A DNA stretch of 64,000 bases from Acholoe squamosa (Eukaryota; Annelida; Polychaeta; Phyllodocida; Polynoidae), in assembly GCA_949317995.1 (NCBI GenBank), contig OX439050.1, positions 5,022,001-5,086,000 on the forward strand, written 5' to 3'. The position numbers were made by a program, and so were the translations under genes. The notes below the pieces were generated by a model that was not told where the DNA came from, made no database searches, and was given only the letters and a program-made list of their open reading frames with translations. Shown here in pieces: positions 1 to 64,000 of this stretch (position 1 is its first letter; each line of letters begins with the position of its first letter).

Positions 1-590
1 ATCTGAAACCTCCCCAGCCGGGAGGGTGATGTGGACAGAGGCAGTGGGGCTCTAAACCTCTGAGAAAATTCTCTCCCATTTTCTATTACCCAAAGTCACA
101 AAATCATTGATAAGTTATAAGAAAAATTTACAGAAAATCTAAAACAAATCAGGAAATGACTTGATGAAATATAGAAAAAAAAAAGTCAGCCTATCTAGTA
201 ATAGAAATTACCTCTTTAAGAAAAAAACAGAAAGATTTGTAAACCAGGAGCCAGGAGTAGAAGGCCTCAATTGGACCCTTATCTTATCTCTTATCTCCGA
301 TCTTCTCAAAACTACTCCCGACTGACCACCAACTGAAAACCCAATATGTATGACCTACCATAAATTCCCGTAAGACCCTACTTATAAGCCGCGCCTCCCA
401 TGTATAGCAGACCTTGGGGTTAGGCTGTGTGTCTGTTCGTCCCCAGGCCCCCCATACTTCTCTCACATAACAGCAGGTGGCCACCACCATAGAAATGCTA
501 CTGTCAGGCCCCCACACGATTCTCCCTCTTCTGGGTTTTGCCTGAACTGAAGGTTCCTCCACCTAGTCAACATTGGGGGAGCTGTGGTAA
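1..590. other. Flank of the large transposon, no gene seen
   Basis: No coding region is supported here. A short stretch near 365-400 reads like the 'cttataagccgcg' word shared by the MITEs farther right, so it may be a worn copy. The ORF on the minus strand has no recognisable family and I treat it as chance. Confidence 0.4.
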
Positions 591-780
591 CACAGGGTGT
601 CCGGCAGACCTCTTTGAAAAAGTAGGACAAAAGTAGGACTGAAAACGTTCAAAAAGTAGGAGTAAAGTAGGAAAATATAAGAAAAAATACGATATATGTA
701 GAATAAACAATTCATGTGTAACAAACCTATTTATCCTCAGAATTGATATGCTTATATGTAGAATCTATTAGGATAATATT

Positions 781-1502
781 TCAGAACATATTTAAATGGT
801 ACTCAGTGTGTACCTGTATCGTTGGTATGTGAAACATGATATACAGTGGTTTCCATCGTTTACGGTTTTGGGCATTCCCAGTTTCGTCGTATTGTAATGT
901 GAAAGCACATCCAGTTTCACGGATCATACTAACAAGTTCCCTCTTGTAATATGGTCTGAGTCCATCTGAGAGCAGATATGACACTTTGGACTTGCTCAGT
1001 GAAAAGTGCTGTGATGTCACACAGCGAAACATTCTCTTAAATAAGTCAGACAATCCTTTACAAGACCGAAAGCTGAAGTTGCTCTCACATACTTTGTGGG
1101 CCCATAGGATTTCAGCAATGGCAGTCTGATCTTGCTGGAAAGCTGTCTGCACCATGAATGAAATAGGCTTAGCAGAGGTGCTTGGGTACTGTTTTGTCAC
1201 TTATGGTTGTTTCAGCACCATCTGATACAGATGCACTACCTGCTGCACTAGCACTTTTCTTTTCAAAGTGGCGCTGTGTGCTTCCAAATCTGGTTTTAGC
1301 AAAACCAGTATGCTTAACCCTTGATGCATGGGCTAGAACTTGCAGGAGACCTGTATTGTCTATTTAAAATGATTTGTTGCATAGTGTGCAGTAGGCTTTG
1401 TAAGCAGAACTTGGATCTACACGACACCACTGTTTGACTAAGTTTCCATTTTTATCTGTCTTATCTAACCAAGATTCTTGAAATTTTGTGGGATTTGGCA
1501 TG
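781..1502 (-). pseudogene. Broken zinc-finger (BED/TTF-like) hAT-type transposase, N-terminal part
   Basis: Read from the Met at 1502, the protein begins MPNPTKFQESWL and soon shows a zinc finger of the form C-x2-C ... H-x5-H (YCTLCNKSF, then HASRVKH), as in DNA-binding fingers of hAT-type transposases. After a low-complexity spacer comes a segment containing AEILWAHKVCE, FSFRSCKGLSDLF and TLQYDETGN, which resembles the start of an RNase-H-fold transposase core; its Asp is a candidate first catalytic acid. Reading is interrupted by one in-frame stop after the finger (TAA) and one frame change near 1190-1200. The C-terminal two thirds of a transposase, including the other catalytic acids, is absent. 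It cannot be active. Exact superfamily is inferred from short motifs. Confidence 0.6.
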
Positions 1503-1917
1503 TTTCTATAGAGTTCTATAGCAGGCTTTAATGATCTAGGTTACTTGATGGCAGATGAATCCATCACCAATCAATTGACCCAGCACCAGCAGTGCATAGC
1601 CTAAAACTAAAAGCACAGCAATGTTAAGGGAGTGCTATGCTTGTCCAAAAGTATCATGACAATCATAACAACATAACTGCAAGCAATTTTTTAAAGTTGT
1701 TTATTGGGAAAATTACATTTACAAGTAAGTGCAATTTTTAACCTGGCACCCACGCATTGTGGTAGTTATGCCAAGCCCCCTCCACTTTTCATTTTTATAC
1801 AACAGTCTGAGTAAACATTTCAATCAGTAATGGCCTCGTGTTTGTTATTAACATCAACAGTATATCATTAATACCGTAGCAAAAAATCACAAAAATGAAT
1901 CAACGATCAAAATAATG
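1503..1917. other. Transposon interior or LINE 3' untranslated sequence
   Basis: No gene. On the minus strand an AATAAA lies near 1703-1712, so part of this may be 3' untranslated sequence of the LINE rather than the host transposon. I could not place the junction, because no target duplication was found. Confidence 0.3.
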
Positions 1918-1967
1918 ATGAGATGAGATGAGGATGAGGTCTAACTTTAAATTTACACAGAAGTTTA

Positions 1968-4786
1968 TCACATGAAACAGTTCGGGTAGTCTCTCTTAAT
2001 GGAGTTCTTGAAATCAGATAGGGTCTCTATGACTGTGTATTTTGCTTTTAGTTGATTCCACCTCGTGCAGGCTCTATACAAGGAGCTTCGAATTACGATA
2101 GGTTTAAGACAGTGTGGTATTAACAATCTTTTTCCCTGATGGAAGCGGGTGGGTATATTTCTTTTATCAACTAGGTTTTCACACTTTGACAGGTAGAAGG
2201 CATAAAATAAAAGATGTTGATCTCTCCTATCTATAAGCTCCATACATTTGCTAGCATTTTTGATTTGTTCTGTTGTCATGGTTGGATTTTCTTCTAATTT
2301 AACTTTGAAAACAACTCTTAATGCCCAATTTTGTAATAATTGTAATTCCCTTGTTTCCCCTCGGTAATCTCTGTCCCAGACAAAATCACAATAATCAAAA
2401 GTTGGTAGCACCATAGTCTTAAAGATATCTAGGGCTGTAGGATTATCAACAAATTTTCTCACTCTAGCAAGTTGGAAGATTTTATGCCTTATATTCTGAG
2501 TACATTTTGTTCTATGGTTTGTAAACTTAAGTTCAGGGTCAAGATCAATGCCCAGATATGAAAAATTATACACTCTCTCTAAAACAGAATTGTTCAACAT
2601 AAAAACACTATTTTCATTTTGGGCCCCATTAAATAACATCCATTTGGTTTTCTTCTCATTAACAGTGAGGGAATTATGTAGACACCAGTTATACACAGCT
2701 TTTATGGCATTTTCCATTTCTTGTGGTGTGTTTACAGTTATCACGGCATCATCGGCGTAAGAGTGGTTTCGAATGCACCAACAGTTGGGAGAGAGTTAAT
2801 ATAGACCGAAAAGAGTACAGGACCTAGTACTGATCCCTGTGGGACTCCATAATCTAATTTTTTAGAAGTGGACAGTACATCATTCGCTATAGTATTTTGT
2901 GTTCTATTATTAAGGTAATTTTCAAAAAATTTACAAGTTGAAAAATCAAGTCCTAGTTTGGACATTTTTCCTAGTAATTTAGTATGTGAGACAGTATCAA
3001 AAGCCTTTTTGTAGTCTAGGTAGAGACAATATGAAGGTTTGTTCAATATAATGTTATTTATTATAGTGGATAGGTGTTCAGTTATAGCGGTCTGTGTGGA
3101 GTGTCCAGTTCTATAACCATGTTGCTTTGGGCATAATAACTTACAGTCATTCATATAGGTTTGGAGTCTTTTACATATGATTTTTTCTAGGATTTTTCCT
3201 GGTATTTGTAATAGACTTATGGGTCTAAGGTCATTTACATCAAGAGAGTTTGCCTTTTTGTATAGAGGGATGACTGTTCCAGCTTTCCATACAGTTGGGA
3301 AGACTGAAGAACGTAGGCATTGGTTATATAGCACTAGTATAACATCAGCAATGGCAAAGAAAGCATCCTTAATTATAAATGATTTACAGTGTTTTATAGC
3401 AGATGGTTTCTTAATATTAATATCTTTTATCAACTTAATCAGATCAATGTAAGAGATATCATACATGAGGTTGGTATTCAGAATAGGTTCTCCATAAGGT
3501 ATGTTAGTCATTGGATCCCCCTCACCAGGTGGGAGTTTTTTCGCTAGGTCTTCACCAATATTTACAAAGAAACTGTTTATGTATTCTGCACATTCGCCAG
3601 GGGGAACAATTAAGTTAGTAGTCCTATTTCTCAATTTAATAAGGGTACTACTGGTTTTATGTGGTAGAAGTTTATGTATAGCTTCCCAGAATTTAGCTGG
3701 GTCAGTCTTTCTAAATCTTAGTAATAGTTCAATTTCATTTTTTTGACTAAGAAAGAGCTCTCGTTTGACAATAAGTTTGTAATGCTTAGCTGCAGCCCAG
3801 TCACCATTAGATTTCGTGTATCTGGCTTTTCTATAAAGTTTGTCTCGTACCCTCATTAGTTCTAGTATTGGTTGTGTTAGCCATGGCGGTGTATAGTCTG
3901 GTATTTTCATCTTTTTTACCGGACATAAGCTGTCAAGCTTAGATATGATCACATTTATAATTCTATTCCACATCTCATTGGCATCGTCCAATGTTACAAT
4001 GTCATTCCAGTTATATTGTGTTAGCATATTTTTGAAGGTTAGGAAATCATATCGTCTGTAAGACCGTGCATATATGGTTTTCATTTTTAGTTTGACCTTT
4101 TCACATTTTAAAGTCAAATATATAGGGGTGTGGTCGGATATGTGTACGTCTATCAGGCCAGAGAAGGCAATGTTATGTACATTTGTATAAAAATGATCTA
4201 AGATAGTCCCTGATACGGGCCTTGTGATTTCATCGATGACTTGAAATAATTTATTACCGGTACAAAATTCATTCACAGTGGCATCTTCAACATCTTTTTT
4301 TCATAGTAGATTAATATTGAAATCTCCCATTACAATCAGTTTTCTGTTATTTGTTACATCTTTCAAAAGGGAGGTTAATTTATTATATATAGCACTCTTT
4401 TCCTTACTGTCTGGTGGTCGATAACATACAAAGATCTTATATTTTATTACATTTATTTGAACATCCACACACAATATTTCAAAATCATTATTTATGAATG
4501 AACAAGTGAGATCAGGGGTGGCTATATAGTGGTCTTTTAAGTATAACATAAAGCCTCCAGCATTTTTTTCTCTGCTTGGATACCTATCTAGTCTTATATA
4601 TTGATAGCCAGGAATGTGTAGGTCTGCGTCTAGTACTGAAGGCTTTAACCATGATTCTACAATACCAGTTATGTCGGAGTGAGAAATTAACCTGAAGGTG
4701 TCTGTTCTTTTACCGTATATAGAGCGGGTGTTTGTGCAAAATATCTTTAGACCCTTTTGTGATTTTATTTTATCTAATACCACCAT
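1968..4786 (-). CDS. LINE ORF2: apurinic-like endonuclease plus reverse transcriptase
   Basis: ORF2 makes the nicking and copying enzyme of the LINE. It starts at the ATG at 4786 (MVVLDKIKSQKGLKIF). The endonuclease domain shows NTRSI, IVESWL, FVCYRPPDS, GDFNINLL and the terminal SDHTPI motif. The reverse transcriptase shows LRPISLLQIPGKILE, QHGYRTGHST, CLYLDYKKAFDTVSH, YGVPQGSVLGPVLF and the catalytic YADD (near 2755). A thumb/C-terminal region follows (KYTVIETLSDFKNSI...). Total length is about 940 residues, normal for this group. Two lesions are visible: an in-frame TGA at about 4301-4303 just after GDFNINLL, and one frame change between PQGSVLG and YADD (about 2760-2800). No RNase H or zinc knuckle was seen. 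Confidence 0.85.
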
Positions 4787-5457
4787 TTTGATAGTGACCT
4801 ACAAAGGTAAATAAGTAGTATGAATGGAATGAATGATAAATGTGAGAGATGACCACAGTAAAGGCATATTCAGACTGTTTGACTGTCATTAGAAGGGGGT
4901 CTGGAGCGTGGACAGGATTTAGAAATATATATACATTATTATTAAGTGCATTGCTTTATTAGTTATGATAACGTAAAAAACTAAAAAGATGTTAGTAAGA
5001 GTCTAATCATATGTCAATATACCTATTGACTAGTGGGGGTAGGTAGGTACTACTATAACCTAGAATAGAATTCAGTCGGTCAGCTCAGCCCGGGCGCGCC
5101 CAGAGATTGGCTCGAGGTGGTATATTTCAATGTTTAATCAAGCGCGTCCACTGACCTAGAGACGCTGTAGGTTTAGTATAGAAAAAATCCGTTTTTGGAC
5201 GCGGCTTTCCAATATAGAGGAGTACTTGATAATAGACATTGAAACATACAGTTATAATAGACCAAGGTATATGTACATTTAGCAGGGTATTAACAAAGCA
5301 TGGTTTCAGTTTTCTACGTTCTAAAAGAGACAGTCCCCTCTTCAGATACTTCTAGTAAGAAAAACATACAGTCAGAGATACATACACATTAGCCCTGTAT
5401 CAGCATAAATGCTTTTGGGAACAATTGGTATGTCATGTCTAACCTATAAGTATAGTA
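4787..5457 (-). other. Long inter-ORF spacer of the LINE
   Basis: There are 670 bases between the ORF1 stop and the ORF2 start, and no ORF of convincing length in them. The stretch near 5085-5215 is GC-rich and holds the short inverted words aagcgcgtcc and ggacgcggct. A spacer this long is unusual in this LINE group, where ORFs often lie close together or overlap. It could be a translation-reinitiation region or an older insertion. Confidence 0.45.
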
Positions 5458-7264
5458 CTATCTCTTATTAGGGCTGAATGCAGTGAGCATTCTTTGCAGC
5501 TTGTTCGATCCCTGACTTTTTTCAATTTTCTCTTTATCAGAATATTTTTTGGATTTATCTTGCTGTCTGGTACTTGATCTCCTGTTGGTTGACATGATGG
5601 GGATCTGCTCTTTGTTTGAGGATGTGCTGGTAGTGACTGCTCTAGGGGGAGGGGAGCTGTGAGCAGCTTGTAGATCACTCATAGTTATAACTTGCTTGGT
5701 GGTAGCTGGAGTTATTCTGTTGGTCATGTTCACTGTGGGTGCCTTGTAGACTTCAGGTGGATGGACGGTCGTAGTTGTCAGTACTGGGGGGGGATGTGTA
5801 TTTGTAGTCGGGGCAGTCGTTTCATGGGCAGTTGTGGTCTGGGCAGCGATCGTAGTCTGAGTAGTCTCCAGTGCTGTCTGCGCTGGAGGAGTTAAAGGTA
5901 TGGTTGGGGTGGAGGTAGTGGCTGGCACAGCAGGAGCAATGGTCGCTTGGGGTGTAACCACTTGTTGTACATTCACTATATTGGGGTTAGTTTCGTCCAT
6001 TACTTCTTTGGCTAGGTCTGGATATTTCTCGCGCAAGATTCGCCTGACCTCCATGAGGATAATACCACCTTTGTTTTTGCCAGGGAACGTTCCATTTTTC
6101 AGAAGTTTCGAGTTTATCGATGTATCAGTACCCCAGTGGGGGGACGCTACACATTCCAGAAGTTTCCTATGGCCTGTGCCTAGTAGAATCTTGAGAAGAT
6201 TTTTGTCTTGCTCGTACTTCAAAATGTTCAAAGCTAGGAGTTCATCTTCATCAATATTGCGCCAGCCCTCACATTCAAATTTTGCAATCTTTTTAGCATC
6301 TAGGGGTGTTTCGCAGTCCAAAATTTTTTGAGCTTTTACAGGTTTTCCTGCAAATTTAGCTTTGGCATAGGCAAAGCCCTGCTCCACACTACGAAATGAC
6401 AGTCCATTTGTGACGATTTTACACTCATAGAAATTTGACAGTGGGGCTAGTTCCCCTTGGTAGGCGACATAGCTGTCTGTAACCACCGTCTTAGCATTTG
6501 CAAGTTGTAGTTCAGGGGGAAGATCTTTCAGAGCTTTATGTGGATAGTATTTTCCATTTACCAATAGGCCTCTTCCTCTTGGTTTGACATCTATTCCCAC
6601 TTCTTGACCTAGGTAAGCTATGGACCTGACATCAGATTTTTGTTTTTTTACAGCTGGGTTTGAGTCATCTGACAGAAATACTGATGGTTTCTTATGTTTT
6701 AACTCTCCTTTTCTAGAAAGAATGTAGTCCCTCACACAGGCCTTTGTCATAACAATCACCATGGTACGAGTTGCTTTGTTTGGTGGTCCCTGACGGAAGG
6801 CATAATCTATGTCATAATAATCAAGGCTTGGGTCAATGCTCAACAGCAACTGGTATGCTACATCCTTGGTGCGTTCTCCCTCTTGATAAGCTAGGCCTTC
6901 GACTACAATATTTTCGTCTTCTCAAGTTATTGTCCAGCACAGAGATTTGCTCCTTATTATCTTCAATGGTAGCTCTATTAACTCTAGTAGTACGTTGTAC
7001 TTCAGCCATATCAGTTTTCAGCTGTTTTAGTTCATTTTCAAGTGCTTTATTCTTGTTTTTAAGTTGGACAAGTTCATCGTAATTCCATTTGGTATTGTCA
7101 CTTATTGTAATGGCCTCCTCTTTGTATAGCTTCAGTACCTCACCTGTTTTTTCCTGTAAGGCAGCTATTGGAGAGTCTTTTTTCCCTAGGTTTAATGTTT
7201 GTAGATCTCTGATAGCATTCAAGAAGGGAGTATGGTCGCTTTCTTGGTAGTGTTTCTCCGCCAT
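5458..7264 (-). CDS. LINE ORF1: coiled coil + RRM/CTD + NADAR domain
   Basis: From the Met at 7264, about 115 residues are charged and heptad-like (LKNKNKALENELKQLKTDM), a coiled coil as in trimerising LINE ORF1 proteins. One frame change near 6915 leads into an RRM-like segment (NIVVEGLAYQEGERTKDV ... FRQGPPNKATRTMVIVM) and a CTD-like segment ending LLVNGKYYPHKALKDLP. From 6471 to 6016 is a complete NADAR (YbiA/DUF1768) domain: APLSNFYECKIV, SFRSVEQGFAYAKAKFAGK, a conserved Trp in EGWRNI, KYEQDKNLLKILLGTG, HWGTD and PGKNKGGIILMEVRRIL. A Thr/Pro-rich linker and a basic C-terminus (KSKKYSDKEKIEK) follow. NADAR proteins act on ADP-ribose linked compounds, including ADP-ribosylated guanosine. 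Its role in a LINE is inference. Confidence 0.85.
6016..6471 (-). other. NADAR domain inside LINE ORF1
   Basis: About 152 residues align by eye over the whole YbiA/NADAR family: the LSNFY entry, SVEQ with its Glu, the Trp after ~40 residues, WGxD, and the closing GKN..G..LMEVR with its Glu. None of the motifs expected to line the active site is missing, and the domain is free of stops. It lies between the RRM/CTD unit and a Thr-rich linker, in frame with both, so it belongs to the LINE protein and is not a separate host gene. Confidence 0.9.
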
Positions 7265-7550
7265 TGTTGTGGTTTGTAGCCGGCTGTCACGGTGTAGAAG
7301 CTAAGTGAGTACAGGTATGCCCGAGCTGAGACGACCCCTAATATCGCCCACTTGACGACATCTCAGAGTAAAAACTCCTAAAATAAGGTTAAAAGTAGGG
7401 TTTTTCCTTATGAAAACCTTATCGGGCTTGGCACTAGACATTCGATAAGCCTCCCTGAAGATTTGGTGAAGTTGCTGCACAGATATCCTTCAAAATCCCA
7501 TAATTATCTGTCACACGCTCTCGCAGTAGACTCACTCACAGACGGCCATT
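7265..7550 (-). other. LINE 5' untranslated / promoter region
   Basis: This is the sequence upstream of the ORF1 start on the minus strand; LINEs of this group carry an internal promoter here. No specific element was recognised, and the 5' boundary is an estimate. Confidence 0.4.
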
Positions 7551-8371
7551 ACAGGTTGAATGTTCTGAATGTTTTCTACATTGGCACTCCATGGTTTAAA
7601 ATATAGATTTCAGCCAACACTGACACCATTAGTCTCTTATTGACGTTTCATGTAGCCACCTTTTGATATTACCTCCCTGATCACTATCAGTCAGGTGTTT
7701 GCATGTATTCTGTTAAAGGGTTTATGAGTGAAACATTAGTATCTGAGGTCCATGTAGTTTTAGACACACAAAGCCAAAATTCCAACTTGTTTGAATAATA
7801 CTACAGATGGCTTTTGCTAGTGCCAAAACCCTACAATTGGTTTGTATGAACTGTTCTCCATATTCCATATATCACGTCAATATGAATGTACCTGCTGCTA
7901 TAACACCGGACAAAAATGTAAAAAGGAAAATCATGCATGAATAAAAGTGGATGACTTTTTCACACAAAAAAAAAGAAAAAAAAAAGTATAATACTAGTTC
8001 TAATGCTCAAAGAATATATGTCCACCATGTCAATCACTAACCATCACCACACAACTAACTTTAGCATAATGAATTGATACACCAATGGTGTCAGAATTGG
8101 CTCTTTCATACCACAACCTGAAACTTTAATGAAGATGTCATTAATAAATACTGCAAATTGCAAAGATACAACTCACATGCTGAGTCATAGATATCTTAGA
8201 TAACAGTAAAACTGCACTATTCATAAACCATGTGGAGGCTAAATGTAGTAGTGCTACAACTCCACTACTCAGTTTCTTACAAGTACTAAAGGACATGGCA
8301 AAATTTGTACCAGATAATAATGCAAATGATATTACAGAATTTGCTATTGTAGAGGTCGGCAAAAACGTCTC
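7551..8371. other. Interior of the hAT-like transposon, no gene
   Basis: AT-rich sequence with an A-tract at 7965-7985. I see no coding or structural RNA feature. Confidence 0.4.
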
Positions 8372-8442
8372 TGGAGACACCGGGATTCGAACCTGGGTCT
8401 CTCGCTTGCAAGTGGAGTGCTCTACTGCTGAGCTACATCCCC
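8372..8442 (-). tRNA. tRNA-Ala(TGC)-like sequence, probably a tRNA-derived repeat
   Basis: On the minus strand a 71-base sequence starts GGGGATGTAGCTCAGCAG and ends TGTCTCCA. The 7-bp acceptor stem (with G-U pairs), the D arm (GCTC...GAGC), a 7-base anticodon loop CTTGCAA with anticodon TGC (alanine), and the T arm with GGTTCGAATCC all fold. Two anticodon-stem pairs and one T-stem pair mismatch. Pol III A and B boxes are intact. It lies inside a transposon, so it may be a tRNA pseudogene or a SINE head rather than a working tRNA gene. Confidence 0.6.
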
Positions 8443-9139
8443 TGGCTTGACATTCTCTGTCACCAACATGGCCGCTTTCTGACATTTCCACCTTCCACCT
8501 ACCTCTGGATCGGTATGGTATACATCGGGAGAGTGACACCATCAAGTGAACAGTCCTCTGTCCGCGAGGCATCTGCGCACCCGAGGGGGGAATGAACCCC
8601 TACACTATCTACCCAAAGTAATGTTACTAGCCAGTACGAGACTAAATGATAAAACATATAAGAGGAGGAAAATCGTTCACATGCCATAGTTTTGGTAAGA
8701 AAATCAGGTACTCCTTAATAATTTACCATGCCTGTGATAAGTTCCCTCAGGTACCTCATTGGGAACTACAATAGCCTATGCATGGCACACATTAAGACTT
8801 GAGGGTTGATTTCACGTGACATAAGTTACTATAAACATGTACTGACACAAGCAAGATGTGCTTCAAAGCAACTAACAGTATTTTTATATTGCACATGCCA
8901 AAGCAAAATAAAAAAGTAGGAAAAAGTAGGTATTTTGGAGAAAAAGTAGGAAAAATAGCAAAATCATAAAAAATAGGAAAAAACTAGGAAAAGTAGGATC
9001 GCCGGACACCCTGGGTAACAGCAAGGTCTGCTATAAGCCACAACTCAACCTTAGAAAATACTCACCATGAGCTTATAAATCACTGCTGTAGTTCTTTAGT
9101 ATCAAAGCCCTGCCTATAACTTATAAGCAGGACAGGGTC

Positions 9140-9371
9140 ATTCTAAAGGCGAGGGAGTGAGTGAGTCCCTCGTATAAGCCGCCTCCCTTGTATAAGCCGC
9201 ACCCTGACTTTACGTGAATGTAATAAGCTGCATCCGAGGCCTGAAATTTGGCGCCATAGTGCTAATTACCCTCGTATAAGCCGCACCCAGACTTTGGGCC
9301 AATCATATAAGCCTAATTTTGATTTAGATTCCGGTATAAGGCGCGGCTTATACGATAGCACTTACAGTAAT
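9140..9371. mobile_element. Worn MITE of the TATAAGCCGC group
   Basis: Several 'tcgtataagccgcaccc' words in direct and inverted form (9170-9350) end in a 'ttatacgatagcacttacagtaa' stretch. This is a degenerate relative of the TA-flanked MITEs. Confidence 0.5.
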
Positions 9372-9589
9372 AGGTGTTTTGACACCATTCGGACAGCTAA
9401 AGTCATATTCGGATGAGAAAACTACATTATACATTTTTAACGATGTGTCGGTGCCCATGCACCATACACACTGAGAGGAAAGGAAAGAGAAGACGTAGAC
9501 CCTTTTTAACTGGGCTAGGGAAGCTCAATTCTATGAGCTGAACCTTGGGTCTGAAATGGACTTTTTGAAATCCTGGATGCGAAATTGAC

Positions 9590-9764
9590 ATTGATGCAGT
9601 AGGCAGTCAATAATGGCTTTAAATGCATCAACATGATGCATGAATATAGCCCTGGTAAGTAACTCACAAGGGCTATATTTATGTATCATGCCGACCCTTC
9701 AGGGTTGACGGGCTTCCCTAGCCCACTTAAAAGGGTCTATATCTCCTCTTTCCTTTCCCCTCAG
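9590..9764. repeat. GATGCA/TGCATC hairpin repeat
   Basis: Inverted words: 'catcaacatgatgcatgaat', then 'ccctggtaagtaactcacaagggc', then 'atcatgccgaccct'. One hairpin unit of the dispersed family. Confidence 0.7.
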
Positions 9765-9893
9765 GATGTGTGTGGTGCACATATGCGTGGACACTGACAC
9801 ATTCCTCTGTTAAATTATCAACCTGTGAAGCATGGGATAGCCACTTCGTGCCGCTAAAGTGCTGTAAAACACAAATCAATCAATCAATCAACC
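9765..9893 (+). mobile_element. SINE/LINE 3' tail with (AATC)n
   Basis: About 105 bases ending 'gctaaagtgctgtaaaacac' followed by AATC repeats. The same sequence recurs at 14862-14993, with the same tail. The form (3' body plus short tetranucleotide tail) suits a CR1/L2-type LINE 3' end or a SINE that borrows it. Confidence 0.6.
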
Positions 9894-10436
9894 TACAGGG
9901 TTGATACTCTCGCGGTGGGTAGGCATGATGCTCTAATGAAGAGCTGATGCCAGCATTAGAACACCAACAGACAACTCCCTCCCTTACTATCCCTTACCCT
10001 AACAGACCCTGTATGTCTCTGCATACTGTAAGTGACAATAACACCAACAGATATCACTTATCTGTTTTAACCCTTTAAATGCATCAACATGATGCATGAA
10101 TGTAGCCCTGGTGAGTAACTCACAAGGGCTATATTCATGCATCATGCCGACCCTACAGGGTTGATATGCTCACGGTGGGTTGGCATGATGCATTAATGAA
10201 GAGCTGATACCAGCATTAGAACATGACGTCTTCCTCTGAGCATGATGCCATGGACCCTGCACCCTCAAGCCCTAACCCTTTAAGGACCACTAATGCAGGA
10301 GTGCATCATGCCCATTGGTCGCCATGATGCACCAATGAAGTGCTGGTAAGACTGCTCACCAGCACTTCATTGGAGTATCATAACGACGCTCCTTGGGCGC
10401 ATCAATTATGTGTGCTGGCATGATGCATAAATGCAT
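9894..10436. repeat. GATGCA/TGCATC hairpin repeats
   Basis: Two or three hairpin units. One starts after 'ttaaccctttaaatgcatca' (about 10070) and one after 'cctaaccctttaaggaccac' (about 10270), showing the TTAACCCTTTA end typical of the family. Confidence 0.7.
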
Positions 10437-10673
10437 TACCGTATTCTCCCGCGTAGAAGACGCAGTGCGCGTATAAGACGCACCTCAAACTCAGCAAAGG
10501 CCTTTTCGCGTATAAGACGCACCTCTTAGGGCTTAATTTTGTAAATTCAGTACTGTTCTATAGTAAAATTACCCCTCGTATAAGACGCACCCCCAACTTG
10601 AGACTAAGCTATAAGAAGCACCAGCCTTTTGTTTGGCGTATAAGATGCGTCTTATACGCGGGAGTTTACGGTA
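10437..10673. mobile_element. TA-flanked MITE, copy 1
   Basis: Starts TA|CCGTATTCTCCCGCG and ends CGCGGGAGTTTACGG|TA. Inside are repeated GTATAAGACGCAC words in both orientations and the conserved 'tactgttctatagtaaaatt' core. Confidence 0.85.
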
Positions 10674-10889
10674 GTATTACTGAAGACTTCAACAGAAGGG
10701 CTAAGTCCCCCCTACCTACCCAGTGTGTTTTGGCATGCTGTGAGACACAATAACACCAACAGATATCATTATCTTCCCCCAGCATGCCCCACACACATAA
10801 ATACACACACCATGTGTTCCATGTCAACAACCACCTGTCAATGGTAAAAAAAGTACCGTTAACACTGGTACTATATGAGAGAATTTAAG

Positions 10890-11097
10890 GTAATACCATA
10901 AATTATCTCGTATAAGCCACAGCTTATACGAGAACCAGCAGCTTATTGCAGCTTATAGGAGCTTCCTAAAGTCAGGGTGCGGCTTATACCAGAGTATTTG
11001 ACACTATAGAACAGTACTGAACTTTCCAATACTTATGTGTGGCTTATAGCTTATTCACAAACTCAGGGTGCAGCTTATACAAGGGAATTTACGCTAA
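10890..11097. mobile_element. TA-flanked MITE relative (TATAAGCCAC type)
   Basis: Starts 'taccataaattatctcgtat' and ends 'aagggaatttacgcta'. It has internal 'gcttatacgag' words. It abuts the next MITE on its right. Confidence 0.65.
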
Positions 11098-11367
11098 TAC
11101 CGTAATCTCTCGTGTATAAGGCGCGTCTTATATGAGAGGTTTTAGTTCTCCCTGGATCCGCAAGGGGGACACCAAGACCTATTATATGTTACACTCCCAT
11201 TTAGTCATACTATGACATAGTGGGGTCCAAGAGGCTGGGTCGTTTAGCTACCCATAGCTTTTTGAATTTTTCAAATCCATTCATTAGCACAAAAGTTATG
11301 AATTTTTCATTTTTTGGACCATATTCTAAAACTCTAGGTGCGTCTTATACGCGGGAGATTACGGGTA
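11098..11367. mobile_element. TA-flanked MITE, subtype with 'ggatccgcaagggggacacc'
   Basis: Same outer ends as copy 1, but a different interior with 'ggatccgcaagggggacacc' and 'tagctttttgaattttt'. This interior recurs at 19794, 30336, 33675 (inverted) and 39129. Confidence 0.8.
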
Positions 11368-11640
11368 ATTCTATAACGTAGGACCCTGGCCCTTATTCCA
11401 GCACTAGTCCCCATCACCATGTTACCCTTTTCATTCTTGTAAACTTCATTTTATTCCAGTTTTAACTCCCCCCCCCCCAGATTGTGGGGTGACACTTAAT
11501 TGCCGCCTTCAACATCAGCTACATTGGTCATCAAAATGAGACCCCAAAGCATGAAAGAACACAACAACTGCACATTCATAAGAAGTGTTTTAACCTTGAG
11601 AGGCAATGTGATGCCTCCAGACTCATGTTCTTTTTTGGCA
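11368..11640. other. Spacer, no gene
   Basis: Contains a C tract near 11468. Nothing else recognised. Confidence 0.4.
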
Positions 11641-11668
11641 TGATGCACCAATGCAGTGCCGGGGAGAC

Positions 11669-11865
11669 TAACGTATCATCGTGTTTAAGCGCCGGTATTT
11701 GAATAAACGCCTGTCTTGTATAAGCGCCAGGGGTAAGGGGGTGTTGAAATATCTCTTAAGCACTGAAAACTGTATCCTGAATAAGCGCCTGTCTTGTGTA
11801 AGCGCCGGGGAATTGAGGCCGCTAAAATTAAAACCGCTGGGGCGCTTGAACACGACGATACGGTA
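11669..11865. mobile_element. TA-flanked MITE, TTTAAGCGCC subtype
   Basis: Left end 'tatcatcgtgtttaagcgcc', right end its near inverse 'ggcgcttgaacacgacgata' followed by CGG|TA. A second copy lies at 21161-21361 and a fragment near 24590-24630. Confidence 0.75.
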
Positions 11866-11869
11866 TTTG

Positions 11870-12560
11870 CCAGCGCCACATTGGTGCATCATGCAGACCC
11901 TACAGGGTGGATACATACCTGTGGCGTCGTCATGATGCACCAATGAAGTGCTTACCTAAATTCTCTCGTATAAGCCGCGGCTAGCACCAGAATCCAAATA
12001 TAAATGCAGGTTATAGGAGGTTCCCAAAGTCTGGGTGCTGCTTATACGAGGCTATTTGACACAATATAAACAGTACTAGACTGACAATTTTCAGCAAATA
12101 GCTGCTCCCAAAGTCGGGGATGCGGCTTACACAAGGGTTCGTCTAATACGGGAGAATTTATGGTACAAGAAGTCTCCGCAGCAGTGCATAGGTGTATCAT
12201 GCCGACGCAGCGGGAGTGTACCAACCCTGTCAGCGTGATGCACCATTGTGGGTACCTGACTGGTTTACAGCTATGGTGACCTTGTTCAGGCGTGCACTAC
12301 ACTCCTATAATGCACTCAAGGTCACTTCTATCGTGCAGCAGAGCACTGCCAGCCGTTTTATAAACTGTGATTGAGCATTTCATGATTTCTAAAGGCAATT
12401 CACAAGGCACTTAGAATACCTGTGGTACCAACACTGCACTTCATTGGTGCATCATGCCCCTGTTGGATCGTTATGATGCATGAATGCAGCCCTGGCGAGT
12501 TACTCGCCAGGGCTGCATTCATGCATCATGATGACCAATGGGTATCGTGCATTAATGCAT
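11870..12560. repeat. GATGCA/TGCATC hairpins around another MITE
   Basis: Hairpin units occupy 11870-11952 and 12175-12560; the best is 12472-12540, with arms 'gatgcatgaatgcagccctg' and its inverse. A TATAAGCCGC-type MITE (11953-12165) separates them. Confidence 0.7.
11953..12165. mobile_element. TA-flanked MITE relative (TATAAGCCGC type)
   Basis: Starts 'tacctaaattctctcgtata' and ends 'gggagaatttatggta'. Interior holds the 'acagtact' core and 'ggcttatac' words. Confidence 0.7.
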
Positions 12561-12778
12561 AAAGAGCCATATAAGAGTTAAAGTTAAGGTTATATTGGCA
12601 CTGGACTATTTCAGTCAGTGATCATAGATTAGATCAACCTTCTATTTCTAACCTTGTTTACTCTGAACAGTTACAGCTTTTTATAGCCTGTTCACACAAA
12701 CATAAGCATGTCCATTGTACACGGTACCCTTACTGTCTGGACAACCTATCCGTAGTGGTTAGTACTACATACAATGTA

Positions 12779-13028
12779 TACCGTAATCTCCCGCATATAA
12801 GGCGCGTCTTATACGCCAAACAAAATGCTGCTGGGTCTTATACGTGGGAGGGACATTGCCTTGAGCTTGGGGTGCGCCTTATAGGGGGGGGGGTATTTTT
12901 ACTATAGAACAGTTCTAAATTAACAAAAATCTGCCCTTAGAGGTGTGCCTTGTACGTGGAACAGGCCTCCCTGAGTTGGGGGTGCGCCTTATACGTGGGC
13001 TGCGCCTTATACGCGGGAGATTACGGTA
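12779..13028. mobile_element. TA-flanked MITE
   Basis: Perfect outer ends TA|CCGTAATCTCCCGC and GCGGGAGATTACGG|TA, with the interior in the opposite orientation to copy 1 ('ttttactatagaacagt'). Confidence 0.85.
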
Positions 13029-13112
13029 ATAGCAAATATGAGTGCTAAAGTCTCAAATAAGCAGAGGGAAAGCGAATACTGCTTATTCTTATATATATCT
13101 GACTTATTTTAC

Positions 13113-13279
13113 TGTGGCGAATTTAGATGGAGGGTCGCAAGGGTGTGCGGCGTTCCCTCCCTTTTTAATGTAACTACCCTAGGAGTTCATTTGCCTCATT
13201 TGGGTCTGAAATTTGGTCAAAAATAGGGGCTAAACAAGGGGTGCAACGACTCTTCTTCAAAAATCTGGTTCCTCCACTT
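13113..13279. mobile_element. Short hAT-like MITE
   Basis: Left end 'ctgtggcgaatttag' and right end 'ctggttcctccac' form an imperfect inverted pair of the type seen in CAGTGGCGGAT MITEs. No clean target duplication. Confidence 0.4.
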
Positions 13280-14736
13280 TTTTTTAGAAAAAAATCTGTA
13301 TGAAAAGATGATACTGAAAGATGATACAGATAAGACATTCCTTTGAGGATATACGAGTAAAACCGGTAAGAAAGATTTGACGGGTGCTATATATATGCAC
13401 CTATGGCCCAGGGATGGGTAGTCTGAGAAGGAGGTCCTACAGTGAACGGTCCTATATGAACAGTCTCACATTACATAAAAGGGCACAGAATGATAGATTG
13501 TTGTGGCTATCACGTCCTGTCCGAAGTGTAAGATCTCTGGCAATAAAAATAGCAAACATGGAGGTCATGAACGGTCCTATACACTATCAACTGTCTCTTG
13601 CAGTGTTCATCATCATTTGGGAAGAGTTTCGGCTCCTACCAGCTGAAAAAAAGGGTCTTAAAATGTAAATTCCCATAGGATCCCATGTGCTATATTTATC
13701 GTCAAAATCTATCACTCAATAGTTATATCAATTCAATAGGAGCACTTTTCCTGAGGAGAAGCTCCAAAACTCTTTGCTCTTCAGCTTTTTTCATAAGTAG
13801 AACAATTTTTCTTTTGGGAATTGCTACTCTCTAAAGAAAGAGTAGGACCTAAGGAAAATGCATCCAGTTTTCATACATTTTTTCCCCATATTTTGTAGAA
13901 GAAATTCCCACTTAAAGTCTTCCATTCTGATCAACCTTCCAAGGCTCAAAAGGCACCGCCATGACCCAGGAGGACCTGGGCCAATAATTTCATTAAGAAA
14001 CTTGGGTGAAAAAGATGCATTAAGCAGCATCTACATTTTTCTTTTCAAAGTTTTCATGAGTATGACATAGAACTAGAACCCAGTCCCTGCACTCAGGACC
14101 AAAAGGGGAAGTCACCTGCGTTCTCCTTGTCCAAAAAAAACTCTTTATCCACTGATTTTGGGGTGAAAAGCCACCCCTTACTCTAGAAAAACACAGACTT
14201 TTGGGGGCCTAAAAACCGCCCCTTATTCTAGGAAACACTTATTTCTGGGGGCCTAATTATCCCTGTTTATATTAAATGCTAGGCTCGGCTGTGGGTGATT
14301 TTTACACATAATACCTAGGGTCTATATGCACCCCTTTGAAAATAGACCCCTTATCCCAAGTATCCTTGAGATAAACTGACCCATTATTTTAAAATCCAAT
14401 GATTTTTGGCTAGAAAAGGACCCCTTATTCTGGATTCCAGGGACATTGGAAGTGTGTAAAGGAAGACCATTATTTTGTGATTTTTAGAATGCGGATGACA
14501 TACCCCAAGTGTACAAAGTGCAGGGACCGGGAACTAGAAGCAGTACCTTGGGAGCCAGTTTACCCAGGATGCTCCCAGGACAGCAATAGCCCAGTAACAA
14601 ATGGGTGTCTCATGAGGAAAATCTCCTCTAGTCAGAAAGACCCGACATTGTCCTTGGGAATGTCACCTTTCCCAAACCAAATCAGAACTGACCAATGGGG
14701 CTTGTCAAGGCGGCACACAGGATATCTGCAGCCCTT
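13280..14736. repeat. Mostly unassigned; degenerate repeats at 14130-14470
   Basis: At 14130-14470 a phrase close to 'ccccttattctagg' recurs at least five times with decay. The direct words 'gaacggtcctata' occur at 13443 and 13568. No coding family recognised; the ORFs present lack any familiar motif. Confidence 0.4.
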
Positions 14737-15330
14737 TAACCCTTCAAAGGCTGGTGATGCATTAATGCATCATGCCCATCGGTCAGCATGATGCATGGAT
14801 GCAGCCCTGGTGAGTAACTCACCAGGGCTACATTAATGCATCATGCCATCCCTATGATGCACCTATGTGTGTGGTGCACATATGCGCGGGCACTGACACA
14901 TTCCTCTGTTAAATTATCAACCTGTGAAGCACGAGATAGCCACTTAGTGCCGCTAAAGTGCTGTAAAACACAAATCAATCAATCAAACCTATGATGCACC
15001 ACTGCAATGCTGACAACCAACACTTCATTGCTGCATCATGCCAACCAATCGGAATAATGCACTCCTTCATTCTCCGATAGTCCTTTCTGTGTTAAACCTT
15101 CAAGGGTTGTTAATGCATGAGTGCATCATGGCTATTGGCTATCATGATGCACCAAGGAATCGAGTCTGCTTGCCAGCACTTGATTGGTGCATCATTCTGA
15201 CACTTCAGGAGTAAATTAACACAATATAGGGTCGGCATGATGCATGAATGCAGCCCTGGTGAATAACTCACCAGGGCTGCATTCATGCATCATGACAGCC
15301 AATGGCATGATGCAGTAATGCATTACAGGG
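14737..15330. repeat. GATGCA/TGCATC hairpins interrupted by a LINE/SINE tail
   Basis: The units begin after 'ctttaacccttcaaaggctg'. A 3' tail copy like that at 9765 (14862-14993) is inserted between hairpins. Further hairpins run to about 15315. Confidence 0.7.
14862..14993 (+). mobile_element. SINE/LINE 3' tail with (AATC)n, second copy
   Basis: About 90% like 9765-9893 by eye, and ends in the same AATC repeats. Confidence 0.6.
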
Positions 15331-15458
15331 ATGCCACTCACTGATCCCCAAAAATTCGGAAATCTTCCTAATTTTCTCAATTTACAATAGGAAACACCCA
15401 TAGGAATGAAAATCGAAAATTCGGAATTCCTAAAAAGTTAGGAAAAGTGGCATCTCTG
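15327..15458. mobile_element. Tiny CAGGGATGCCACT MITE
   Basis: Left end CAGGGATGCCACT and right end AGTGGCATCTCTG, with 'aaaattcgga' words inverted inside. The flanks share only 4-5 bases (atta). Confidence 0.5.
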
Positions 15459-15880
15459 GCTATTAGCAGCCTTTGAAGGTTTATAGAAGTGTCTGATAGC
15501 CCCTTCTATGTTAACCTTCAGTCAGTCCATCACCACAGTCCCTATCCTACCATTACTGACATTACATGGCGCATTCTCACGAGTTAGCGCCAAATCTAGA
15601 AACACTCTTTGACACTATTTCATCACTCTATAAATGCAGATTCCATTTAATACTGTCTTTCACCTGAGGTTTTGCAAATGCAACAATCCTTTTTTATACA
15701 TTTGCTAGATGAAATATTGTCAGATTAGCAAAGAAATTTGCCCGACCGATGGAAGTGGAACAAACCCACTGAATCTCTTAGAATTTGACAAGCCCCAAAC
15801 TGTGAGATAGTTTGTCTTAGTCTCATGGCGACTAAGCAGTTTATAGTCTTTTCCTAAAATCAATGTGTGGGTTTGGTTTA
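15459..15880. other. No feature recognised
   Basis: Unassigned sequence with no ORF or repeat I can support. Confidence 0.35.
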
Positions 15881-16570
15881 TACATGACAAAAATTATATT
15901 TCTGCCTAATTCACGAGAACCAGAAATATCTGACAGCCCTGTCCAAGTAGGCCTCTTAGATCTAGATTTCTGGCTCATTTTGGGCAAACTCATGAGAATT
16001 GGCCATATCTACGAGCCTTGTAGCATGGGTCTCCTATTCCATCCCAAGGGTCCAGAAGCCTCCCAAGGGCTCCCTCAGCTATGCGGCTTATAAACAGGTG
16101 CAGCTTATAGGCTGGCTTTCAAATGTCAATTCTGCCTAATTTCAGCCCAATTCATGAGAATGAGCCATATCAAACAGCCTTATAACATAACTCTCTTACC
16201 CCATCTACAGTGTCATTATCCCCATCATACACCCATCCACACAGGGTCCAGTAGAGCAGAGTCCAAAATTCTATTTCTGCCTGATTCATGAGAATGAGCC
16301 ATATCAAACAGCCTTATAACATAGCTCTCCTACCCCATCCCCAGGACCTATAGAAGCATCCCAGGGGCTACCTGCAGCTTATAAACAGGTGCAGCTTATA
16401 GGCTGGATTTCACAATACTCAAAATATCATTTCTGCCTAATTTGGGCCTAATTCATGAGAATGAGCCATATCTAACATCCTTGTAACATGGCTATCCTAC
16501 CCCATCCCCAGGGTGCAGGAGGGATCCCCCAGGTCTCCCTCCTCCCCATCATACACCCATCTACACTGAC
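15881..16570. repeat. Degenerate large tandem repeat
   Basis: Blocks containing 'catgagaatgagccatatc', 'cctaccccatcccca' and 'aacaggtgcagcttatagg' recur about four times at intervals of roughly 150-250 bases. Confidence 0.6.
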
Positions 16571-16739
16571 AGATTGATTTGATTAATTGCTGCTGTGAGA
16601 CCTTCATTGATTGACTCTAATCTGACCTAATTACCCAGACTGGACTGACCATTGACTGACGTCGATTCATCATGGCCTCGGCCTGAGGGACCAATCAGTA
16701 TCAAGCTTACATGGAGTGTTGGATTTAGTGCACTACGGA

Positions 16740-17335
16740 CAGTTGATGCATGAGTGCATCATGCCCATTAGTCGGCATGATGCACCAATGAAGTGCTATC
16801 AAGTCTGCTCACCAGTGCATTATTGATGCATCACGCCCATTGAAAGTGTTTCAACCCTGAAGGGTCGGCATAATGCAAGAAAGTGGCCCTGACACTAAAC
16901 TCACCAGGGTTGCATTCATGCATCATGCTGACCCTCCAGGACTGTATTAACCAACACGATGCAACACTCACGAGTTCATCACCAGGGCTGCATTCATGCA
17001 TCATGCCGACCCTCCAGGACTGTATTAACCAACACGATGCAGTACTGGTGAGTTCATCACCAGGGCTGCATTCATGCATCATGCCGACCCTCCAGGACTG
17101 TATTAACCAACACGATGCAACACTCACGAGTTCATCACCAGGGCTGCATTCATGCATCATGCCGACCCTCCAGGACTGTATTAACCAACACGATGCAGCA
17201 CTCACGAGTTCATCACCAGGGCTGCATTCATGCATCATGCTGACCCTCCAGGACTGTATTAACCAACACGATGCAACACTCACGAGTTCATCACCAGGGC
17301 TGCATTCATGCATCATGCTGACCAATGGGCATGAG
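16740..17335. repeat. Tandem 78-bp hairpin array
   Basis: About five copies of a 78-bp unit (16905-17320) containing 'ttcatgcatcatgccgaccc', 'caggactgtattaacc' and 'gagttcatcaccagggctgc'. It is preceded by ordinary hairpin units. The period is a multiple of 3, which creates long meaningless ORFs on both strands. Confidence 0.85.
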
Positions 17336-17390
17336 TCACCTTATTACTCCTTATAAAATCTCAAGTTCGGACCACGCCTTATATGCGAGG

Positions 17391-17589
17391 AACCGTAAAC
17401 CATATAAGCCGTGACGAGTACCAGAACACAAATTAAAATGTGGCTTATAGGAACAGCCCAAATTTGGGATGCTGCTTTTACGCGGGTGTTTTATAAAACA
17501 GTACTGCCGTGGCTGCAGCTTATAGCTTCTCCCAAAGTCAGGCATGTGGCTTATACAGGAGTGCGGCTAATACAAGAGAATTTATGGTA
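17391..17589. mobile_element. TA-flanked MITE relative (TATAAGCCG type)
   Basis: Starts 'accgtaaaccatataagccg' and ends 'caagagaatttatggta'; interior words 'gtggcttat' in direct and inverted form. Confidence 0.6.
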
Positions 17590-18240
17590 TTAGCGCAAAA
17601 ATGTAGAATGCCATTTACACTGATGGACACCAGTTACGTCTTTCGGGGAGAAGCGCTAACGTGGCGCCATTTTCGCTTGTAAAATATGAGCAGTAAACTT
17701 TCGCCGGAACCAGGGACACACTTCCGATCATACCGTTTCTCCTCAAAAGGGTTCACGATGGACACCTTCTTCATGTGCTGCCCCCTGCTGGTGATGAATC
17801 ATGTACCCGTTAATCCCCGTGTACAGCAGGAGATGTTTTACTAATCTCCCTCACCATGGTGATAATCTCAACCCTCCATATGGCACCTGACAATGGAATC
17901 TCTACCATGAAGAACTGCAATGTCCTAGAAGTGCTGACCTCATTAGCATAACCGGAAGTCCTATATATTACCTACACTTCGCCATTTTGTGCTATTTGAG
18001 AATAGTAGATGGTCAAACACCGTTCATTGGGGAGCTCTAAAATCCCCCCCCCCTTATTTTTTTTGAGAAATGATTTATTTATATTTGGTTGACAACTGGG
18101 GTTCTGGGTCCAATTTTGAATTTCACTGGTTTTGCTAAAGTGGCCAAATACACTGATTAGATATGTCATGATGGTACCTTGTCCCTGGGTAACATCTACC
18201 GTACTTCTAGGGACATGCTGCAGTCCTGCTTAGACCCAGT
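17590..18240. repeat. Unassigned sequence; part of a dispersed repeat at its end
   Basis: 18110-18235 ('catgatggtaccttgtccct', 'agggacatgctg') matches a dispersed repeat also seen at 26525-26720 and 41160-41380, and inverted at 28445-28560. Confidence 0.5.
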
Positions 18241-18270
18241 AAGCCCTGGCTTATAAATCGAGGGTTTATA

Positions 18271-19260
18271 CGTCCCGGGCTTATACGTCCAGGGCTTATA
18301 CGTCCAGGGCTTATACGTCCAGGGCTTATACGTCCCGGGCATATACGTCCCGGGCTTATACGTCCCGGGCTTATACGTCCAGGGCTTATACGTCCCGGGC
18401 TTATACGTCCCGGGCTTATACGTCCCGGGCTTATACGTCCAGGGCTTATACGTCCCGGGCTTATACGTCCAGGGCTTATACGTCCAGGGCTTATACGTCC
18501 AGGGCTTATACGTCCCGGGCTTATACGTCCCGGGCTTATACGTCCAGGGCTTATACGTCCCGGGCTTATACGTCCAGGGCTTATACGTCCCGGGCTTATA
18601 CGTCCAGGGCTTATACGTCCAGGGCTTATACGTCCCGGGCTTATACGTCCCGGGCTTATACGTCCCGGCTTATACGTCCCGGGCTTATACGTCCCGGGCT
18701 TATACGTCCCGGGCTTATACGTCCAGGGCTTATACGTCCAGGGCTTATACGTCCCGGGCTTATACGTCCAGGGCTTATACGTCCCGGGCTTATACGTCCA
18801 GGGCTTATACGTCCAGGGCTTATACGTCCCGGGCTTATACGTCCCGGGCTTATACGTCCCGGCTTATACGTCCCGGGCTTATACGTCCCGGGCTTATACG
18901 TCCCGGGCTTATACGTCCAGGGCTTATACGTCCAGGGCTTATACGTCCAGGGCTTATACGTCCAGGGCTTATACGTCCAGGGCTTATACGTCCCGGGCTT
19001 ATACGTCCCGGGCTTATACGTCCCGGGCTTATACGTCCCGGGCTTATACGTCCCGGGCTTATACGTCCGGGGCTTATATGTCCGGGGCTTATACGTCCCG
19101 GGCTTATACGTCCCGGGCTTATACGTCCAGGGCTTATACGTCCCGGGCTTATACGTCCAGGGCTTATACGTCCCGGGCTTATACGTCCCGGGCTTATACG
19201 TCCCGGGCTTATACGTCCAGGGCTTATACGTCCCGGGCTTATACGTCCCGGGCTTATACG
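18271..19260. repeat. 15-bp minisatellite, about 66 copies
   Basis: The unit is cgtcccgggcttata; position 6 alternates between C and A (rarely G). Two copies lack one base, and around each the variant order is the same over about ten units, which shows a block duplication of 13 units. The unit looks derived from the 'gcttatacg' word of the neighbouring MITEs. Confidence 0.95.
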
Positions 19261-19500
19261 GCAGGGTTTGCGGTATTTGGTGTGTGCATGGGGGGGGGGG
19301 TAATGAGTAAAATGAGGTGTGAGGAATGGGTGAATGGGGTGATGAGGGAGGGAGGACATCTCAAGTACGGTATTAATTGGGGCTGATGAGTGGCAAAAAG
19401 TTATCCATCTCTCGGGAAACCCCGGTAACTCCGCCCCTTTCAATTACACCATTTTCAATTATCTCCCTAATCCCCCGGTGAGTTATATTGCCACGGGGCA
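19261..19500. other. No feature recognised
   Basis: Includes a G tract near 19291. Nothing supported. Confidence 0.35.
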
Positions 19501-19745
19501 TTAATCCTTTACAGGCCACTGATGCAGAAGTGCATCATGCCAATTGGTCTGCATTATGCTCGCAAGACTGCTCGCCAGCATCTCATTGGAGCATCATGCC
19601 AACCCTCCGGGGGTATATCAACCTTGTAGGGTCGTCATGATGTATGAATGCAGCCCTGGCGAGCAGTCTCACCAGTAATTCATTCGAGCATCATGCCGAA
19701 CAATGGACATGATGCACTAATGCATTAGCTGCCTCTAAAGGGTCA
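19501..19745. repeat. GATGCA/TGCATC hairpin repeat, nearly complete copy
   Basis: Runs from 'taatcctttacaggccactg' to 'gcattagctgcctctaaagg', two near-inverse ends, with hairpins between. Confidence 0.7.
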
Positions 19746-19793
19746 TTAGTCATATTGTGGAAGACTGGGGTAAGCCTAATTGTTTTACTACAG

Positions 19794-20334
19794 TACCGTA
19801 ATCTCCCATGTATATGGCGCATCTTATACGCGGGGTTTTAGTTCTCCCTAGATCCGCAAGGGGGACACAAAAGGGCTTTCTTTTGATATGTTACACTCCC
19901 CCTAAGACATAATATTACAAAGGGGGGGCCGGGGGTTGTGGGGGTCCAAGATGCACATAGCTTTCTTTGAATTTTGAACAAAGTAGAACAAAGTCTGATC
20001 AAACCCTAAAACTCTAGGTGCGCCTTGCCTTATACGCAGTAGGTTACGGTACGTCTTGAAAATCGGCAGTGACAGTACTGTTCTACAGTGTCAAATACTC
20101 TTGTTTGAGCTGCACACTGAATTTTGGAACCTCCTAGAAGTTCCAACATAACCCCAATAGAAGCATATGGGGGCCAGGGGGTCCAAGAAACACATAGCTT
20201 TTTGAATTTTGAAAATTCATTCAGTAGAACAAAAGTTATGAATTTTTCATTTTTCTGACCGAATCCTAAAACTTTAGGTGTGCCTTATTGGCAGGATGCG
20301 CCTTATACGCGGGAGATTACCGTAGTATAAAACA
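19794..20334. mobile_element. Two abutting TA-flanked MITEs of the 'ggatccgcaag' subtype
   Basis: The first (19794-20051) has both ends. The second (20052-20334) lacks a clean left end but ends GCGGGAGATTACCG|TA and repeats the 'tagctttttgaattttga' interior. Confidence 0.7.
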
Positions 20335-20940
20335 TGTCAGTACACATGTGTCAACAACACATGCAATTAAATCTTGTTAATGAGGAAATGTTACAATCTG
20401 ATGCTCAAGTAGAAACGTGGGATTTTTATGGGTAGGCTAATGCTACCGTTTGGAACGTAGGAAACTATGGTTTGCCTCCCGGAAAAAGCCGGCGTCATTT
20501 CGGCAACACTGACAAGGGGTTTTGTACATAGACTTTAGGCAGGAATGACAGCTTATACGTGGTGTGGCGTATACGCAGGATTTTATGGTATATGTTAAAA
20601 ATCAGGTTATTTTGGTACCAAGGTTAGGAAAGTGAAACATATGATAGTTGTGACACCATATTGTATGTATGACAGACACATGTCACCCTTTGTACAGAGG
20701 CCTTGTGACGGGCGCTACATGGTGACAGCTTCCCTTTCATGTTCTAACACGTCCTCATGTTTCCTACAAACTCCTCAGATCTTGTTTCCCTGACCTTCAT
20801 TGCTAAAAGATGAAAAACAAATAAAATGTTCCCCCTGGTTCATAAGAACGGCGCGGTATATGAATTACTGGTCTCATTTATCAGAAGTGACTAAGAAGTG
20901 AGAAGTGACTTCATGGCTATCTCAACTTTGTCTCTTCTTT
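20335..20940. other. Transposon fragments and unassigned sequence
   Basis: 20487-20510 'gccggcgtcatttcggcaac' equals an end sequence also at 38690-38715. 20545-20592 is a fragment of a TATACG-type MITE. The rest is unassigned. Confidence 0.4.
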
Positions 20941-20949
20941 TCTGTCCAT

Positions 20950-21020
20950 GGGATGCAGTGATTGATTGATTGATTGACTGATTGGTTGATTGATTGATTG
21001 ACTGATTGGTTGATTGTGTT
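20950..21020 (-). repeat. (TTGA/TTGG) microsatellite, probably a LINE/SINE tail on the minus strand
   Basis: GATT repeats followed by 'gattgtgtttaacat', the inverse of the AAACACAATC tail form seen at 9765 and 14862. Confidence 0.6.
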
Positions 21021-21160
21021 TAACATCCAAAAGTGTGAACATCTCACGGACTGCCTCATTAGTTTATGGACATTTAAAAGCTGCTTATGCAAAACAGCTA
21101 GACAGGTATTTATATGCTGCTTGTCCATCACAGTTCCAAAGAACTGTACCTTGGCTACAG

Positions 21161-21361
21161 TATAACTATCGCATCGTCATGTTTAAGCGCCAGGATTTGA
21201 AAACGCGCCGGTCGCAAATAAGCGCCAGGGTACAGGGGTCATGAAATCTTTCTTAAGCACTAAAACTAGATTCTGAATGAGTGCCTGTCTTGTGTCAGCG
21301 CCGGTGAATCATGACCGCCAAATCAAAGACTGCTGGGGCGTTTGAACACAACAATACGGTA
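21161..21361. mobile_element. TA-flanked MITE, TTTAAGCGCC subtype
   Basis: Left 'atcgtcatgtttaagcgcca' and right 'ggcgtttgaacacaacaata' followed by CGG|TA. Second copy of the element at 11669. Confidence 0.75.
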
Positions 21362-21615
21362 TGTTGATACAGGTCTTTAAGATAGGTTGTACATACCGGT
21401 AACCCTTTTTGTAATTGTTGTATTGGAAAGAGATAATAAAGAGAATCAAAGATAAGTCAATTGAAATTTGCCATAGTGCAAACCTAATAGCATATTTCAA
21501 ATTTAACGGATTGCTATTACCACAAATCCCATCTCAAGGTCAACTCAAGGTCATATACAAGATCGACAGCTGAGGGTCACATGTAACAGATCAACAGAGA
21601 GGGTCCTTGTGAATA

Positions 21616-21829
21616 TACTGTAATCTCCTGCATAGAAGACGCACCCCAAACTCAGCACTTTTCGCGTATAAGACGCACCTCTTAGGTACCAATTTTGTAA
21701 ATCCAGTACTGTTCTATAGTAAAAGTACCCCTCGTATAAGACGCACACCCAACTTGAAAAAATTCTATAAGACGCACCAGCATTTTGTTTGGCGTAGAGG
21801 ACGCGTCTAAAACGCGAGAGATTACGGTA
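21616..21829. mobile_element. TA-flanked MITE
   Basis: Starts TA|CTGTAATCTCCTGC and ends GCGAGAGATTACGG|TA, with the usual GTATAAGACGC ladder. Confidence 0.8.
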
Positions 21830-22904
21830 CATACCAAATTTCATGAAGCTACCTCAAATGGTTCTATTTCTATGACATTGCAGACATTGCAAACTTGGTA
21901 CCCCTTGAGCATGTCTTTTGAGGATCCTTTGTACAAAACAAAGAGAGCAGATCACTATTGTGCATGGGACAAAACTTTAAAAGCAGCCATTTTGGAGAGC
22001 TCCATGGAAGTCATTATTATCATACCAAAGAAAGAGAGTGCTAAGTCTCATTTCTGATACACATAAAGTATAAAGTTTGCAATGAATAGTGAAATCAATG
22101 TACCAGGCACATAGGGGTCATTATTTTATGTAACTCCACCATAAGAATAGTACACGTACCTGCCTTAATTGTTATTTACATTACTGAGTAAAATTGCAAA
22201 GTCACCCTTGTAATGGACTGGTACATTTTTGTATGTCTAATAAAACTGAATAATATGGCAGGAAGGATGACTTGCATTTTTTGGTGGATGACTTGCATTT
22301 TTCATATTGTTCATGTATTTATGTGACGAGCGGTAAATGAATTACCAAGTCCAGGGGTTTTGGCATGGCATAAAAGGAGCCCTTGTAAAGTCATTTACAC
22401 TTAAACATTCCTTTTGACCTCAAATGAGATGAATGATCCAATTCATGGGTGATGGAGAAAATGACCCCTACTCTAGGCACTTACCTAGTTTTTCAAAACT
22501 TTATATTATCTATTCTATCTGCATACTATTGGATAGATCTCAAGAAAAGAAGTGGATTTGCTTTTTGAATGAAGTCTCTATCTTAATTCAAAGTGACGTT
22601 ATGACCATCCAAAGCCCACAAAATGACCCCAATATTCTGCCACAATAACCCATACTTAAGAGTTTAATCAGGGTTCAAATTTTGTGATCATGCTAGTTGT
22701 GGTCAGAAATGCCTGGAACACTTAAATCACTGTTTCTCAGAAGATATTGACACTAGGAACTTGAAATAAAAACTTGAGAAAAGGTCATTAAGGGGTGGTT
22801 CCAATGACCTATGGCCTGACCTTGATCTAGGGTACTCTTTTATTTGCCTGGTCCGATGATCAGGGCCATACAAATCACGGCCTTTGGTCACAGCCATGGG
22901 TAGC
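21830..22904. other. Low-repeat stretch with no gene recognised
   Basis: About 1 kb without familiar repeats. Several 60-90 residue ORFs occur, but none has a known motif, splice context or a repeated codon pattern. Confidence 0.4.
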
Positions 22905-22990
22905 AGACTCACCAGCACTTCATTGGTGCATCATGACAACCAATAGCCATAATGCACTCCTGCATAAGCGGACCTTAAATGGTTAAAGTG
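22905..22990. repeat. Half copy of the GATGCA hairpin repeat
   Basis: 'ccagcacttcattggtgcat' followed by 'gcataagcggaccttaaatg', the right end of the family. Confidence 0.6.
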
Positions 22991-23029
22991 CGGAGTTTAA
23001 GGGTTAAGGACTTGAGCTTCCTCCTTCCT

Positions 23030-23379
23030 CTCTATATAAGAATAAATCAAGCCTATCCCCCACTGCCCCTGACAGACCCCGCCTGCCCACGCCTGCCCCC
23101 GCTGGGCGACTAGCCCCGCTGACAACATTACTGGCCCTATCTAGTCGGGCTAATGAAATCTGGCCTGGTTTTATGGCTCCCTGCCCTATGGATTTTGGTG
23201 CTGGTCCTCCGCCCGCCGCCCATATTTGGTATTGGATGCCTGCCGGGCAACCAGCGCCGACCTCAGCGCCACTTCCTGTTAGAGCTGATGCCCGGCAGGT
23301 GCCAATGGCTTATACATTGGCCGCTAGGGTAGGGCAGGAACAAGCGGAGGATAAGGGGTACCGTAGTGGTCCGTTTTAA
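23030..23379 (+). other. GC-rich block with a 68-residue Pro/Ala-rich ORF
   Basis: Base composition differs sharply from the neighbours. The ORF begins at 23173 (MAPCPMDFGAGPPPAAHIW) and is truncated where a TA-flanked repeat begins (about 23358). I recognise no domain; a fragment of a retroelement structural gene is possible but not shown. Confidence 0.3.
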
Positions 23380-23570
23380 CACAAGTCCTCAAATTTATTA
23401 GCACACATGCCGTATTTGCACTACACAGGATGAACACACGGTTCAAAATTTTTAAATCCATACATTTTCATATCTTAAATTCAAATTGCATATATGCCAA
23501 TCTGGTGGCGGGGGAAACACCGGTTGAAATATAAAATTGTAGGGGCGCTTAAACGGACTATTTCTGTAGT
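23358..23570. mobile_element. Probable TA-flanked MITE related to the TTTAAGCGCC subtype
   Basis: Starts 'taccgtagtggtccgtttta' and ends 'gcgcttaaacggactatttc'; the inverted pair is AGTGGTCCGTTT / AAACGGACTATT. Confidence 0.5.
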
Positions 23571-24262
23571 TGATGGCACTTGATTTGGTTCTTTGTGGAT
23601 GCAGCGTAAGAATGCAATGTATGCCTATCTAGAACCTGATATTTGCAATATATCAAATGCCTAGACAATGAAGTCATCATGGTCAAAGTCAGATAGGCCG
23701 TTTAGAGCATGGCATCTAGATTCTCCTGAGGGAGTGAAGATGTTTTAAGAAAAGGGGGTTTGGGGCAAAAGAAATTTCATCCCTTGAATGCAGGGGGAGG
23801 GACATAATTTTTTTATATCCTTCTCATGGATGGGGGGGGGGGCACAACAAAAGTGGGAAGAGTCAATTTTAACGCTTCAGGAGGAACTTTTTTTTCTCAT
23901 TTCACTCAATTATTCCCCCAAGGACTACAAGGTTAAATGCGATTGAGAAATATTTTCAACAAAAATAATATATCAGTGAACTCAGTAGCTTTTGTTATCG
24001 TTATGATTACTTAAGGTCATTAAAGTGTGGACTTACTAGTGACGACACCCCCGTACACCGGTGTTATCGATACCAGAAGGAAGGAAGCATGTACCTACCT
24101 GAAAAACACAGAGACAATGTTATTAGTGACACAAGTATACTGAATGACTTTGGCAACACAACAATAATAATTCAGATACATTATAATTGGTGTTAAATAC
24201 AACTACTTTTAAGCACACTCATAAATCTAAAGTACAGCACAGGACCTGCGCTTATACTTATT
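23571..24262. other. No gene recognised; G tracts
   Basis: G-tract blocks near 23755-23845. The rest is unassigned. Confidence 0.35.
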
Positions 24263-24499
24263 TACCGTAATCTCCCGCGTAGAAGGCGCGCTGCGCGTAT
24301 AAGACGCACCCCAAACTCATTACATGCATGTTCGCGTATAAGACGCACCTCTTAGGGGTGATTTTTGTCAATCCAGTACTGTTCTATAGTAAAATTACCC
24401 CTTGTATAAGATGCACACCAAACTTGAAAAAACCCTTTAAGACGCACCAGGCATTTGTTTGGCGTAGAGGATGTGTCTTATATGCGGGAGATTACGGTA
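24263..24499. mobile_element. TA-flanked MITE
   Basis: Both ends intact (TA|CCGTAATCTCCCGCG ... GCGGGAGATTACGG|TA) with the 'gtactgttctatagtaaaat' core. Same orientation as copy 1. Confidence 0.85.
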
Positions 24500-24769
24500 C
24501 TAGTTTTTAGGTTCTAGGGTTGGTCTAACTCTGCGCTCAACCGAAACATGTGAGACCTCTGCGGTTAGGGGATTTGAGACTGCCGCTAATTTAATCGTTA
24601 TCAAGGTCTTAAACGAGACGATACGGTATCTTACATTGTGCCAAGTGCCCCGGCAGGCTGGATGGTATCACTGACACAATGTTTGGTTCCTAATTACATG
24701 GGGAGAAGATCAAGGGAGCAGAGACAGGCTGAGACAATCAACATATGTCTACTACAAGTACAAGGTCTT

Positions 24770-25092
24770 TTTTTAACCCTTCGTGTGCCACATACTGCGA
24801 TAACCCTGCAAGGGTTGTATTGAATTCAGGAGTGCATCATTCCCATTGGTCGTCATAATGCACCAATGAAGTGCTGGAGAGACAGCTCACCAGCACTTCA
24901 TTGGAGCATCATCCAGGATGTATTAACTGCGCAGGGTCGGCATGATGCAGGAATGCAGCCCTGGCGAGTCACTCGTCAGGGCTGCATTCATGCATCATGA
25001 CGACCAATGGGCATGATGCATTAGCGGCCCTAATGCATTAAGGCATCAGGTCCACTATGATGCACCAATGCAGCCCCGGGGAGCATCATGAC
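24770..25092. repeat. GATGCA/TGCATC hairpin repeat, multi-hairpin copy
   Basis: Begins 'tttaacccttcgtgtgccac' and contains three hairpins, including 'atgcagccctggcgagtcac' with its inverse. Confidence 0.7.
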
Positions 25093-25433
25093 CAGGGTTC
25101 TCCGCAGAATGTAAAATCACACCGTAACATCCTGCAGCGAGCTGGCGTAAAATTTCATTTGGTAATGTCCTAAGCCTTATGGTAGGCTAAATTTGGTTGT
25201 TTAGTCTCATTCATGACAGTGTGGGGATTACAGATGAGAATTTAACAAAGTAATTGAAAGTATTTTCATAAATATGGCCATAACTTCTGTTCTAATTGGC
25301 CGATTTGCAAAATTCATAAACCTATATGAAGCTAAAATGACACCGGCAGTGATTCTGAGATGAAATCACACTGGCGGCAGTAAAAATCACGCCGGCAGCC
25401 CACCAGCGTCATTACAGTGTGAGGAGAACCCTG
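25093..25433. mobile_element. CAGGGTTCTCC hAT-like MITE
   Basis: Left end CAGGGTTCTCCGCA and right end GGAGAACCCTG are inverse. The interior 'ttctaattggccgatttgca' recurs inverted in the element at 44836-45176 and in fragments at 38540-38715 and 61660-61740. No target duplication is evident here. Confidence 0.65.
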
Positions 25434-25489
25434 AATAATTGACAACCATGCTTGTTGATAAACTCTTGTGAGGCCCTTTTCTAACCCTC

Positions 25490-25662
25490 TGTGTGTCACA
25501 TAGCACTTTAACGCATTACACCCATTGGTTCACGTGGTGTATGAATGCAGCCCTGGCGAGTAACTCACCAGTAACTCGCCGACCCTACAGGTTTAGTACA
25601 CCTTAGGAGTTCAACATGATGCACCAATGCAGTGCTGGTGAGTGCACTTGTCAGCGTGAGCA
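25490..25662. repeat. GATGCA/TGCATC hairpin fragments
   Basis: 'gtatgaatgcagccctggcg' and 'gatgcaccaatgcagtgctg' words without a complete copy. Confidence 0.55.
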
Positions 25663-25850
25663 GTGGCGGATTTAGGAGGGGGGGCCGGGGTGGGGGTTTG
25701 GCCCCTCCTTTTTGATAGCACTTCAGAGTTTACTTGCTGATTTTGGACTTCAAAATTAGCTCATCAATAAGTTGATCTGTCCTATTCTTTTGGGCTGCCC
25801 CCCTTCCTTTTTCAAATCCTAGATCCTCTCAGGAGGAACCACAGGAACAG
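25663..25850. mobile_element. CAGTGGCGGAT-type hAT-like MITE
   Basis: Left end CAGTGGCGGATTTAGGA. The right end near 25830 ('aatcctagatcctctca') is a worn inverse. Confidence 0.45.
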
Positions 25851-26103
25851 GAACCAGCTGTTTGCTACAAGCCTTTGTTCTTTTTAATGACAGCCTTCCT
25901 CAGCTCTTCCCACGGTCCCCAACACGTTACACCATTCCACCCCAGGGTGTGAGAAGGGAGAGCTCAAAATCTCCATGATGCATGAAGACAGTCAGTAGAG
26001 GGGGGGGGCTAGAATATGTTTTGGTCCCAACAAATCCTAACATGAATATACACTTATATAGTGATCCTGCCCATTTAATAACAAAAAGACCTCAAAATAC
26101 GTC
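25851..26103. other. No feature recognised
   Basis: Unassigned. Confidence 0.3.
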
Positions 26104-26295
26104 TACCGTAATTTCTCATGTATTAGCCGCAGCCTAAACATTGGGGGAAGCTATAAGCCATAGCCAAGTTTGAAAATTGAGGTTTAGCACTGTTTATAGT
26201 GTGAAATACTCTTATTATATTATAAGTCGCATGTAACCCTAATTTTTATTTTGGTTCTGGTACTAGCCGCGGCTTATACAAGAGAATTTACGATT
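26104..26295. mobile_element. TA-flanked MITE relative (TATTAGCCGC type)
   Basis: Starts 'taccgtaatttctcatgtat' and ends 'acaagagaatttacga'; interior 'gtttatagtgtgaaatactc'. Confidence 0.65.
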
Positions 26296-26999
26296 ATCGT
26301 TTTTACAAAATCTCGCTTGGGCAAGTTGGAAATATGTCCCCTAAAATGTCTCCAAAATATCCAGTAATATTGCACTTGCAATGCATGGAATTGCGAACAG
26401 ACCTTGCTTGCGGCACTCATCAGATCGGGGCTGTGCAAGAATCAGAATGACACTAAATCATTAAAACTGTCGGTACTCAAGCTTGTTTAACGCCATTAAA
26501 ACTGTATAGGACTCAGTATGGAGGCCTAGTGGACCCGCCATTTTGAATTTCGCTGGTTGAGGTAAACCCCACTGACAAGACATACCATGATGGGTACCTT
26601 GTCCATGGTTAACACCAACTTCGAGGGACCTGCTGGTCCCATCTTATCAGTTCTTATCAGTGTGTGTCGCCGGAACCAGCTCTAGACCAGCTAGTGGCCA
26701 ATAGTGCTTAATAGTCGGACCTCTGATGTCCCATAATGCCTTGCACAGTCAGTTTCCGGTCTGCCTAGTGTACAGGCCTCACCCTAGAGGGCACCACTAG
26801 CACACATAGAGTAAGCAATAGAGTAAGAGGGAGGTCAGAGACACCTATTGTTTGAAAATTAAACTATGCCAGACAGGAACCTGACTCCCCCAGGTGGGCG
26901 ATAATACAGAATCGGCCCACCGGTAAAGACTCTATCGTATACAAACTGGTTCCTGGGAGCACCATGTGCACGCTGACATAAGTGACTTCCGGACCTGAT
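26296..26999. repeat. Dispersed repeat (26525-26720) in unassigned sequence
   Basis: 26525-26720 matches 41160-41380 over about 200 bases, e.g. 'catgatgggtaccttgtcc' and 'tcagtgtgtgtcgccggaac'. Confidence 0.6.
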
Positions 27000-27430
27000 C
27001 TCGCAACCACATCTGTTCCTGGCGTGTCATATACGGTAGTTCGGATGTATGATGCCTAGCCAAATAACGCAAATAATTCCCATAAATCTACCGTAATCTC
27101 CCGCGTATAAGGCGCAGCCTGCGTATAAGGCGCACCCCAAAGTCAGGAAGGCCTGTTCCACCTATAAGGCGCACCTCTGAGGGCAGATTTTTGTCAATTT
27201 AATACTGTGTTATAGTAAAAATACCCCCCCTATAAGGTGCACCCCAAACTCAAGGCAATTTCCCTCCCACGTATGGTTTGGTGTATAAGACGCGCCTTAT
27301 ACGCGGGAGATTACGGTACGGCACATAACAATCTCGCAACCATATCTGTTCCTGGCGTGTCATATACGGTAGTTTGGATGTATGATGCCTAGCCAAATAA
27401 CGCAAATGATTCCCATAAATCTACGGCACA
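27000..27430. repeat. Tandem duplication of about 100 bp, left copy holds a MITE
   Basis: The segment 'ctgttcctggcgtgtcatat ... gcctagccaaataacgcaaa' occurs at about 27000-27090 and again at 27331-27423, differing at a few bases. The first copy is split by the MITE at a TA; the second shows the uninterrupted site 'aaatctacggcacataac'. Confidence 0.9.
27089..27318. mobile_element. TA-flanked MITE with matching empty site
   Basis: The 226-bp body (27091-27316) is bounded by TA on both sides. Comparison with the empty site at 27422-27423 shows that exactly TA was duplicated, so this is a Tc1/mariner-like target choice. Confidence 0.9.
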
Positions 27431-27461
27431 TAACATAGTCATATTTTCTAAAGTTACTTAC

Positions 27462-27740
27462 CAGAACTTAGATGTAGGGCCGTGTCCTGCTGCCATCCTA
27501 AATCTTCCCCTCCCTCCCCCAAACTCATGACATCCACAGTTCCCGTTTTTACCGCCAGGATCGTGATTTACGGGCGTCCCGCCAGATGGCACCGAAAACT
27601 CATCCCTGCTTGTTCCCGGCCACCAGGGACTTCCTGGGTTGGCAGTGTTTCACTGGTTCCAGCAGAATGCAGCCATAGATCACGTGATTGTTATAGTGTG
27701 TTCAGGAGCAGGTGCAAAAGTTGACCATAAAACCCCTCAT
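27462..27740 (-). CDS. Possible first exon of an unknown gene
   Basis: On the minus strand an ATG at 27496 in good start context (AGGATGGCA) gives MAAGHGPTSKF, followed after 35 bases by a strong donor (TTCTG|GTAAGT, exon end 27462). The upstream sequence is moderately GC-rich and holds a CACGTG box near 27680. I found no convincing second exon to the left, so this may be chance. No product can be named. Confidence 0.2.
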
Positions 27741-27844
27741 ATTACACGCACCTCACTTATAATGACTTAGCGGGCTTAATTATAAACATAATACCCGACG
27801 TATGCCGTGCACCAACTAGCTGATTATTTATCAGCCGGTATACC

Positions 27845-27960
27845 TCAATAGCAGGTTGTCCCATGGGCGCAGCCATTGCTGGAGCTTGTTACCAGCAAGC
27901 TCCACCAATGGCCGTGCCCATGGGACAACCTGCTACCTCGGAAAAAGATAGGATGCAACC
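27845..27960. repeat. Foldback copy of the 'gcaggttgtcccatgggc' repeat
   Basis: Arms 'agcaggttgtcccatgggc' and its inverse lie about 50 bases apart, forming a long hairpin (27852-27942). Single-arm copies occur at 32635-32770 and 40980-41110. Confidence 0.7.
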
Positions 27961-27978
27961 AGACTTAGGGTTGATTCT

Positions 27979-28290
27979 GGAGGCCTCAGGAGATTAATGT
28001 ATATCTTGATGCCTCAGGAGATTAATGTATATCTTGATGCCTCAGGAGATTAATGTATATCTTGATGCCTCAGGAGATTAATGTATATCTTGATGCCTCA
28101 GGAGATTAATGTATATCTTGATGCCTCAGGAGATTAATGTATATCTTGATGCCTCAGGAGATTAATGTATATCTTGATGCCTCAGGAGATTAATGTATAT
28201 CTTGATGCCTCAGGAGATTAATGTATATCTTGATGCCTCAGGAGATTAATGTATATCTTGATGCCTCAGGAGATTAATGTATATCTTGAG
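27979..28290. repeat. 28-bp minisatellite, about 11 copies
   Basis: The unit gatgcctcaggagattaatg + tatatctt repeats almost without change. Confidence 0.95.
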
Positions 28291-28559
28291 GTGCTTGTAT
28301 AAGTTGTAGACAACCCAGCTCTACCAGCTTACCAGGTACCAGCGTGTGACGTCATGACCTGACACCTGGTGTCAGCCGCCGGTACTCCTAGCGGCCACAA
28401 GGTGAACTAATATATACATCAATCTAGCATATATAGAGCCTCGCGTATTGGCCACTAGCGGGACTGCAGCTGGAGCAGGTTCTGGCGACACACACTGATA
28501 AGTAACTGATAAGATGGGATCAGCATGTCCCTGGAAGTGGGTGTGAACCAGGGAAGAAG
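28291..28559. repeat. Inverted copy of the dispersed repeat
   Basis: 28445-28560 is the inverse of the block at 26590-26720 ('ttctggcgacacacactgat', 'catgtccctggaag'). Confidence 0.55.
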
Positions 28560-28790
28560 TACTGTAAATTCTCTCGCACAATCCGCAGCTAGTACGAGAA
28601 TCCAAATCAAAATGAGGTTTATAGTAGGTCTATCCGCCAAAAGAAGGGGTGAGGCTCATAGGAGGGTATTTGGCATTATAGAAAGTACTAAATCTACACT
28701 TTTTAAGCAACAAAAGTGGCTTATAGCTCCCTCTGAAGTCGGGGGTGCGACTCATACGAGGGTGCGGCTTATACGAGAAACTTTACGGTA
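28560..28790. mobile_element. TA-flanked MITE relative
   Basis: Starts 'tactgtaaattctctcgcac' and ends 'acgagaaactttacggta'; about 230 bp. Confidence 0.7.
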
Positions 28791-28799
28791 CCCATCATG

Positions 28800-29355
28800 G
28801 TATTCTTACTCTTATCGGTGGTTCCACTGGGCCCCCCGCGACTGGGTCTCCATAATAAGTCCTATAAGGTGCACCCTGAGTTCAATCTGAGCCCTTAGAA
28901 CATAGCTATATGAATTGACCAATGTCAAAGCTGGATATGGGGTGTATTTGGGACTTATATAAGGTATATCTCGTAGACCTTGCAGTATACTGCCTTTGAT
29001 GCCAAGGCAATTAATCGGCTATGTTCTAAACCGGATAGAAACTTTTTTCGGGGCCCCTTTGTCAAACATCTAAATCTAGGTGTCTATCCTTTACATAAGG
29101 CGCACCTGGGGCTTGTCTTGTGAGGTTTTGGTAATATTCTATAGTATAATATCCACACCCAGACTACATGCAGAACTTAAAATCCTCGCTCATAATTCGC
29201 ACCTTGTATCTGGAGCTTTATAGAGCCAGGTCTTAAGAAGGGGTGAGGGACAACTTAGAGAGTTTCTCTTGGTACTACACTTTGTATCAAAGTATCAGAT
29301 TGCTCCAGATGTAAATTTTATGGGAGCTGTGTACTGGGTGTGCGATTATTTAGTG
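28800..29355. other. Degenerate MITE-like words in unassigned sequence
   Basis: Phrases 'tataaggtgcaccctgagtt' and 'cataaggcgcacctggggct' suggest a worn element, but its ends are lost. Confidence 0.4.
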
Positions 29356-29592
29356 TACCGTAATCTCCCGCGTAGAAGACGCGTCGCGCGTATAGGACGC
29401 CCCCCCTTCTTGGGAGAAGCATTTTCGCGTATAAGACGCACCTCTTAGGGGTGATTTTTGTCAATCCAGTACTGTTCTATAGTAAAATTACCCCTCGTAT
29501 AAGATGCACCCCCTTCTTGGGAGAAGGCTATAAGACGCCCCAGCATTTTGTTTGGCGTAGAGGACGCGTCTTATACGCGGGAGATTACGGTA
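29356..29592. mobile_element. TA-flanked MITE
   Basis: Both ends intact; interior as in copy 1. Confidence 0.85.
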
Positions 29593-29814
29593 ATAAACAC
29601 TCAGAGGCTGTAAAATCCTGAGGTATAAGCCACAGAACATTCATCATTCAATCCCGTCATCATGCTGTTTTACTGTGTACCGTAGTACCTAAGGTAACCC
29701 GCGTATAAGACGCCACGCACCCTGGGTTCAAGCCAGCCTTATAAGGCGCAACTTAGGGCTATTTTTTGGGTCACTTCAAGTCAAATTTGATTTACGTTTA
29801 GGCCCTAGCTTCTT
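29593..29814. other. MITE fragment
   Basis: 29690-29765 carries 'acccgcgtataagacgcc' and 'ataaggcgcaacttagggc' words only. Confidence 0.45.
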
Positions 29815-30069
29815 ACCCTTCAAAGACCGCTGATACAGGAGTGCATCATGCCCATTGGTCGTTATGATGCACTAAAGAAGTGCCGGCGAAACTGCTCACC
29901 AGCACTTCACTGAAGCATCAGGCTGACCCTCTGGGGTTGATAAATATACTCCTGGAGGGTCGGCATAATGCTCCAATGAAGTGCTGGTGAGTAGTCTCGC
30001 CAGCACCTCATTGGTTCATCATGACACCAATGGGCATGATGCATTAATGCACCAGCGGCCTTAAAGGGT
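29815..30069. repeat. Complete GATGCA/TGCATC multi-hairpin element
   Basis: The left end 'ttacccttcaaagaccgctg' is nearly inverse to the right end 'cagcggccttaaagggttaa'. Between them lie three hairpins ('caatgaagtgctggtgag' type). The outer TTAA suggests TTAA-targeting (piggyBac or Kolobok-like), which is inference. Confidence 0.75.
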
Positions 30070-30107
30070 TAAAGTTCACTCCCTCTTTGTGAAAATACCA
30101 TATAGCA

Positions 30108-30334
30108 TACCGTAATCTCCCGCGTATAGGGCGCACCTCGCGTATAAGGCGCACCCTGAGTTGAGGAGAAAGCTTTAAGGTGCACCTGGGGCTTGATTTT
30201 TGAGGGTTTAGTTCTTTTCTATAGTAAAATTACCCCGCCTATAAGACGCACCCCCTCCCTGGAGAGCTTCTATAAGGTGCAATAGGGCTTTGATTCACGT
30301 ATAAGACGCGCCTTATACGCGGGAGATTACGGTA
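30108..30334. mobile_element. TA-flanked MITE
   Basis: Both ends intact. It is separated by a single base from the next MITE. Confidence 0.85.
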
Positions 30335-30335
30335 G

Positions 30336-30620
30336 TATCGTAATCTCCCGCATATAAGGCGCGTCTTATACGCGAGGTTTTAGTACTTCCTGGATCCGCA
30401 AGGGGGACACCAAGAGCTTTCTTTTGATATGTTACACTCCCCTTAACTCAAAAACTGACAGAGGGGGTTTCAAGGGGGTGCGGGGGGCCCTAGCTACACA
30501 TAGCTTTTTGAATTTTGAAAATCCATTCAGTAGAGCCAAAGTTATGAATTTTTTATTTTTTTGCCAATATTCTTCAACTCTTATACGCGAGGTGCGCCTT
30601 ATACGCGGGAGATTATGGTA
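30336..30620. mobile_element. TA-flanked MITE, 'ggatccgcaag' subtype
   Basis: Starts 'tatcgtaatctcccgcatat' and ends 'gcgggagattatggta'. Interior as at 11098. Confidence 0.8.
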
Positions 30621-31307
30621 TGCCCCCGAGTATGCCTCAAATTTGTGTATATGCCACGCCTTATGTGCGAGGTACTACGGTAGTATTTCAACTGAATATA
30701 TCGATTTTTAAAATTCAGGTGGATCATTTTGCCACAGATATTCTTTGATTATGATTTATGTAATAGATCACCTTGGGTATGAGATGTTGTAATATCTACA
30801 CCAGGAACCATTTATCACCAAGTATCAGTCAGATACATGGTGTACCTCTATAATATAATATTCAAACATCTCATCAAAACAGCACTATAAATCATGGCTT
30901 TTACTTTATTATTTTTGTATTTTACACTCTACCTGAAATTGTTTGCTTAGTGTATTCTTGGGCATACTAGGGCTACTTGGGGAATACGTAATAAGCGGCC
31001 ACCTCCTTTTGAGGGCTGTTTTCATATTGAAATATTTTAGACACTCTTAGCTACTTTGGTGTAATTAATATATTCAAATTTCAAAGCACCCTGGGTGCTA
31101 ATATTAGGCATTGACCTGCATTGAGAAAAAGTTTGCGGCAACTCTGAGGAGTTCTAGGTCTATGCACACACACACGTACTGGATAATATATAGTTGATAA
31201 CGATAGGGGAACTTATAGATTTCACACACCATTAGATACATTGTACCAGTGACCCTCGTGTCATGTCATCTCACACCATATCATGTAACATGTGTTATAT
31301 GGATCCA
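30621..31307. other. No gene recognised
   Basis: AT-rich, low-repeat sequence with nothing I can support. Confidence 0.35.
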
Positions 31308-31820
31308 GTCATGGGCAATGTGGGGATGGGGGGGGGCACTCTACCTACAGTAATCATACCCACACTAGAACCCAGATGCTTATTACAGCTTACCGTAATC
31401 TCCCGCGTATAAGACGCATCCTCTAGGCCAAACAAAATGCTGGTGCGTCTTATAGGATTTTTTTAAGTTGGGGGTGCGTCTTATATGAGGGGTAATTTTA
31501 CTATAGAAATGTACTAATCTTAAAAATTTCAGTATTAAAATGTGCGTCTTATACGTGAAAATGCATGTGCTGAGTTTGGGGTGCGTCTTATACGCGCAGC
31601 GCGTCTTCTACCCATATTACGGTATATTCTCCTAAAGTGAGGGTGCAGCTTATATAAGGGTATTTAAGGCCACACTAAAAAAATGTCATGGGCAATGTGG
31701 GGGATGGAGGGGGGGGGCACTCTACCTACAGTAATCATACCTACACTAGAACCCAGATGCTTATTACAGCTTATATTCTCCTAAAGACAGGGTGCAGCTT
31801 ATATAAGGGTAATTCAGGCC
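31308..31820. repeat. Tandem duplication, left copy holds a MITE
   Basis: 'catgggcaatgtgggg ... ccagatgcttattacagctt' occurs at 31310-31391 and 31686-31774, followed in both by 'tattctcctaaag...gcagcttatataagggta'. Only the left copy is split by the MITE. Confidence 0.9.
31391..31624. mobile_element. TA-flanked MITE with a second matching empty site
   Basis: Left flank 'ttattacagct', then TA|CCGTAATC ... ATTACGG|TA, then 'tattctcc'. The right copy reads 'ttacagcttatattctcc' without interruption, again showing a TA duplication. Confidence 0.9.
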
Positions 31821-32112
31821 ACACCAATAAAATTAAGTTGGTCTACGGATTTCCCTCTTCATACTTTCAAGAATGCAAATTTTTTTTTTTTTTTTTCTAA
31901 ATCTTGTCCACAGATTTCGCTCGCCTCACTTTCTGAGAGTTTTCTCTTTGTAGTGTTTGGCAAAATTTTTAAAAATAAAAATTTTGCTCGCGCCTCGTTT
32001 TTCAAGGAGGAAATCCATTGGACAACAAAAAATTAGAGAAAAAAAAAATTCGCTCGCTCGCACTATTTTTTCAAAACGAAAATCCGTAGACCAAATTCTT
32101 TCGCTAATTCAT
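31807..32112. mobile_element. GGCCACACCAA MITE
   Basis: Left end 'aggccacaccaataaaatta' with 'ggtctacggattt', right part 'aaatccgtagaccaaatt'. Interior words 'tcgctcgcctca' recur inverted at 34408-34712. The outermost right end is worn. Confidence 0.65.
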
Positions 32113-32634
32113 GTGCATATCCGCCACCCGGGTAGCTGTGCAGTCACAATCCATAGTTTATCCTGCATAGTTCCTTAATATGCTAAATACCATGCCAAAT
32201 GTGCTATATATATTTTGCACAGACAAATGTGACCCGTCCTGAGAAAACGTGCATCCATGGGGGAGTTTTAGTTTTGCATCCTTTGTCAAAAGACATCTAT
32301 ATACAAATTTATCTCTTTTGACAAATCATACTGGAGTTCATTTTTCCCTTCTTAAAAACATGTGGTATACACCCAGCCGAATTCTATGTGAACTTCTTTT
32401 TCTAATGACATATGACAGGCCTATGTGCAGCTAGCCTGTCAGATATTTTTCGCCAGATGGGTAATTTCTGGCGAAAATTAGGGATATTTTTAGATTCCTT
32501 TACCCAGTTCCTTTATTTTATCGCCTGTGGCGAATTGGCGAATGGCTAGCACGAGCCTAGACTCAGGATGCGGTTTAAATGAGGGTGCGGCTTACATGGG
32601 AGACTTCATGTACCTCGTGTATTCCGAGGTAGCA
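32113..32634. other. No gene recognised
   Basis: Unassigned. Confidence 0.35.
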
Positions 32635-32790
32635 GGTTGTCCCATGGGCGCGGCCATTGCTGGAGCTTGTTACCAGCGAGTTCTACTGATAAGACCTATC
32701 AGATGGGTACCAGTTGGCCCCCGAAGGATCAAAGTGAATAGATTGGAGTTCTCTCATTGGCTAATAATTAAACCTATTAAGTCCGTATAA
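32635..32790. repeat. 'gcaggttgtcccatgggc' dispersed repeat
   Basis: Matches 40980-41115 over about 130 bases ('gcgagttctactgataa', 'cagatgggtaccagttggcc'). Confidence 0.65.
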
Positions 32791-33289
32791 AGCGCATCCT
32801 GCATTCCCTTCACACCCAGGGTTGAAGCAAATGCTATAATAATTGAAAATTCTAGACTTAGCATATAAGATGCACCCCCAAACTTTAGCCAATTCTATAA
32901 GGAACACTGGGGGTCCATCCTCGTACACATACCAAGCTTCATACACAGGGTAATCAGTAAACTTATGATACTCAGAGTCAAAACATAAAAACACACATTG
33001 GAGTATTGTTCATGTTCTTTTTTTTCAACTTTTTTCCTTGAAAAAATGTCAGCTAAACACGGGGAATCAGTCCAAAATACCGCCATTCAATACTGCTTAT
33101 TTTATTATTGTGTGACCTAGAGCCCACACTCATTTGTACCTGTACAAATTTGGGTGTAATTGGAGCCATTATGACCCATATTTAGGCACAACCCCTAAAT
33201 GTAATAACCATTTCATGGGTTATTATGGGTTATCATGAATTACCCGCATCCAAATTTAATCTACATGAACTCAATGATGGCTCTAAGGT
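32791..33289. other. No gene recognised
   Basis: Unassigned; some 'cataagatgcaccccca' words near 32860 may be MITE debris. Confidence 0.35.
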
Positions 33290-33395
33290 CAGGTTCATTG
33301 GGCGCCATGATGCACCAATGCTGACGTGCATCATGACCTGGTTCATTGGTCGTCATGATGCACCGATGCATCATGACGACCCCTTAGGTGTGTAA
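33290..33395. repeat. GATGCA/TGCATC hairpin fragment
   Basis: Short units 'catgatgcaccaatgc' and inverse. Confidence 0.6.
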
Positions 33396-33674
33396 TCACC
33401 ATTAGGCTCTCAAAATGACAAAGATGAATGTTGTTTTTAATAGATTTATATTCAGGAATACAGAATCACAGACCACCCCATGAGTTACCATTAGAAATCA
33501 TCCTCTCCCGACAACCTGGAGAAAAATAGCCACTTTTTAGGTCATCTCATTCATGGGAGATTGGAGATACAGATACATGTAGAAAAGATCCACCAGGCTT
33601 GTGTCTAGATTTGTATCAGGGGTGATGTGAACTACCGCAAAATCTGACGTGTAGGGCGCACCTCATATTCATAC

Positions 33675-33974
33675 TACCATAATCTCCCGTGTATAAGGCG
33701 CACCCTGCGTATAAGATGCACCTAGAGTTTAAGAATATATGGTTAAAAAAAAGGTAAAAATTCTTAACTTTCATTCTACTGAATGGGTTTTTAACATCTA
33801 AAAACTTATGTGTAACTAAGGCCCCCGGACTCCCCTCATGTTCTTTTTATGAGTTAGCGGGAGTGTAACATATCAACAGAAAGGTCCTAGTTTCCCCATT
33901 TTGAATCCACTTAAAATTACATTAAACATCTATTACTCACTCACTCCGGGCCTTATCCACAAGGTCTCACGGTA
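33675..33974. mobile_element. TA-flanked MITE, 'ggatccgcaag' subtype inverted and worn
   Basis: Starts 'taccataatctcccgtgtat'; interior 'gagtgtaacatatcaacaga' is the inverse of the subtype core. The right end 'ggtctcacggta' is diverged. Confidence 0.6.
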
Positions 33975-34407
33975 CATTATACAAAGGGTCCACTGTTAGT
34001 GCAGGTGAATGGGGAGGAAATACTTCTTATGTCCCTTCATCCTTTTGTGTGGTAAAGATATGAAGCAACTGAAAGGGGAGAGCTCAAATCGCGTGGCTGT
34101 GTTTGTTTTTGACTTGAGGCAAAACATGCGGGTCAAGGGCCCACGGTGCAGAGATTGGTATATAAAGCTGAACCTTTTTCTACTTCCATCCCTTGGCCTT
34201 ACTTATCCTCTCTTTGTGATAGGGTGTAAAATAAGTTATTTGTTTCAGATAACATGCCAGAAAAACTAGGATAGGTCATATTTTATTATTATTACATGTA
34301 TTATCATTTTCGTCTAATGACACCAAAATACATCTGATTGAAGTTGTGCTTGATGACATATTCTGAGGGTGCGTCTTTCATGTGTTACACACTGTTATAT
34401 TTAATAT
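33975..34407. other. No gene recognised
   Basis: An 86-residue ORF at 34009-34269 has no known motif. Confidence 0.35.
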
Positions 34408-34712
34408 GGTAAGGCCCCACCAAATAAATAAGTTGGTCTACAGATGTTGGTTTTGAAAAAATGGTGCGAGCAAGCGAATTTTTTTTTTTTTAAAGAATTT
34501 TTTGGCGTCCAATGGATTCCTTGGTGGAAAAGTGAGGCAAGTGTAAAAAAATTATTTTTAGAAAAAAAATTGACAAACATCACAAAGAGAAATCTTGTAG
34601 AAAGTGAAGCGAGCGAAATCCGTAGACGAGATTTTTTTCAAAGAAAAAAAGAACTTGTTTTTCCGAAAATATGGAGATGGAAATCCGTAGACTAACTTTT
34701 TGGTGTGGCCTA
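34408..34712. mobile_element. GGCCACACCAA MITE, complete copy
   Basis: Left end 'aaggccccaccaaataaata' with 'gttggtctacag', right end 'ccgtagactaac' with 'ttggtgtggcctaa'. About 305 bp, AT-rich interior. Related pieces at 31807 and 61410-61505. Confidence 0.75.
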
Positions 34713-35197
34713 AGATGTCGAGGTATCAAATTATATGATGCATCTTCTGAGGGTGCGCCTTTCATGTGTAGTGGAATGTCAGAGTAGATGCAGAAGGCAC
34801 AAAGTATTACGCAAATTGTGAGACGCAGAAGGAGCATACCTGGTAGGATTAATGAGAGTCGTGATGTCTGGGATATATTTGTCTATGTTGTATTATGTAG
34901 AGGCTTTATAGATTCACCGTAAAAACCTCCCTCAGAAGCCAACCTCGTTCATCAACCGATCCCAAACTTTAGGAGAAATTAAGAAGCCAAATTTGGCATC
35001 ACTTAAATTTGGTCAAACTATAACTCACTTGATTAAAAAAGCGCCCTCATAAGCCGCCCCCCAACTTAAAGAAATGCTAGAAGCGGAATTTGGTTTCAAA
35101 TCTGAAAAAAAATTGGACGGCTTCTGAGAGAGGTTTAACAGTAACGATAAAAAGGCGCCTCCAGGCTGATGAACAAAACGCTGGTGATTAGCATTAT
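34713..35197. other. No gene recognised
   Basis: Unassigned. Confidence 0.35.
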
Positions 35198-35203
35198 GTT
35201 GGT

Positions 35204-35555
35204 CAGGGCTCGACAAATCCCTGTGCCCAATGCCCGTGACTCAAAAAAAAATTCATTGGGCACAAAAAAAATTCAAGTTGTGCCCAATGGGCACAGCTGT
35301 ACAAAAGCTACCAAAGACATCAGCACAAGGCAATGCTGTTGGGTAGTGGGTGTAGTGGTCTCTGAAACTTTAAATGAAGTTATTTCACCAAAAATGTAAT
35401 GAAATGAAATCTTTTTTCAACTTACATCTACAGTTATGTGTGCTCCATTTATCTAAATATGTAATATTGAGTATAGAAAGGGAAAGAGCTTGCCTGCTGG
35501 GCACAACTTTTTTTTGCCCTTGAGCCCAGTCTCTAAACTGATTTGTCAAGCCCTG
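35204..35555. mobile_element. CAGGGCTCGACAAAT hAT-like MITE
   Basis: Ends CAGGGCTCGACAAATC and GATTTGTCAAGCCCTG are inverse. The 6-base duplication gttggt lies at 35198-35203 and 35556-35561. Internal 'gtgcccaatgggcaca' palindrome. Confidence 0.85.
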
Positions 35556-35792
35556 GTTGGTGAATCATGCTGACCCTACAGAAGTGTCTCTACCAGGAGT
35601 TATGATTTTCATCTATACTTATTGTATGTACTGGTATTTATTATTCTGGCAATGCCATATTACTTTTGTATAGATGATCAACCTCTATAGTTTCCCAGTT
35701 TTCTTGTTGTAACGTTTTCCAGATATCAATCTCTGCATTGCTATGTTCTCATGTCTTGGCGGCTTGGTTGATTTCTGGATAAGGTGATTTAA

Positions 35793-36235
35793 CCCTTTAA
35801 ACGCCAATGTCACATTAATGTATCATGCCCATTGGTCGTCATGATACATGAATGAAGCCCTGCTGAGTTACTCGCCGGGACTTCATTTATGCATTAGGCC
35901 AAAACTCCCGGACTGGAGGGTTGCCATGATGCACCAATGAAGTGCTGGTAAGCAGACCCGCTAGCACTTCATTGGTGCATCATGCCGACCGATAAACAGG
36001 ATGCACCAATGAAGTGCTGGTAAGCAGACCCGCTAGCACTTCGTTGGTGCATCATGCCGACCTATAAACATGATGCACCAATGAAGTGCTGGTAAGCAGA
36101 CCCGCTAGCACTTCATTGGTGCATCATGCCGACCTATAAACATGATGCACCAATGAAGTGCTGGTAAGCAGACCCGCTAGCACTTCATTGGTGCATCATG
36201 CCGACCTATAAACATGATGCAGTCCTGCATCAGCA
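35793..36235. repeat. GATGCA hairpin element with a 72-bp tandem expansion
   Basis: Starts at 'ttaaccctttaaacgccaat'. Four copies with a 72-bp period start at 35928, 36000, 36072 and 36144, each a hairpin 'ccaatgaagtgctgg ... ctagcacttcattgg'. Confidence 0.9.
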
Positions 36236-36459
36236 GCTCCTAGAGAGTCCAATATAAAGTAGGAGGACATTGTCCATACACCCAACATACCCCCCCCCCC
36301 CCACGCCAGCTTGTTTTACAGTTCTGATGGAAACTGACGACAGACACTCACCCCCCCCCCTCCCCAGGCACTTTAGGCAGCCACACACACATTATTTTCA
36401 CTCAACAGGTTATTCTCCTGTTTCCCAACCATCATAAAGAAAGGTCCTTAGGGAATGAT
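36236..36459. other. C tracts, no gene
   Basis: C runs near 36292 and 36350. Confidence 0.4.
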
Positions 36460-36765
36460 AATCTTTTAATGATGGGGGGGGGGGCTGGTGAGTTCGAGGG
36501 GGGGGGTTAGAATTTGTTTTGACCCCTCGACCAGGGGGTCATAATTTTTTCGACCCCTTGACCAGGGGGAATCAAAATATTTTCACCTGTTTTCAGCAAA
36601 AACGCCCACGCATTACTATAAGTGAAAAGGGTGCATTCACCCGCGATTTTCGGCCCTTCGGTGGGGGGGGGGGTGAAAAATATTTTGACCTCCAGAGGGG
36701 CCAGAATTTTTTTGCACAAACCCACCAGCCCCCCCCCCTGTTGTTAATAAATGATCACTCCCTTA
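36460..36765. mobile_element. G-tract foldback element
   Basis: Begins with G runs (36473-36510) and ends 'ccccctgttgttaataaatg atcactccctta'. The family also occurs at 42685, 51880, 52990 and 55246. Confidence 0.6.
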
Positions 36766-37192
36766 GTACGCCCCTCCCCGCCCACCTCAGAGTGACACCC
36801 CTTAGTACGCCCCTCCCCGCCCACCTCAGAGTGACACCCCTTAGTACGCCCCTCCCCGCCCACCTCAGAGTGACACCCCTTAGTACGCCCCTCCCCGCCC
36901 ACCTCAGAGTGACACCCCTTAGTACGCCCCTCCCCGCCCACCTCAGAGTGACACCCCTTAGTACGCCCCTCCCCGCCCACCTCAGAGTGACACCCCTTAG
37001 TACGCCCCTCCCCGCCCACCTCAGAGTGACACCCCTTAGTACGCCCCTCCCCGCCCACCTCAGAGTGACACCCCTTAGTACGCCCCTCCCCGCCCACCTC
37101 AGAGTGACACCCCTTAGTACGCCCCTCCCCGCCCACCTCACAGTGACACCCCTTAGTACGCCCCTCCCCGCCCACCTCAGAGTGACACACTG
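36766..37192. repeat. 39-bp minisatellite, about 11 copies
   Basis: The unit ccccttagtacgcccctccc + cgcccacctcagagtgaca is nearly invariant. Its period is 13 codons, which gives long false ORFs on both strands. Confidence 0.95.
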
Positions 37193-37215
37193 TGATGCAC
37201 AACCTATTCTCCTAT

Positions 37216-37451
37216 TACCGTAATCTCCCGCATAGAAGACGCGCTGCGCGTATAAGACGCACCCCAAACTTAGCACATGCATTTTCGCGTATAAGACGCA
37301 CATTTTAATTCTGAAATTTGTAAGATTAGTACATTTCTATAGAAAAATTACCCCTCGTATAAGACGCCCCCCAACTTGAAAAAATCCTATAAGACTCCCC
37401 AGCATTTTGTTTGGCGTAGAGGACGCGTCTTATAAGCGGGAGTTTACGGTA
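37216..37451. mobile_element. TA-flanked MITE
   Basis: Both ends intact; same orientation as copy 1. Confidence 0.85.
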
Positions 37452-38540
37452 CCATGATATTACAGAGAACTACAGATATTGGTTTGACTCATGAAGGTTG
37501 TACATTGTATATTGTGTACATGTATTCAAGACACTGCTTCAGTTTAGGACAAACTTATTGCACTGACTGAGCTGGTAAAAGATAAATAAATTATAGGCGC
37601 CATATAAAAAAATTGTGTTCAGGTAACACTATACACCCTAATTTTCTAGCCATGCTCTACATTTTTTGTGTGTGCCTTTTGGATAAAAAAAAAAGATATT
37701 TGTTGGGCTTTAATATGAGAAAATGGAAAAAAATTAGGAGGATGCCGAGCCGTGATTCCTACCAGATACAGAGACCCACTGTACAGCTGGCACCTTAATG
37801 CTTCTTTTACTGCTCTGTACGTACCACCATTAAACCAAGGACATAAAGTTAACTGTGCAGGGGCAGAGATAATCAAGACATAAGGACCGGGTGTGTGGCC
37901 CGCAGGGGGGGGGGGCACTTCATTTGTTAGAGATATACAGTTTTCATGAAAAATGCATGAACAACATTCACAATTTTTTCCAAACAGACCTAAGATATCC
38001 TAGGCCAAATATAAGATTGTTGTATCAAAAGTGCTCTAATGAGGTTAGGTTTTGGGAGAAACCCCCACGTATGTCAGTCATGCCGAAAACTTTTTCTGAT
38101 ATATTAAGGTACTGTAAGGGTTTGTGGCCTTACGGATCTGGGGGGTTCGGGTCTTACGATTCGAAAGAAAGAGTAAGAGGGTAATTCAAGTGTATGCCAA
38201 CGGTTAGTTTATTTCTTAGTGTACACTCACGGCTGCCGGATGGTATAGAATAAGCAGCTAAGATGGATGGAGAAATGATCTACATGGTGCGGAGGCCTGG
38301 AGGGCCTCTGACGTAGCGGCTGAGCCCTGGGCTTTATATAAGGACCCAGGTGTTCGTCGTCAGATGTCCCCACAGACCCGGATCGGTGCTGCCACCTATC
38401 CGGAACCTGAGGAACGTCCGACGACTCGACTCACCCGCCACGTCAGACGGTACCCAACTCTACGGTTAGACAATACGTACCTCTACAGTACCTTTATAAA
38501 CTTCATTATAACCTGTTTTATACTATGCAAATGTTTAAAA
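37452..38540. other. No gene recognised
   Basis: Includes 'aggcgccatataaaaaaatt' near 37594, a form typical of LINE/SINE tails. The rest has no supported feature. Confidence 0.35.
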
Positions 38541-38716
38541 AAATATTTAACATAAACAATTTTGCAAATATGGCCCTATCTTCGCCTCTAATTGGCCGAT
38601 TTGAAAAATCCTTCACCATTATGAAGCTGGTGTTATGGCAGACCATTGTGGCCTGCGTCCTAAGACCCTACACCAGCCATCAAGATTCTAAGCCGGCGTC
38701 ATTTCGGCAACACTGG
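38541..38716. mobile_element. Fragment of the hAT-like family seen at 25093
   Basis: 'atatggccctatcttcgcct' and 'ctaattggccgatttgaaaa' match the interior of that element. It ends 'ggcgtcatttcggcaacact'. Confidence 0.5.
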
Positions 38717-39128
38717 AGGGTTATCGCTGGTTCATAAAAAAACAAAGGTTCAAGTGCTCCCCTGAGTGTGTGGCAGCAATGTAATACAACTTGTTGTGAA
38801 GCTAGGATCGCTGCTATCAGAAATGTTCTCTCTACATAGAGTCCTTTTAATACAACCAGCATTTTCAGTCAGCACATGATTGTGTTATCACCCTTCTTCT
38901 AAACAATGTCCTAAGTTGATATTATGAACTAGAGATTACATCATGGATCATGAGGTCTTGTAACAAAGTGTCAAATTTGTATTTGTTAACATTTATTGTG
39001 CATCCACTGGGTGGTCTTCTATGAGATGGCATTTGGGATGACTAGACCCTATTACAACGACTTGTATGGCTTAGGTATTACACACCCCCCCCCACCTCAA
39101 CCACCTGATGATCCGTGCAGGAAATGCA
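38717..39128. other. No gene recognised
   Basis: Unassigned. Confidence 0.3.
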
Positions 39129-39423
39129 TACCGTAATCTCCCGCGTATAAGGCACGTCTTATACGAGAGGTTTTAGTTATCCCCAAATCCACAAGGGGGA
39201 CACCAAGATCTTTCTTTTGATATGTTACACTTCCCCTAAGTCCTTATAGGACATAATGTTGGCCAGAGGGGTCTGGGGGACCCTAGGTGCACGTAGCTTT
39301 TTGAATTTTTAAAATCCATTCAGTAGAACAAAAGATATGAATTTTTAATTTTTTTGGCAATATTTTCAAACTCTAGGTGCGCCTTATACACGGGCTGCGC
39401 CTAATACGCGTGAGATTACGGTA
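39129..39423. mobile_element. TA-flanked MITE, 'ggatccgcaag' subtype
   Basis: Both ends intact; interior 'gatatgttacacttccccta' and 'cgtagctttttgaattttt'. Confidence 0.8.
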
Positions 39424-39439
39424 GGTAATTTACGGTAAT

Positions 39440-39560
39440 TCAGATATGGTGAATCAGCTCGTCAGCACTTCATTGGTGCATCATGCTGACACTACACGAG
39501 TGTATCAACGCCATAGCCAGGCTAGCATGATACATGGGTGCAGGATTTACCCTGGGGACT
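39440..39560. repeat. GATGCA hairpin fragment
   Basis: 'cagcacttcattggtgcatc' and following words only. Interrupted by the next element. Confidence 0.55.
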
Positions 39561-39563
39561 GAA

Positions 39564-39910
39564 CAGGGGCGTAGGAAAAGGGGGGGGGGCAGGGGGGCCT
39601 GGGCCCCCCCCCAATCATAAAGGAGGGGGGCCTGATTATGTCTGGGCCCCCCCCAAAATTTACCAAGAAGTCATAATCTAATGTAAAAGCAGCTAAAACT
39701 TTCCATTCCAAATTAGATTAGTATGTTAAAGGGATAGGGAAAATGGAGCCCTGAGCCTCAAATCAGATCTAAAATTCATCAAAAATACTTTTCTATTAAA
39801 TTCTATTATGGGTATGTATAGGCATCATCGCGCTCAAGCCGATAATTCAAGGTGTTCAAATTGGGTCTCCGCTGGGCCCCCCCAATAAAGATTTGCTTCC
39901 TACGCCTCTG
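39564..39910. mobile_element. CAGGGGCGTAGGAA hAT-like MITE
   Basis: Ends CAGGGGCGTAGGAA and TTCCTACGCCTCTG are inverse, with the 5-base duplication ctgaa at 39559-39563 and 39911-39915. G tracts at the left and C tracts at the right. Confidence 0.85.
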
Positions 39911-40440
39911 CTGAAGACAATGCTATGGAGCTTAACTTTGAAGTTTTGAGGCATTATGCCGAACCTAAAGGGTTAACAAACTCTTGATGTCATTAGCTAC
40001 CAAGTGCTATGACTTTTAACCCTTTGATGTCTGCATGATTAGCTCATTTAACAGACACTACTTCCTGGTGGACAGAAACCAGGAAAAATACTTTTCTCGA
40101 CACCTTACGCTGGGAAAAGCGAGCTGCTTAATAGGTCGGAGTACATGACAGCCGCTTATTCAGGGTCATATATGCAGGGATGAAAGTCACAGAGCACAAA
40201 AATCCCTGAAATGGTCCAATATTCACCCCAAAAACCTGGGTTTCTTTATGAAAGTATAGGGCCCTGGAACTTCAAAATCCCTGAAATCAGGGAATTCCCT
40301 GAAGACTTACATCCCTGTATATGAATTGACTCAAAACTCGTCCAAATCCTATAATTTCTTCAAAAATAAAGGTCGGCCCTGTTTCTGCTAGGTAGGGTGG
40401 GGTTACCTGAAACAAACAATTCTTCTTTTTTGGCCTTTAA
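39911..40440. other. No gene recognised
   Basis: Near 40160-40320 the phrase 'atccctgaaat' repeats ('gtcacagagcacaaaaatcc ... acatccctg'), perhaps a worn foldback element. Confidence 0.35.
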
Positions 40441-40595
40441 TACCATAAATTCGCTCGTAGAAAACCACGTCAGACGTCTAGTGCTAGAACCTAACTCAGA
40501 AGGATTCATAAGAAAAAAAAAGTTGTACCATTTTGAAACTTTTAGAATTTTCCACAAACTCGGGAGGTGTGGCTTATAGGAGAGAATTTACGATA
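40441..40595. mobile_element. TA-flanked MITE relative, short
   Basis: Starts 'taccataaattcgctcgtag' and ends 'ggagagaatttacga' + TA. Confidence 0.6.
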
Positions 40596-40739
40596 CTCTA
40601 AACCTGGTGCTGAAATGTGACGGTAGATCCTTGCTGAGGCATCTGCAGGGGTCTTACACCGTTAACATACCAGGTGTTATAATCTGCTGTGGCTATTTGC
40701 CAGTAGAGCAGATGTAATAGGATCATACAGATGCCTAAC

Positions 40740-41380
40740 ACCCATACCTACTTACTGTGCATCATAAATTCGTGCTGGTGTCGGGTTAGGGGGACCGCAG
40801 ACCGCTGACTCGATTGAGAGGATCTGCGAGTATGTCTGATTGAGTCTGACAATTTGAAACATGTTTGATGTTCCTATTCTGATCGCGACCATACTCCTTA
40901 GATACCAATCAATTTTGGCCAATCTGCGGTCGTGTTTAGACTGAAAACCCACCTGTGTACCATCCCTACACTATTCCGAGTTAGCAGGTTGTCCCATGGG
41001 CGCCGCCATTACTGGAGTTGTTATCAGCGAGTTCTACTGATAACACCTATCAGATGGGTACCAGTTGGCCCCCCGAGAGGACCGCAGTGAATTGGCTGAT
41101 AATCAAACCAGCTAAGGCCGTATAGGCCTTGTGTGATGATCCAGGTGTTCCAGGTTAGTGCCGGGTCTATAGGACTCAGTATGGAGGCCTAGTGGAGCCA
41201 CCATTTTGAATTTCGCTGGTTGAGGTGAAACCCACTGATAACACATACCATGATGGGTACCTTGTCCCTGGTTAACAACCACTTCCAGGGACATGCTGGT
41301 CCCATCCTATCAGTTACTATCATTGTGTGTCGCCAGAACCAGCTCCAGACCAGCTAATGGCCAATTCTCACAAGGCCAGC
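40740..41380. repeat. Composite dispersed repeat
   Basis: 40760-40935 resembles the foldback at 51550. 40980-41115 is the 'gcaggttgtcccatgggc' repeat and 41160-41380 the 'gatgggtaccttgtccc' repeat. The last two may be parts of one element. Confidence 0.55.
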
Positions 41381-41505
41381 TATTGTTAAATATGGACACT
41401 AATTATGTTGGTGTTTCTTAGTGCAGACAATTATCATGTTCACCCAGCCATGACGACAGTACACCGTACCCCAGACGTGACTAGTCTAGAACAACCCCCC
41501 CCCCC

Positions 41506-41511
<6 letters not shown>

Positions 41512-41599
<88 letters not shown>
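41512..41599. repeat. (CA)n microsatellite, about 44 units
   Basis: Uninterrupted CA repeat from 41512 to about 41598. Confidence 0.97.
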
Positions 41600-41603
<4 letters not shown>

Positions 41604-41774
41604 ACCGCAGCCCTGGCCTAGTTTGCTTGGATTCTTTGGTAATTACTTAATTACTTGATGACGGACGAATCATCTATTGTTAGATTGGGGAGGGGGGGGG
41701 GGACAATTCCCCCCTAACTATCATGATACCGTAAGCATAATACTTTTGAACTTTAAATCTTTAACCCCCCCCCC

Positions 41775-41957
41775 CCCAAGGGGCGGATCCAGAAGGGTTG
41801 GTCTAGGTGGGGGGCAGAGCCAAGAAAATTTGGTCTAGGAGGGGCACAGCCAGGGTCCAGCCCCACATTTCCTATAGTTAAGAGTTTAATCAAGGCCCAA
41901 TTTCAGGGGCTCTACGGGGGCACGTGCCCCCATGCCACCCCATGGATCCGCTACTGC
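41775..41957. mobile_element. GGCGGATCC-type hAT-like MITE
   Basis: 'ggggcggatccagaagg' at the left and 'atggatccgctactg' at the right are near inverse. Flanks are C/G tracts, so boundaries are loose. Confidence 0.5.
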
Positions 41958-42074
41958 CCCCCCCCCTCTTAAGGAAAATAATAATAAAACAAAAAATGAA
42001 TGGATAGTGAATGACCATGAACTGTCACCATTACCTTGTACTCGCGAAGTAGAGGTTACCAGAAGTATTTAGAG

Positions 42075-42324
42075 TACCGTAATCTCCTGCGTATAAGGCG
42101 CGTCTTTTACGCCAAACAAAATTAAGCTGAGTCTTATACATGGGAGGGACATTGCCTTGAGTTTTTGGTGCGCCTTATAGGGGGGGAGGTATTTTTACTA
42201 TAGAACAGTACTAAAGTAACAAAAATCTGCCCTTAGAGGTGCGCCTTATACGTGAAACAGACCTCCCTGAGTTGGAGGTGCGCCTTATAGGTGAGGTGCG
42301 CCTAATACGCGAGAGATTACGGTA
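42075..42324. mobile_element. TA-flanked MITE
   Basis: Ends TA|CCGTAATCTCCTGCG and CGCGAGAGATTACGG|TA; interior inverted relative to copy 1, as at 12779. Confidence 0.85.
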
Positions 42325-42684
42325 CTTTACCCCCGTAGTTGGGGTGGGGGGTAAGGGGTGTGGAACCAGAAGCCTGTAAAGGGTGGCCTGGGCAGGAGGG
42401 GGACGTCCCGGGGGGGGGGGGGGCGTAAAATACTAACAAGCTTGGATTTCCCTTTGCACTACTACTAGATCTTTGGTTCAAGGTCCATAGAGGGGCGTGA
42501 AAATTTCCCCCGCCTCTACGGGGCTTGCAAAACCGTTGACAACTCCTGAAGGGGGGGGGATGGTGTTAAACTTTTTGCAGGTCTGCACGAAATCTTGCCC
42601 CATCCTCATTGTAAATGCCATTGATGAACAGTGACACTATTGTGTGAAGTTTAAGTTTAGATGGGAAATAGTCGATTTGCTCTA

Positions 42685-42974
42685 AGGGAGTGGTCATTAT
42701 TTATCAACGGGGGGGGGGGGGGTTTCTTTTTACGCCCCCCTCAACGGCAGTCAAAGTTTTTTGCGCCCCCCCCCACGCCGGAGAGTTTTCGCGCCCCTCT
42801 TTGATCTATAGTAGTGCGCAGGCTTTTTTGCTAAAAAGAGGGTGAATTTTTTTAGCCACCCCTCAAGAGGTGTCAAAATTTTTTTAGCCCCCCCTCGGGA
42901 GGGGTCTGTAAATTTTACGCCCCCCCTCAAACCCACCACCCCCCCTGTTGATAAATAATGACCACTCCCTAAAA
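42685..42974. mobile_element. G-tract foldback element, best copy
   Basis: Left end 'aagggagtggtcattattta' followed by a G run, right end C run followed by 'ataaataatgaccactccct'. The inverted ends are about 28 bases long. Confidence 0.75.
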
Positions 42975-44135
42975 CCCTTTTTAAATATCAGTCCCTGCAA
43001 CTTCAATATGAAACACATTCACAATTCCCGGTGCAAACAACGTATCACCTACAAGACTATCCATAAAATCGTAGAGCAGAGACAAACAACACGAGGTGTG
43101 GAATGAATGAAAGATCTTTAAGTTTAAGATGAGTCGTGCTCATCCATGCACTTCACTCATCACAGTGTGAGTGAGTGACAGTGTCAGGAGAGAATGACCA
43201 TCATGTTTTGATTGTCAAATCTATGGACACGCCACATGATACCGCAAAATAACTAAGCAGCACTTACCTAGAAGTCTTGGCCGCTCACCGAATGTCAGAA
43301 ATCCCTGCGTGATAAGCTCTTCTCTTCAGAAACAGTGAAAAATGGTAAATATCCTTTCTACAGACTGCACTGAAAGCAAAACACAGGCAGCGGGCTGCAA
43401 TGCATTCTGGGTTAACAAGTGCGCGCATTTTTTTTCTCAACAGAACTAACAACATAAAATTCTTTATAAAATTATGGCACATGTAATCTGAAGAGGACTA
43501 TCAATTTTTTAAGTCGTGATAAACTGAGTTTATTTCATAATTTTGGAGATAAATAAATCTCGTTGTGGCGTGAACTTTGATCAAAACACCCGCCATCTTT
43601 GAATTTGACAGACGACATTTCTAGACTCTGAATCTTTGTCTCTATTGTAGGTGTGTTTCGCTATGTAGGTTGAATTTAATGTAAAATCAGGTAAGATTGT
43701 ACTTTGAAGATACTATAAAACAACTACAATTGTGATTGTAGTGTATATATTGTCTTAAAACGGTCCAGATCACGTGAAGTTGACATATTATCGCTCACAA
43801 AGACAGTCGGTCAAACTCGCTCCTACTTAGGCTACTAGGCTACCTAGACTATAGGTAGGGAAGGGCACCCAACATTAAATTTTTAACCATCCAATCGAAA
43901 AATTATACCCTAGAAAGAAGAAATCTTTGCCAACATTATGCTTTTTGAATAAATGTAATACAGTTACTAGAAGAGAAGCAATGCATTTTTGAATATAAAA
44001 AAGTTTTTTCTGTCACCTTTTCCTGGTCAATGTCAGCTCAGTGAGGGAAAATTAGGTCAAATCATGCCTCACTGACCACACTCACTGAGTGGTGCACTTT
44101 TGACATTATCTCTTGTAAATGCTCATAATTTTGTC
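42975..44135. promoter_or_regulatory. Low-repeat region, possible divergent transcription start
   Basis: A minus-strand donor (TTCTAG|GTAAGT, exon end 43268) and a plus-strand donor (AATCAG|GTAAGA, exon end about 43692) face away from each other across about 420 bases without repeats. Neither side has a coding start I can support. Divergent noncoding first exons are an inference only. Confidence 0.2.
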
Positions 44136-44330
44136 AAGTCAAGTCAAGTTTAAAAGTTTTTATTTGCTAGGAAAGAGGACGGAGTCATCCTTTCGATGAT
44201 CTCCCCGTATGTCTACCCTAGGGAGCAGTACAGGCTTCAGCTCCAGTACACTCATCAAATGTGTATTACATTTCGGGCTTTGGTTAAACGCCTATAGTCA
44301 GTGTTTACATTACAACTTTATAACAATAAC
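44136..44330 (-). mobile_element. Probable LINE 3' end, minus strand
   Basis: The minus strand reads 'ttaaacttgacttgacttga' at its end, a short tandem tail, after a body with 'gatgactccgtcctctttcc'. This is the form of a CR1/L2-type 3' end. Confidence 0.45.
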
Positions 44331-44830
44331 ATATCTACATAATGAGTACGACATATAGAAGGACGGACCATCGTAACACAGTACATGGACAAATACAAAC
44401 ACCTTAAATCACATACTTGGTTCTTTGACAATTCTCTCCCCACCTTCTACCCGACCCCTATCTTAGTGGGCCCTGGGCATCATTCCATGCAGTGGTCAAT
44501 ATACTACGACCTTGATATAGAAATTGGGGGTTGTCCGCCGTCCATGTGTTATAAAAGTACTGCACCAATTTCTTTTTTATAATTAATTTAAAGCTATCTT
44601 TCTGCACAACCCACCTCAATTCACTGAGCATGGGCCTGATACACAGGGTCAACAACTAGTGCTGTAGATTTTGGGCAAGCTTGCAATATTTTAGGGGCAT
44701 CAGTGCCTCTCGTGCCCAATGAGGGGACTACCAAAGCTAAACCCCCATATACCAATCTGTGACACATCGTCAGTTGCAAGTACAACCTACACAAATCTAC
44801 CGGTAGCATTTTGATTTGAACATATAGATC
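44331..44830. other. No gene recognised
   Basis: Unassigned. Confidence 0.3.
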
Positions 44831-44835
44831 TATGA

Positions 44836-45176
44836 CAGGGTTCTCCACACATAGGGAGTACACGGGCGGGGTTCCCGTGTGCTTTTCCGTGCCGCCCGTG
44901 TGCTTTAGCTGAAAAGCACCGCCTGTGTGCTTTTCAGGAGACTATAAGCTTTCTACACTTTTTTGAATTTTGCAAATCGGACAATTAGAACAGAAGTTAG
45001 GGCTGAAAAAGTAAAATTTGGTTGAAAAATTCCAACAGAATCTATTCTTTTGCCCATTTATAATATAATTTTTCAAAATTCTGTCACAAGACATACCTAT
45101 GTTTTGCCGCTATGATCCACACAACGTTTGTATTTGAAAATTACCTGTATGCTTTTTCATCCTGTGGAGAACCCTG
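44836..45176. mobile_element. CAGGGTTCTCCACA hAT-like MITE
   Basis: Ends CAGGGTTCTCCACA and TGTGGAGAACCCTG are inverse, with the 5-base duplication tatga at 44831-44835 and 45177-45181. The interior shares 'tgcaaatcggacaattagaa' (inverted) with 25093-25433. A 'cccgtgtgctttt' word is repeated near the left end. Confidence 0.85.
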
Positions 45177-45181
45177 TATGA

Positions 45182-45600
45182 CATGTACTGTCCTAGGGTC
45201 ATTTATCTTTAAACACACACGGATACCTGTATTAAACAGTACTTGGTACTTTTCCAATATCGTATTAGGTAGCCATAGTCTATATAAGGTAACACCATAG
45301 TCTTGAAGATCATTATAGCAGTTCTTTCGTCTATACAATACCTGATCTGCATTAGCATCCAGATCTTATTATTCTATGGTCTTAGACAGACCATAGAATA
45401 GTTACAAGAACCATGTTCACAGATGTTGAATCGCCCTTCTAGTGTAGACTTGCTAAAGTCAAATCTATAGCCTAGCCACATATTGCCCTTTTTTACTCAT
45501 AGGATTACACATAGGGTTGCACAGGGACCAACCTATCCTTTTAATATTGGCTGTTAGTGCTTGGACAAAGAAAGTCTACTCACCCTGGATATAGCTGTGA
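45182..45600. other. No gene; small hairpin
   Basis: A perfect-looking hairpin 'attctatggtc ... gaccatagaat' lies at 45370-45400. Confidence 0.4.
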
Positions 45601-45604
45601 AAAC

Positions 45605-46810
45605 CCATTTTAACCCTTTAATGCACTGGTGTCTGTTTCTATAGGGGTATACATAGGGCAGTGCATAGGGTTTATGATGCAGGCTGTCCAGGGGCTGCAC
45701 ATACTTCCCTATGATGCATTGATGCACTTTAACCCTTTATGGATGGCATGATGCATTGATACACAGTCAACCCTTTATGAATGGCATGATGCATTGATTC
45801 ACTTTAAGCCTTTATAGATAGCATGATGCATTGATGCACATTTAACCCTTTATGGATAGCATGATGCATTGATGCACATTTAACTCTTTATGATTGGCAT
45901 GATGCATTGATGCACATCTAACCCTTTATAGATAGCATGATGCATTGAGGCACATTTAACCCTTTATGGATAGCATGATGCATTGATGCACAGTTAACCC
46001 ATTATGAATGGCATGATGCATTGATGCACTTGAACCCTTTAAGAATGGCATGATACATTGATACACTTTAACCCTTTATGAATGGCATGATGCTTTGATG
46101 CACAGTTAACCTGTTAAGAATGGCATGATGCATTGATGCACGGTAAACCCTTTATGAATGACATGATGCATTGATGCACTTTAACCCTTTATGGATGGCA
46201 AGATGCATTGATGCACATTTAACCCTTTATGGATGGCAAGATGCATTGATGCACATTTAACCCTTTATCAGGCCCGTAACTAGCCCTTGTCGCGGGGTGG
46301 TTCGATTTTTGATAAGGTGGAACTCGATCAGTTAAAAAGTGGAACCTGCCAAAAATTTCATATAATATACAGCAAATATTAACTTAATTTGTATACAAAT
46401 CTGTATGGTAATGGGTCATTTCAGGCAAAATGTCCTAATTTAAAGGCTTACTCTCTAAAAACCTTAATAATTGTCCGATTCACAAGCCGCAAAAACTGAC
46501 ATGTAGCTTATCATGTGCACTTTTTGGCTAGCTAGGGTGGAACTTTTTTGGCCCATCAGGGGCCTGGGGGGGTTCGTTCGAACCGACAAACCCCCCCTAG
46601 TTACGGGCCTGTTTATGGATGGCAAGATGCAGTGATGCACAGTCAACCCTTTATGAATGGCATGATGCATTGATGTACTTTAACCCTTCTTGGATAGCAT
46701 GATGCATTGATGCACAGTTAACCCTTTATGGATTTCACAAAGCATTGATGCACATTTAACCCGTTAATGATGGCATAATGCATTGATGCACTTTAACCTT
46801 TTGAGTTAAC
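45605..46810. repeat. 38-bp satellite array, about 20 units, split by a MITE
   Basis: The unit is 'tttaaccctttatggatagc' + 'atgatgcattgatgcaca'. It joins the TTAACCCTTTA end and the GATGCATT word of the hairpin family, so it probably grew from one end of that element. A hAT-like MITE interrupts it at 46269-46611. Confidence 0.9.
46269..46611. mobile_element. CAGGCCCGTAACTAG hAT-like MITE inside the satellite
   Basis: Ends CAGGCCCGTAACTAG and CTAGTTACGGGCCTG are inverse. The satellite phrase 'ccctttatggat' is split with tttat duplicated (46264-46268 and 46612-46616). Confidence 0.9.
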
Positions 46811-46825
46811 CTGAGTTAATTTTTC

Positions 46826-47650
46826 AGCAATTAGTCAATATTTGTCAGTAATTATTCACTATTTATCAGAAATAGTCAATATATGTCAGTTATTAATGGT
46901 GTTGGAAACGAAATATCAATCTGTCCTTGTTGGCAGCTACCGATTTTGTGAATGTTCAAAGGGGAACGTTCTCTATGACATCACAGTGCCGGTATCCAAG
47001 ACTCCCAGTGACATCACAAGTAACCATGGTGGTTGGTTGCTTGGTGACTGTCAGTTGCCAGGTGCTGTCAACTAATGTGTTGACAGTCTCTGGTGCAGTT
47101 TATTTGTAAATCTGAGATGTTTACAAAAGTGAGCGGTTTCATCCAAGGGACTCATCAGGCTGCACTTGATTGCAGTGTAAATTAAAAATTAGGTAAATTT
47201 GAAATTTATTGACTGTGGGCGGTACCCTGGCCTTGGTGGGCCTAGGGAGGGGGGGGGGGTTTAATACAATTCTCTGGGTGGCACTTGGGTGGTGTCACTG
47301 TTTAGAGAAAAGACCCAAGGATCCACTAGGGGGGTAGTGGAAAAATTAAATCTCCAGTCGTCCAAAAAAAAAAGCTTATATGTTAGTTATTACTCACTCT
47401 TTGTCAGCAATTATTCAGGATATGTCAGTACTTAGTCACTAGATATCAGAAATTAGTCAACACATGTCAGTATTTACATACAATTTGTCAGCAATTAGTC
47501 AATAAATGTCAGTATTTTACTCACTTTTTGTCAGCATTCAGTCAATATATGCAAGTACCTCCTCCTATGTCGGTAATAATGCAGTATTTGTGAGCAACTA
47601 TTCAATATATGTCAGGAATTACTCACTATTTGTCAGCAATTAGTTAAAGC
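46826..47650. repeat. AT-rich minisatellite ('attagtcaatatttgtcag') with an insertion
   Basis: About 18-20-bp units at 46826-46900 and 47385-47650. The block between (46900-47384) is unrelated and ends in an A-run, so it is probably an inserted retro-fragment. Confidence 0.75.
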
Positions 47651-49590
47651 ATAGTTTAGCATAGCACATAGAACACAGTTGCCCATAGATCATTTTAGGG
47701 CAGTGCCCTATCCTTAGACATTTTATCTCATTGACTTAAACATAGCCTGTGCTTGATGTTCAAATGACAACTTATAATCTATGGTAACACCTAGGTATTT
47801 ATACATATTCACCATATCCAGTTGTCTGTCTTAAATGGTAAGACGGAGAGCCATGTCTTCTTCACCCACAGTCATATGCTTAGATTTAGCAGCATTTATT
47901 GTGAGGCTGTTGCCAGTGCACCAGTCCACCACTATATCTAGGTCCCTCTGCAGAATAGTTTGTACTTGCTCAACTGTATCGGCTTTAGTTATAAGCAATG
48001 TATCATCTGCGTAAAGTCGTAATTCACTCATAGTTTCAAGCTTCGCCATCTCATTGACATAGATGATAAACAGTAACAGACCCAGAATTGAACCCAGGGC
48101 GGCACCATATGACACATTCAAACAGTCTGAGGCAACTTTATTACAAAAAGTCCTTTGTAGCCTTCCCTGCAAGTAGCTACACAGCCAATCAACCACTCTG
48201 ACCCCTATGCCGGGGGGGGGCAATTTCTTGAGCAATATTGAGTGATCTAATGAATCAAACGCCTTTGTCAAATCAAGGTAGACTATGCCCACTTTCTTCT
48301 TGTTCACTAGATGTGCTAAGTGCATTACTTGGAACACAGTATCAATGGTCTACTTACTTTTCCTAAATCCATTTTGAGCTTTATCCAGCAAATTATTGAG
48401 GTCTAAATATCTATACAATTGGTTATGCACAAACCTTTCTAGTATTTTACCCGCTATTGGTAATAGAGAAATTGGCCTCAACTCAGACAGCGAGGTGGGG
48501 TTAACAACCTTAGGAGCCGGGGTCAGAGTGGCCTTTTTCCATGCCTCCGGGAAAACACTTGTAGCAATTGAGGTGTTTAATACATGTGTGTACTCAACCT
48601 GCAGGATCAATAAAGAGTCTCTCAATAATCTAGCAGATATCATATCAGTGCCTGAAGATTTGTGAATATCTATTTTATTGATTTCTTTGACCACCTCTGC
48701 ACAAGGTATAAAAGCAATGTTGAACGATTCGGGGGGCATGGTCTGGTGGGGTGGGGGGCAGGGGCTGCGCGAGGCAGTTCAGACGCTAGCTTTTGCCCTA
48801 TCTGAGAGAAGAAAGTATTTAAACTGGCTGCTGTCTCAGCTGGTGTCATCTGTTCACCCGTAGGGTGGAGTAAGGAGATCCATCTACTCTTAGTCCTGTT
48901 AGGAATGATATCCGAGATGACCTCCCAAAATTTCTTGGGGTCCCCTTTATACTTTTCGAGTTGCACTTTAACAAAGACTCCCTTAGCTCTCCTTACAGCA
49001 TAATTGGCTTGGTTTTTCAGGGCTTTAGCTCTATCTCTGTCCCCCTGGTCCCCAGTTCCGCAGGCTACACCAAACGCCACATCTCTTTCTTTAAACATAG
49101 CAAGCAGGTTTGCATCTAACCATGGCGGCCTCTTCTGCCTTACCTTAAAAGTTTTAATGGGATATAGCTCATTAGCAACTTCATATATCCTTGATTCGAT
49201 CCAATCCCATGCAACATTCACATCAGATTCACTCATTACATTTCCCCAATTATACTCAAACAGTTTTCTGCGTACATCATCAAAAGAATACTTTGTGTAC
49301 ACTCTACCTGTGATGGTTTCCTTTTTTTGCGCAATTTCTTTCTTTCTTTAGCAGTATATAGACAGGGATATGATCAGATATGTTAAGATATAATCCACCT
49401 GCCTCAGCAACAATTTCAGATCCAGTGAAGATTTGATCCAAGACATTTACAGAGTTATAATAAGGTCGTGTCGGCTCATCAATGCAGGCTTGCAGGAAAT
49501 ATTCTTTACATATATTATCCATGCATGTGGAGTTTAGTTCTCGCTCAGAGAGATTAATGTTGAAATCCCCTACCAATGTTATTGTAACAG
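47651..49590 (-). mobile_element. Truncated LINE (Jockey/CR1-L2 group), second copy
   Basis: Minus-strand ORF2 fragment from the end of the endonuclease into the thumb. The 5' half is missing, and the 3' end runs into the minisatellite. It is not the same family as the NADAR LINE: shared motifs differ at most residues. Confidence 0.85.
47740..49576 (-). pseudogene. LINE ORF2 fragment: endonuclease end plus reverse transcriptase
   Basis: It begins GDFNINLSERELNSTC and has SDHIPV closing the endonuclease. The reverse transcriptase then shows SSGTDMISARLL, LRPISLLPIAGKILERF, QNGFRKSK, IVYLDLTKAFDSLDH, a decayed form of the usual PQGSVLGPLLF (AALGSILGLLLFIIYVNE), and LYADDTLL. Reading is broken by frame changes near 49303, 48740 and 48345 and by an in-frame TAA near 47831, beyond which DRQLDMVNMYKYLGV continues in the same frame. 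It has more lesions than the NADAR LINE, so it is likely older. Confidence 0.85.
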
Positions 49591-50735
49591 TTTAAGTTAG
49601 AGAGAAGCCAGTCACATCAGTGGACAGAAAACAGTTTGGTGGTTCTGGGGGTATAAATTTTTTTATGATTTGATATGGAGAAGTCTATCATATTTTGATG
49701 GAAACTCAAAATTCCCTGTGGTGGAGTAAAATCACACAGGTCAGTTTTGTGCAATTTTAAGCAAAATATGCTGTTACTGTTTTACTTCTAGCACTTTTCA
49801 GCACACAGATAGATAGGAATAGATTTTAGATTCTTGTAGAAGACAAAATTACGGACATTTTGGTTGTAGTTCTAAAAGGTGAACAAATGCTTTGAAATTT
49901 AAAAAAAATGGTTAAAAATCTGAATTATTTTTTTCCAATTTGAAAATTTCAAAAACTGTTTTTCCACATTAGCGCTTTATATGATTGGGACTCTCACTGT
50001 ATTCAGTGTTAAAAAATAGATGACAAAGATGAAAATCACTATGGTTTTCAGCTTTCCTTGCAGGAAAACTCTTGAAAAAGACAAGCAGATATCATTTTCA
50101 ATAATCTTGGTGGCCAAAAGAGATCACAAATCATTTTTTCTGTAATTCCAATTAACATTTTCTTATTCTATGTACTGGGTAATTAGTTCAGGGTATCAGG
50201 AGCAGTGAACCATTATCAAATCATCTTATCATCTTACATCTGACACAAGGGTCTTCTGTCAAGAAAGAGAGAATGGTAAACATTCTCCAATCTGTTGTGG
50301 ACTATCTGAATAGATGACAGCAGTGGCTTTCTAGAAGTATACATAGAAAAGGGGTGGGCATGGGTATGACACAAACAGGACTGATGCATGTCCCTTGAGC
50401 TGAGAGGTGTCAGCAAAGTTCTCGGTGGTAAAAAGGTCACCTACTATAATCTGATCAGAACCTCCAGTTTCTAACCCTTAGTTTCACTTTTGAAATCGAT
50501 GCTGTTGCAATTGATATCCATCACACCTACTAAATCAATGTTAAAAATGAGATCAGAATGAAATTGAAACACTAGAAAAATCTCAAAAAGTTTGTCTTTG
50601 TATGTGCAAATTTTGAAAAAGACAGCTGCAAGTGCCTCAATCAATACAGTTAGTCAGGAATAGGTCGCATGATATAGCTGGCTAAGACATCCCATATTTC
50701 CCTGTGTATAAGCCCGTACGGGCTTGTAAACACAC
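49591..50735. other. No gene recognised
   Basis: AT-rich, low-repeat sequence. No motif or splice structure that I can support. Confidence 0.35.
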
Positions 50736-50957
50736 TACCGTAAATCCCCGGTCATAAGCCGTTTTTTTTTTTCTATTTTGGGCCCAAACCAGCTTCTAAT
50801 TTTTTCCCAAACTCCCCCCGGCTTATGACCGGTTTTTTTTTACTATAGAATAAAGAGAAAATGGGGAAAATTTGACACCAAAACCGGCTTTTATGATTTC
50901 CCTGAACTCACCCCCCGGCTTATGACCGGGGCCGGCTTATGACCGGGGATTTATGGT
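50736..50957. mobile_element. TA-flanked MITE, CATAAGCCG subtype
   Basis: Starts TA|CCGTAAATCCCCGGTCAT and ends ATGACCGGGGATTTATGG|TA. It has the same TACCGTAAA entry and the TATAG core, but 'ggtcataagccg' replaces the GTATAAGGCGC words. Confidence 0.8.
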
Positions 50958-51549
50958 AAGTGGCAAATTTACCAGGGTTATAAACAGGGCAGGCTTATAC
51001 ACAGGGCAGGCTTACATTTCTCTACATGAAATAATGAGGGAGTGGTAAACAGTTAGCTCAAGACTTATCTATGGTTTGTACATCATTATTTAGACATTTT
51101 CTATAACCCTTTATCTTTCTTTGCAACAAATAAAGGGGTAGGGGAAATTGATATAGCTGAAAAAATATATAAATACCATATGTTGAAGTATCCAAAATGC
51201 TTTATCATTGAGCACAGAGGCCATACACATGGAAATATAGTACCCACTTAAACTGCATCAGTAGTGGCCCATGCTAGCGCCCCCTATAGAGGAGCCTTCA
51301 AAATAGGTACTATTACAGATGTCAATCAATCAATGCCAGGGTATCCACATTTCAATTTTTCAAAAGATTGCAACCATTTTGAAATAGGCTTTGCATTTAT
51401 GTGAAATGAAAGCTGGCCAACAGCTGATAGCTTTTACGACATTCTACAATGGCCACCCCATTTTTAACACATAATTGGAATGGTTTGAATTCAGGTAGAA
51501 TACACTTTAGCTGGCGCACATCTTGCTGCGTGTTAGGGTCAGCATTAGG
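50958..51549. other. No gene recognised
   Basis: Two 'cagggcaggcttata' words near 50985-51010; otherwise unassigned. Confidence 0.35.
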
Positions 51550-51730
51550 GTAGCTAAAGGGGATTGCAGACGCGCCCGACTGGGTCTGCTGATCGTGACG
51601 TCGGGGACATCTGCGGGAGACGTCCGATCCAGTTGGTCAATATCAAACATGTTTGATATTGACCGACTGGATCGGATCGGTACTCTCTAGTAACCGATCG
51701 AGTCTGGCCCGTCTGTGGCCGCCTTAAAGG
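51550..51730. repeat. Foldback element with a long perfect-like hairpin
   Basis: Centre 'caatatcaaacatgtttgat' + 'attg' (about 51640-51663) extends outward through 'ccgatccagttgg' and its inverse. The outer parts 'gcagacgcgcccgact' and 'agtctggcccgtctg' are also near inverse. Confidence 0.8.
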
Positions 51731-51879
51731 GTTCACTTCAGCGCCTGCTAAAGTGCATTAGTCCCTCAAATTCTCCTAATATGACAGGAATGAAGAGACC
51801 TGATGTACATAGACTTTGTTGAACATGGTTAAATGTATAAGGTAATGTGATGGGAATCATTTCCTTTCAATAAGTTCTA

Positions 51880-52020
51880 AGGGGGGGGGGTCAACCCATT
51901 CCTAAGGGAGGGCCACTTTTTTTCAACCTATTCCCAGGGGGGGGTAATTTTTTTTTGACGTATTCGTTCTGCCAGATTGGCACCCCCCTCCCCGCCATAA
52001 ATAATGAACGCTCCCTAACA
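51880..52020. mobile_element. G-tract foldback element, short copy
   Basis: G runs at the left and 'ataaataatgaacgctccct' at the right. Confidence 0.55.
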
Positions 52021-52920
52021 GTGTCCCATACTATCAGTGGGGGCTGGGAAGGTCACTGAGTTTGAGGTATAAACATCCTAGTCTTGACCAATAAGGTGGG
52101 TTGATATGTAAACAGTAAAGTAATGCGTTATTGTGGTTGTTTGTACCTCTCATAGTTTCATATACTTAACTTAAGTTAACTGAATAATTGCTGTAGCCTC
52201 AAAGGTGTCCCAGTTATCAAAATCCTTGATACAAGTTGGCCATCTATATATGGACTGTGTGCCGTGCTGTGGTGCATATTTATTTGCATTTCTCACCACT
52301 TTGGGCAGATTGAGACACCTGATTCACACCAGTAGTGACCTCTAGGTATGGGGGTTGAACTTGTTTGCCCATTGCTAACCACCCTATCTCACAGTCAGTG
52401 AAGGGTGAAGGCAGTACTAGTCTAGTCTGAGGTAGTACTACCTCCCCCTGTAGCTGTGTAGGGGAGGGGGTAAGGGTAGCTGGATCTCAGCTCCACAGAG
52501 TGAAACCACAACAAAATGACAGCGGATAAGCTGTGACCAGGGAACATTCTGCAAATGGAAATGCAGCAGAGTTTCATTCCACTGACAGACAACAATGTAA
52601 GTGAATTTACAAAGTCAAGTGTCTATACTTGAACATAGGACATTGCTTTAACCTCCTAGTTCCCCATACTGCCTGAAACGATGACTTGTTTTTTTTTTCA
52701 ACCCCACCTGGAATGAGTGGGATCTGTTACTAGCTAAGTCATACCCACTAGACTTGGCTGGCCTGCTAGCTAGCCCCAACCAGTCCTGTATGCCGCTCGT
52801 GAGCCCTGTAGGCTGTATTCCAGTCTCCACGAGCCCGCCTCCACTCCAGTCTCTGGCAGCTTGACGACAACTGAACTGGAACGCTGCTGACAAGTGCTGA
52901 AAGCTGCCACCATGATTCAG
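52021..52920. other. No gene recognised
   Basis: Unassigned. Confidence 0.35.
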
Positions 52921-52939
52921 CCACACTCTGGGTTGTTGA

Positions 52940-53375
52940 CCGAGAATGTGGGAGGGGGGGCGTAAAAACTTTTGACCTGTCCTGAGGGGGGTGGCATTAG
53001 GGAGTGGTCATTATTCATCAACATGGGGGGTGGTGGGTTTTGCGCACGGATGCACGAAAAAATGTCCCCACCCCCCTCCTCGACGGCAGTCAAAATTTTT
53101 TCCATCCCCTCTTTGATCTTTAGTAGCGCACAGGCTTTTTGCTAAAAAGAGGGTAAATTTTTTTAGCCCCCCCCCTCAAGAGGGTTCAGAATTTTTTTAG
53201 GCCCCCCCCCTCCAGAGAGGTCTGAAATTTTTATGCTCCCCTCAAACCCACCACCCATCTTTTGACACACCTTGAGGGGGCGCAAAAAATTGAGCATCAC
53301 CAAAAAATATGCCTGTGTGTGACTATAAATCAAAGAGGGGCTTAAAATGGCAGGGACAAAAAACTTATGCATCAG
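52940..53375. mobile_element. G-tract foldback element fragments
   Basis: 'tagggagtggtcattattca' at 52992 marks one left end; C-rich and 'tttttagccccccccc' words follow. At least two copies are mixed here. Confidence 0.55.
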
Positions 53376-53629
53376 GATCTGGCAAACTTAGTCGGTATGA
53401 TCCCAACACTGGCAGGGCACCAGAGGCAGAGAAGGGCCCATGTTAAATTGACTTACCATGTCATGCTGCATGTGAATTCATAGTTAATCTATGCAAAAAT
53501 AAGCCTAAATCAAGGCTTATTATTTATTTACCTTAATCTCAAATTTGCTACTGTCTTGAAATAAAAACTAGAAAATTGAGTCATATCTTGTATCACTTAG
53601 CAAATCATTTTGTTCTTTGTCCCAAACAG

Positions 53630-56117
53630 AATGCCGCTGTCAAGGATTAAGTTACCCGCTGACGATGCACGCCTTATAACCTACGAGGACACTGTCTACA
53701 AACTCAAACTGACCTACAACCGAGACAATGCCAGCGCCTTCCTTCCCTGCTCAGGATCACAACTTAACCATCAAGTCGAACAAATCCTACGGGCGGTTAT
53801 CTACGCGAACCCATCAGAACTAATGAAAATAAAAACGAAACATTTCTATGCAGATTGTTCATTTTCTGAATGGCAGGCCCTTAGGCTGATTGCCTTTAAA
53901 AAGGACAATATTAGACTTAACGCACATCCTCAGGTAATCTCGATAAAACTTACCCCACACGGTCTTCACAATGAGCTGACTGGCAGTAGTAATGAACGCT
54001 TGGCCAAACGACACAAATCAGATGAAGGATCGACTAGTAGGAAGAGCTCACCACCACGAGCACACGAGTCATCCAGTATAGCTCAGGCTGATGAACAGAC
54101 ACATAGTAGACGACGGACAGATAGAGATAGGTCAGAACGACGGGTACATTTGGCTGAGTCTGAACATCGCACAACTACGCACCAAGTGGAAGAAAATGTA
54201 GGGAGGAAAAAGAAGTGAGCATATATCTTTCTGTCATTATTTTAAATAATTGAGTGATAAATGTCCAAAATTCCTTGTCCATCATTTTAATATGGACGAA
54301 ACTGATCTATATAGATTTAGTCAAAAATACATTAGAATTTGACAAATTCATAGGAAATACCCTGTGAGAATAGCCATCTACATGAATGAAAAAGACTGTA
54401 TATCACACATCATATCCGCAATACCTTGATTAAAAATAAGCATAATTGTATTTGTTTCATCATAATTCAAGGGCACACCGGCCACCGTTACAGTTTGTCG
54501 AGGCCCCCCAGCGGCTGTTACGGGTGGATATGGGAGACAGGTTAAGTGAAGACCAACTGCAGAACCACTGTGACACTGGTAGTGGTGACCACGTGAGTAG
54601 ACCCAGGAAATCTCCAAGGTAACTACAACATGTATTAATTTCTATATACCGTAAATCATTGCGTATAGGATGCGGCTTATACACAAGAATAAACCCAGAT
54701 GTGTCCTAAACGATTTATCAAAACTCAGGGTGTGCCTATAGGTGAGGTTTTTATACTATAAAACCCTGCTAAACTACCTAAAATTAAGGCCCATCTTCAC
54801 CTGATAGCATTCCCCTAAACTCAGGGTGGGTCTTATATGGGAGGAGCGTCCTATACGCGAGACTTTACGGTAAATACCATAAACTCTCGCATATAAGGTG
54901 CTCCTCATATGCATCCTGTGTTTGGCTAAAACCTATAGGTTGCACCTAGAGACATATTTTGGTCATTTTAGTGTAAAATCCCTGCATATAAGATGCAGCT
55001 GGCGTATAAGCTGCGTCTTATTCGCGAGCATTTACGATACCTACATTCTTAACTTGATAAGTTCAAAATTACATAATTAATTTGTGTATCTATAACACCT
55101 ATGGTGTTCTATGATTTTGAGATGCATATGGGAATGTTTTTTGAAATTTTTGTCTTTCCCCGAAAGAGGCTACTAGAAAAATATTTGATCGAAGAATATT
55201 ATGCTATAGTGAAATGTCGCTATGAAAAATTAATCGTAAACATGTTAAGGGGGGCTGATGGGTTTTTAGGGGGTCAACATTTTTTCAACCCCTATGAGAG
55301 GGGTCAAAATGATTTCATCTGTTTTCAGTGAAAAAGCCTACGTGTTACTTCAGGTTAAAAGAGCACGTTTGTGCACATTTTTTTTTTCCTTTGGGGGATC
55401 AAAAAAATTTCCAACACCCCCCCCCCCATTGTTAAAAAATTATCACTCACTTAGATATATTGAATTAACGCCAACACCATTCTGAATATATTATTCATTA
55501 TCGATACTATATTTTTGTTTCAAACTTTCAGTAGGTTGTGAAGTAAGTAGATTTGAGTTGTATGTATAATAATGTACATAATGTGGGATGCATGAGACAC
55601 CTGGTGTTATAAATTAGAACTAATCAATGTTTATACAATACATATTTGCTAGGCATTTTCACGCCTGAGAATTTCATTCACAATGATACATTATGATATA
55701 TCTAAACGATACCGCTTGCTTCTAAAATTGAGTAAAAAATAAGTGAGCTCTCAGCTTATCTATGATACTAATGATGCACTCCTATATCTACCGTAATCTC
55801 CTGCGTATAAGGCGCAGCCCGCGTATAAGGCGCACCCCCAACTAAGGGAGGCCTGTCCCACGTATAAGGCGCACCCCTAAGGCCAGATTTTTGTTAATTT
55901 AGTACTGTTCTATAGTAAAAATAACCCCCCTATAAGGCGCACCCCAAACTCAAGGCAATGTCCCTCCCATGTATAAGACTCAGCAGCATTTTGTTTGGCG
56001 TATAAGACGTGCCTTATACGCGGGAGATTACGGTAAGTCAGGTTAAATGGTTACTTTGTGCCATATGGTTAAGACTAGGCAGTACTTTCTACATTGAAAT
56101 TTGTAGCTTTTGCTCAG

Positions 56118-56152
<35 letters not shown>

Positions 56153-57563
56153 TTCAATTGAATTGCAGTCACCTTCATTTGGGCATCCACTCTGCTCTGT
56201 CATTTAATATCATCAGTATCTTGCAAACTTTTTCCATATGATGTTCATCCGTCAAGGGTCGATAAGTTATTAATGCAAAGATACACCATGCCCAGTGGTT
56301 TCTCCAATCTATTGATGCAGCCCTGGCGAGTTACTCACAAGGGCTACATTCAGGCATCATGTCCATTGGTCATCATGATGCGTGAATGCAGCCCTGGCGA
56401 GTTACTCACAAGGGCTACATTCAGGCATCATGTCCATTGGTCATCATGATGCGTGGATGCAGCCCTGGCGAGTAACTCACAAGAGCTACATTCATGTATC
56501 ATGTCCATTGGTCATCATGATATATGAATCCAGCCCTGGCGAGTAACTCATAAGAGCTACATTCATGTATCATGTCCATTGGTCATCATGATGCGTGAAT
56601 GCAGCCCTGGCGAGTTACTCACAAGGGCTATATTCATGCATCATGTCCATTGGTCATCATGATGCGTGGATGCAGCCCTGGCGAGTTACTCACAAGGGCT
56701 ATATTCATGCATCATGTCCATTGGTCATCATGATGCGTGAATGCAGCCCTGGCGAGTTACTCACAAGAGCTATATTCATGCATCATGTCCATTGGTCATC
56801 ATGATGCGTGAATGCAGCCCTGGCGAGTTACTCACAAGGGCTATATTCATGCATCATGTCCATTGGTCATCATGATGCGTGAATGCAGCCCTGGCGAGTT
56901 ACTCACAAGGGCTATATTCATGCATCATGCCCATTGGTCATCATGATGCGTGAATGCAGCCCTGGCGAGTTACTCACAAGGGCTATATTCATGCATCATG
57001 TCAACACGGTTTGATACACTCCCGGAGGATGAGCATGGTGCTGGCAATTTGGGGCCATCCAGAAATGACGTCATACTGAAGGGGGAGGGGTCAGGCCCCA
57101 CATGACAGGAATAATTCTCCATATACCTTCAGGATTGTAAAATTGGCAAAAAAAAAAACATGACGAGGCGTGAAAAATGGTCAAATTTGGCATGACATCA
57201 TTTATGGATGGCCCCTTCTGCGTGCCAGCGCTTCATCGATGCATAATGCACAAATTGATGCATCCTGGCCTATAAATTGCTATTGATAATATGTACATAT
57301 AAAACATGTTCCTCAGGTTAGCTCAGGCAGAGCTGGGTCCAAGTGGTGACGCTGTACAAGTTGTCCTGCGAAAGTCTCCGCGTCTTTCAATGAACAGACA
57401 GACGCGGACCAGTCCTCATACATCTCAGAGTGAACTCAGTGCCACTGGTAGCCACTCAATGATGACACGGCACAAGCAGCAAAGCCCCAGGCGAGAAGCC
57501 AAACCAAGACGCAGGTCAAGCCTCGGCAAAATGATTGAATCATTTCTAGACCACTTCTGGTAG
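53630..57563 (+). CDS. MAJIN: MAJIN-like membrane-anchored junction protein (spliced)
   Basis: MAJIN, with TERB1 and TERB2, fixes telomeres to the inner nuclear membrane in meiotic prophase. Coding exons: 53631-54214, probably 54541-54618, and 57317-57563, giving about 300 residues. The first exon holds the whole N-terminal domain. Against vertebrate MAJIN I see matching order: a PAD..RLITYEDTVYKLKLTYN strand like P.TRFLHAGPNVYKFKIRYG, a helix with VEQILRAVI, then TKHFYADCSFSEWQ where vertebrates have TEHFIVFPYKSKWE, and a final HPQVISIKL strand. A long basic, Ser-rich tail (RRRTDRDRSERR) suits the DNA-binding linker. The C-terminus shows no clear membrane helix. The start at 53631 directly follows a strong acceptor (tctttgtcccaaacag|A), so a 5' noncoding exon lies upstream. 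Family assignment is by eye only. Confidence 0.55.
53631..54214 (+). CDS. MAJIN: MAJIN-like exon A (N-terminal domain and basic tail)
   Basis: 194 codons plus 2 bases, starting MPLSRIKLPADD. The donor is AAGAA|GTGAGC at 54215. An ORF reading extends 7 codons upstream of the Met, but these lie in the intron. Confidence 0.6.
54541..54618 (+). CDS. MAJIN: MAJIN-like exon B (optional)
   Basis: 26 codons in phase with both neighbours (LSEDQLQNHCDTGSGDHVSR...). Donor CCAAG|GTAACT is fair; the acceptor GAGACAG|G has a poor pyrimidine tract. Exon A can also join exon C directly in frame, so this exon may be skipped or false. Confidence 0.3.
54647..55039. mobile_element. Two TA-flanked MITE relatives in the MAJIN-like intron
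   Basis: 54647-54872 starts 'taccgtaaatcattgcgtat' and ends 'gcgagactttacggta'. 54875-55039 starts 'taccataaactctcgcatat' and ends 'gcgagcatttacgata'. They lie two bases apart. Confidence 0.7.
55246..55450. mobile_element. G-tract foldback element in the intron
   Basis: 'aggggggctgatgggttttt' at the left and 'ccccccccattgttaaaaaa' with 'ttatcactcac' at the right. Confidence 0.55.
55789..56035. mobile_element. TA-flanked MITE in the MAJIN-like intron
   Basis: Both ends intact; copy-1 orientation. Confidence 0.85.
56117..56147. repeat. Poly-T run of about 29
   Basis: Uninterrupted T run, likely the A-tail of a minus-strand retro-insertion. Confidence 0.7.
56240..57010. repeat. 71-bp hairpin satellite, about 10 units
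   Basis: Each unit reads 'gatgcgtgaatgcagccctg' 'gcgagttactcacaagggct' then 'attcatgcatcatgtccatt' 'ggtcatcat'. The array follows 'gtcaagggtcgataagttat' and lies in the MAJIN-like intron. Confidence 0.95.
57317..57563 (+). CDS. MAJIN: MAJIN-like last exon
   Basis: Acceptor gttcctcag|G; the first base completes the split codon from the previous exon. The peptide LAQAELGPSGDAV...PRRRSSLGKMIESFLDHFW is Arg/Ser-rich with a short hydrophobic end. TAG stop at 57561. Confidence 0.5.
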
Positions 57564-58270
57564 TACAATATGAATGTACATGTATGCCAATGCATATTTA
57601 AAGACTCGTTTATTTTTTTCCAACTACATATTTAGTGATAAAAAGTCAGGGCATATTTCAGCTGTTGTGTGGTTCTCAACCAAAGATAGACAAAATTAAA
57701 TCAAGGGTAACGCAACAAGTTATGTGCCATATCTTGACAGTAACTGCCTGTAAAATATTGTGCTAAGGGAATTATAGTTTCTTGTTCGTTATTGTATAAT
57801 TAAGGCTGTTGTTATTCATGATATTTAATGTAGCCATTTTTTGTCATCTAATGAACAAAGTTCATTTTGTACGCCACATCATCACTATGCAAAAAAAAAA
57901 ATATGTAAATACATAAGTATCAAGCTATTAAAAGTTATGAAACCTTTTAAATGATAATACAAGTGTTGACTTAAATATCATATCTATAATTTGGCTTGAA
58001 ATTTTGTGCAATTTCTGTAGAAGCCTGTGTATAATCCACAACTCCGAAAGAAAGCCATAGTTTCTTCAATTAGTAAGAATACTCAAGTTTTTGTCATATA
58101 TGTACTATACATATCGTTATTTATTTCATTCTGCGATTGCATTGTACAAAATCACTTCTCAAAACCATTAATCCAACAGATCCTGTATATTACTCAAAAT
58201 TGGAGATATTATTTTGGGTACCTTCTTGTACATATTGAAAGCATGTAAAATAAACGTATTTTATGTTTGA
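57564..58270 (+). other. Probable 3' untranslated region of the MAJIN-like gene
   Basis: AT-rich, ends after an AATAAA at 58249-58254. Within it, 58021-58248 could be read as an alternative last exon: the acceptor 'caatttctgtag' precedes an ORF with a 20-residue hydrophobic segment (VFVIYVLYISLFISFCDCIV). Confidence 0.45.
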
Positions 58271-58301
58271 CAGATTTCTCTGTATTTCATCTTTTGAAGT
58301 T

Positions 58302-58307
58302 TTTAAT
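58302..58307 (-). terminator. Candidate poly(A) signal of BMT2
   Basis: ATTAAA on the minus strand about 205 bases after the BMT2 stop codon. No AATAAA lies nearer. Confidence 0.35.
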
Positions 58308-58511
58308 TGAACATACCGGTAATCAATATCCATCTTTCCTTATTTTCATGTCGAGTTAATAACTAATATTATCATTAAAAGTCAATCAGAAGTGTCGTCT
58401 AACAAATTATACTTTTTTTCACAATGGATATATTATGTACAATGTATGAAAATATAGTGCAAAAAAATGGTAAATTCCTTATGATATATGTATCTCTACT
58501 TTTGTCTTTTG

Positions 58512-58581
58512 TCATCTTAACACAATCGCAAAGTTGTTCAGTTTTGTCCCTGCTCGCAGTTCCTTCTTCGGAAAAGTTATC
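58512..58581 (-). CDS. BMT2: BMT2 last exon
   Basis: Acceptor TTTTTTCCAG|G; its first base completes the AAG codon split at 58924. Peptide ITFPKKELRAGTKLNNFAIV + LR, then TGA. Confidence 0.9.
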
Positions 58582-61500
58582 CTGGAAAAAATGAAGGGAA
58601 ATTAGGTGTGCGAAAATCTGGGGAAAACTTCAAATCGCTAAAAAATAAGTGCAAAACATTCAAAATTCTATCAAATACTTTAGCTTCATAGAAAATGGTC
58701 ATTCTTGAAAACATTGGTTGCCAGTGCTTAAGAGTTTAATTACATATTTTCTTTCAACCCTAAAATTTGCTAAAACAAGTATCTGCCCCCTCTTTTGGGC
58801 CGCGCCCCCTCCTTTTCAAAATCCTGGATCCGCCACTGAGGCTGGGTGCTAGGGCAACTTACATCAAATACCAGGTTTTAAAATCATTGCAATGACATTG
58901 TTTTTTGTATGTATTGAACTTACTTTTTCTGTGGAGGGCGGTTTGTTTTTGTGAACAGTTTGAAGCTAAGTTTGCGGCTGTTGTGTGACGTCACGACATC
59001 AAACCCTAATGACGTCATCATGTCCTCAAAGTGTGCGTGTGTCATGTACCGCGCATTCTCCAGACACGCCAACGGAAGAACTACCTGCACAATGTATAAC
59101 AATATAAAACTGAAACTGTCAGGTGGACTTTGATCATAGTCCTGTGAGACATGGTGCACCATAATTGATTATATCAAGACTTACTACCGTAATCTCCTGC
59201 GTAGAAGACGCGCTGCGCATATAAGACGCACCCCAAACTCAGCACATGCATTTTTGCGTATAAGACGCACATTTTAATGCTGAAATTTGTCAGATTAGTA
59301 CATTTCTATAGAAAAATTACCCCTTGTATAAGACGCACCCCCAACTTGAGAGTAAGCTATAAGATGCACCAGCATTTTGTTTGGCGTATAAGACGCGTCT
59401 TATACGCGGGAGTTTACGGTACTGTGAATCCTGGTTAGATTAAGCATTTCACTACTTACTTGATAAGAATAAGGTAATGTAGCAAGAAACAAACCCTTTT
59501 TAAGGATTTTTTTCCCCCAAATGATTTTCATGATTTTATATGCTTTCAGAATTTGCCCTGTTTTCAGAATCCGGATATGACTAGAGATTTGCCCAACTTT
59601 CTTTTCTTGGATCAAAGTTTTGTGGTATTTTACTAAATAGTTTCAGAACTTTTATGATTTTCCATACACCCTGACATACATCACTGATGCTGAAACTCAT
59701 GTAATGCACCTGTTTAGCATAAGACCCAATCCATGACCACAACGTGATTACCGTAATCTCTCGCGTATAAGACGCATCTTATATGCCAAACAAAGGCCAT
59801 GTACGTCTTATAGGTTTTCCCCAAGAAGGGGGTGCGTCTTATACGCGGGGTATTTTTACTATAGAACGGTACTGAATTTACAAAATTCACCCCTAAGAGG
59901 TGCATCTTATACACGAACCAGCCTTTCATGAGTTGGGGGTGCGTCTTCTACGCGCACCGCGTCTTCTACGCGAGAGATTACGGTAATTTATGATGATAGA
60001 ATACTTACAACCACATGTCCGTCCACTTTACACAGTCTGTGTGCAGCCCGCAGCATCTGGCCCCGACTCGACACATCACCCGCAAAGTTCAACACCAAAC
60101 TAAGGACTACCATGTCGTACACCTCACGCTCTGTACCCTGGTCAGTGTAAGAAAAGAAGAAATAAGTATAAGCCGCACCCTGGGATAATGCTGTAGGCTT
60201 GAAAATTGGCAGTTCAGTACTGTTTTATAGTGTAAAATACTCTTCTATAACCCACACCCTGACTGTGGGCCGTTCCTATAAGCCGTATTTTTATTTGGAT
60301 TCTGGTACAAGCCGCGGCTTATATGAGAGAATTTACGGTAGTCAAAAGAACGGTTTCCTCATTGCAGGATAGCTCCTCCTAAAATGTACAGCAGAAAGGA
60401 AGGGGGTCTTTCAGCTATTTCCTCTTCTTTTCAAAAAAAATATACATGTGAAATATGACCTATATAAAACATCATTATTTTGCAACGACTAAGCCAACTA
60501 GAAATGTACATTTTTAAGTATCAGATTCTTCTTTCTTTTTTTTAAAATTTTGTCCACTCACCTGGTATGTGAGAAAGTCGGCCTTTATAATTCCCGCCTT
60601 CTGTGGGTTTAGATCTATGGCAGTACAGTCCACTATTTTCTTGTGATGTTTGTAGTTTAGATCCAGAGCACCAACATCTAATAACCTCAGCGGTCCTTCC
60701 TACAGCAAAAAATAAATAAAGAAGAAGTGAAATGAAACAAATCAAAAAACATATCTGGCATAGAAAGAAGAATTATTGGGGAAATACTCTAAAAAAATAG
60801 ATAACAACTTTTTAACCCCTTCATATCACTTACCTTAATACCCGGCTTACAGGGTGCGGCTTATATGCGCGGATATATTTGTGTAGAACAGAAGAAAACC
60901 TTCAAAATGGCCCCTAGGTGTGCCTTGTAGGAGGGACCCGAGTTGAGGTGCGTCTTATATGTGGAGTGTGGTTTATGTTAATAAAATCTCTCCCTATCAT
61001 TTATTTTTATTTTTCAAGGGAAACTCATCACCTCAACTATAGATACAAAAACATGCATCTTCATAAAAACTAGAAACCTAATGTACTGGACTTGGATTCT
61101 TTACAAGCAGAATTTATGGTCTGTACCTTATCATGAACATTATAATTTAGGAATAATACTGTACCTTAGACTCTGAGAGCTTGAGGCTGTCGATCTGTTT
61201 TAAAACCCACTTGGCAGAGTTAAATCCTCCGTGGCGAGATTCTGCTGTTTTTGAAAGGTGCTGATAAACTTCCACTCCACCAATCTGTGTGAGAATGAAT
61301 ATATCAAACATTTTATCTGTGTGAGAATGAATATATCAAACATTTTATCTGTGTGAGAATGAATATATCAAACATTTTATCTGTGTGAGAATGAATATAA
61401 TCAATTTCCTAGCAAGGAATCCATTGGACGCCAAAAAATTCTTTAAAAAAAAAAAAAAATCGTTCGCTCGCACCATTTTTTTCAAAACCATGGTCTGGCC

Positions 61501-62285
61501 TTACAGAAAGCTTTTTTATCAATATAGGCCAAAGTGGCCAAATCTAACACAGGCCGTTCCCCTCTCATGCAGGCCAAATTGATGTTGATATTTTAACACA
61601 GCCAATAAAAACTTTATCATAACTGAAATGAAATTTGGAAAAAAAAGAATTAATATAAAACAACCTCACAAAAATTGCCCTATCTTGGCTTCTAATAGGC
61701 CTATTTGAGAAATTGTTTCGTCATTAGAACGCTAAGACGAGTTCGAGGATGTAGAGCAAGCTCTAGCCTTTGTCTCTGCATCCAAATGTAATTGGAATAA
61801 GTGAGTGGAACTTTTCTATTGGTTGCCTGGTGCACAATGCGTCCACCGACGATGGGATTTAAACCTGTGCCGCTGGAAAGCCAGGAGCCTGGTGCAAAAC
61901 GCGTCCACTGACGATGGGATTCGAACCTGTGCGGCTGGAAAGCCAATAGCCTGGTGCAAAATGCATTCGCTGACAATGGGATTCGATCCTGCGCGACTGG
62001 AACATTTTGCGGCCCGGGATAGAGCCGCGAAACCTCACTCTCTATCACTCATTGAGATTTAAAAATGTGATAAAGAAACCCCAATACAAGAGATCAAAGA
62101 AAGGTACCATGGTCTGGGGTGTATGTATACTTACAGTGTTAATATCTTTTTCTAGCTCCGAGAGTTTTGTAGATTTCTGATGGTCAGTGAGTTTGGGATC
62201 ATTTGAGATGAGTTCCTTCTGTTTGTTTAATTGGTGAAGCTTTCCGATAAGCTTTGCACTGTTCTTCTTCAGTCCAGCCTTTGAA
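58512..62285 (-). CDS. BMT2: Bmt2-like 25S/28S rRNA adenine-N1 methyltransferase (spliced, N-terminus missing)
   Basis: Bmt2 places a methyl group on N1 of one adenine in the large-subunit rRNA, using S-adenosylmethionine, in the nucleolus. Six coding exons are seen on the minus strand: 62285-62135, 61284-61165, 60699-60562, 60137-60009, 59084-58924 and 58581-58512. All have GT..AG borders and join in frame to about 255 residues. Marks of the family in order: a basic helical start (KNSAKLIGKLHQLNKQKELI), IGGVEVYQ with HGGFNSAKWVL, the SAM-binding LRLLDVGAL, the acidic IDLNPQKAGIIKADFL, VVLSLVLNFAGDVSSRGQML, VVLPLACLENARYM with FEDMMTSLGF, and the ending NNFAIVLR. It is closer to yeast Bmt2 than to its vertebrate relative SAMTOR. 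The start codon exon was not found; it may lie beyond 62285 or outside the window. Confidence 0.9.
58780..58828. mobile_element. Right end of a CAGTGGCGGATCC hAT-like MITE
   Basis: 'aaatcctggatccgccactg' is the inverse of the CAGTGGCGGAT end; the left end was not located. It lies in the last BMT2 intron. Confidence 0.5.
58924..59084 (-). CDS. BMT2: BMT2 fifth visible exon
   Basis: 161 bases after the acceptor TTGTGCAG|. Peptide VVLPLACLENARYMTHAHFE ... KLFTKTNRPPQK. The reading runs into a TAA inside the donor (AAAAA|GTAAGT), so an unspliced read would end there. Confidence 0.9.
59185..59421. mobile_element. TA-flanked MITE in a BMT2 intron
   Basis: Both ends intact; copy-1 orientation. Confidence 0.85.
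59749..59985. mobile_element. TA-flanked MITE in the same BMT2 intron, opposite orientation
   Basis: Both ends intact; interior inverted relative to 59185, so the two could pair in a transcript. Confidence 0.85.
60009..60137 (-). CDS. BMT2: BMT2 fourth visible exon
   Basis: 43 codons, phase 0 at both borders; GTEREVYDMVVLSLVLNF with the family's VLNF..D..GRG.ML pattern. Confidence 0.9.
60157..60340. mobile_element. TA-flanked MITE relative next to a BMT2 acceptor
   Basis: Contains 'agtataagccgcaccctggg' and ends 'gagagaatttacggta'. Its left end lies only about 20 bases from the exon at 60137. Confidence 0.65.
60562..60699 (-). CDS. BMT2: BMT2 third visible exon (SAM-binding motifs)
   Basis: 46 codons, phase 0 at both borders. 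Motif I LLDVGAL and the acidic CTAIDLNPQ lie here. Confidence 0.92.
60830..60985. mobile_element. Worn TATACG-type MITE fragment
   Basis: 'acagggtgcggcttatatgc' and 'gaggtgcgtcttatatgtgg' words only. Confidence 0.4.
61165..61284 (-). CDS. BMT2: BMT2 second visible exon
   Basis: 40 codons IGGVEVYQHLSKTAESRHGG ... SLKLSESK, phase 0 at both borders. The acceptor is the nearest of four identical CTCACACAG sites in a 32-bp repeat. Confidence 0.9.
61285..61400 (-). repeat. 32-bp repeat carrying the BMT2 acceptor, 3.5-4 copies
   Basis: On the minus strand each unit reads 'ataaaatgtttgatatattc' + 'attctcacacag' (overlapping at attc). The last AG is the exon border at 61284/61285. Confidence 0.95.
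61410..61505. mobile_element. Fragment of the GGCCACACCAA MITE family
   Basis: 'aaggaatccattggacgcca' and 'ttcgctcgcaccatttttt' match the interior of 34408-34712 (inverted). Confidence 0.6.
61660..61745. mobile_element. Fragment of the hAT-like family seen at 25093
   Basis: 'cttggcttctaataggccta' resembles 'cttcgcctctaattggccga' at 38575. Confidence 0.45.
61830..62015 (-). repeat. Three 62-bp tandem units with Pol III B-box-like cores
   Basis: Units start at 61830, 61892 and 61954. On the minus strand the second contains GGTTCGAATCCC, a perfect B-box form; the first and third are one or two changes away. No matching A box was found at the usual distance. It lies in a BMT2 intron. Confidence 0.7.
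62135..62285 (-). CDS. BMT2: BMT2 first visible exon
   Basis: One base plus 50 codons after the acceptor TATTTTCAG|T. Peptide SKAGLKKNSAKLIGKLHQLN ... LSELEKDINT. Basic and helical, as in the N-terminal part of Bmt2 proteins. An upstream exon ending with two codon bases must exist. Confidence 0.85.
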
Positions 62286-63376
62286 CTGAAAATAGAAAAA
62301 AAAAATTAAAATGTTAAAAATAGAGATTACCTCATTCATTTTGAGACATACAAAACAGTTTTCATGAAATACGAAATCCTCTCACAAGGCATAGATCCCC
62401 CTTATCCTGTCTCAATAGTGGAGGTCGACATTCTGCTCGGGTACCCTAGACCAGCCTTGAGGGGAGGGCAAATCCAAGTGTTGTTTTTTTGTTGTTGTTT
62501 TTTTCAAAATTGCAGACGGCGCCTTGCACACTGGATCCAATACACATCAACCTTCACAGAGATTCTCATCTAAATCAAAGCGGGTAAATTATAACTTGTA
62601 AAACATATCTACTGTTAGTCAGCATCTATAGACCCAATACACATCCAACCAATCAGAGTTGTCAAAGCTGGTAATTAACTAATTTTTAGATAATAGACTG
62701 GAATTCTCATCTATAAAAAGGTAGGGCTTAGGGACAAGTGATTTATTGACAGGTGGGGTGGGGCTTGTTAGATATAGTTGGGGGGGGGGGTCTTTTGAAA
62801 TAGCTCCTTGGTGCGCTGGTGGGGGGGGGGGGCAAAACCCAATAAATCTTCACTAGTCTATGGCCTTATAGGAGGGGAAGGGAAACAAAACTTAATATGG
62901 GCCATTCAAGTACCTACATGTGTGACGTCATTTTTGAGGGGGTGTTGGTTGAGTGTGACAGGGGGTGGGGGGGTGTTGAAAATGGCCAAAAAAGGTGTGA
63001 CGTAAATTATGGACAGCCCCATATCTGTTATCAGCTAGAGAGTGAATACACCCAACTTCAACCAGATACCGCTACTTATCTAGATCAAAGGGGGCAATAA
63101 AACAATTTACTGGAATATACATCCATTGAAATATACAGCTGATCCCAGGCATCACTGAACTGGTATCAACAGACGCTGACCGAGGCTGAGGCAGTCTGAG
63201 CCTGGAGTCAGGCTGCAGGGCTGTCAAGTTCTGAAAATGGACATGAGTGAGATTTCAGGGGCATCTCTGCAATCTTGCAAGCGCAGCGCCGGGATGTTGC
63301 AAGATACCCCCTAGAAAATTTCAGAAATATAGATATCAAACATTTTGGTGTAAACCTGGGGTGGGCAGGGTTTCCA
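62286..63376. other. No gene recognised; G tracts
   Basis: The missing BMT2 start exon might lie here, but I could not identify it. G runs near 62780-62830 and 62960 resemble the G-tract elements. Confidence 0.35.
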
Positions 63377-63726
63377 TAAGGCCTAAAAAAAAGTTGTGTT
63401 CAGGTATCCCGACCGACCCTAGTTATTTGGCCCAACACTAATTTTTTTTTTTAGATTTTTTTTTTTGGTATAAATGACCCAAAAATCAAGAAAAATGTAA
63501 AAAAAAATTCAATATATAGGCATGCTTGGTATCAAATTAAAGGCCACAGTCTTACGAATGCTACTAGCTTAAAATAACCAACATTTTTATATAAATATAT
63601 ATCTAATTTGTTTGATATGTTGAGTCATGTTTTATATCATTTTTGGCATCCGGGAACTTTGAAAAAACAACTAAAAAAAACAACAAAAAAACATCCGACC
63701 TACCTACCCTAATTTTTTTAGGCCTA
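63377..63726. mobile_element. AGGCCTAAAAAAA MITE
   Basis: Left end 'aaggcctaaaaaaaagtt' and right end 'taatttttttaggcct' are inverse. Internal 'atcccgaccgaccctagtta' and 'atccgacctacctaccctaa' are similar subterminal words. Confidence 0.65.
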
Positions 63727-64000
63727 AAGGGGATGCAAATCTTATGTGGTAATGCTTTGTCCTTTGTGAGATCTTGGGGGCTGGTCCCTCAAGAAAAAAT
63801 TGAAATATAGATATAAAACTTTACAGTTTAAGGGATTCAACTAGCCTCAGATGTGAATCTAGTATTTTCAGATATTGTTGTCTAAGGGGGGTGTGGGGGC
63901 CTGAACAACCCCTGGGAAGTCTTTTGAAAAACAGATGTCAAACCTTGAAGTTTAAAGTATTCTGGTGTACCCTCAGGAGTATGTTTATGCACTGGTGATT
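63727..64000. other. No feature recognised
   Basis: Unassigned. Confidence 0.3.

What the first reader, a model, noticed from the sequence alone, without database searches (positions are those of the whole stretch)
5458..7264. A LINE ORF1 protein that carries a complete NADAR domain
ORF1 keeps the standard coiled coil, RRM and CTD, then adds a full NADAR (YbiA/DUF1768) domain with all its motifs (LSNFY, SVEQ, Trp, WGxD, GKN..G..LMEVR). NADAR proteins are known to act on ADP-ribose derivatives, including removal of ADP-ribose from guanosine in nucleic acid. Inference: the LINE may carry its own eraser to protect its RNA or new cDNA from host ADP-ribosylation. I cannot tell without a search whether this fusion has been described.
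Basis: partly seen in the sequence, partly recalled or inferred. Interest (0 to 1): 0.88.

Follow-up and report, generated by a model that had tools for sequence, protein, structure and literature searches.

The report
LINE retrotransposons carrying a NADAR enzyme domain
A jumping gene in this genome carries, inside its RNA-binding protein, a well-preserved domain of a kind that elsewhere removes ADP-ribose tags from nucleic acids; diverse relatives carry it too, and a short published note had already seen the same pairing in oyster elements of another type.

The parts
6926..7264 (-). ORF1 N-terminal part: start ATG at 7264, coiled-coil region (open frame 7300..6833)
   Evidence: coiled coil seen in the model of homologue P0001 (helix 26-112)
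6478..6921 (-). ORF1 RRM + CTD (residues 1-148 of frame 6921..5461); a frame break separates it from the coiled coil
6031..6477 (-). NADAR domain (Pfam residues 159-297 = 6447..6031; session profile 149-297)
   Evidence: Pfam PF08719 E 1.8e-19; session profile 174.7 bits (the window was among the rows the profile was built from)
5461..6030 (-). Thr/Pro-rich tail of ORF1 (lower constraint)
   Evidence: median dN/dS 0.264
4304..4798 (-). ORF2 endonuclease (EEP) part
   Evidence: Pfam PF03372 E 7.2e-7
2744..4300 (-). ORF2 middle part with the first part of the reverse transcriptase, after an in-frame stop
   Evidence: Pfam RVT_1 E 5e-22
1971..2795 (-). ORF2 C-terminal RT part, in a shifted frame
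   Evidence: RVT_1 E 4.9e-9; 59% identical to L016 ORF2 over 263 residues

Best explanation
The window holds a damaged copy of a LINE whose ORF1 protein is an L1-type RNA-binding protein (coiled coil, RRM, CTD) fused to a YbiA-family NADAR domain. NADAR is a standing, selected part of these elements. Most likely ORF1p coats the element's RNA, and the NADAR domain works on that RNP as an ADP-ribosyl hydrolase: it removes ADP-ribose (best precedent: from guanine) from LINE RNA, new cDNA or the RNP's proteins, so that ADP-ribosylation by the host does not block reverse transcription or integration. Shown: the fusion, its abundance and spread over LINE groups, purifying selection in the window's group, predicted fold in a homologue, conserved main active-site residues. 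Inferred: catalysis, substrate, and a host modifier as the selective force.
Against: No activity shown. Several ADP-ribose contacts of 8bau are not kept: D130 is S in the window, C in L016, L017, L027; W133 is lost in group B, in L010/L019 and in P0002; by the single alignment the window also differs at Y84 (F), D86 (C) and R93 (D). E88A (E43 position) had only a minor effect in vitro (PMC11543638), so conservation of that glutamate is not proof of catalysis. The model is of low confidence (block means 50-62) at residues 371-400, where D130 and W133 map. YbiA-family NADARs can also act as N-glycosidases on riboflavin intermediates (PMC9303266, PMC11543638, passages). The host species is unknown here, so the clam link is only a lead.
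Confidence: 0.5

Rival explanations
1. One reading: the NADAR domain binds ADP-ribose without needing to cleave it, and brings the RNP to sites of poly-ADP-ribosylation at nicked target DNA.
For: A review states that PARP1 and PARP2 gather at L1 target-site breaks and that loss of both cuts retrotransposition by about 80% (PMC8535693, passages). Some contact positions (D130, W133) drift between groups.
Against: The two active-site glutamates do not change in 33 rows, though both also coordinate the distal ribose, so this does not exclude binding alone.
Confidence: 0.2
2. RNA-processing role: the domain acts on NAD- or ADP-ribose-linked RNA ends or other RNA intermediates of the element (the idea offered in PMC12477816, and close to nematode SNA-3).
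For: The Ectocarpus paper proposes processing of RNA intermediates; nematode SNA-3 with three NADARs is needed for trans-splicing and contacts the cap-binding complex (PMC9303266, passages); here the domain is fused to an RNA-binding protein.
Against: No NADAR activity on RNA ends was mentioned in the passages read.
Confidence: 0.2
3. Passenger: a structurally useful extension of the CTD (folding, multimerisation, RNA contact) whose enzyme activity is irrelevant.
For: Conservation could come from structure alone; no activity shown; several ligand contacts are not kept.
Against: Glutamates invariant across groups with 22-39% mean RT-core identity; dN/dS as low as in RRM+CTD.
Confidence: 0.1
4. 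Chance neighbour or host gene next to a LINE, or an assembly artefact.
For: None found.
Against: Same frame and order in many copies on contigs C1-C18; proteins of the same layout in other assemblies (P0001, P0003, P0004, P0007); the two host-type NADAR genes fall on the other side of the tree.
Confidence: 0.005

Closest known systems
NADAR-bearing ORF1 of Tx1 LINEs of Crassostrea gigas (one sentence, and a supplementary figure that I did not see, PMC12477816)
   Same: LINE ORF1 with a YbiA-family NADAR domain. Group E of this genome (L020, L025) has an L1/Tx1-like ORF2: 353 bits to human L1 ORF2p over residues 6-888.
   Different: The window's element belongs to another LINE group: its relative L017 gives 36.6 bits to 8c8j, the only L1-type chain listed, RT part only, with 48.1 bits to 8gh6 as best; the window RT piece gives about 50 bits to L1 ORF2p, RT part only. 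No oyster sequence was at hand for direct comparison.
Ectocarpus Gypsy elements with NADAR at the N-terminus of Pol (PMC12477816)
   Same: Retrotransposon carrying NADAR.
   Different: LTR element; NADAR sits in Pol, not in ORF1.
DarT1-linked NADAR antitoxins and P. nicotianae NADAR (8bau; PMC11543638)
   Different: Fused to coiled coil-RRM-CTD; D130, Y84, D86 and R93 of 8bau not kept in the window.
NADAR domains in polyproteins of positive-strand RNA viruses (PMC9503650, passages)
   Same: Domain carried by a selfish genetic element, proposed there to counter host ADP-ribosylation.
   Different: Virus polyproteins; not compared by sequence here.

Membership tests
NADAR (YbiA-like, PF08719) | Profile match over the curated cut-off, near full length | tested here: met
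   71 bits against 35.1, profile 11-163 of 163
NADAR (YbiA-like, PF08719) | NADAR fold | tested here: met
NADAR (YbiA-like, PF08719) | E43, K50 and E125 (8bau numbering) | tested here: met
   All three in the window; over 33 rows E43 and E125 in 33, K50 in 28
NADAR (YbiA-like, PF08719) | Further ADP-ribose contacts (W89, W133, D130, Y84, D86, R93) | tested here: inconclusive
   W89 and W133 kept in the window, D130 is S (alignment gap nearby); Y84, D86, R93 not kept by the single alignment
NADAR (YbiA-like, PF08719) | Hydrolysis of ADP-ribose from guanine or related N-glycosidase activity | not testable with these tools
   needs protein
LINE (non-LTR retrotransposon) | ORF2 with apurinic-type endonuclease and reverse transcriptase | tested here: met
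   PF03372 E 7.2e-7, RVT_1 E 5e-22 and 4.9e-9 in three pieces; one open ORF of 949 aa in relative L017
LINE (non-LTR retrotransposon) | Multi-copy, dispersed | tested here: met
   27,191 first-look RT candidates, 48 scored, 52 match rows
LINE (non-LTR retrotransposon) | 3' tail and target-site duplication | tested here: inconclusive
   No convincing flanking repeat among the 20 families shown of at least 60; element ends not determined
L1-type ORF1 protein | Coiled coil, RRM, CTD | tested here: met
L1/Tx1 LINE clade | ORF2 aligning colinearly with L1 ORF2p over EN and RT | tested here: not met
   Window RT piece about 50 bits, RT only; L017 36.6 bits to 8c8j, RT only; positive control L025 353 bits over 6-888
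CR1/L2/Jockey-like LINEs | RT phylogeny with named clade members | not tested
   No reference RTs of these clades at hand; the resemblance is recalled from motifs only

The most novel reading that the evidence does not exclude
LINEs of several groups carry their own nucleic-acid de-ADP-ribosylase as a standing part of the ORF1 RNP, because the host ADP-ribosylates retrotransposon RNA or cDNA (for example on guanine). That would make ADP-ribosylation an anti-retrotransposon defence in animals and NADAR-ORF1 its counter-defence, passed between LINE groups as an ORF1 module.
Probability: 0.28. Interest if true: 0.9.

Novelty: new variant of a known kind. Interest (0 to 1): 0.62.

Why it matters
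What eukaryotic NADARs do, animal ones included, is called unclear in PMC11125620 (passages). Here is a large natural family of them, under strong selection and tied to one process, retrotransposition. If the activity is confirmed, it points to ADP-ribosylation of nucleic acid or RNP as a pressure on retrotransposons, which is directly testable. It also shows that LINE ORF1 proteins can take up enzyme domains, in more than one layout (after RRM-CTD, or before an SGNH-like segment).

Tried and rejected
Host gene or chance neighbour: rejected by the copies and by the tree.

Single capture against several captures: undecided. In the tree (32 rows; seven near copies L007, L011, L012, L019, L020, L022, L027 dropped beforehand) the 22 rows I counted as element domains (18 loci of this genome or the window and P0001, plus P0002-P0004 and P0007, which together with P0001 were counted as element proteins by layout without seeing an ORF2) together with P0005 lie opposite nine rows of cellular or phage type (90/91). 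Without P0005 the element clade has support of only 77/38. Holding group A or D with the cellular rows is weakly rejected (p 0.023 and 0.047), group E is not (p 0.30); B, C and F were not tested. Identities are saturated (A-B: RT 39%, NADAR 30%; A-E: RT 22%, NADAR 24%).

An ADP-ribosyltransferase in the middle ORF of group C (Pfam NarE, E 0.0011, 19.7 bits under the cut-off of 27): not accepted. Middle ORFs of group B as SGNH hydrolases: weak hits below cut-off in 2 of the 6 scanned (L026 E 0.029, L009 second ORF E 0.15). The SGNH-like segment of group D is recalled from its sequence motif; Pfam gave no such hit.

dN/dS limits: pairs with dS outside 0.05-1.5 or with 80 codons or fewer were dropped (of 231 possible pairs 115 were used for NADAR, 125 for RRM+CTD, 148 for the tail; the tail pairs too were all under 0.5). 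The 18 added copies were picked from the 88 for coverage and absence of stops, which favours intact ones. In one search (which printed only pairs with dN under 0.6 or dS under 2): group D gave 0.05, 0.13 and 0.82 and group E 0.94, all at dS 0.053 or less, too close to judge; most B pairs are saturated in dS, and the three with a value give 0.24-0.46 at dS 1.7-2.5.

Searches that gave little: the profile search with 18 ORF1s gave one new protein; the search for related loci could not start; paper searches pairing NADAR or DUF1768 with transposon terms, 'NADAR domain' and YbiA+ORF1+LINE gave only PMC12477816 on this point. One search found nothing because of my search form. Searches hold noise from the surname Nadar (one such paper opened), and only 20 of 104 were listed. 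Subscription papers and preprints are not in that library. The supplement of PMC12477816 was not seen.

Full report
WHAT IS THERE. The feature lies on the minus strand. The frame 6921..5461 encodes RRM and CTD (residues about 1-148), a NADAR domain (Pfam residues 159-297, window 6447..6031) and a Thr/Pro-rich tail. Pfam PF08719 matches with E 1.8e-19 and 71 bits over a cut-off of 35.1. The session's own profile, built with the window among its rows, gives 174.7 bits and finds no second NADAR in window ORFs of 50 aa or more. The start ATG (7264) and coiled-coil stretch lie in a neighbouring frame, 7300..6833. ORF2 follows in three pieces: endonuclease 4798..4304, then a stop, 4300..2744, then a frame break, 2795..1971. 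This copy is therefore inactive by sequence, while the NADAR domain itself is uninterrupted.

COPIES. A NADAR profile search had 3,224 first-look candidates; 150 were scored, all 150 over the Pfam cut-off, and 143 of 150 had no stop inside the match. The ranking favours intact copies, and the window's own 71-bit domain scores below all 150. A search with the window ORF1 piece gave 91 rows from 88 scored of 9,875 candidates; 79 of 91 rows (the window's own included) span the NADAR residues 149-297, and no row ends near residue 148 as a NADAR-less copy would. The two nearest copies are 96% identical with an open ORF1 frame of 613 aa. As a check not selected for NADAR, an RT search with ORF2 of L017 (itself a NADAR-bearing element of the window's group) gave 31 full-length ORF2 rows, L017 included. 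Upstream stretches of six of the other 30 were read: five carry NADAR, one of them (L053) only the later part of the domain; the sixth, L057, has no ORF of 90 aa or more in 2.5 kb. This tests the window's group only.

SPREAD OVER LINE GROUPS. Twenty 9.9 kb regions were chosen from the NADAR list, mostly for long open frames; all 20 had NADAR in a long ORF and a downstream ORF2 that matched the window's RT. Of the eight shorter loci, L001 and L002 are host-type genes and L003-L008 are too short to judge. By ORF2 identity they fall into about six groups (letters A-F are mine): A with the window (52-89%), B (42-75%), C, D, E and F, with 22-39% mean RT-core identity between groups. In the ORF2 tree (L022 and L023 left out) A, D and E are well supported, C is two identical rows, F is one row, and B is not resolved as one clade (41% of bootstrap trees). 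Group E is L1/Tx1-like: 353 bits to human L1 ORF2p over residues 6-888. Group D gives 96 bits, RT part only. Group A is not L1/Tx1-like. A resemblance of group A to CR1/L2/Jockey-type elements is recalled from motifs and was not tested. ORF1s of A, B, C, E and F align with P0001 through coiled coil, RRM, CTD and NADAR, but RRM+CTD identity between groups is only 11-23%, so for C, E and F that homology is not firmly shown. Group D has NADAR followed by an SGNH-like segment in the same ORF, recognised by eye and without a Pfam hit. Some B and C elements have additional ORFs between ORF1 and ORF2.

OTHER ASSEMBLIES. Protein searches found P0001 (52% identical over 60% of the window ORF1 piece), P0002-P0006 and P0007, all with PF08719. 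P0001, P0003, P0004 and P0007 align through a coiled-coil segment and RRM-CTD before NADAR. Their organisms are not named and no ORF2 was seen with them. P0005 and P0006 are not shown to be element proteins.

SELECTION. Among 22 ORF1s (window, 18 further copies without stops in the match, L016, L017, L027), Nei-Gojobori medians were 0.047 for RRM+CTD (125 pairs), 0.047 for NADAR (115 pairs) and 0.264 for the tail (148 pairs), out of 231 possible pairs; all used pairs are under 0.5 in each part. A second subfamily (L017, L027, L055) gave 0.032-0.066 for NADAR. Group B pairs are mostly saturated in dS with dN 0.07-0.6, and three with a value give 0.24-0.46; group E (0.94) and one D pair (0.82) are near 1 but at dS 0.04 or less, and the other D pairs are 0.05 and 0.13. 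Copies were chosen for open frames, so the values describe lineages that stay intact.

ORIGIN. In NADAR trees the element domains form the groups A, B, C, D and E seen by ORF2, with good support for B, C, D and E and moderate support for A (80/73, 89/59), so the domain appears to travel with its LINE. Two host-type genes (L001, L002) group with bacterial NADARs. Support for one element-only clade is weak, and the L1/Tx1-like group is not excluded from the cellular side, so one capture or several cannot be decided.

FUNCTION. The best explanation is an ADP-ribosyl hydrolase on the ORF1 RNP that protects LINE RNA, cDNA or proteins. Rivals are an ADP-ribose reader that exploits PARP activity at the target nick (PMC8535693, passages), an RNA-end processing role (PMC12477816; SNA-3, PMC9303266), or a structural passenger. 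The clam finding of guanine-N2 DNA ADP-ribosylation (PMC11209040, passages) is suggestive only, since the host here is unidentified.

PRIOR WORK. PMC12477816 (passages read) states that querying Repbase recovered divergent hits to ORF1 proteins of several Tx1 LINE families of C. [quoted passage not shown] So the kind is known. What I did not find in print (searches) is NADAR in LINEs outside Tx1, evidence of selection on it there, or an active-site survey of the element domains.

A second pass against the calls added ligand contacts that are not kept, the E88A result, the unresolved group B in the ORF2 tree, the dropped rows and the tail's own dN/dS range.

Noticed in passing
window 44461-49591, minus strand: Fragments of a second LINE ORF2, mostly closest to L015 of group B (about 49-70% identical pieces); no NADAR found with it in the window.
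   Followed up: partly
window 8372-8442, minus strand: tRNA-Ala (anticodon tgc) found by both Rfam and ARAGORN, about 1.1 kb upstream of the ORF1 start; could be a real gene or a tRNA-derived repeat.
   Followed up: no
window 18244-19260: Tandem array of a 15-base unit, 68 copies, open in several frames on both strands.
   Followed up: no
window 53601-54215, plus strand: 205-aa open frame with a Pfam hit to MAJIN under the cut-off (E 0.0073).
   Followed up: no
L013 1374-7148, plus strand; also L011, L012, L022: Group D: one ORF with NADAR followed by an SGNH-like segment, separated from a 1167-aa ORF2 in the same frame by a single stop codon (L013), which may point to readthrough or reinitiation.
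   Followed up: partly
L009 2970-4617, L026 4118-5504, L018, L021, L028: One or two extra ORFs of about 210-300 aa between ORF1 and ORF2 in group B, with weak GDSL/SGNH profile hits in 2 of 6 scanned.
   Followed up: partly
L010 4102-4821, L019 3763-4482: 240-aa middle ORF with a hit to the NarE family under the cut-off (E 0.0011); judged unreliable.
   Followed up: partly
L001 1486-2151, L002 1336-2076, minus strand: Two host-type YbiA-like NADAR genes that group with bacterial NADARs, separate from the element domains.
   Followed up: partly
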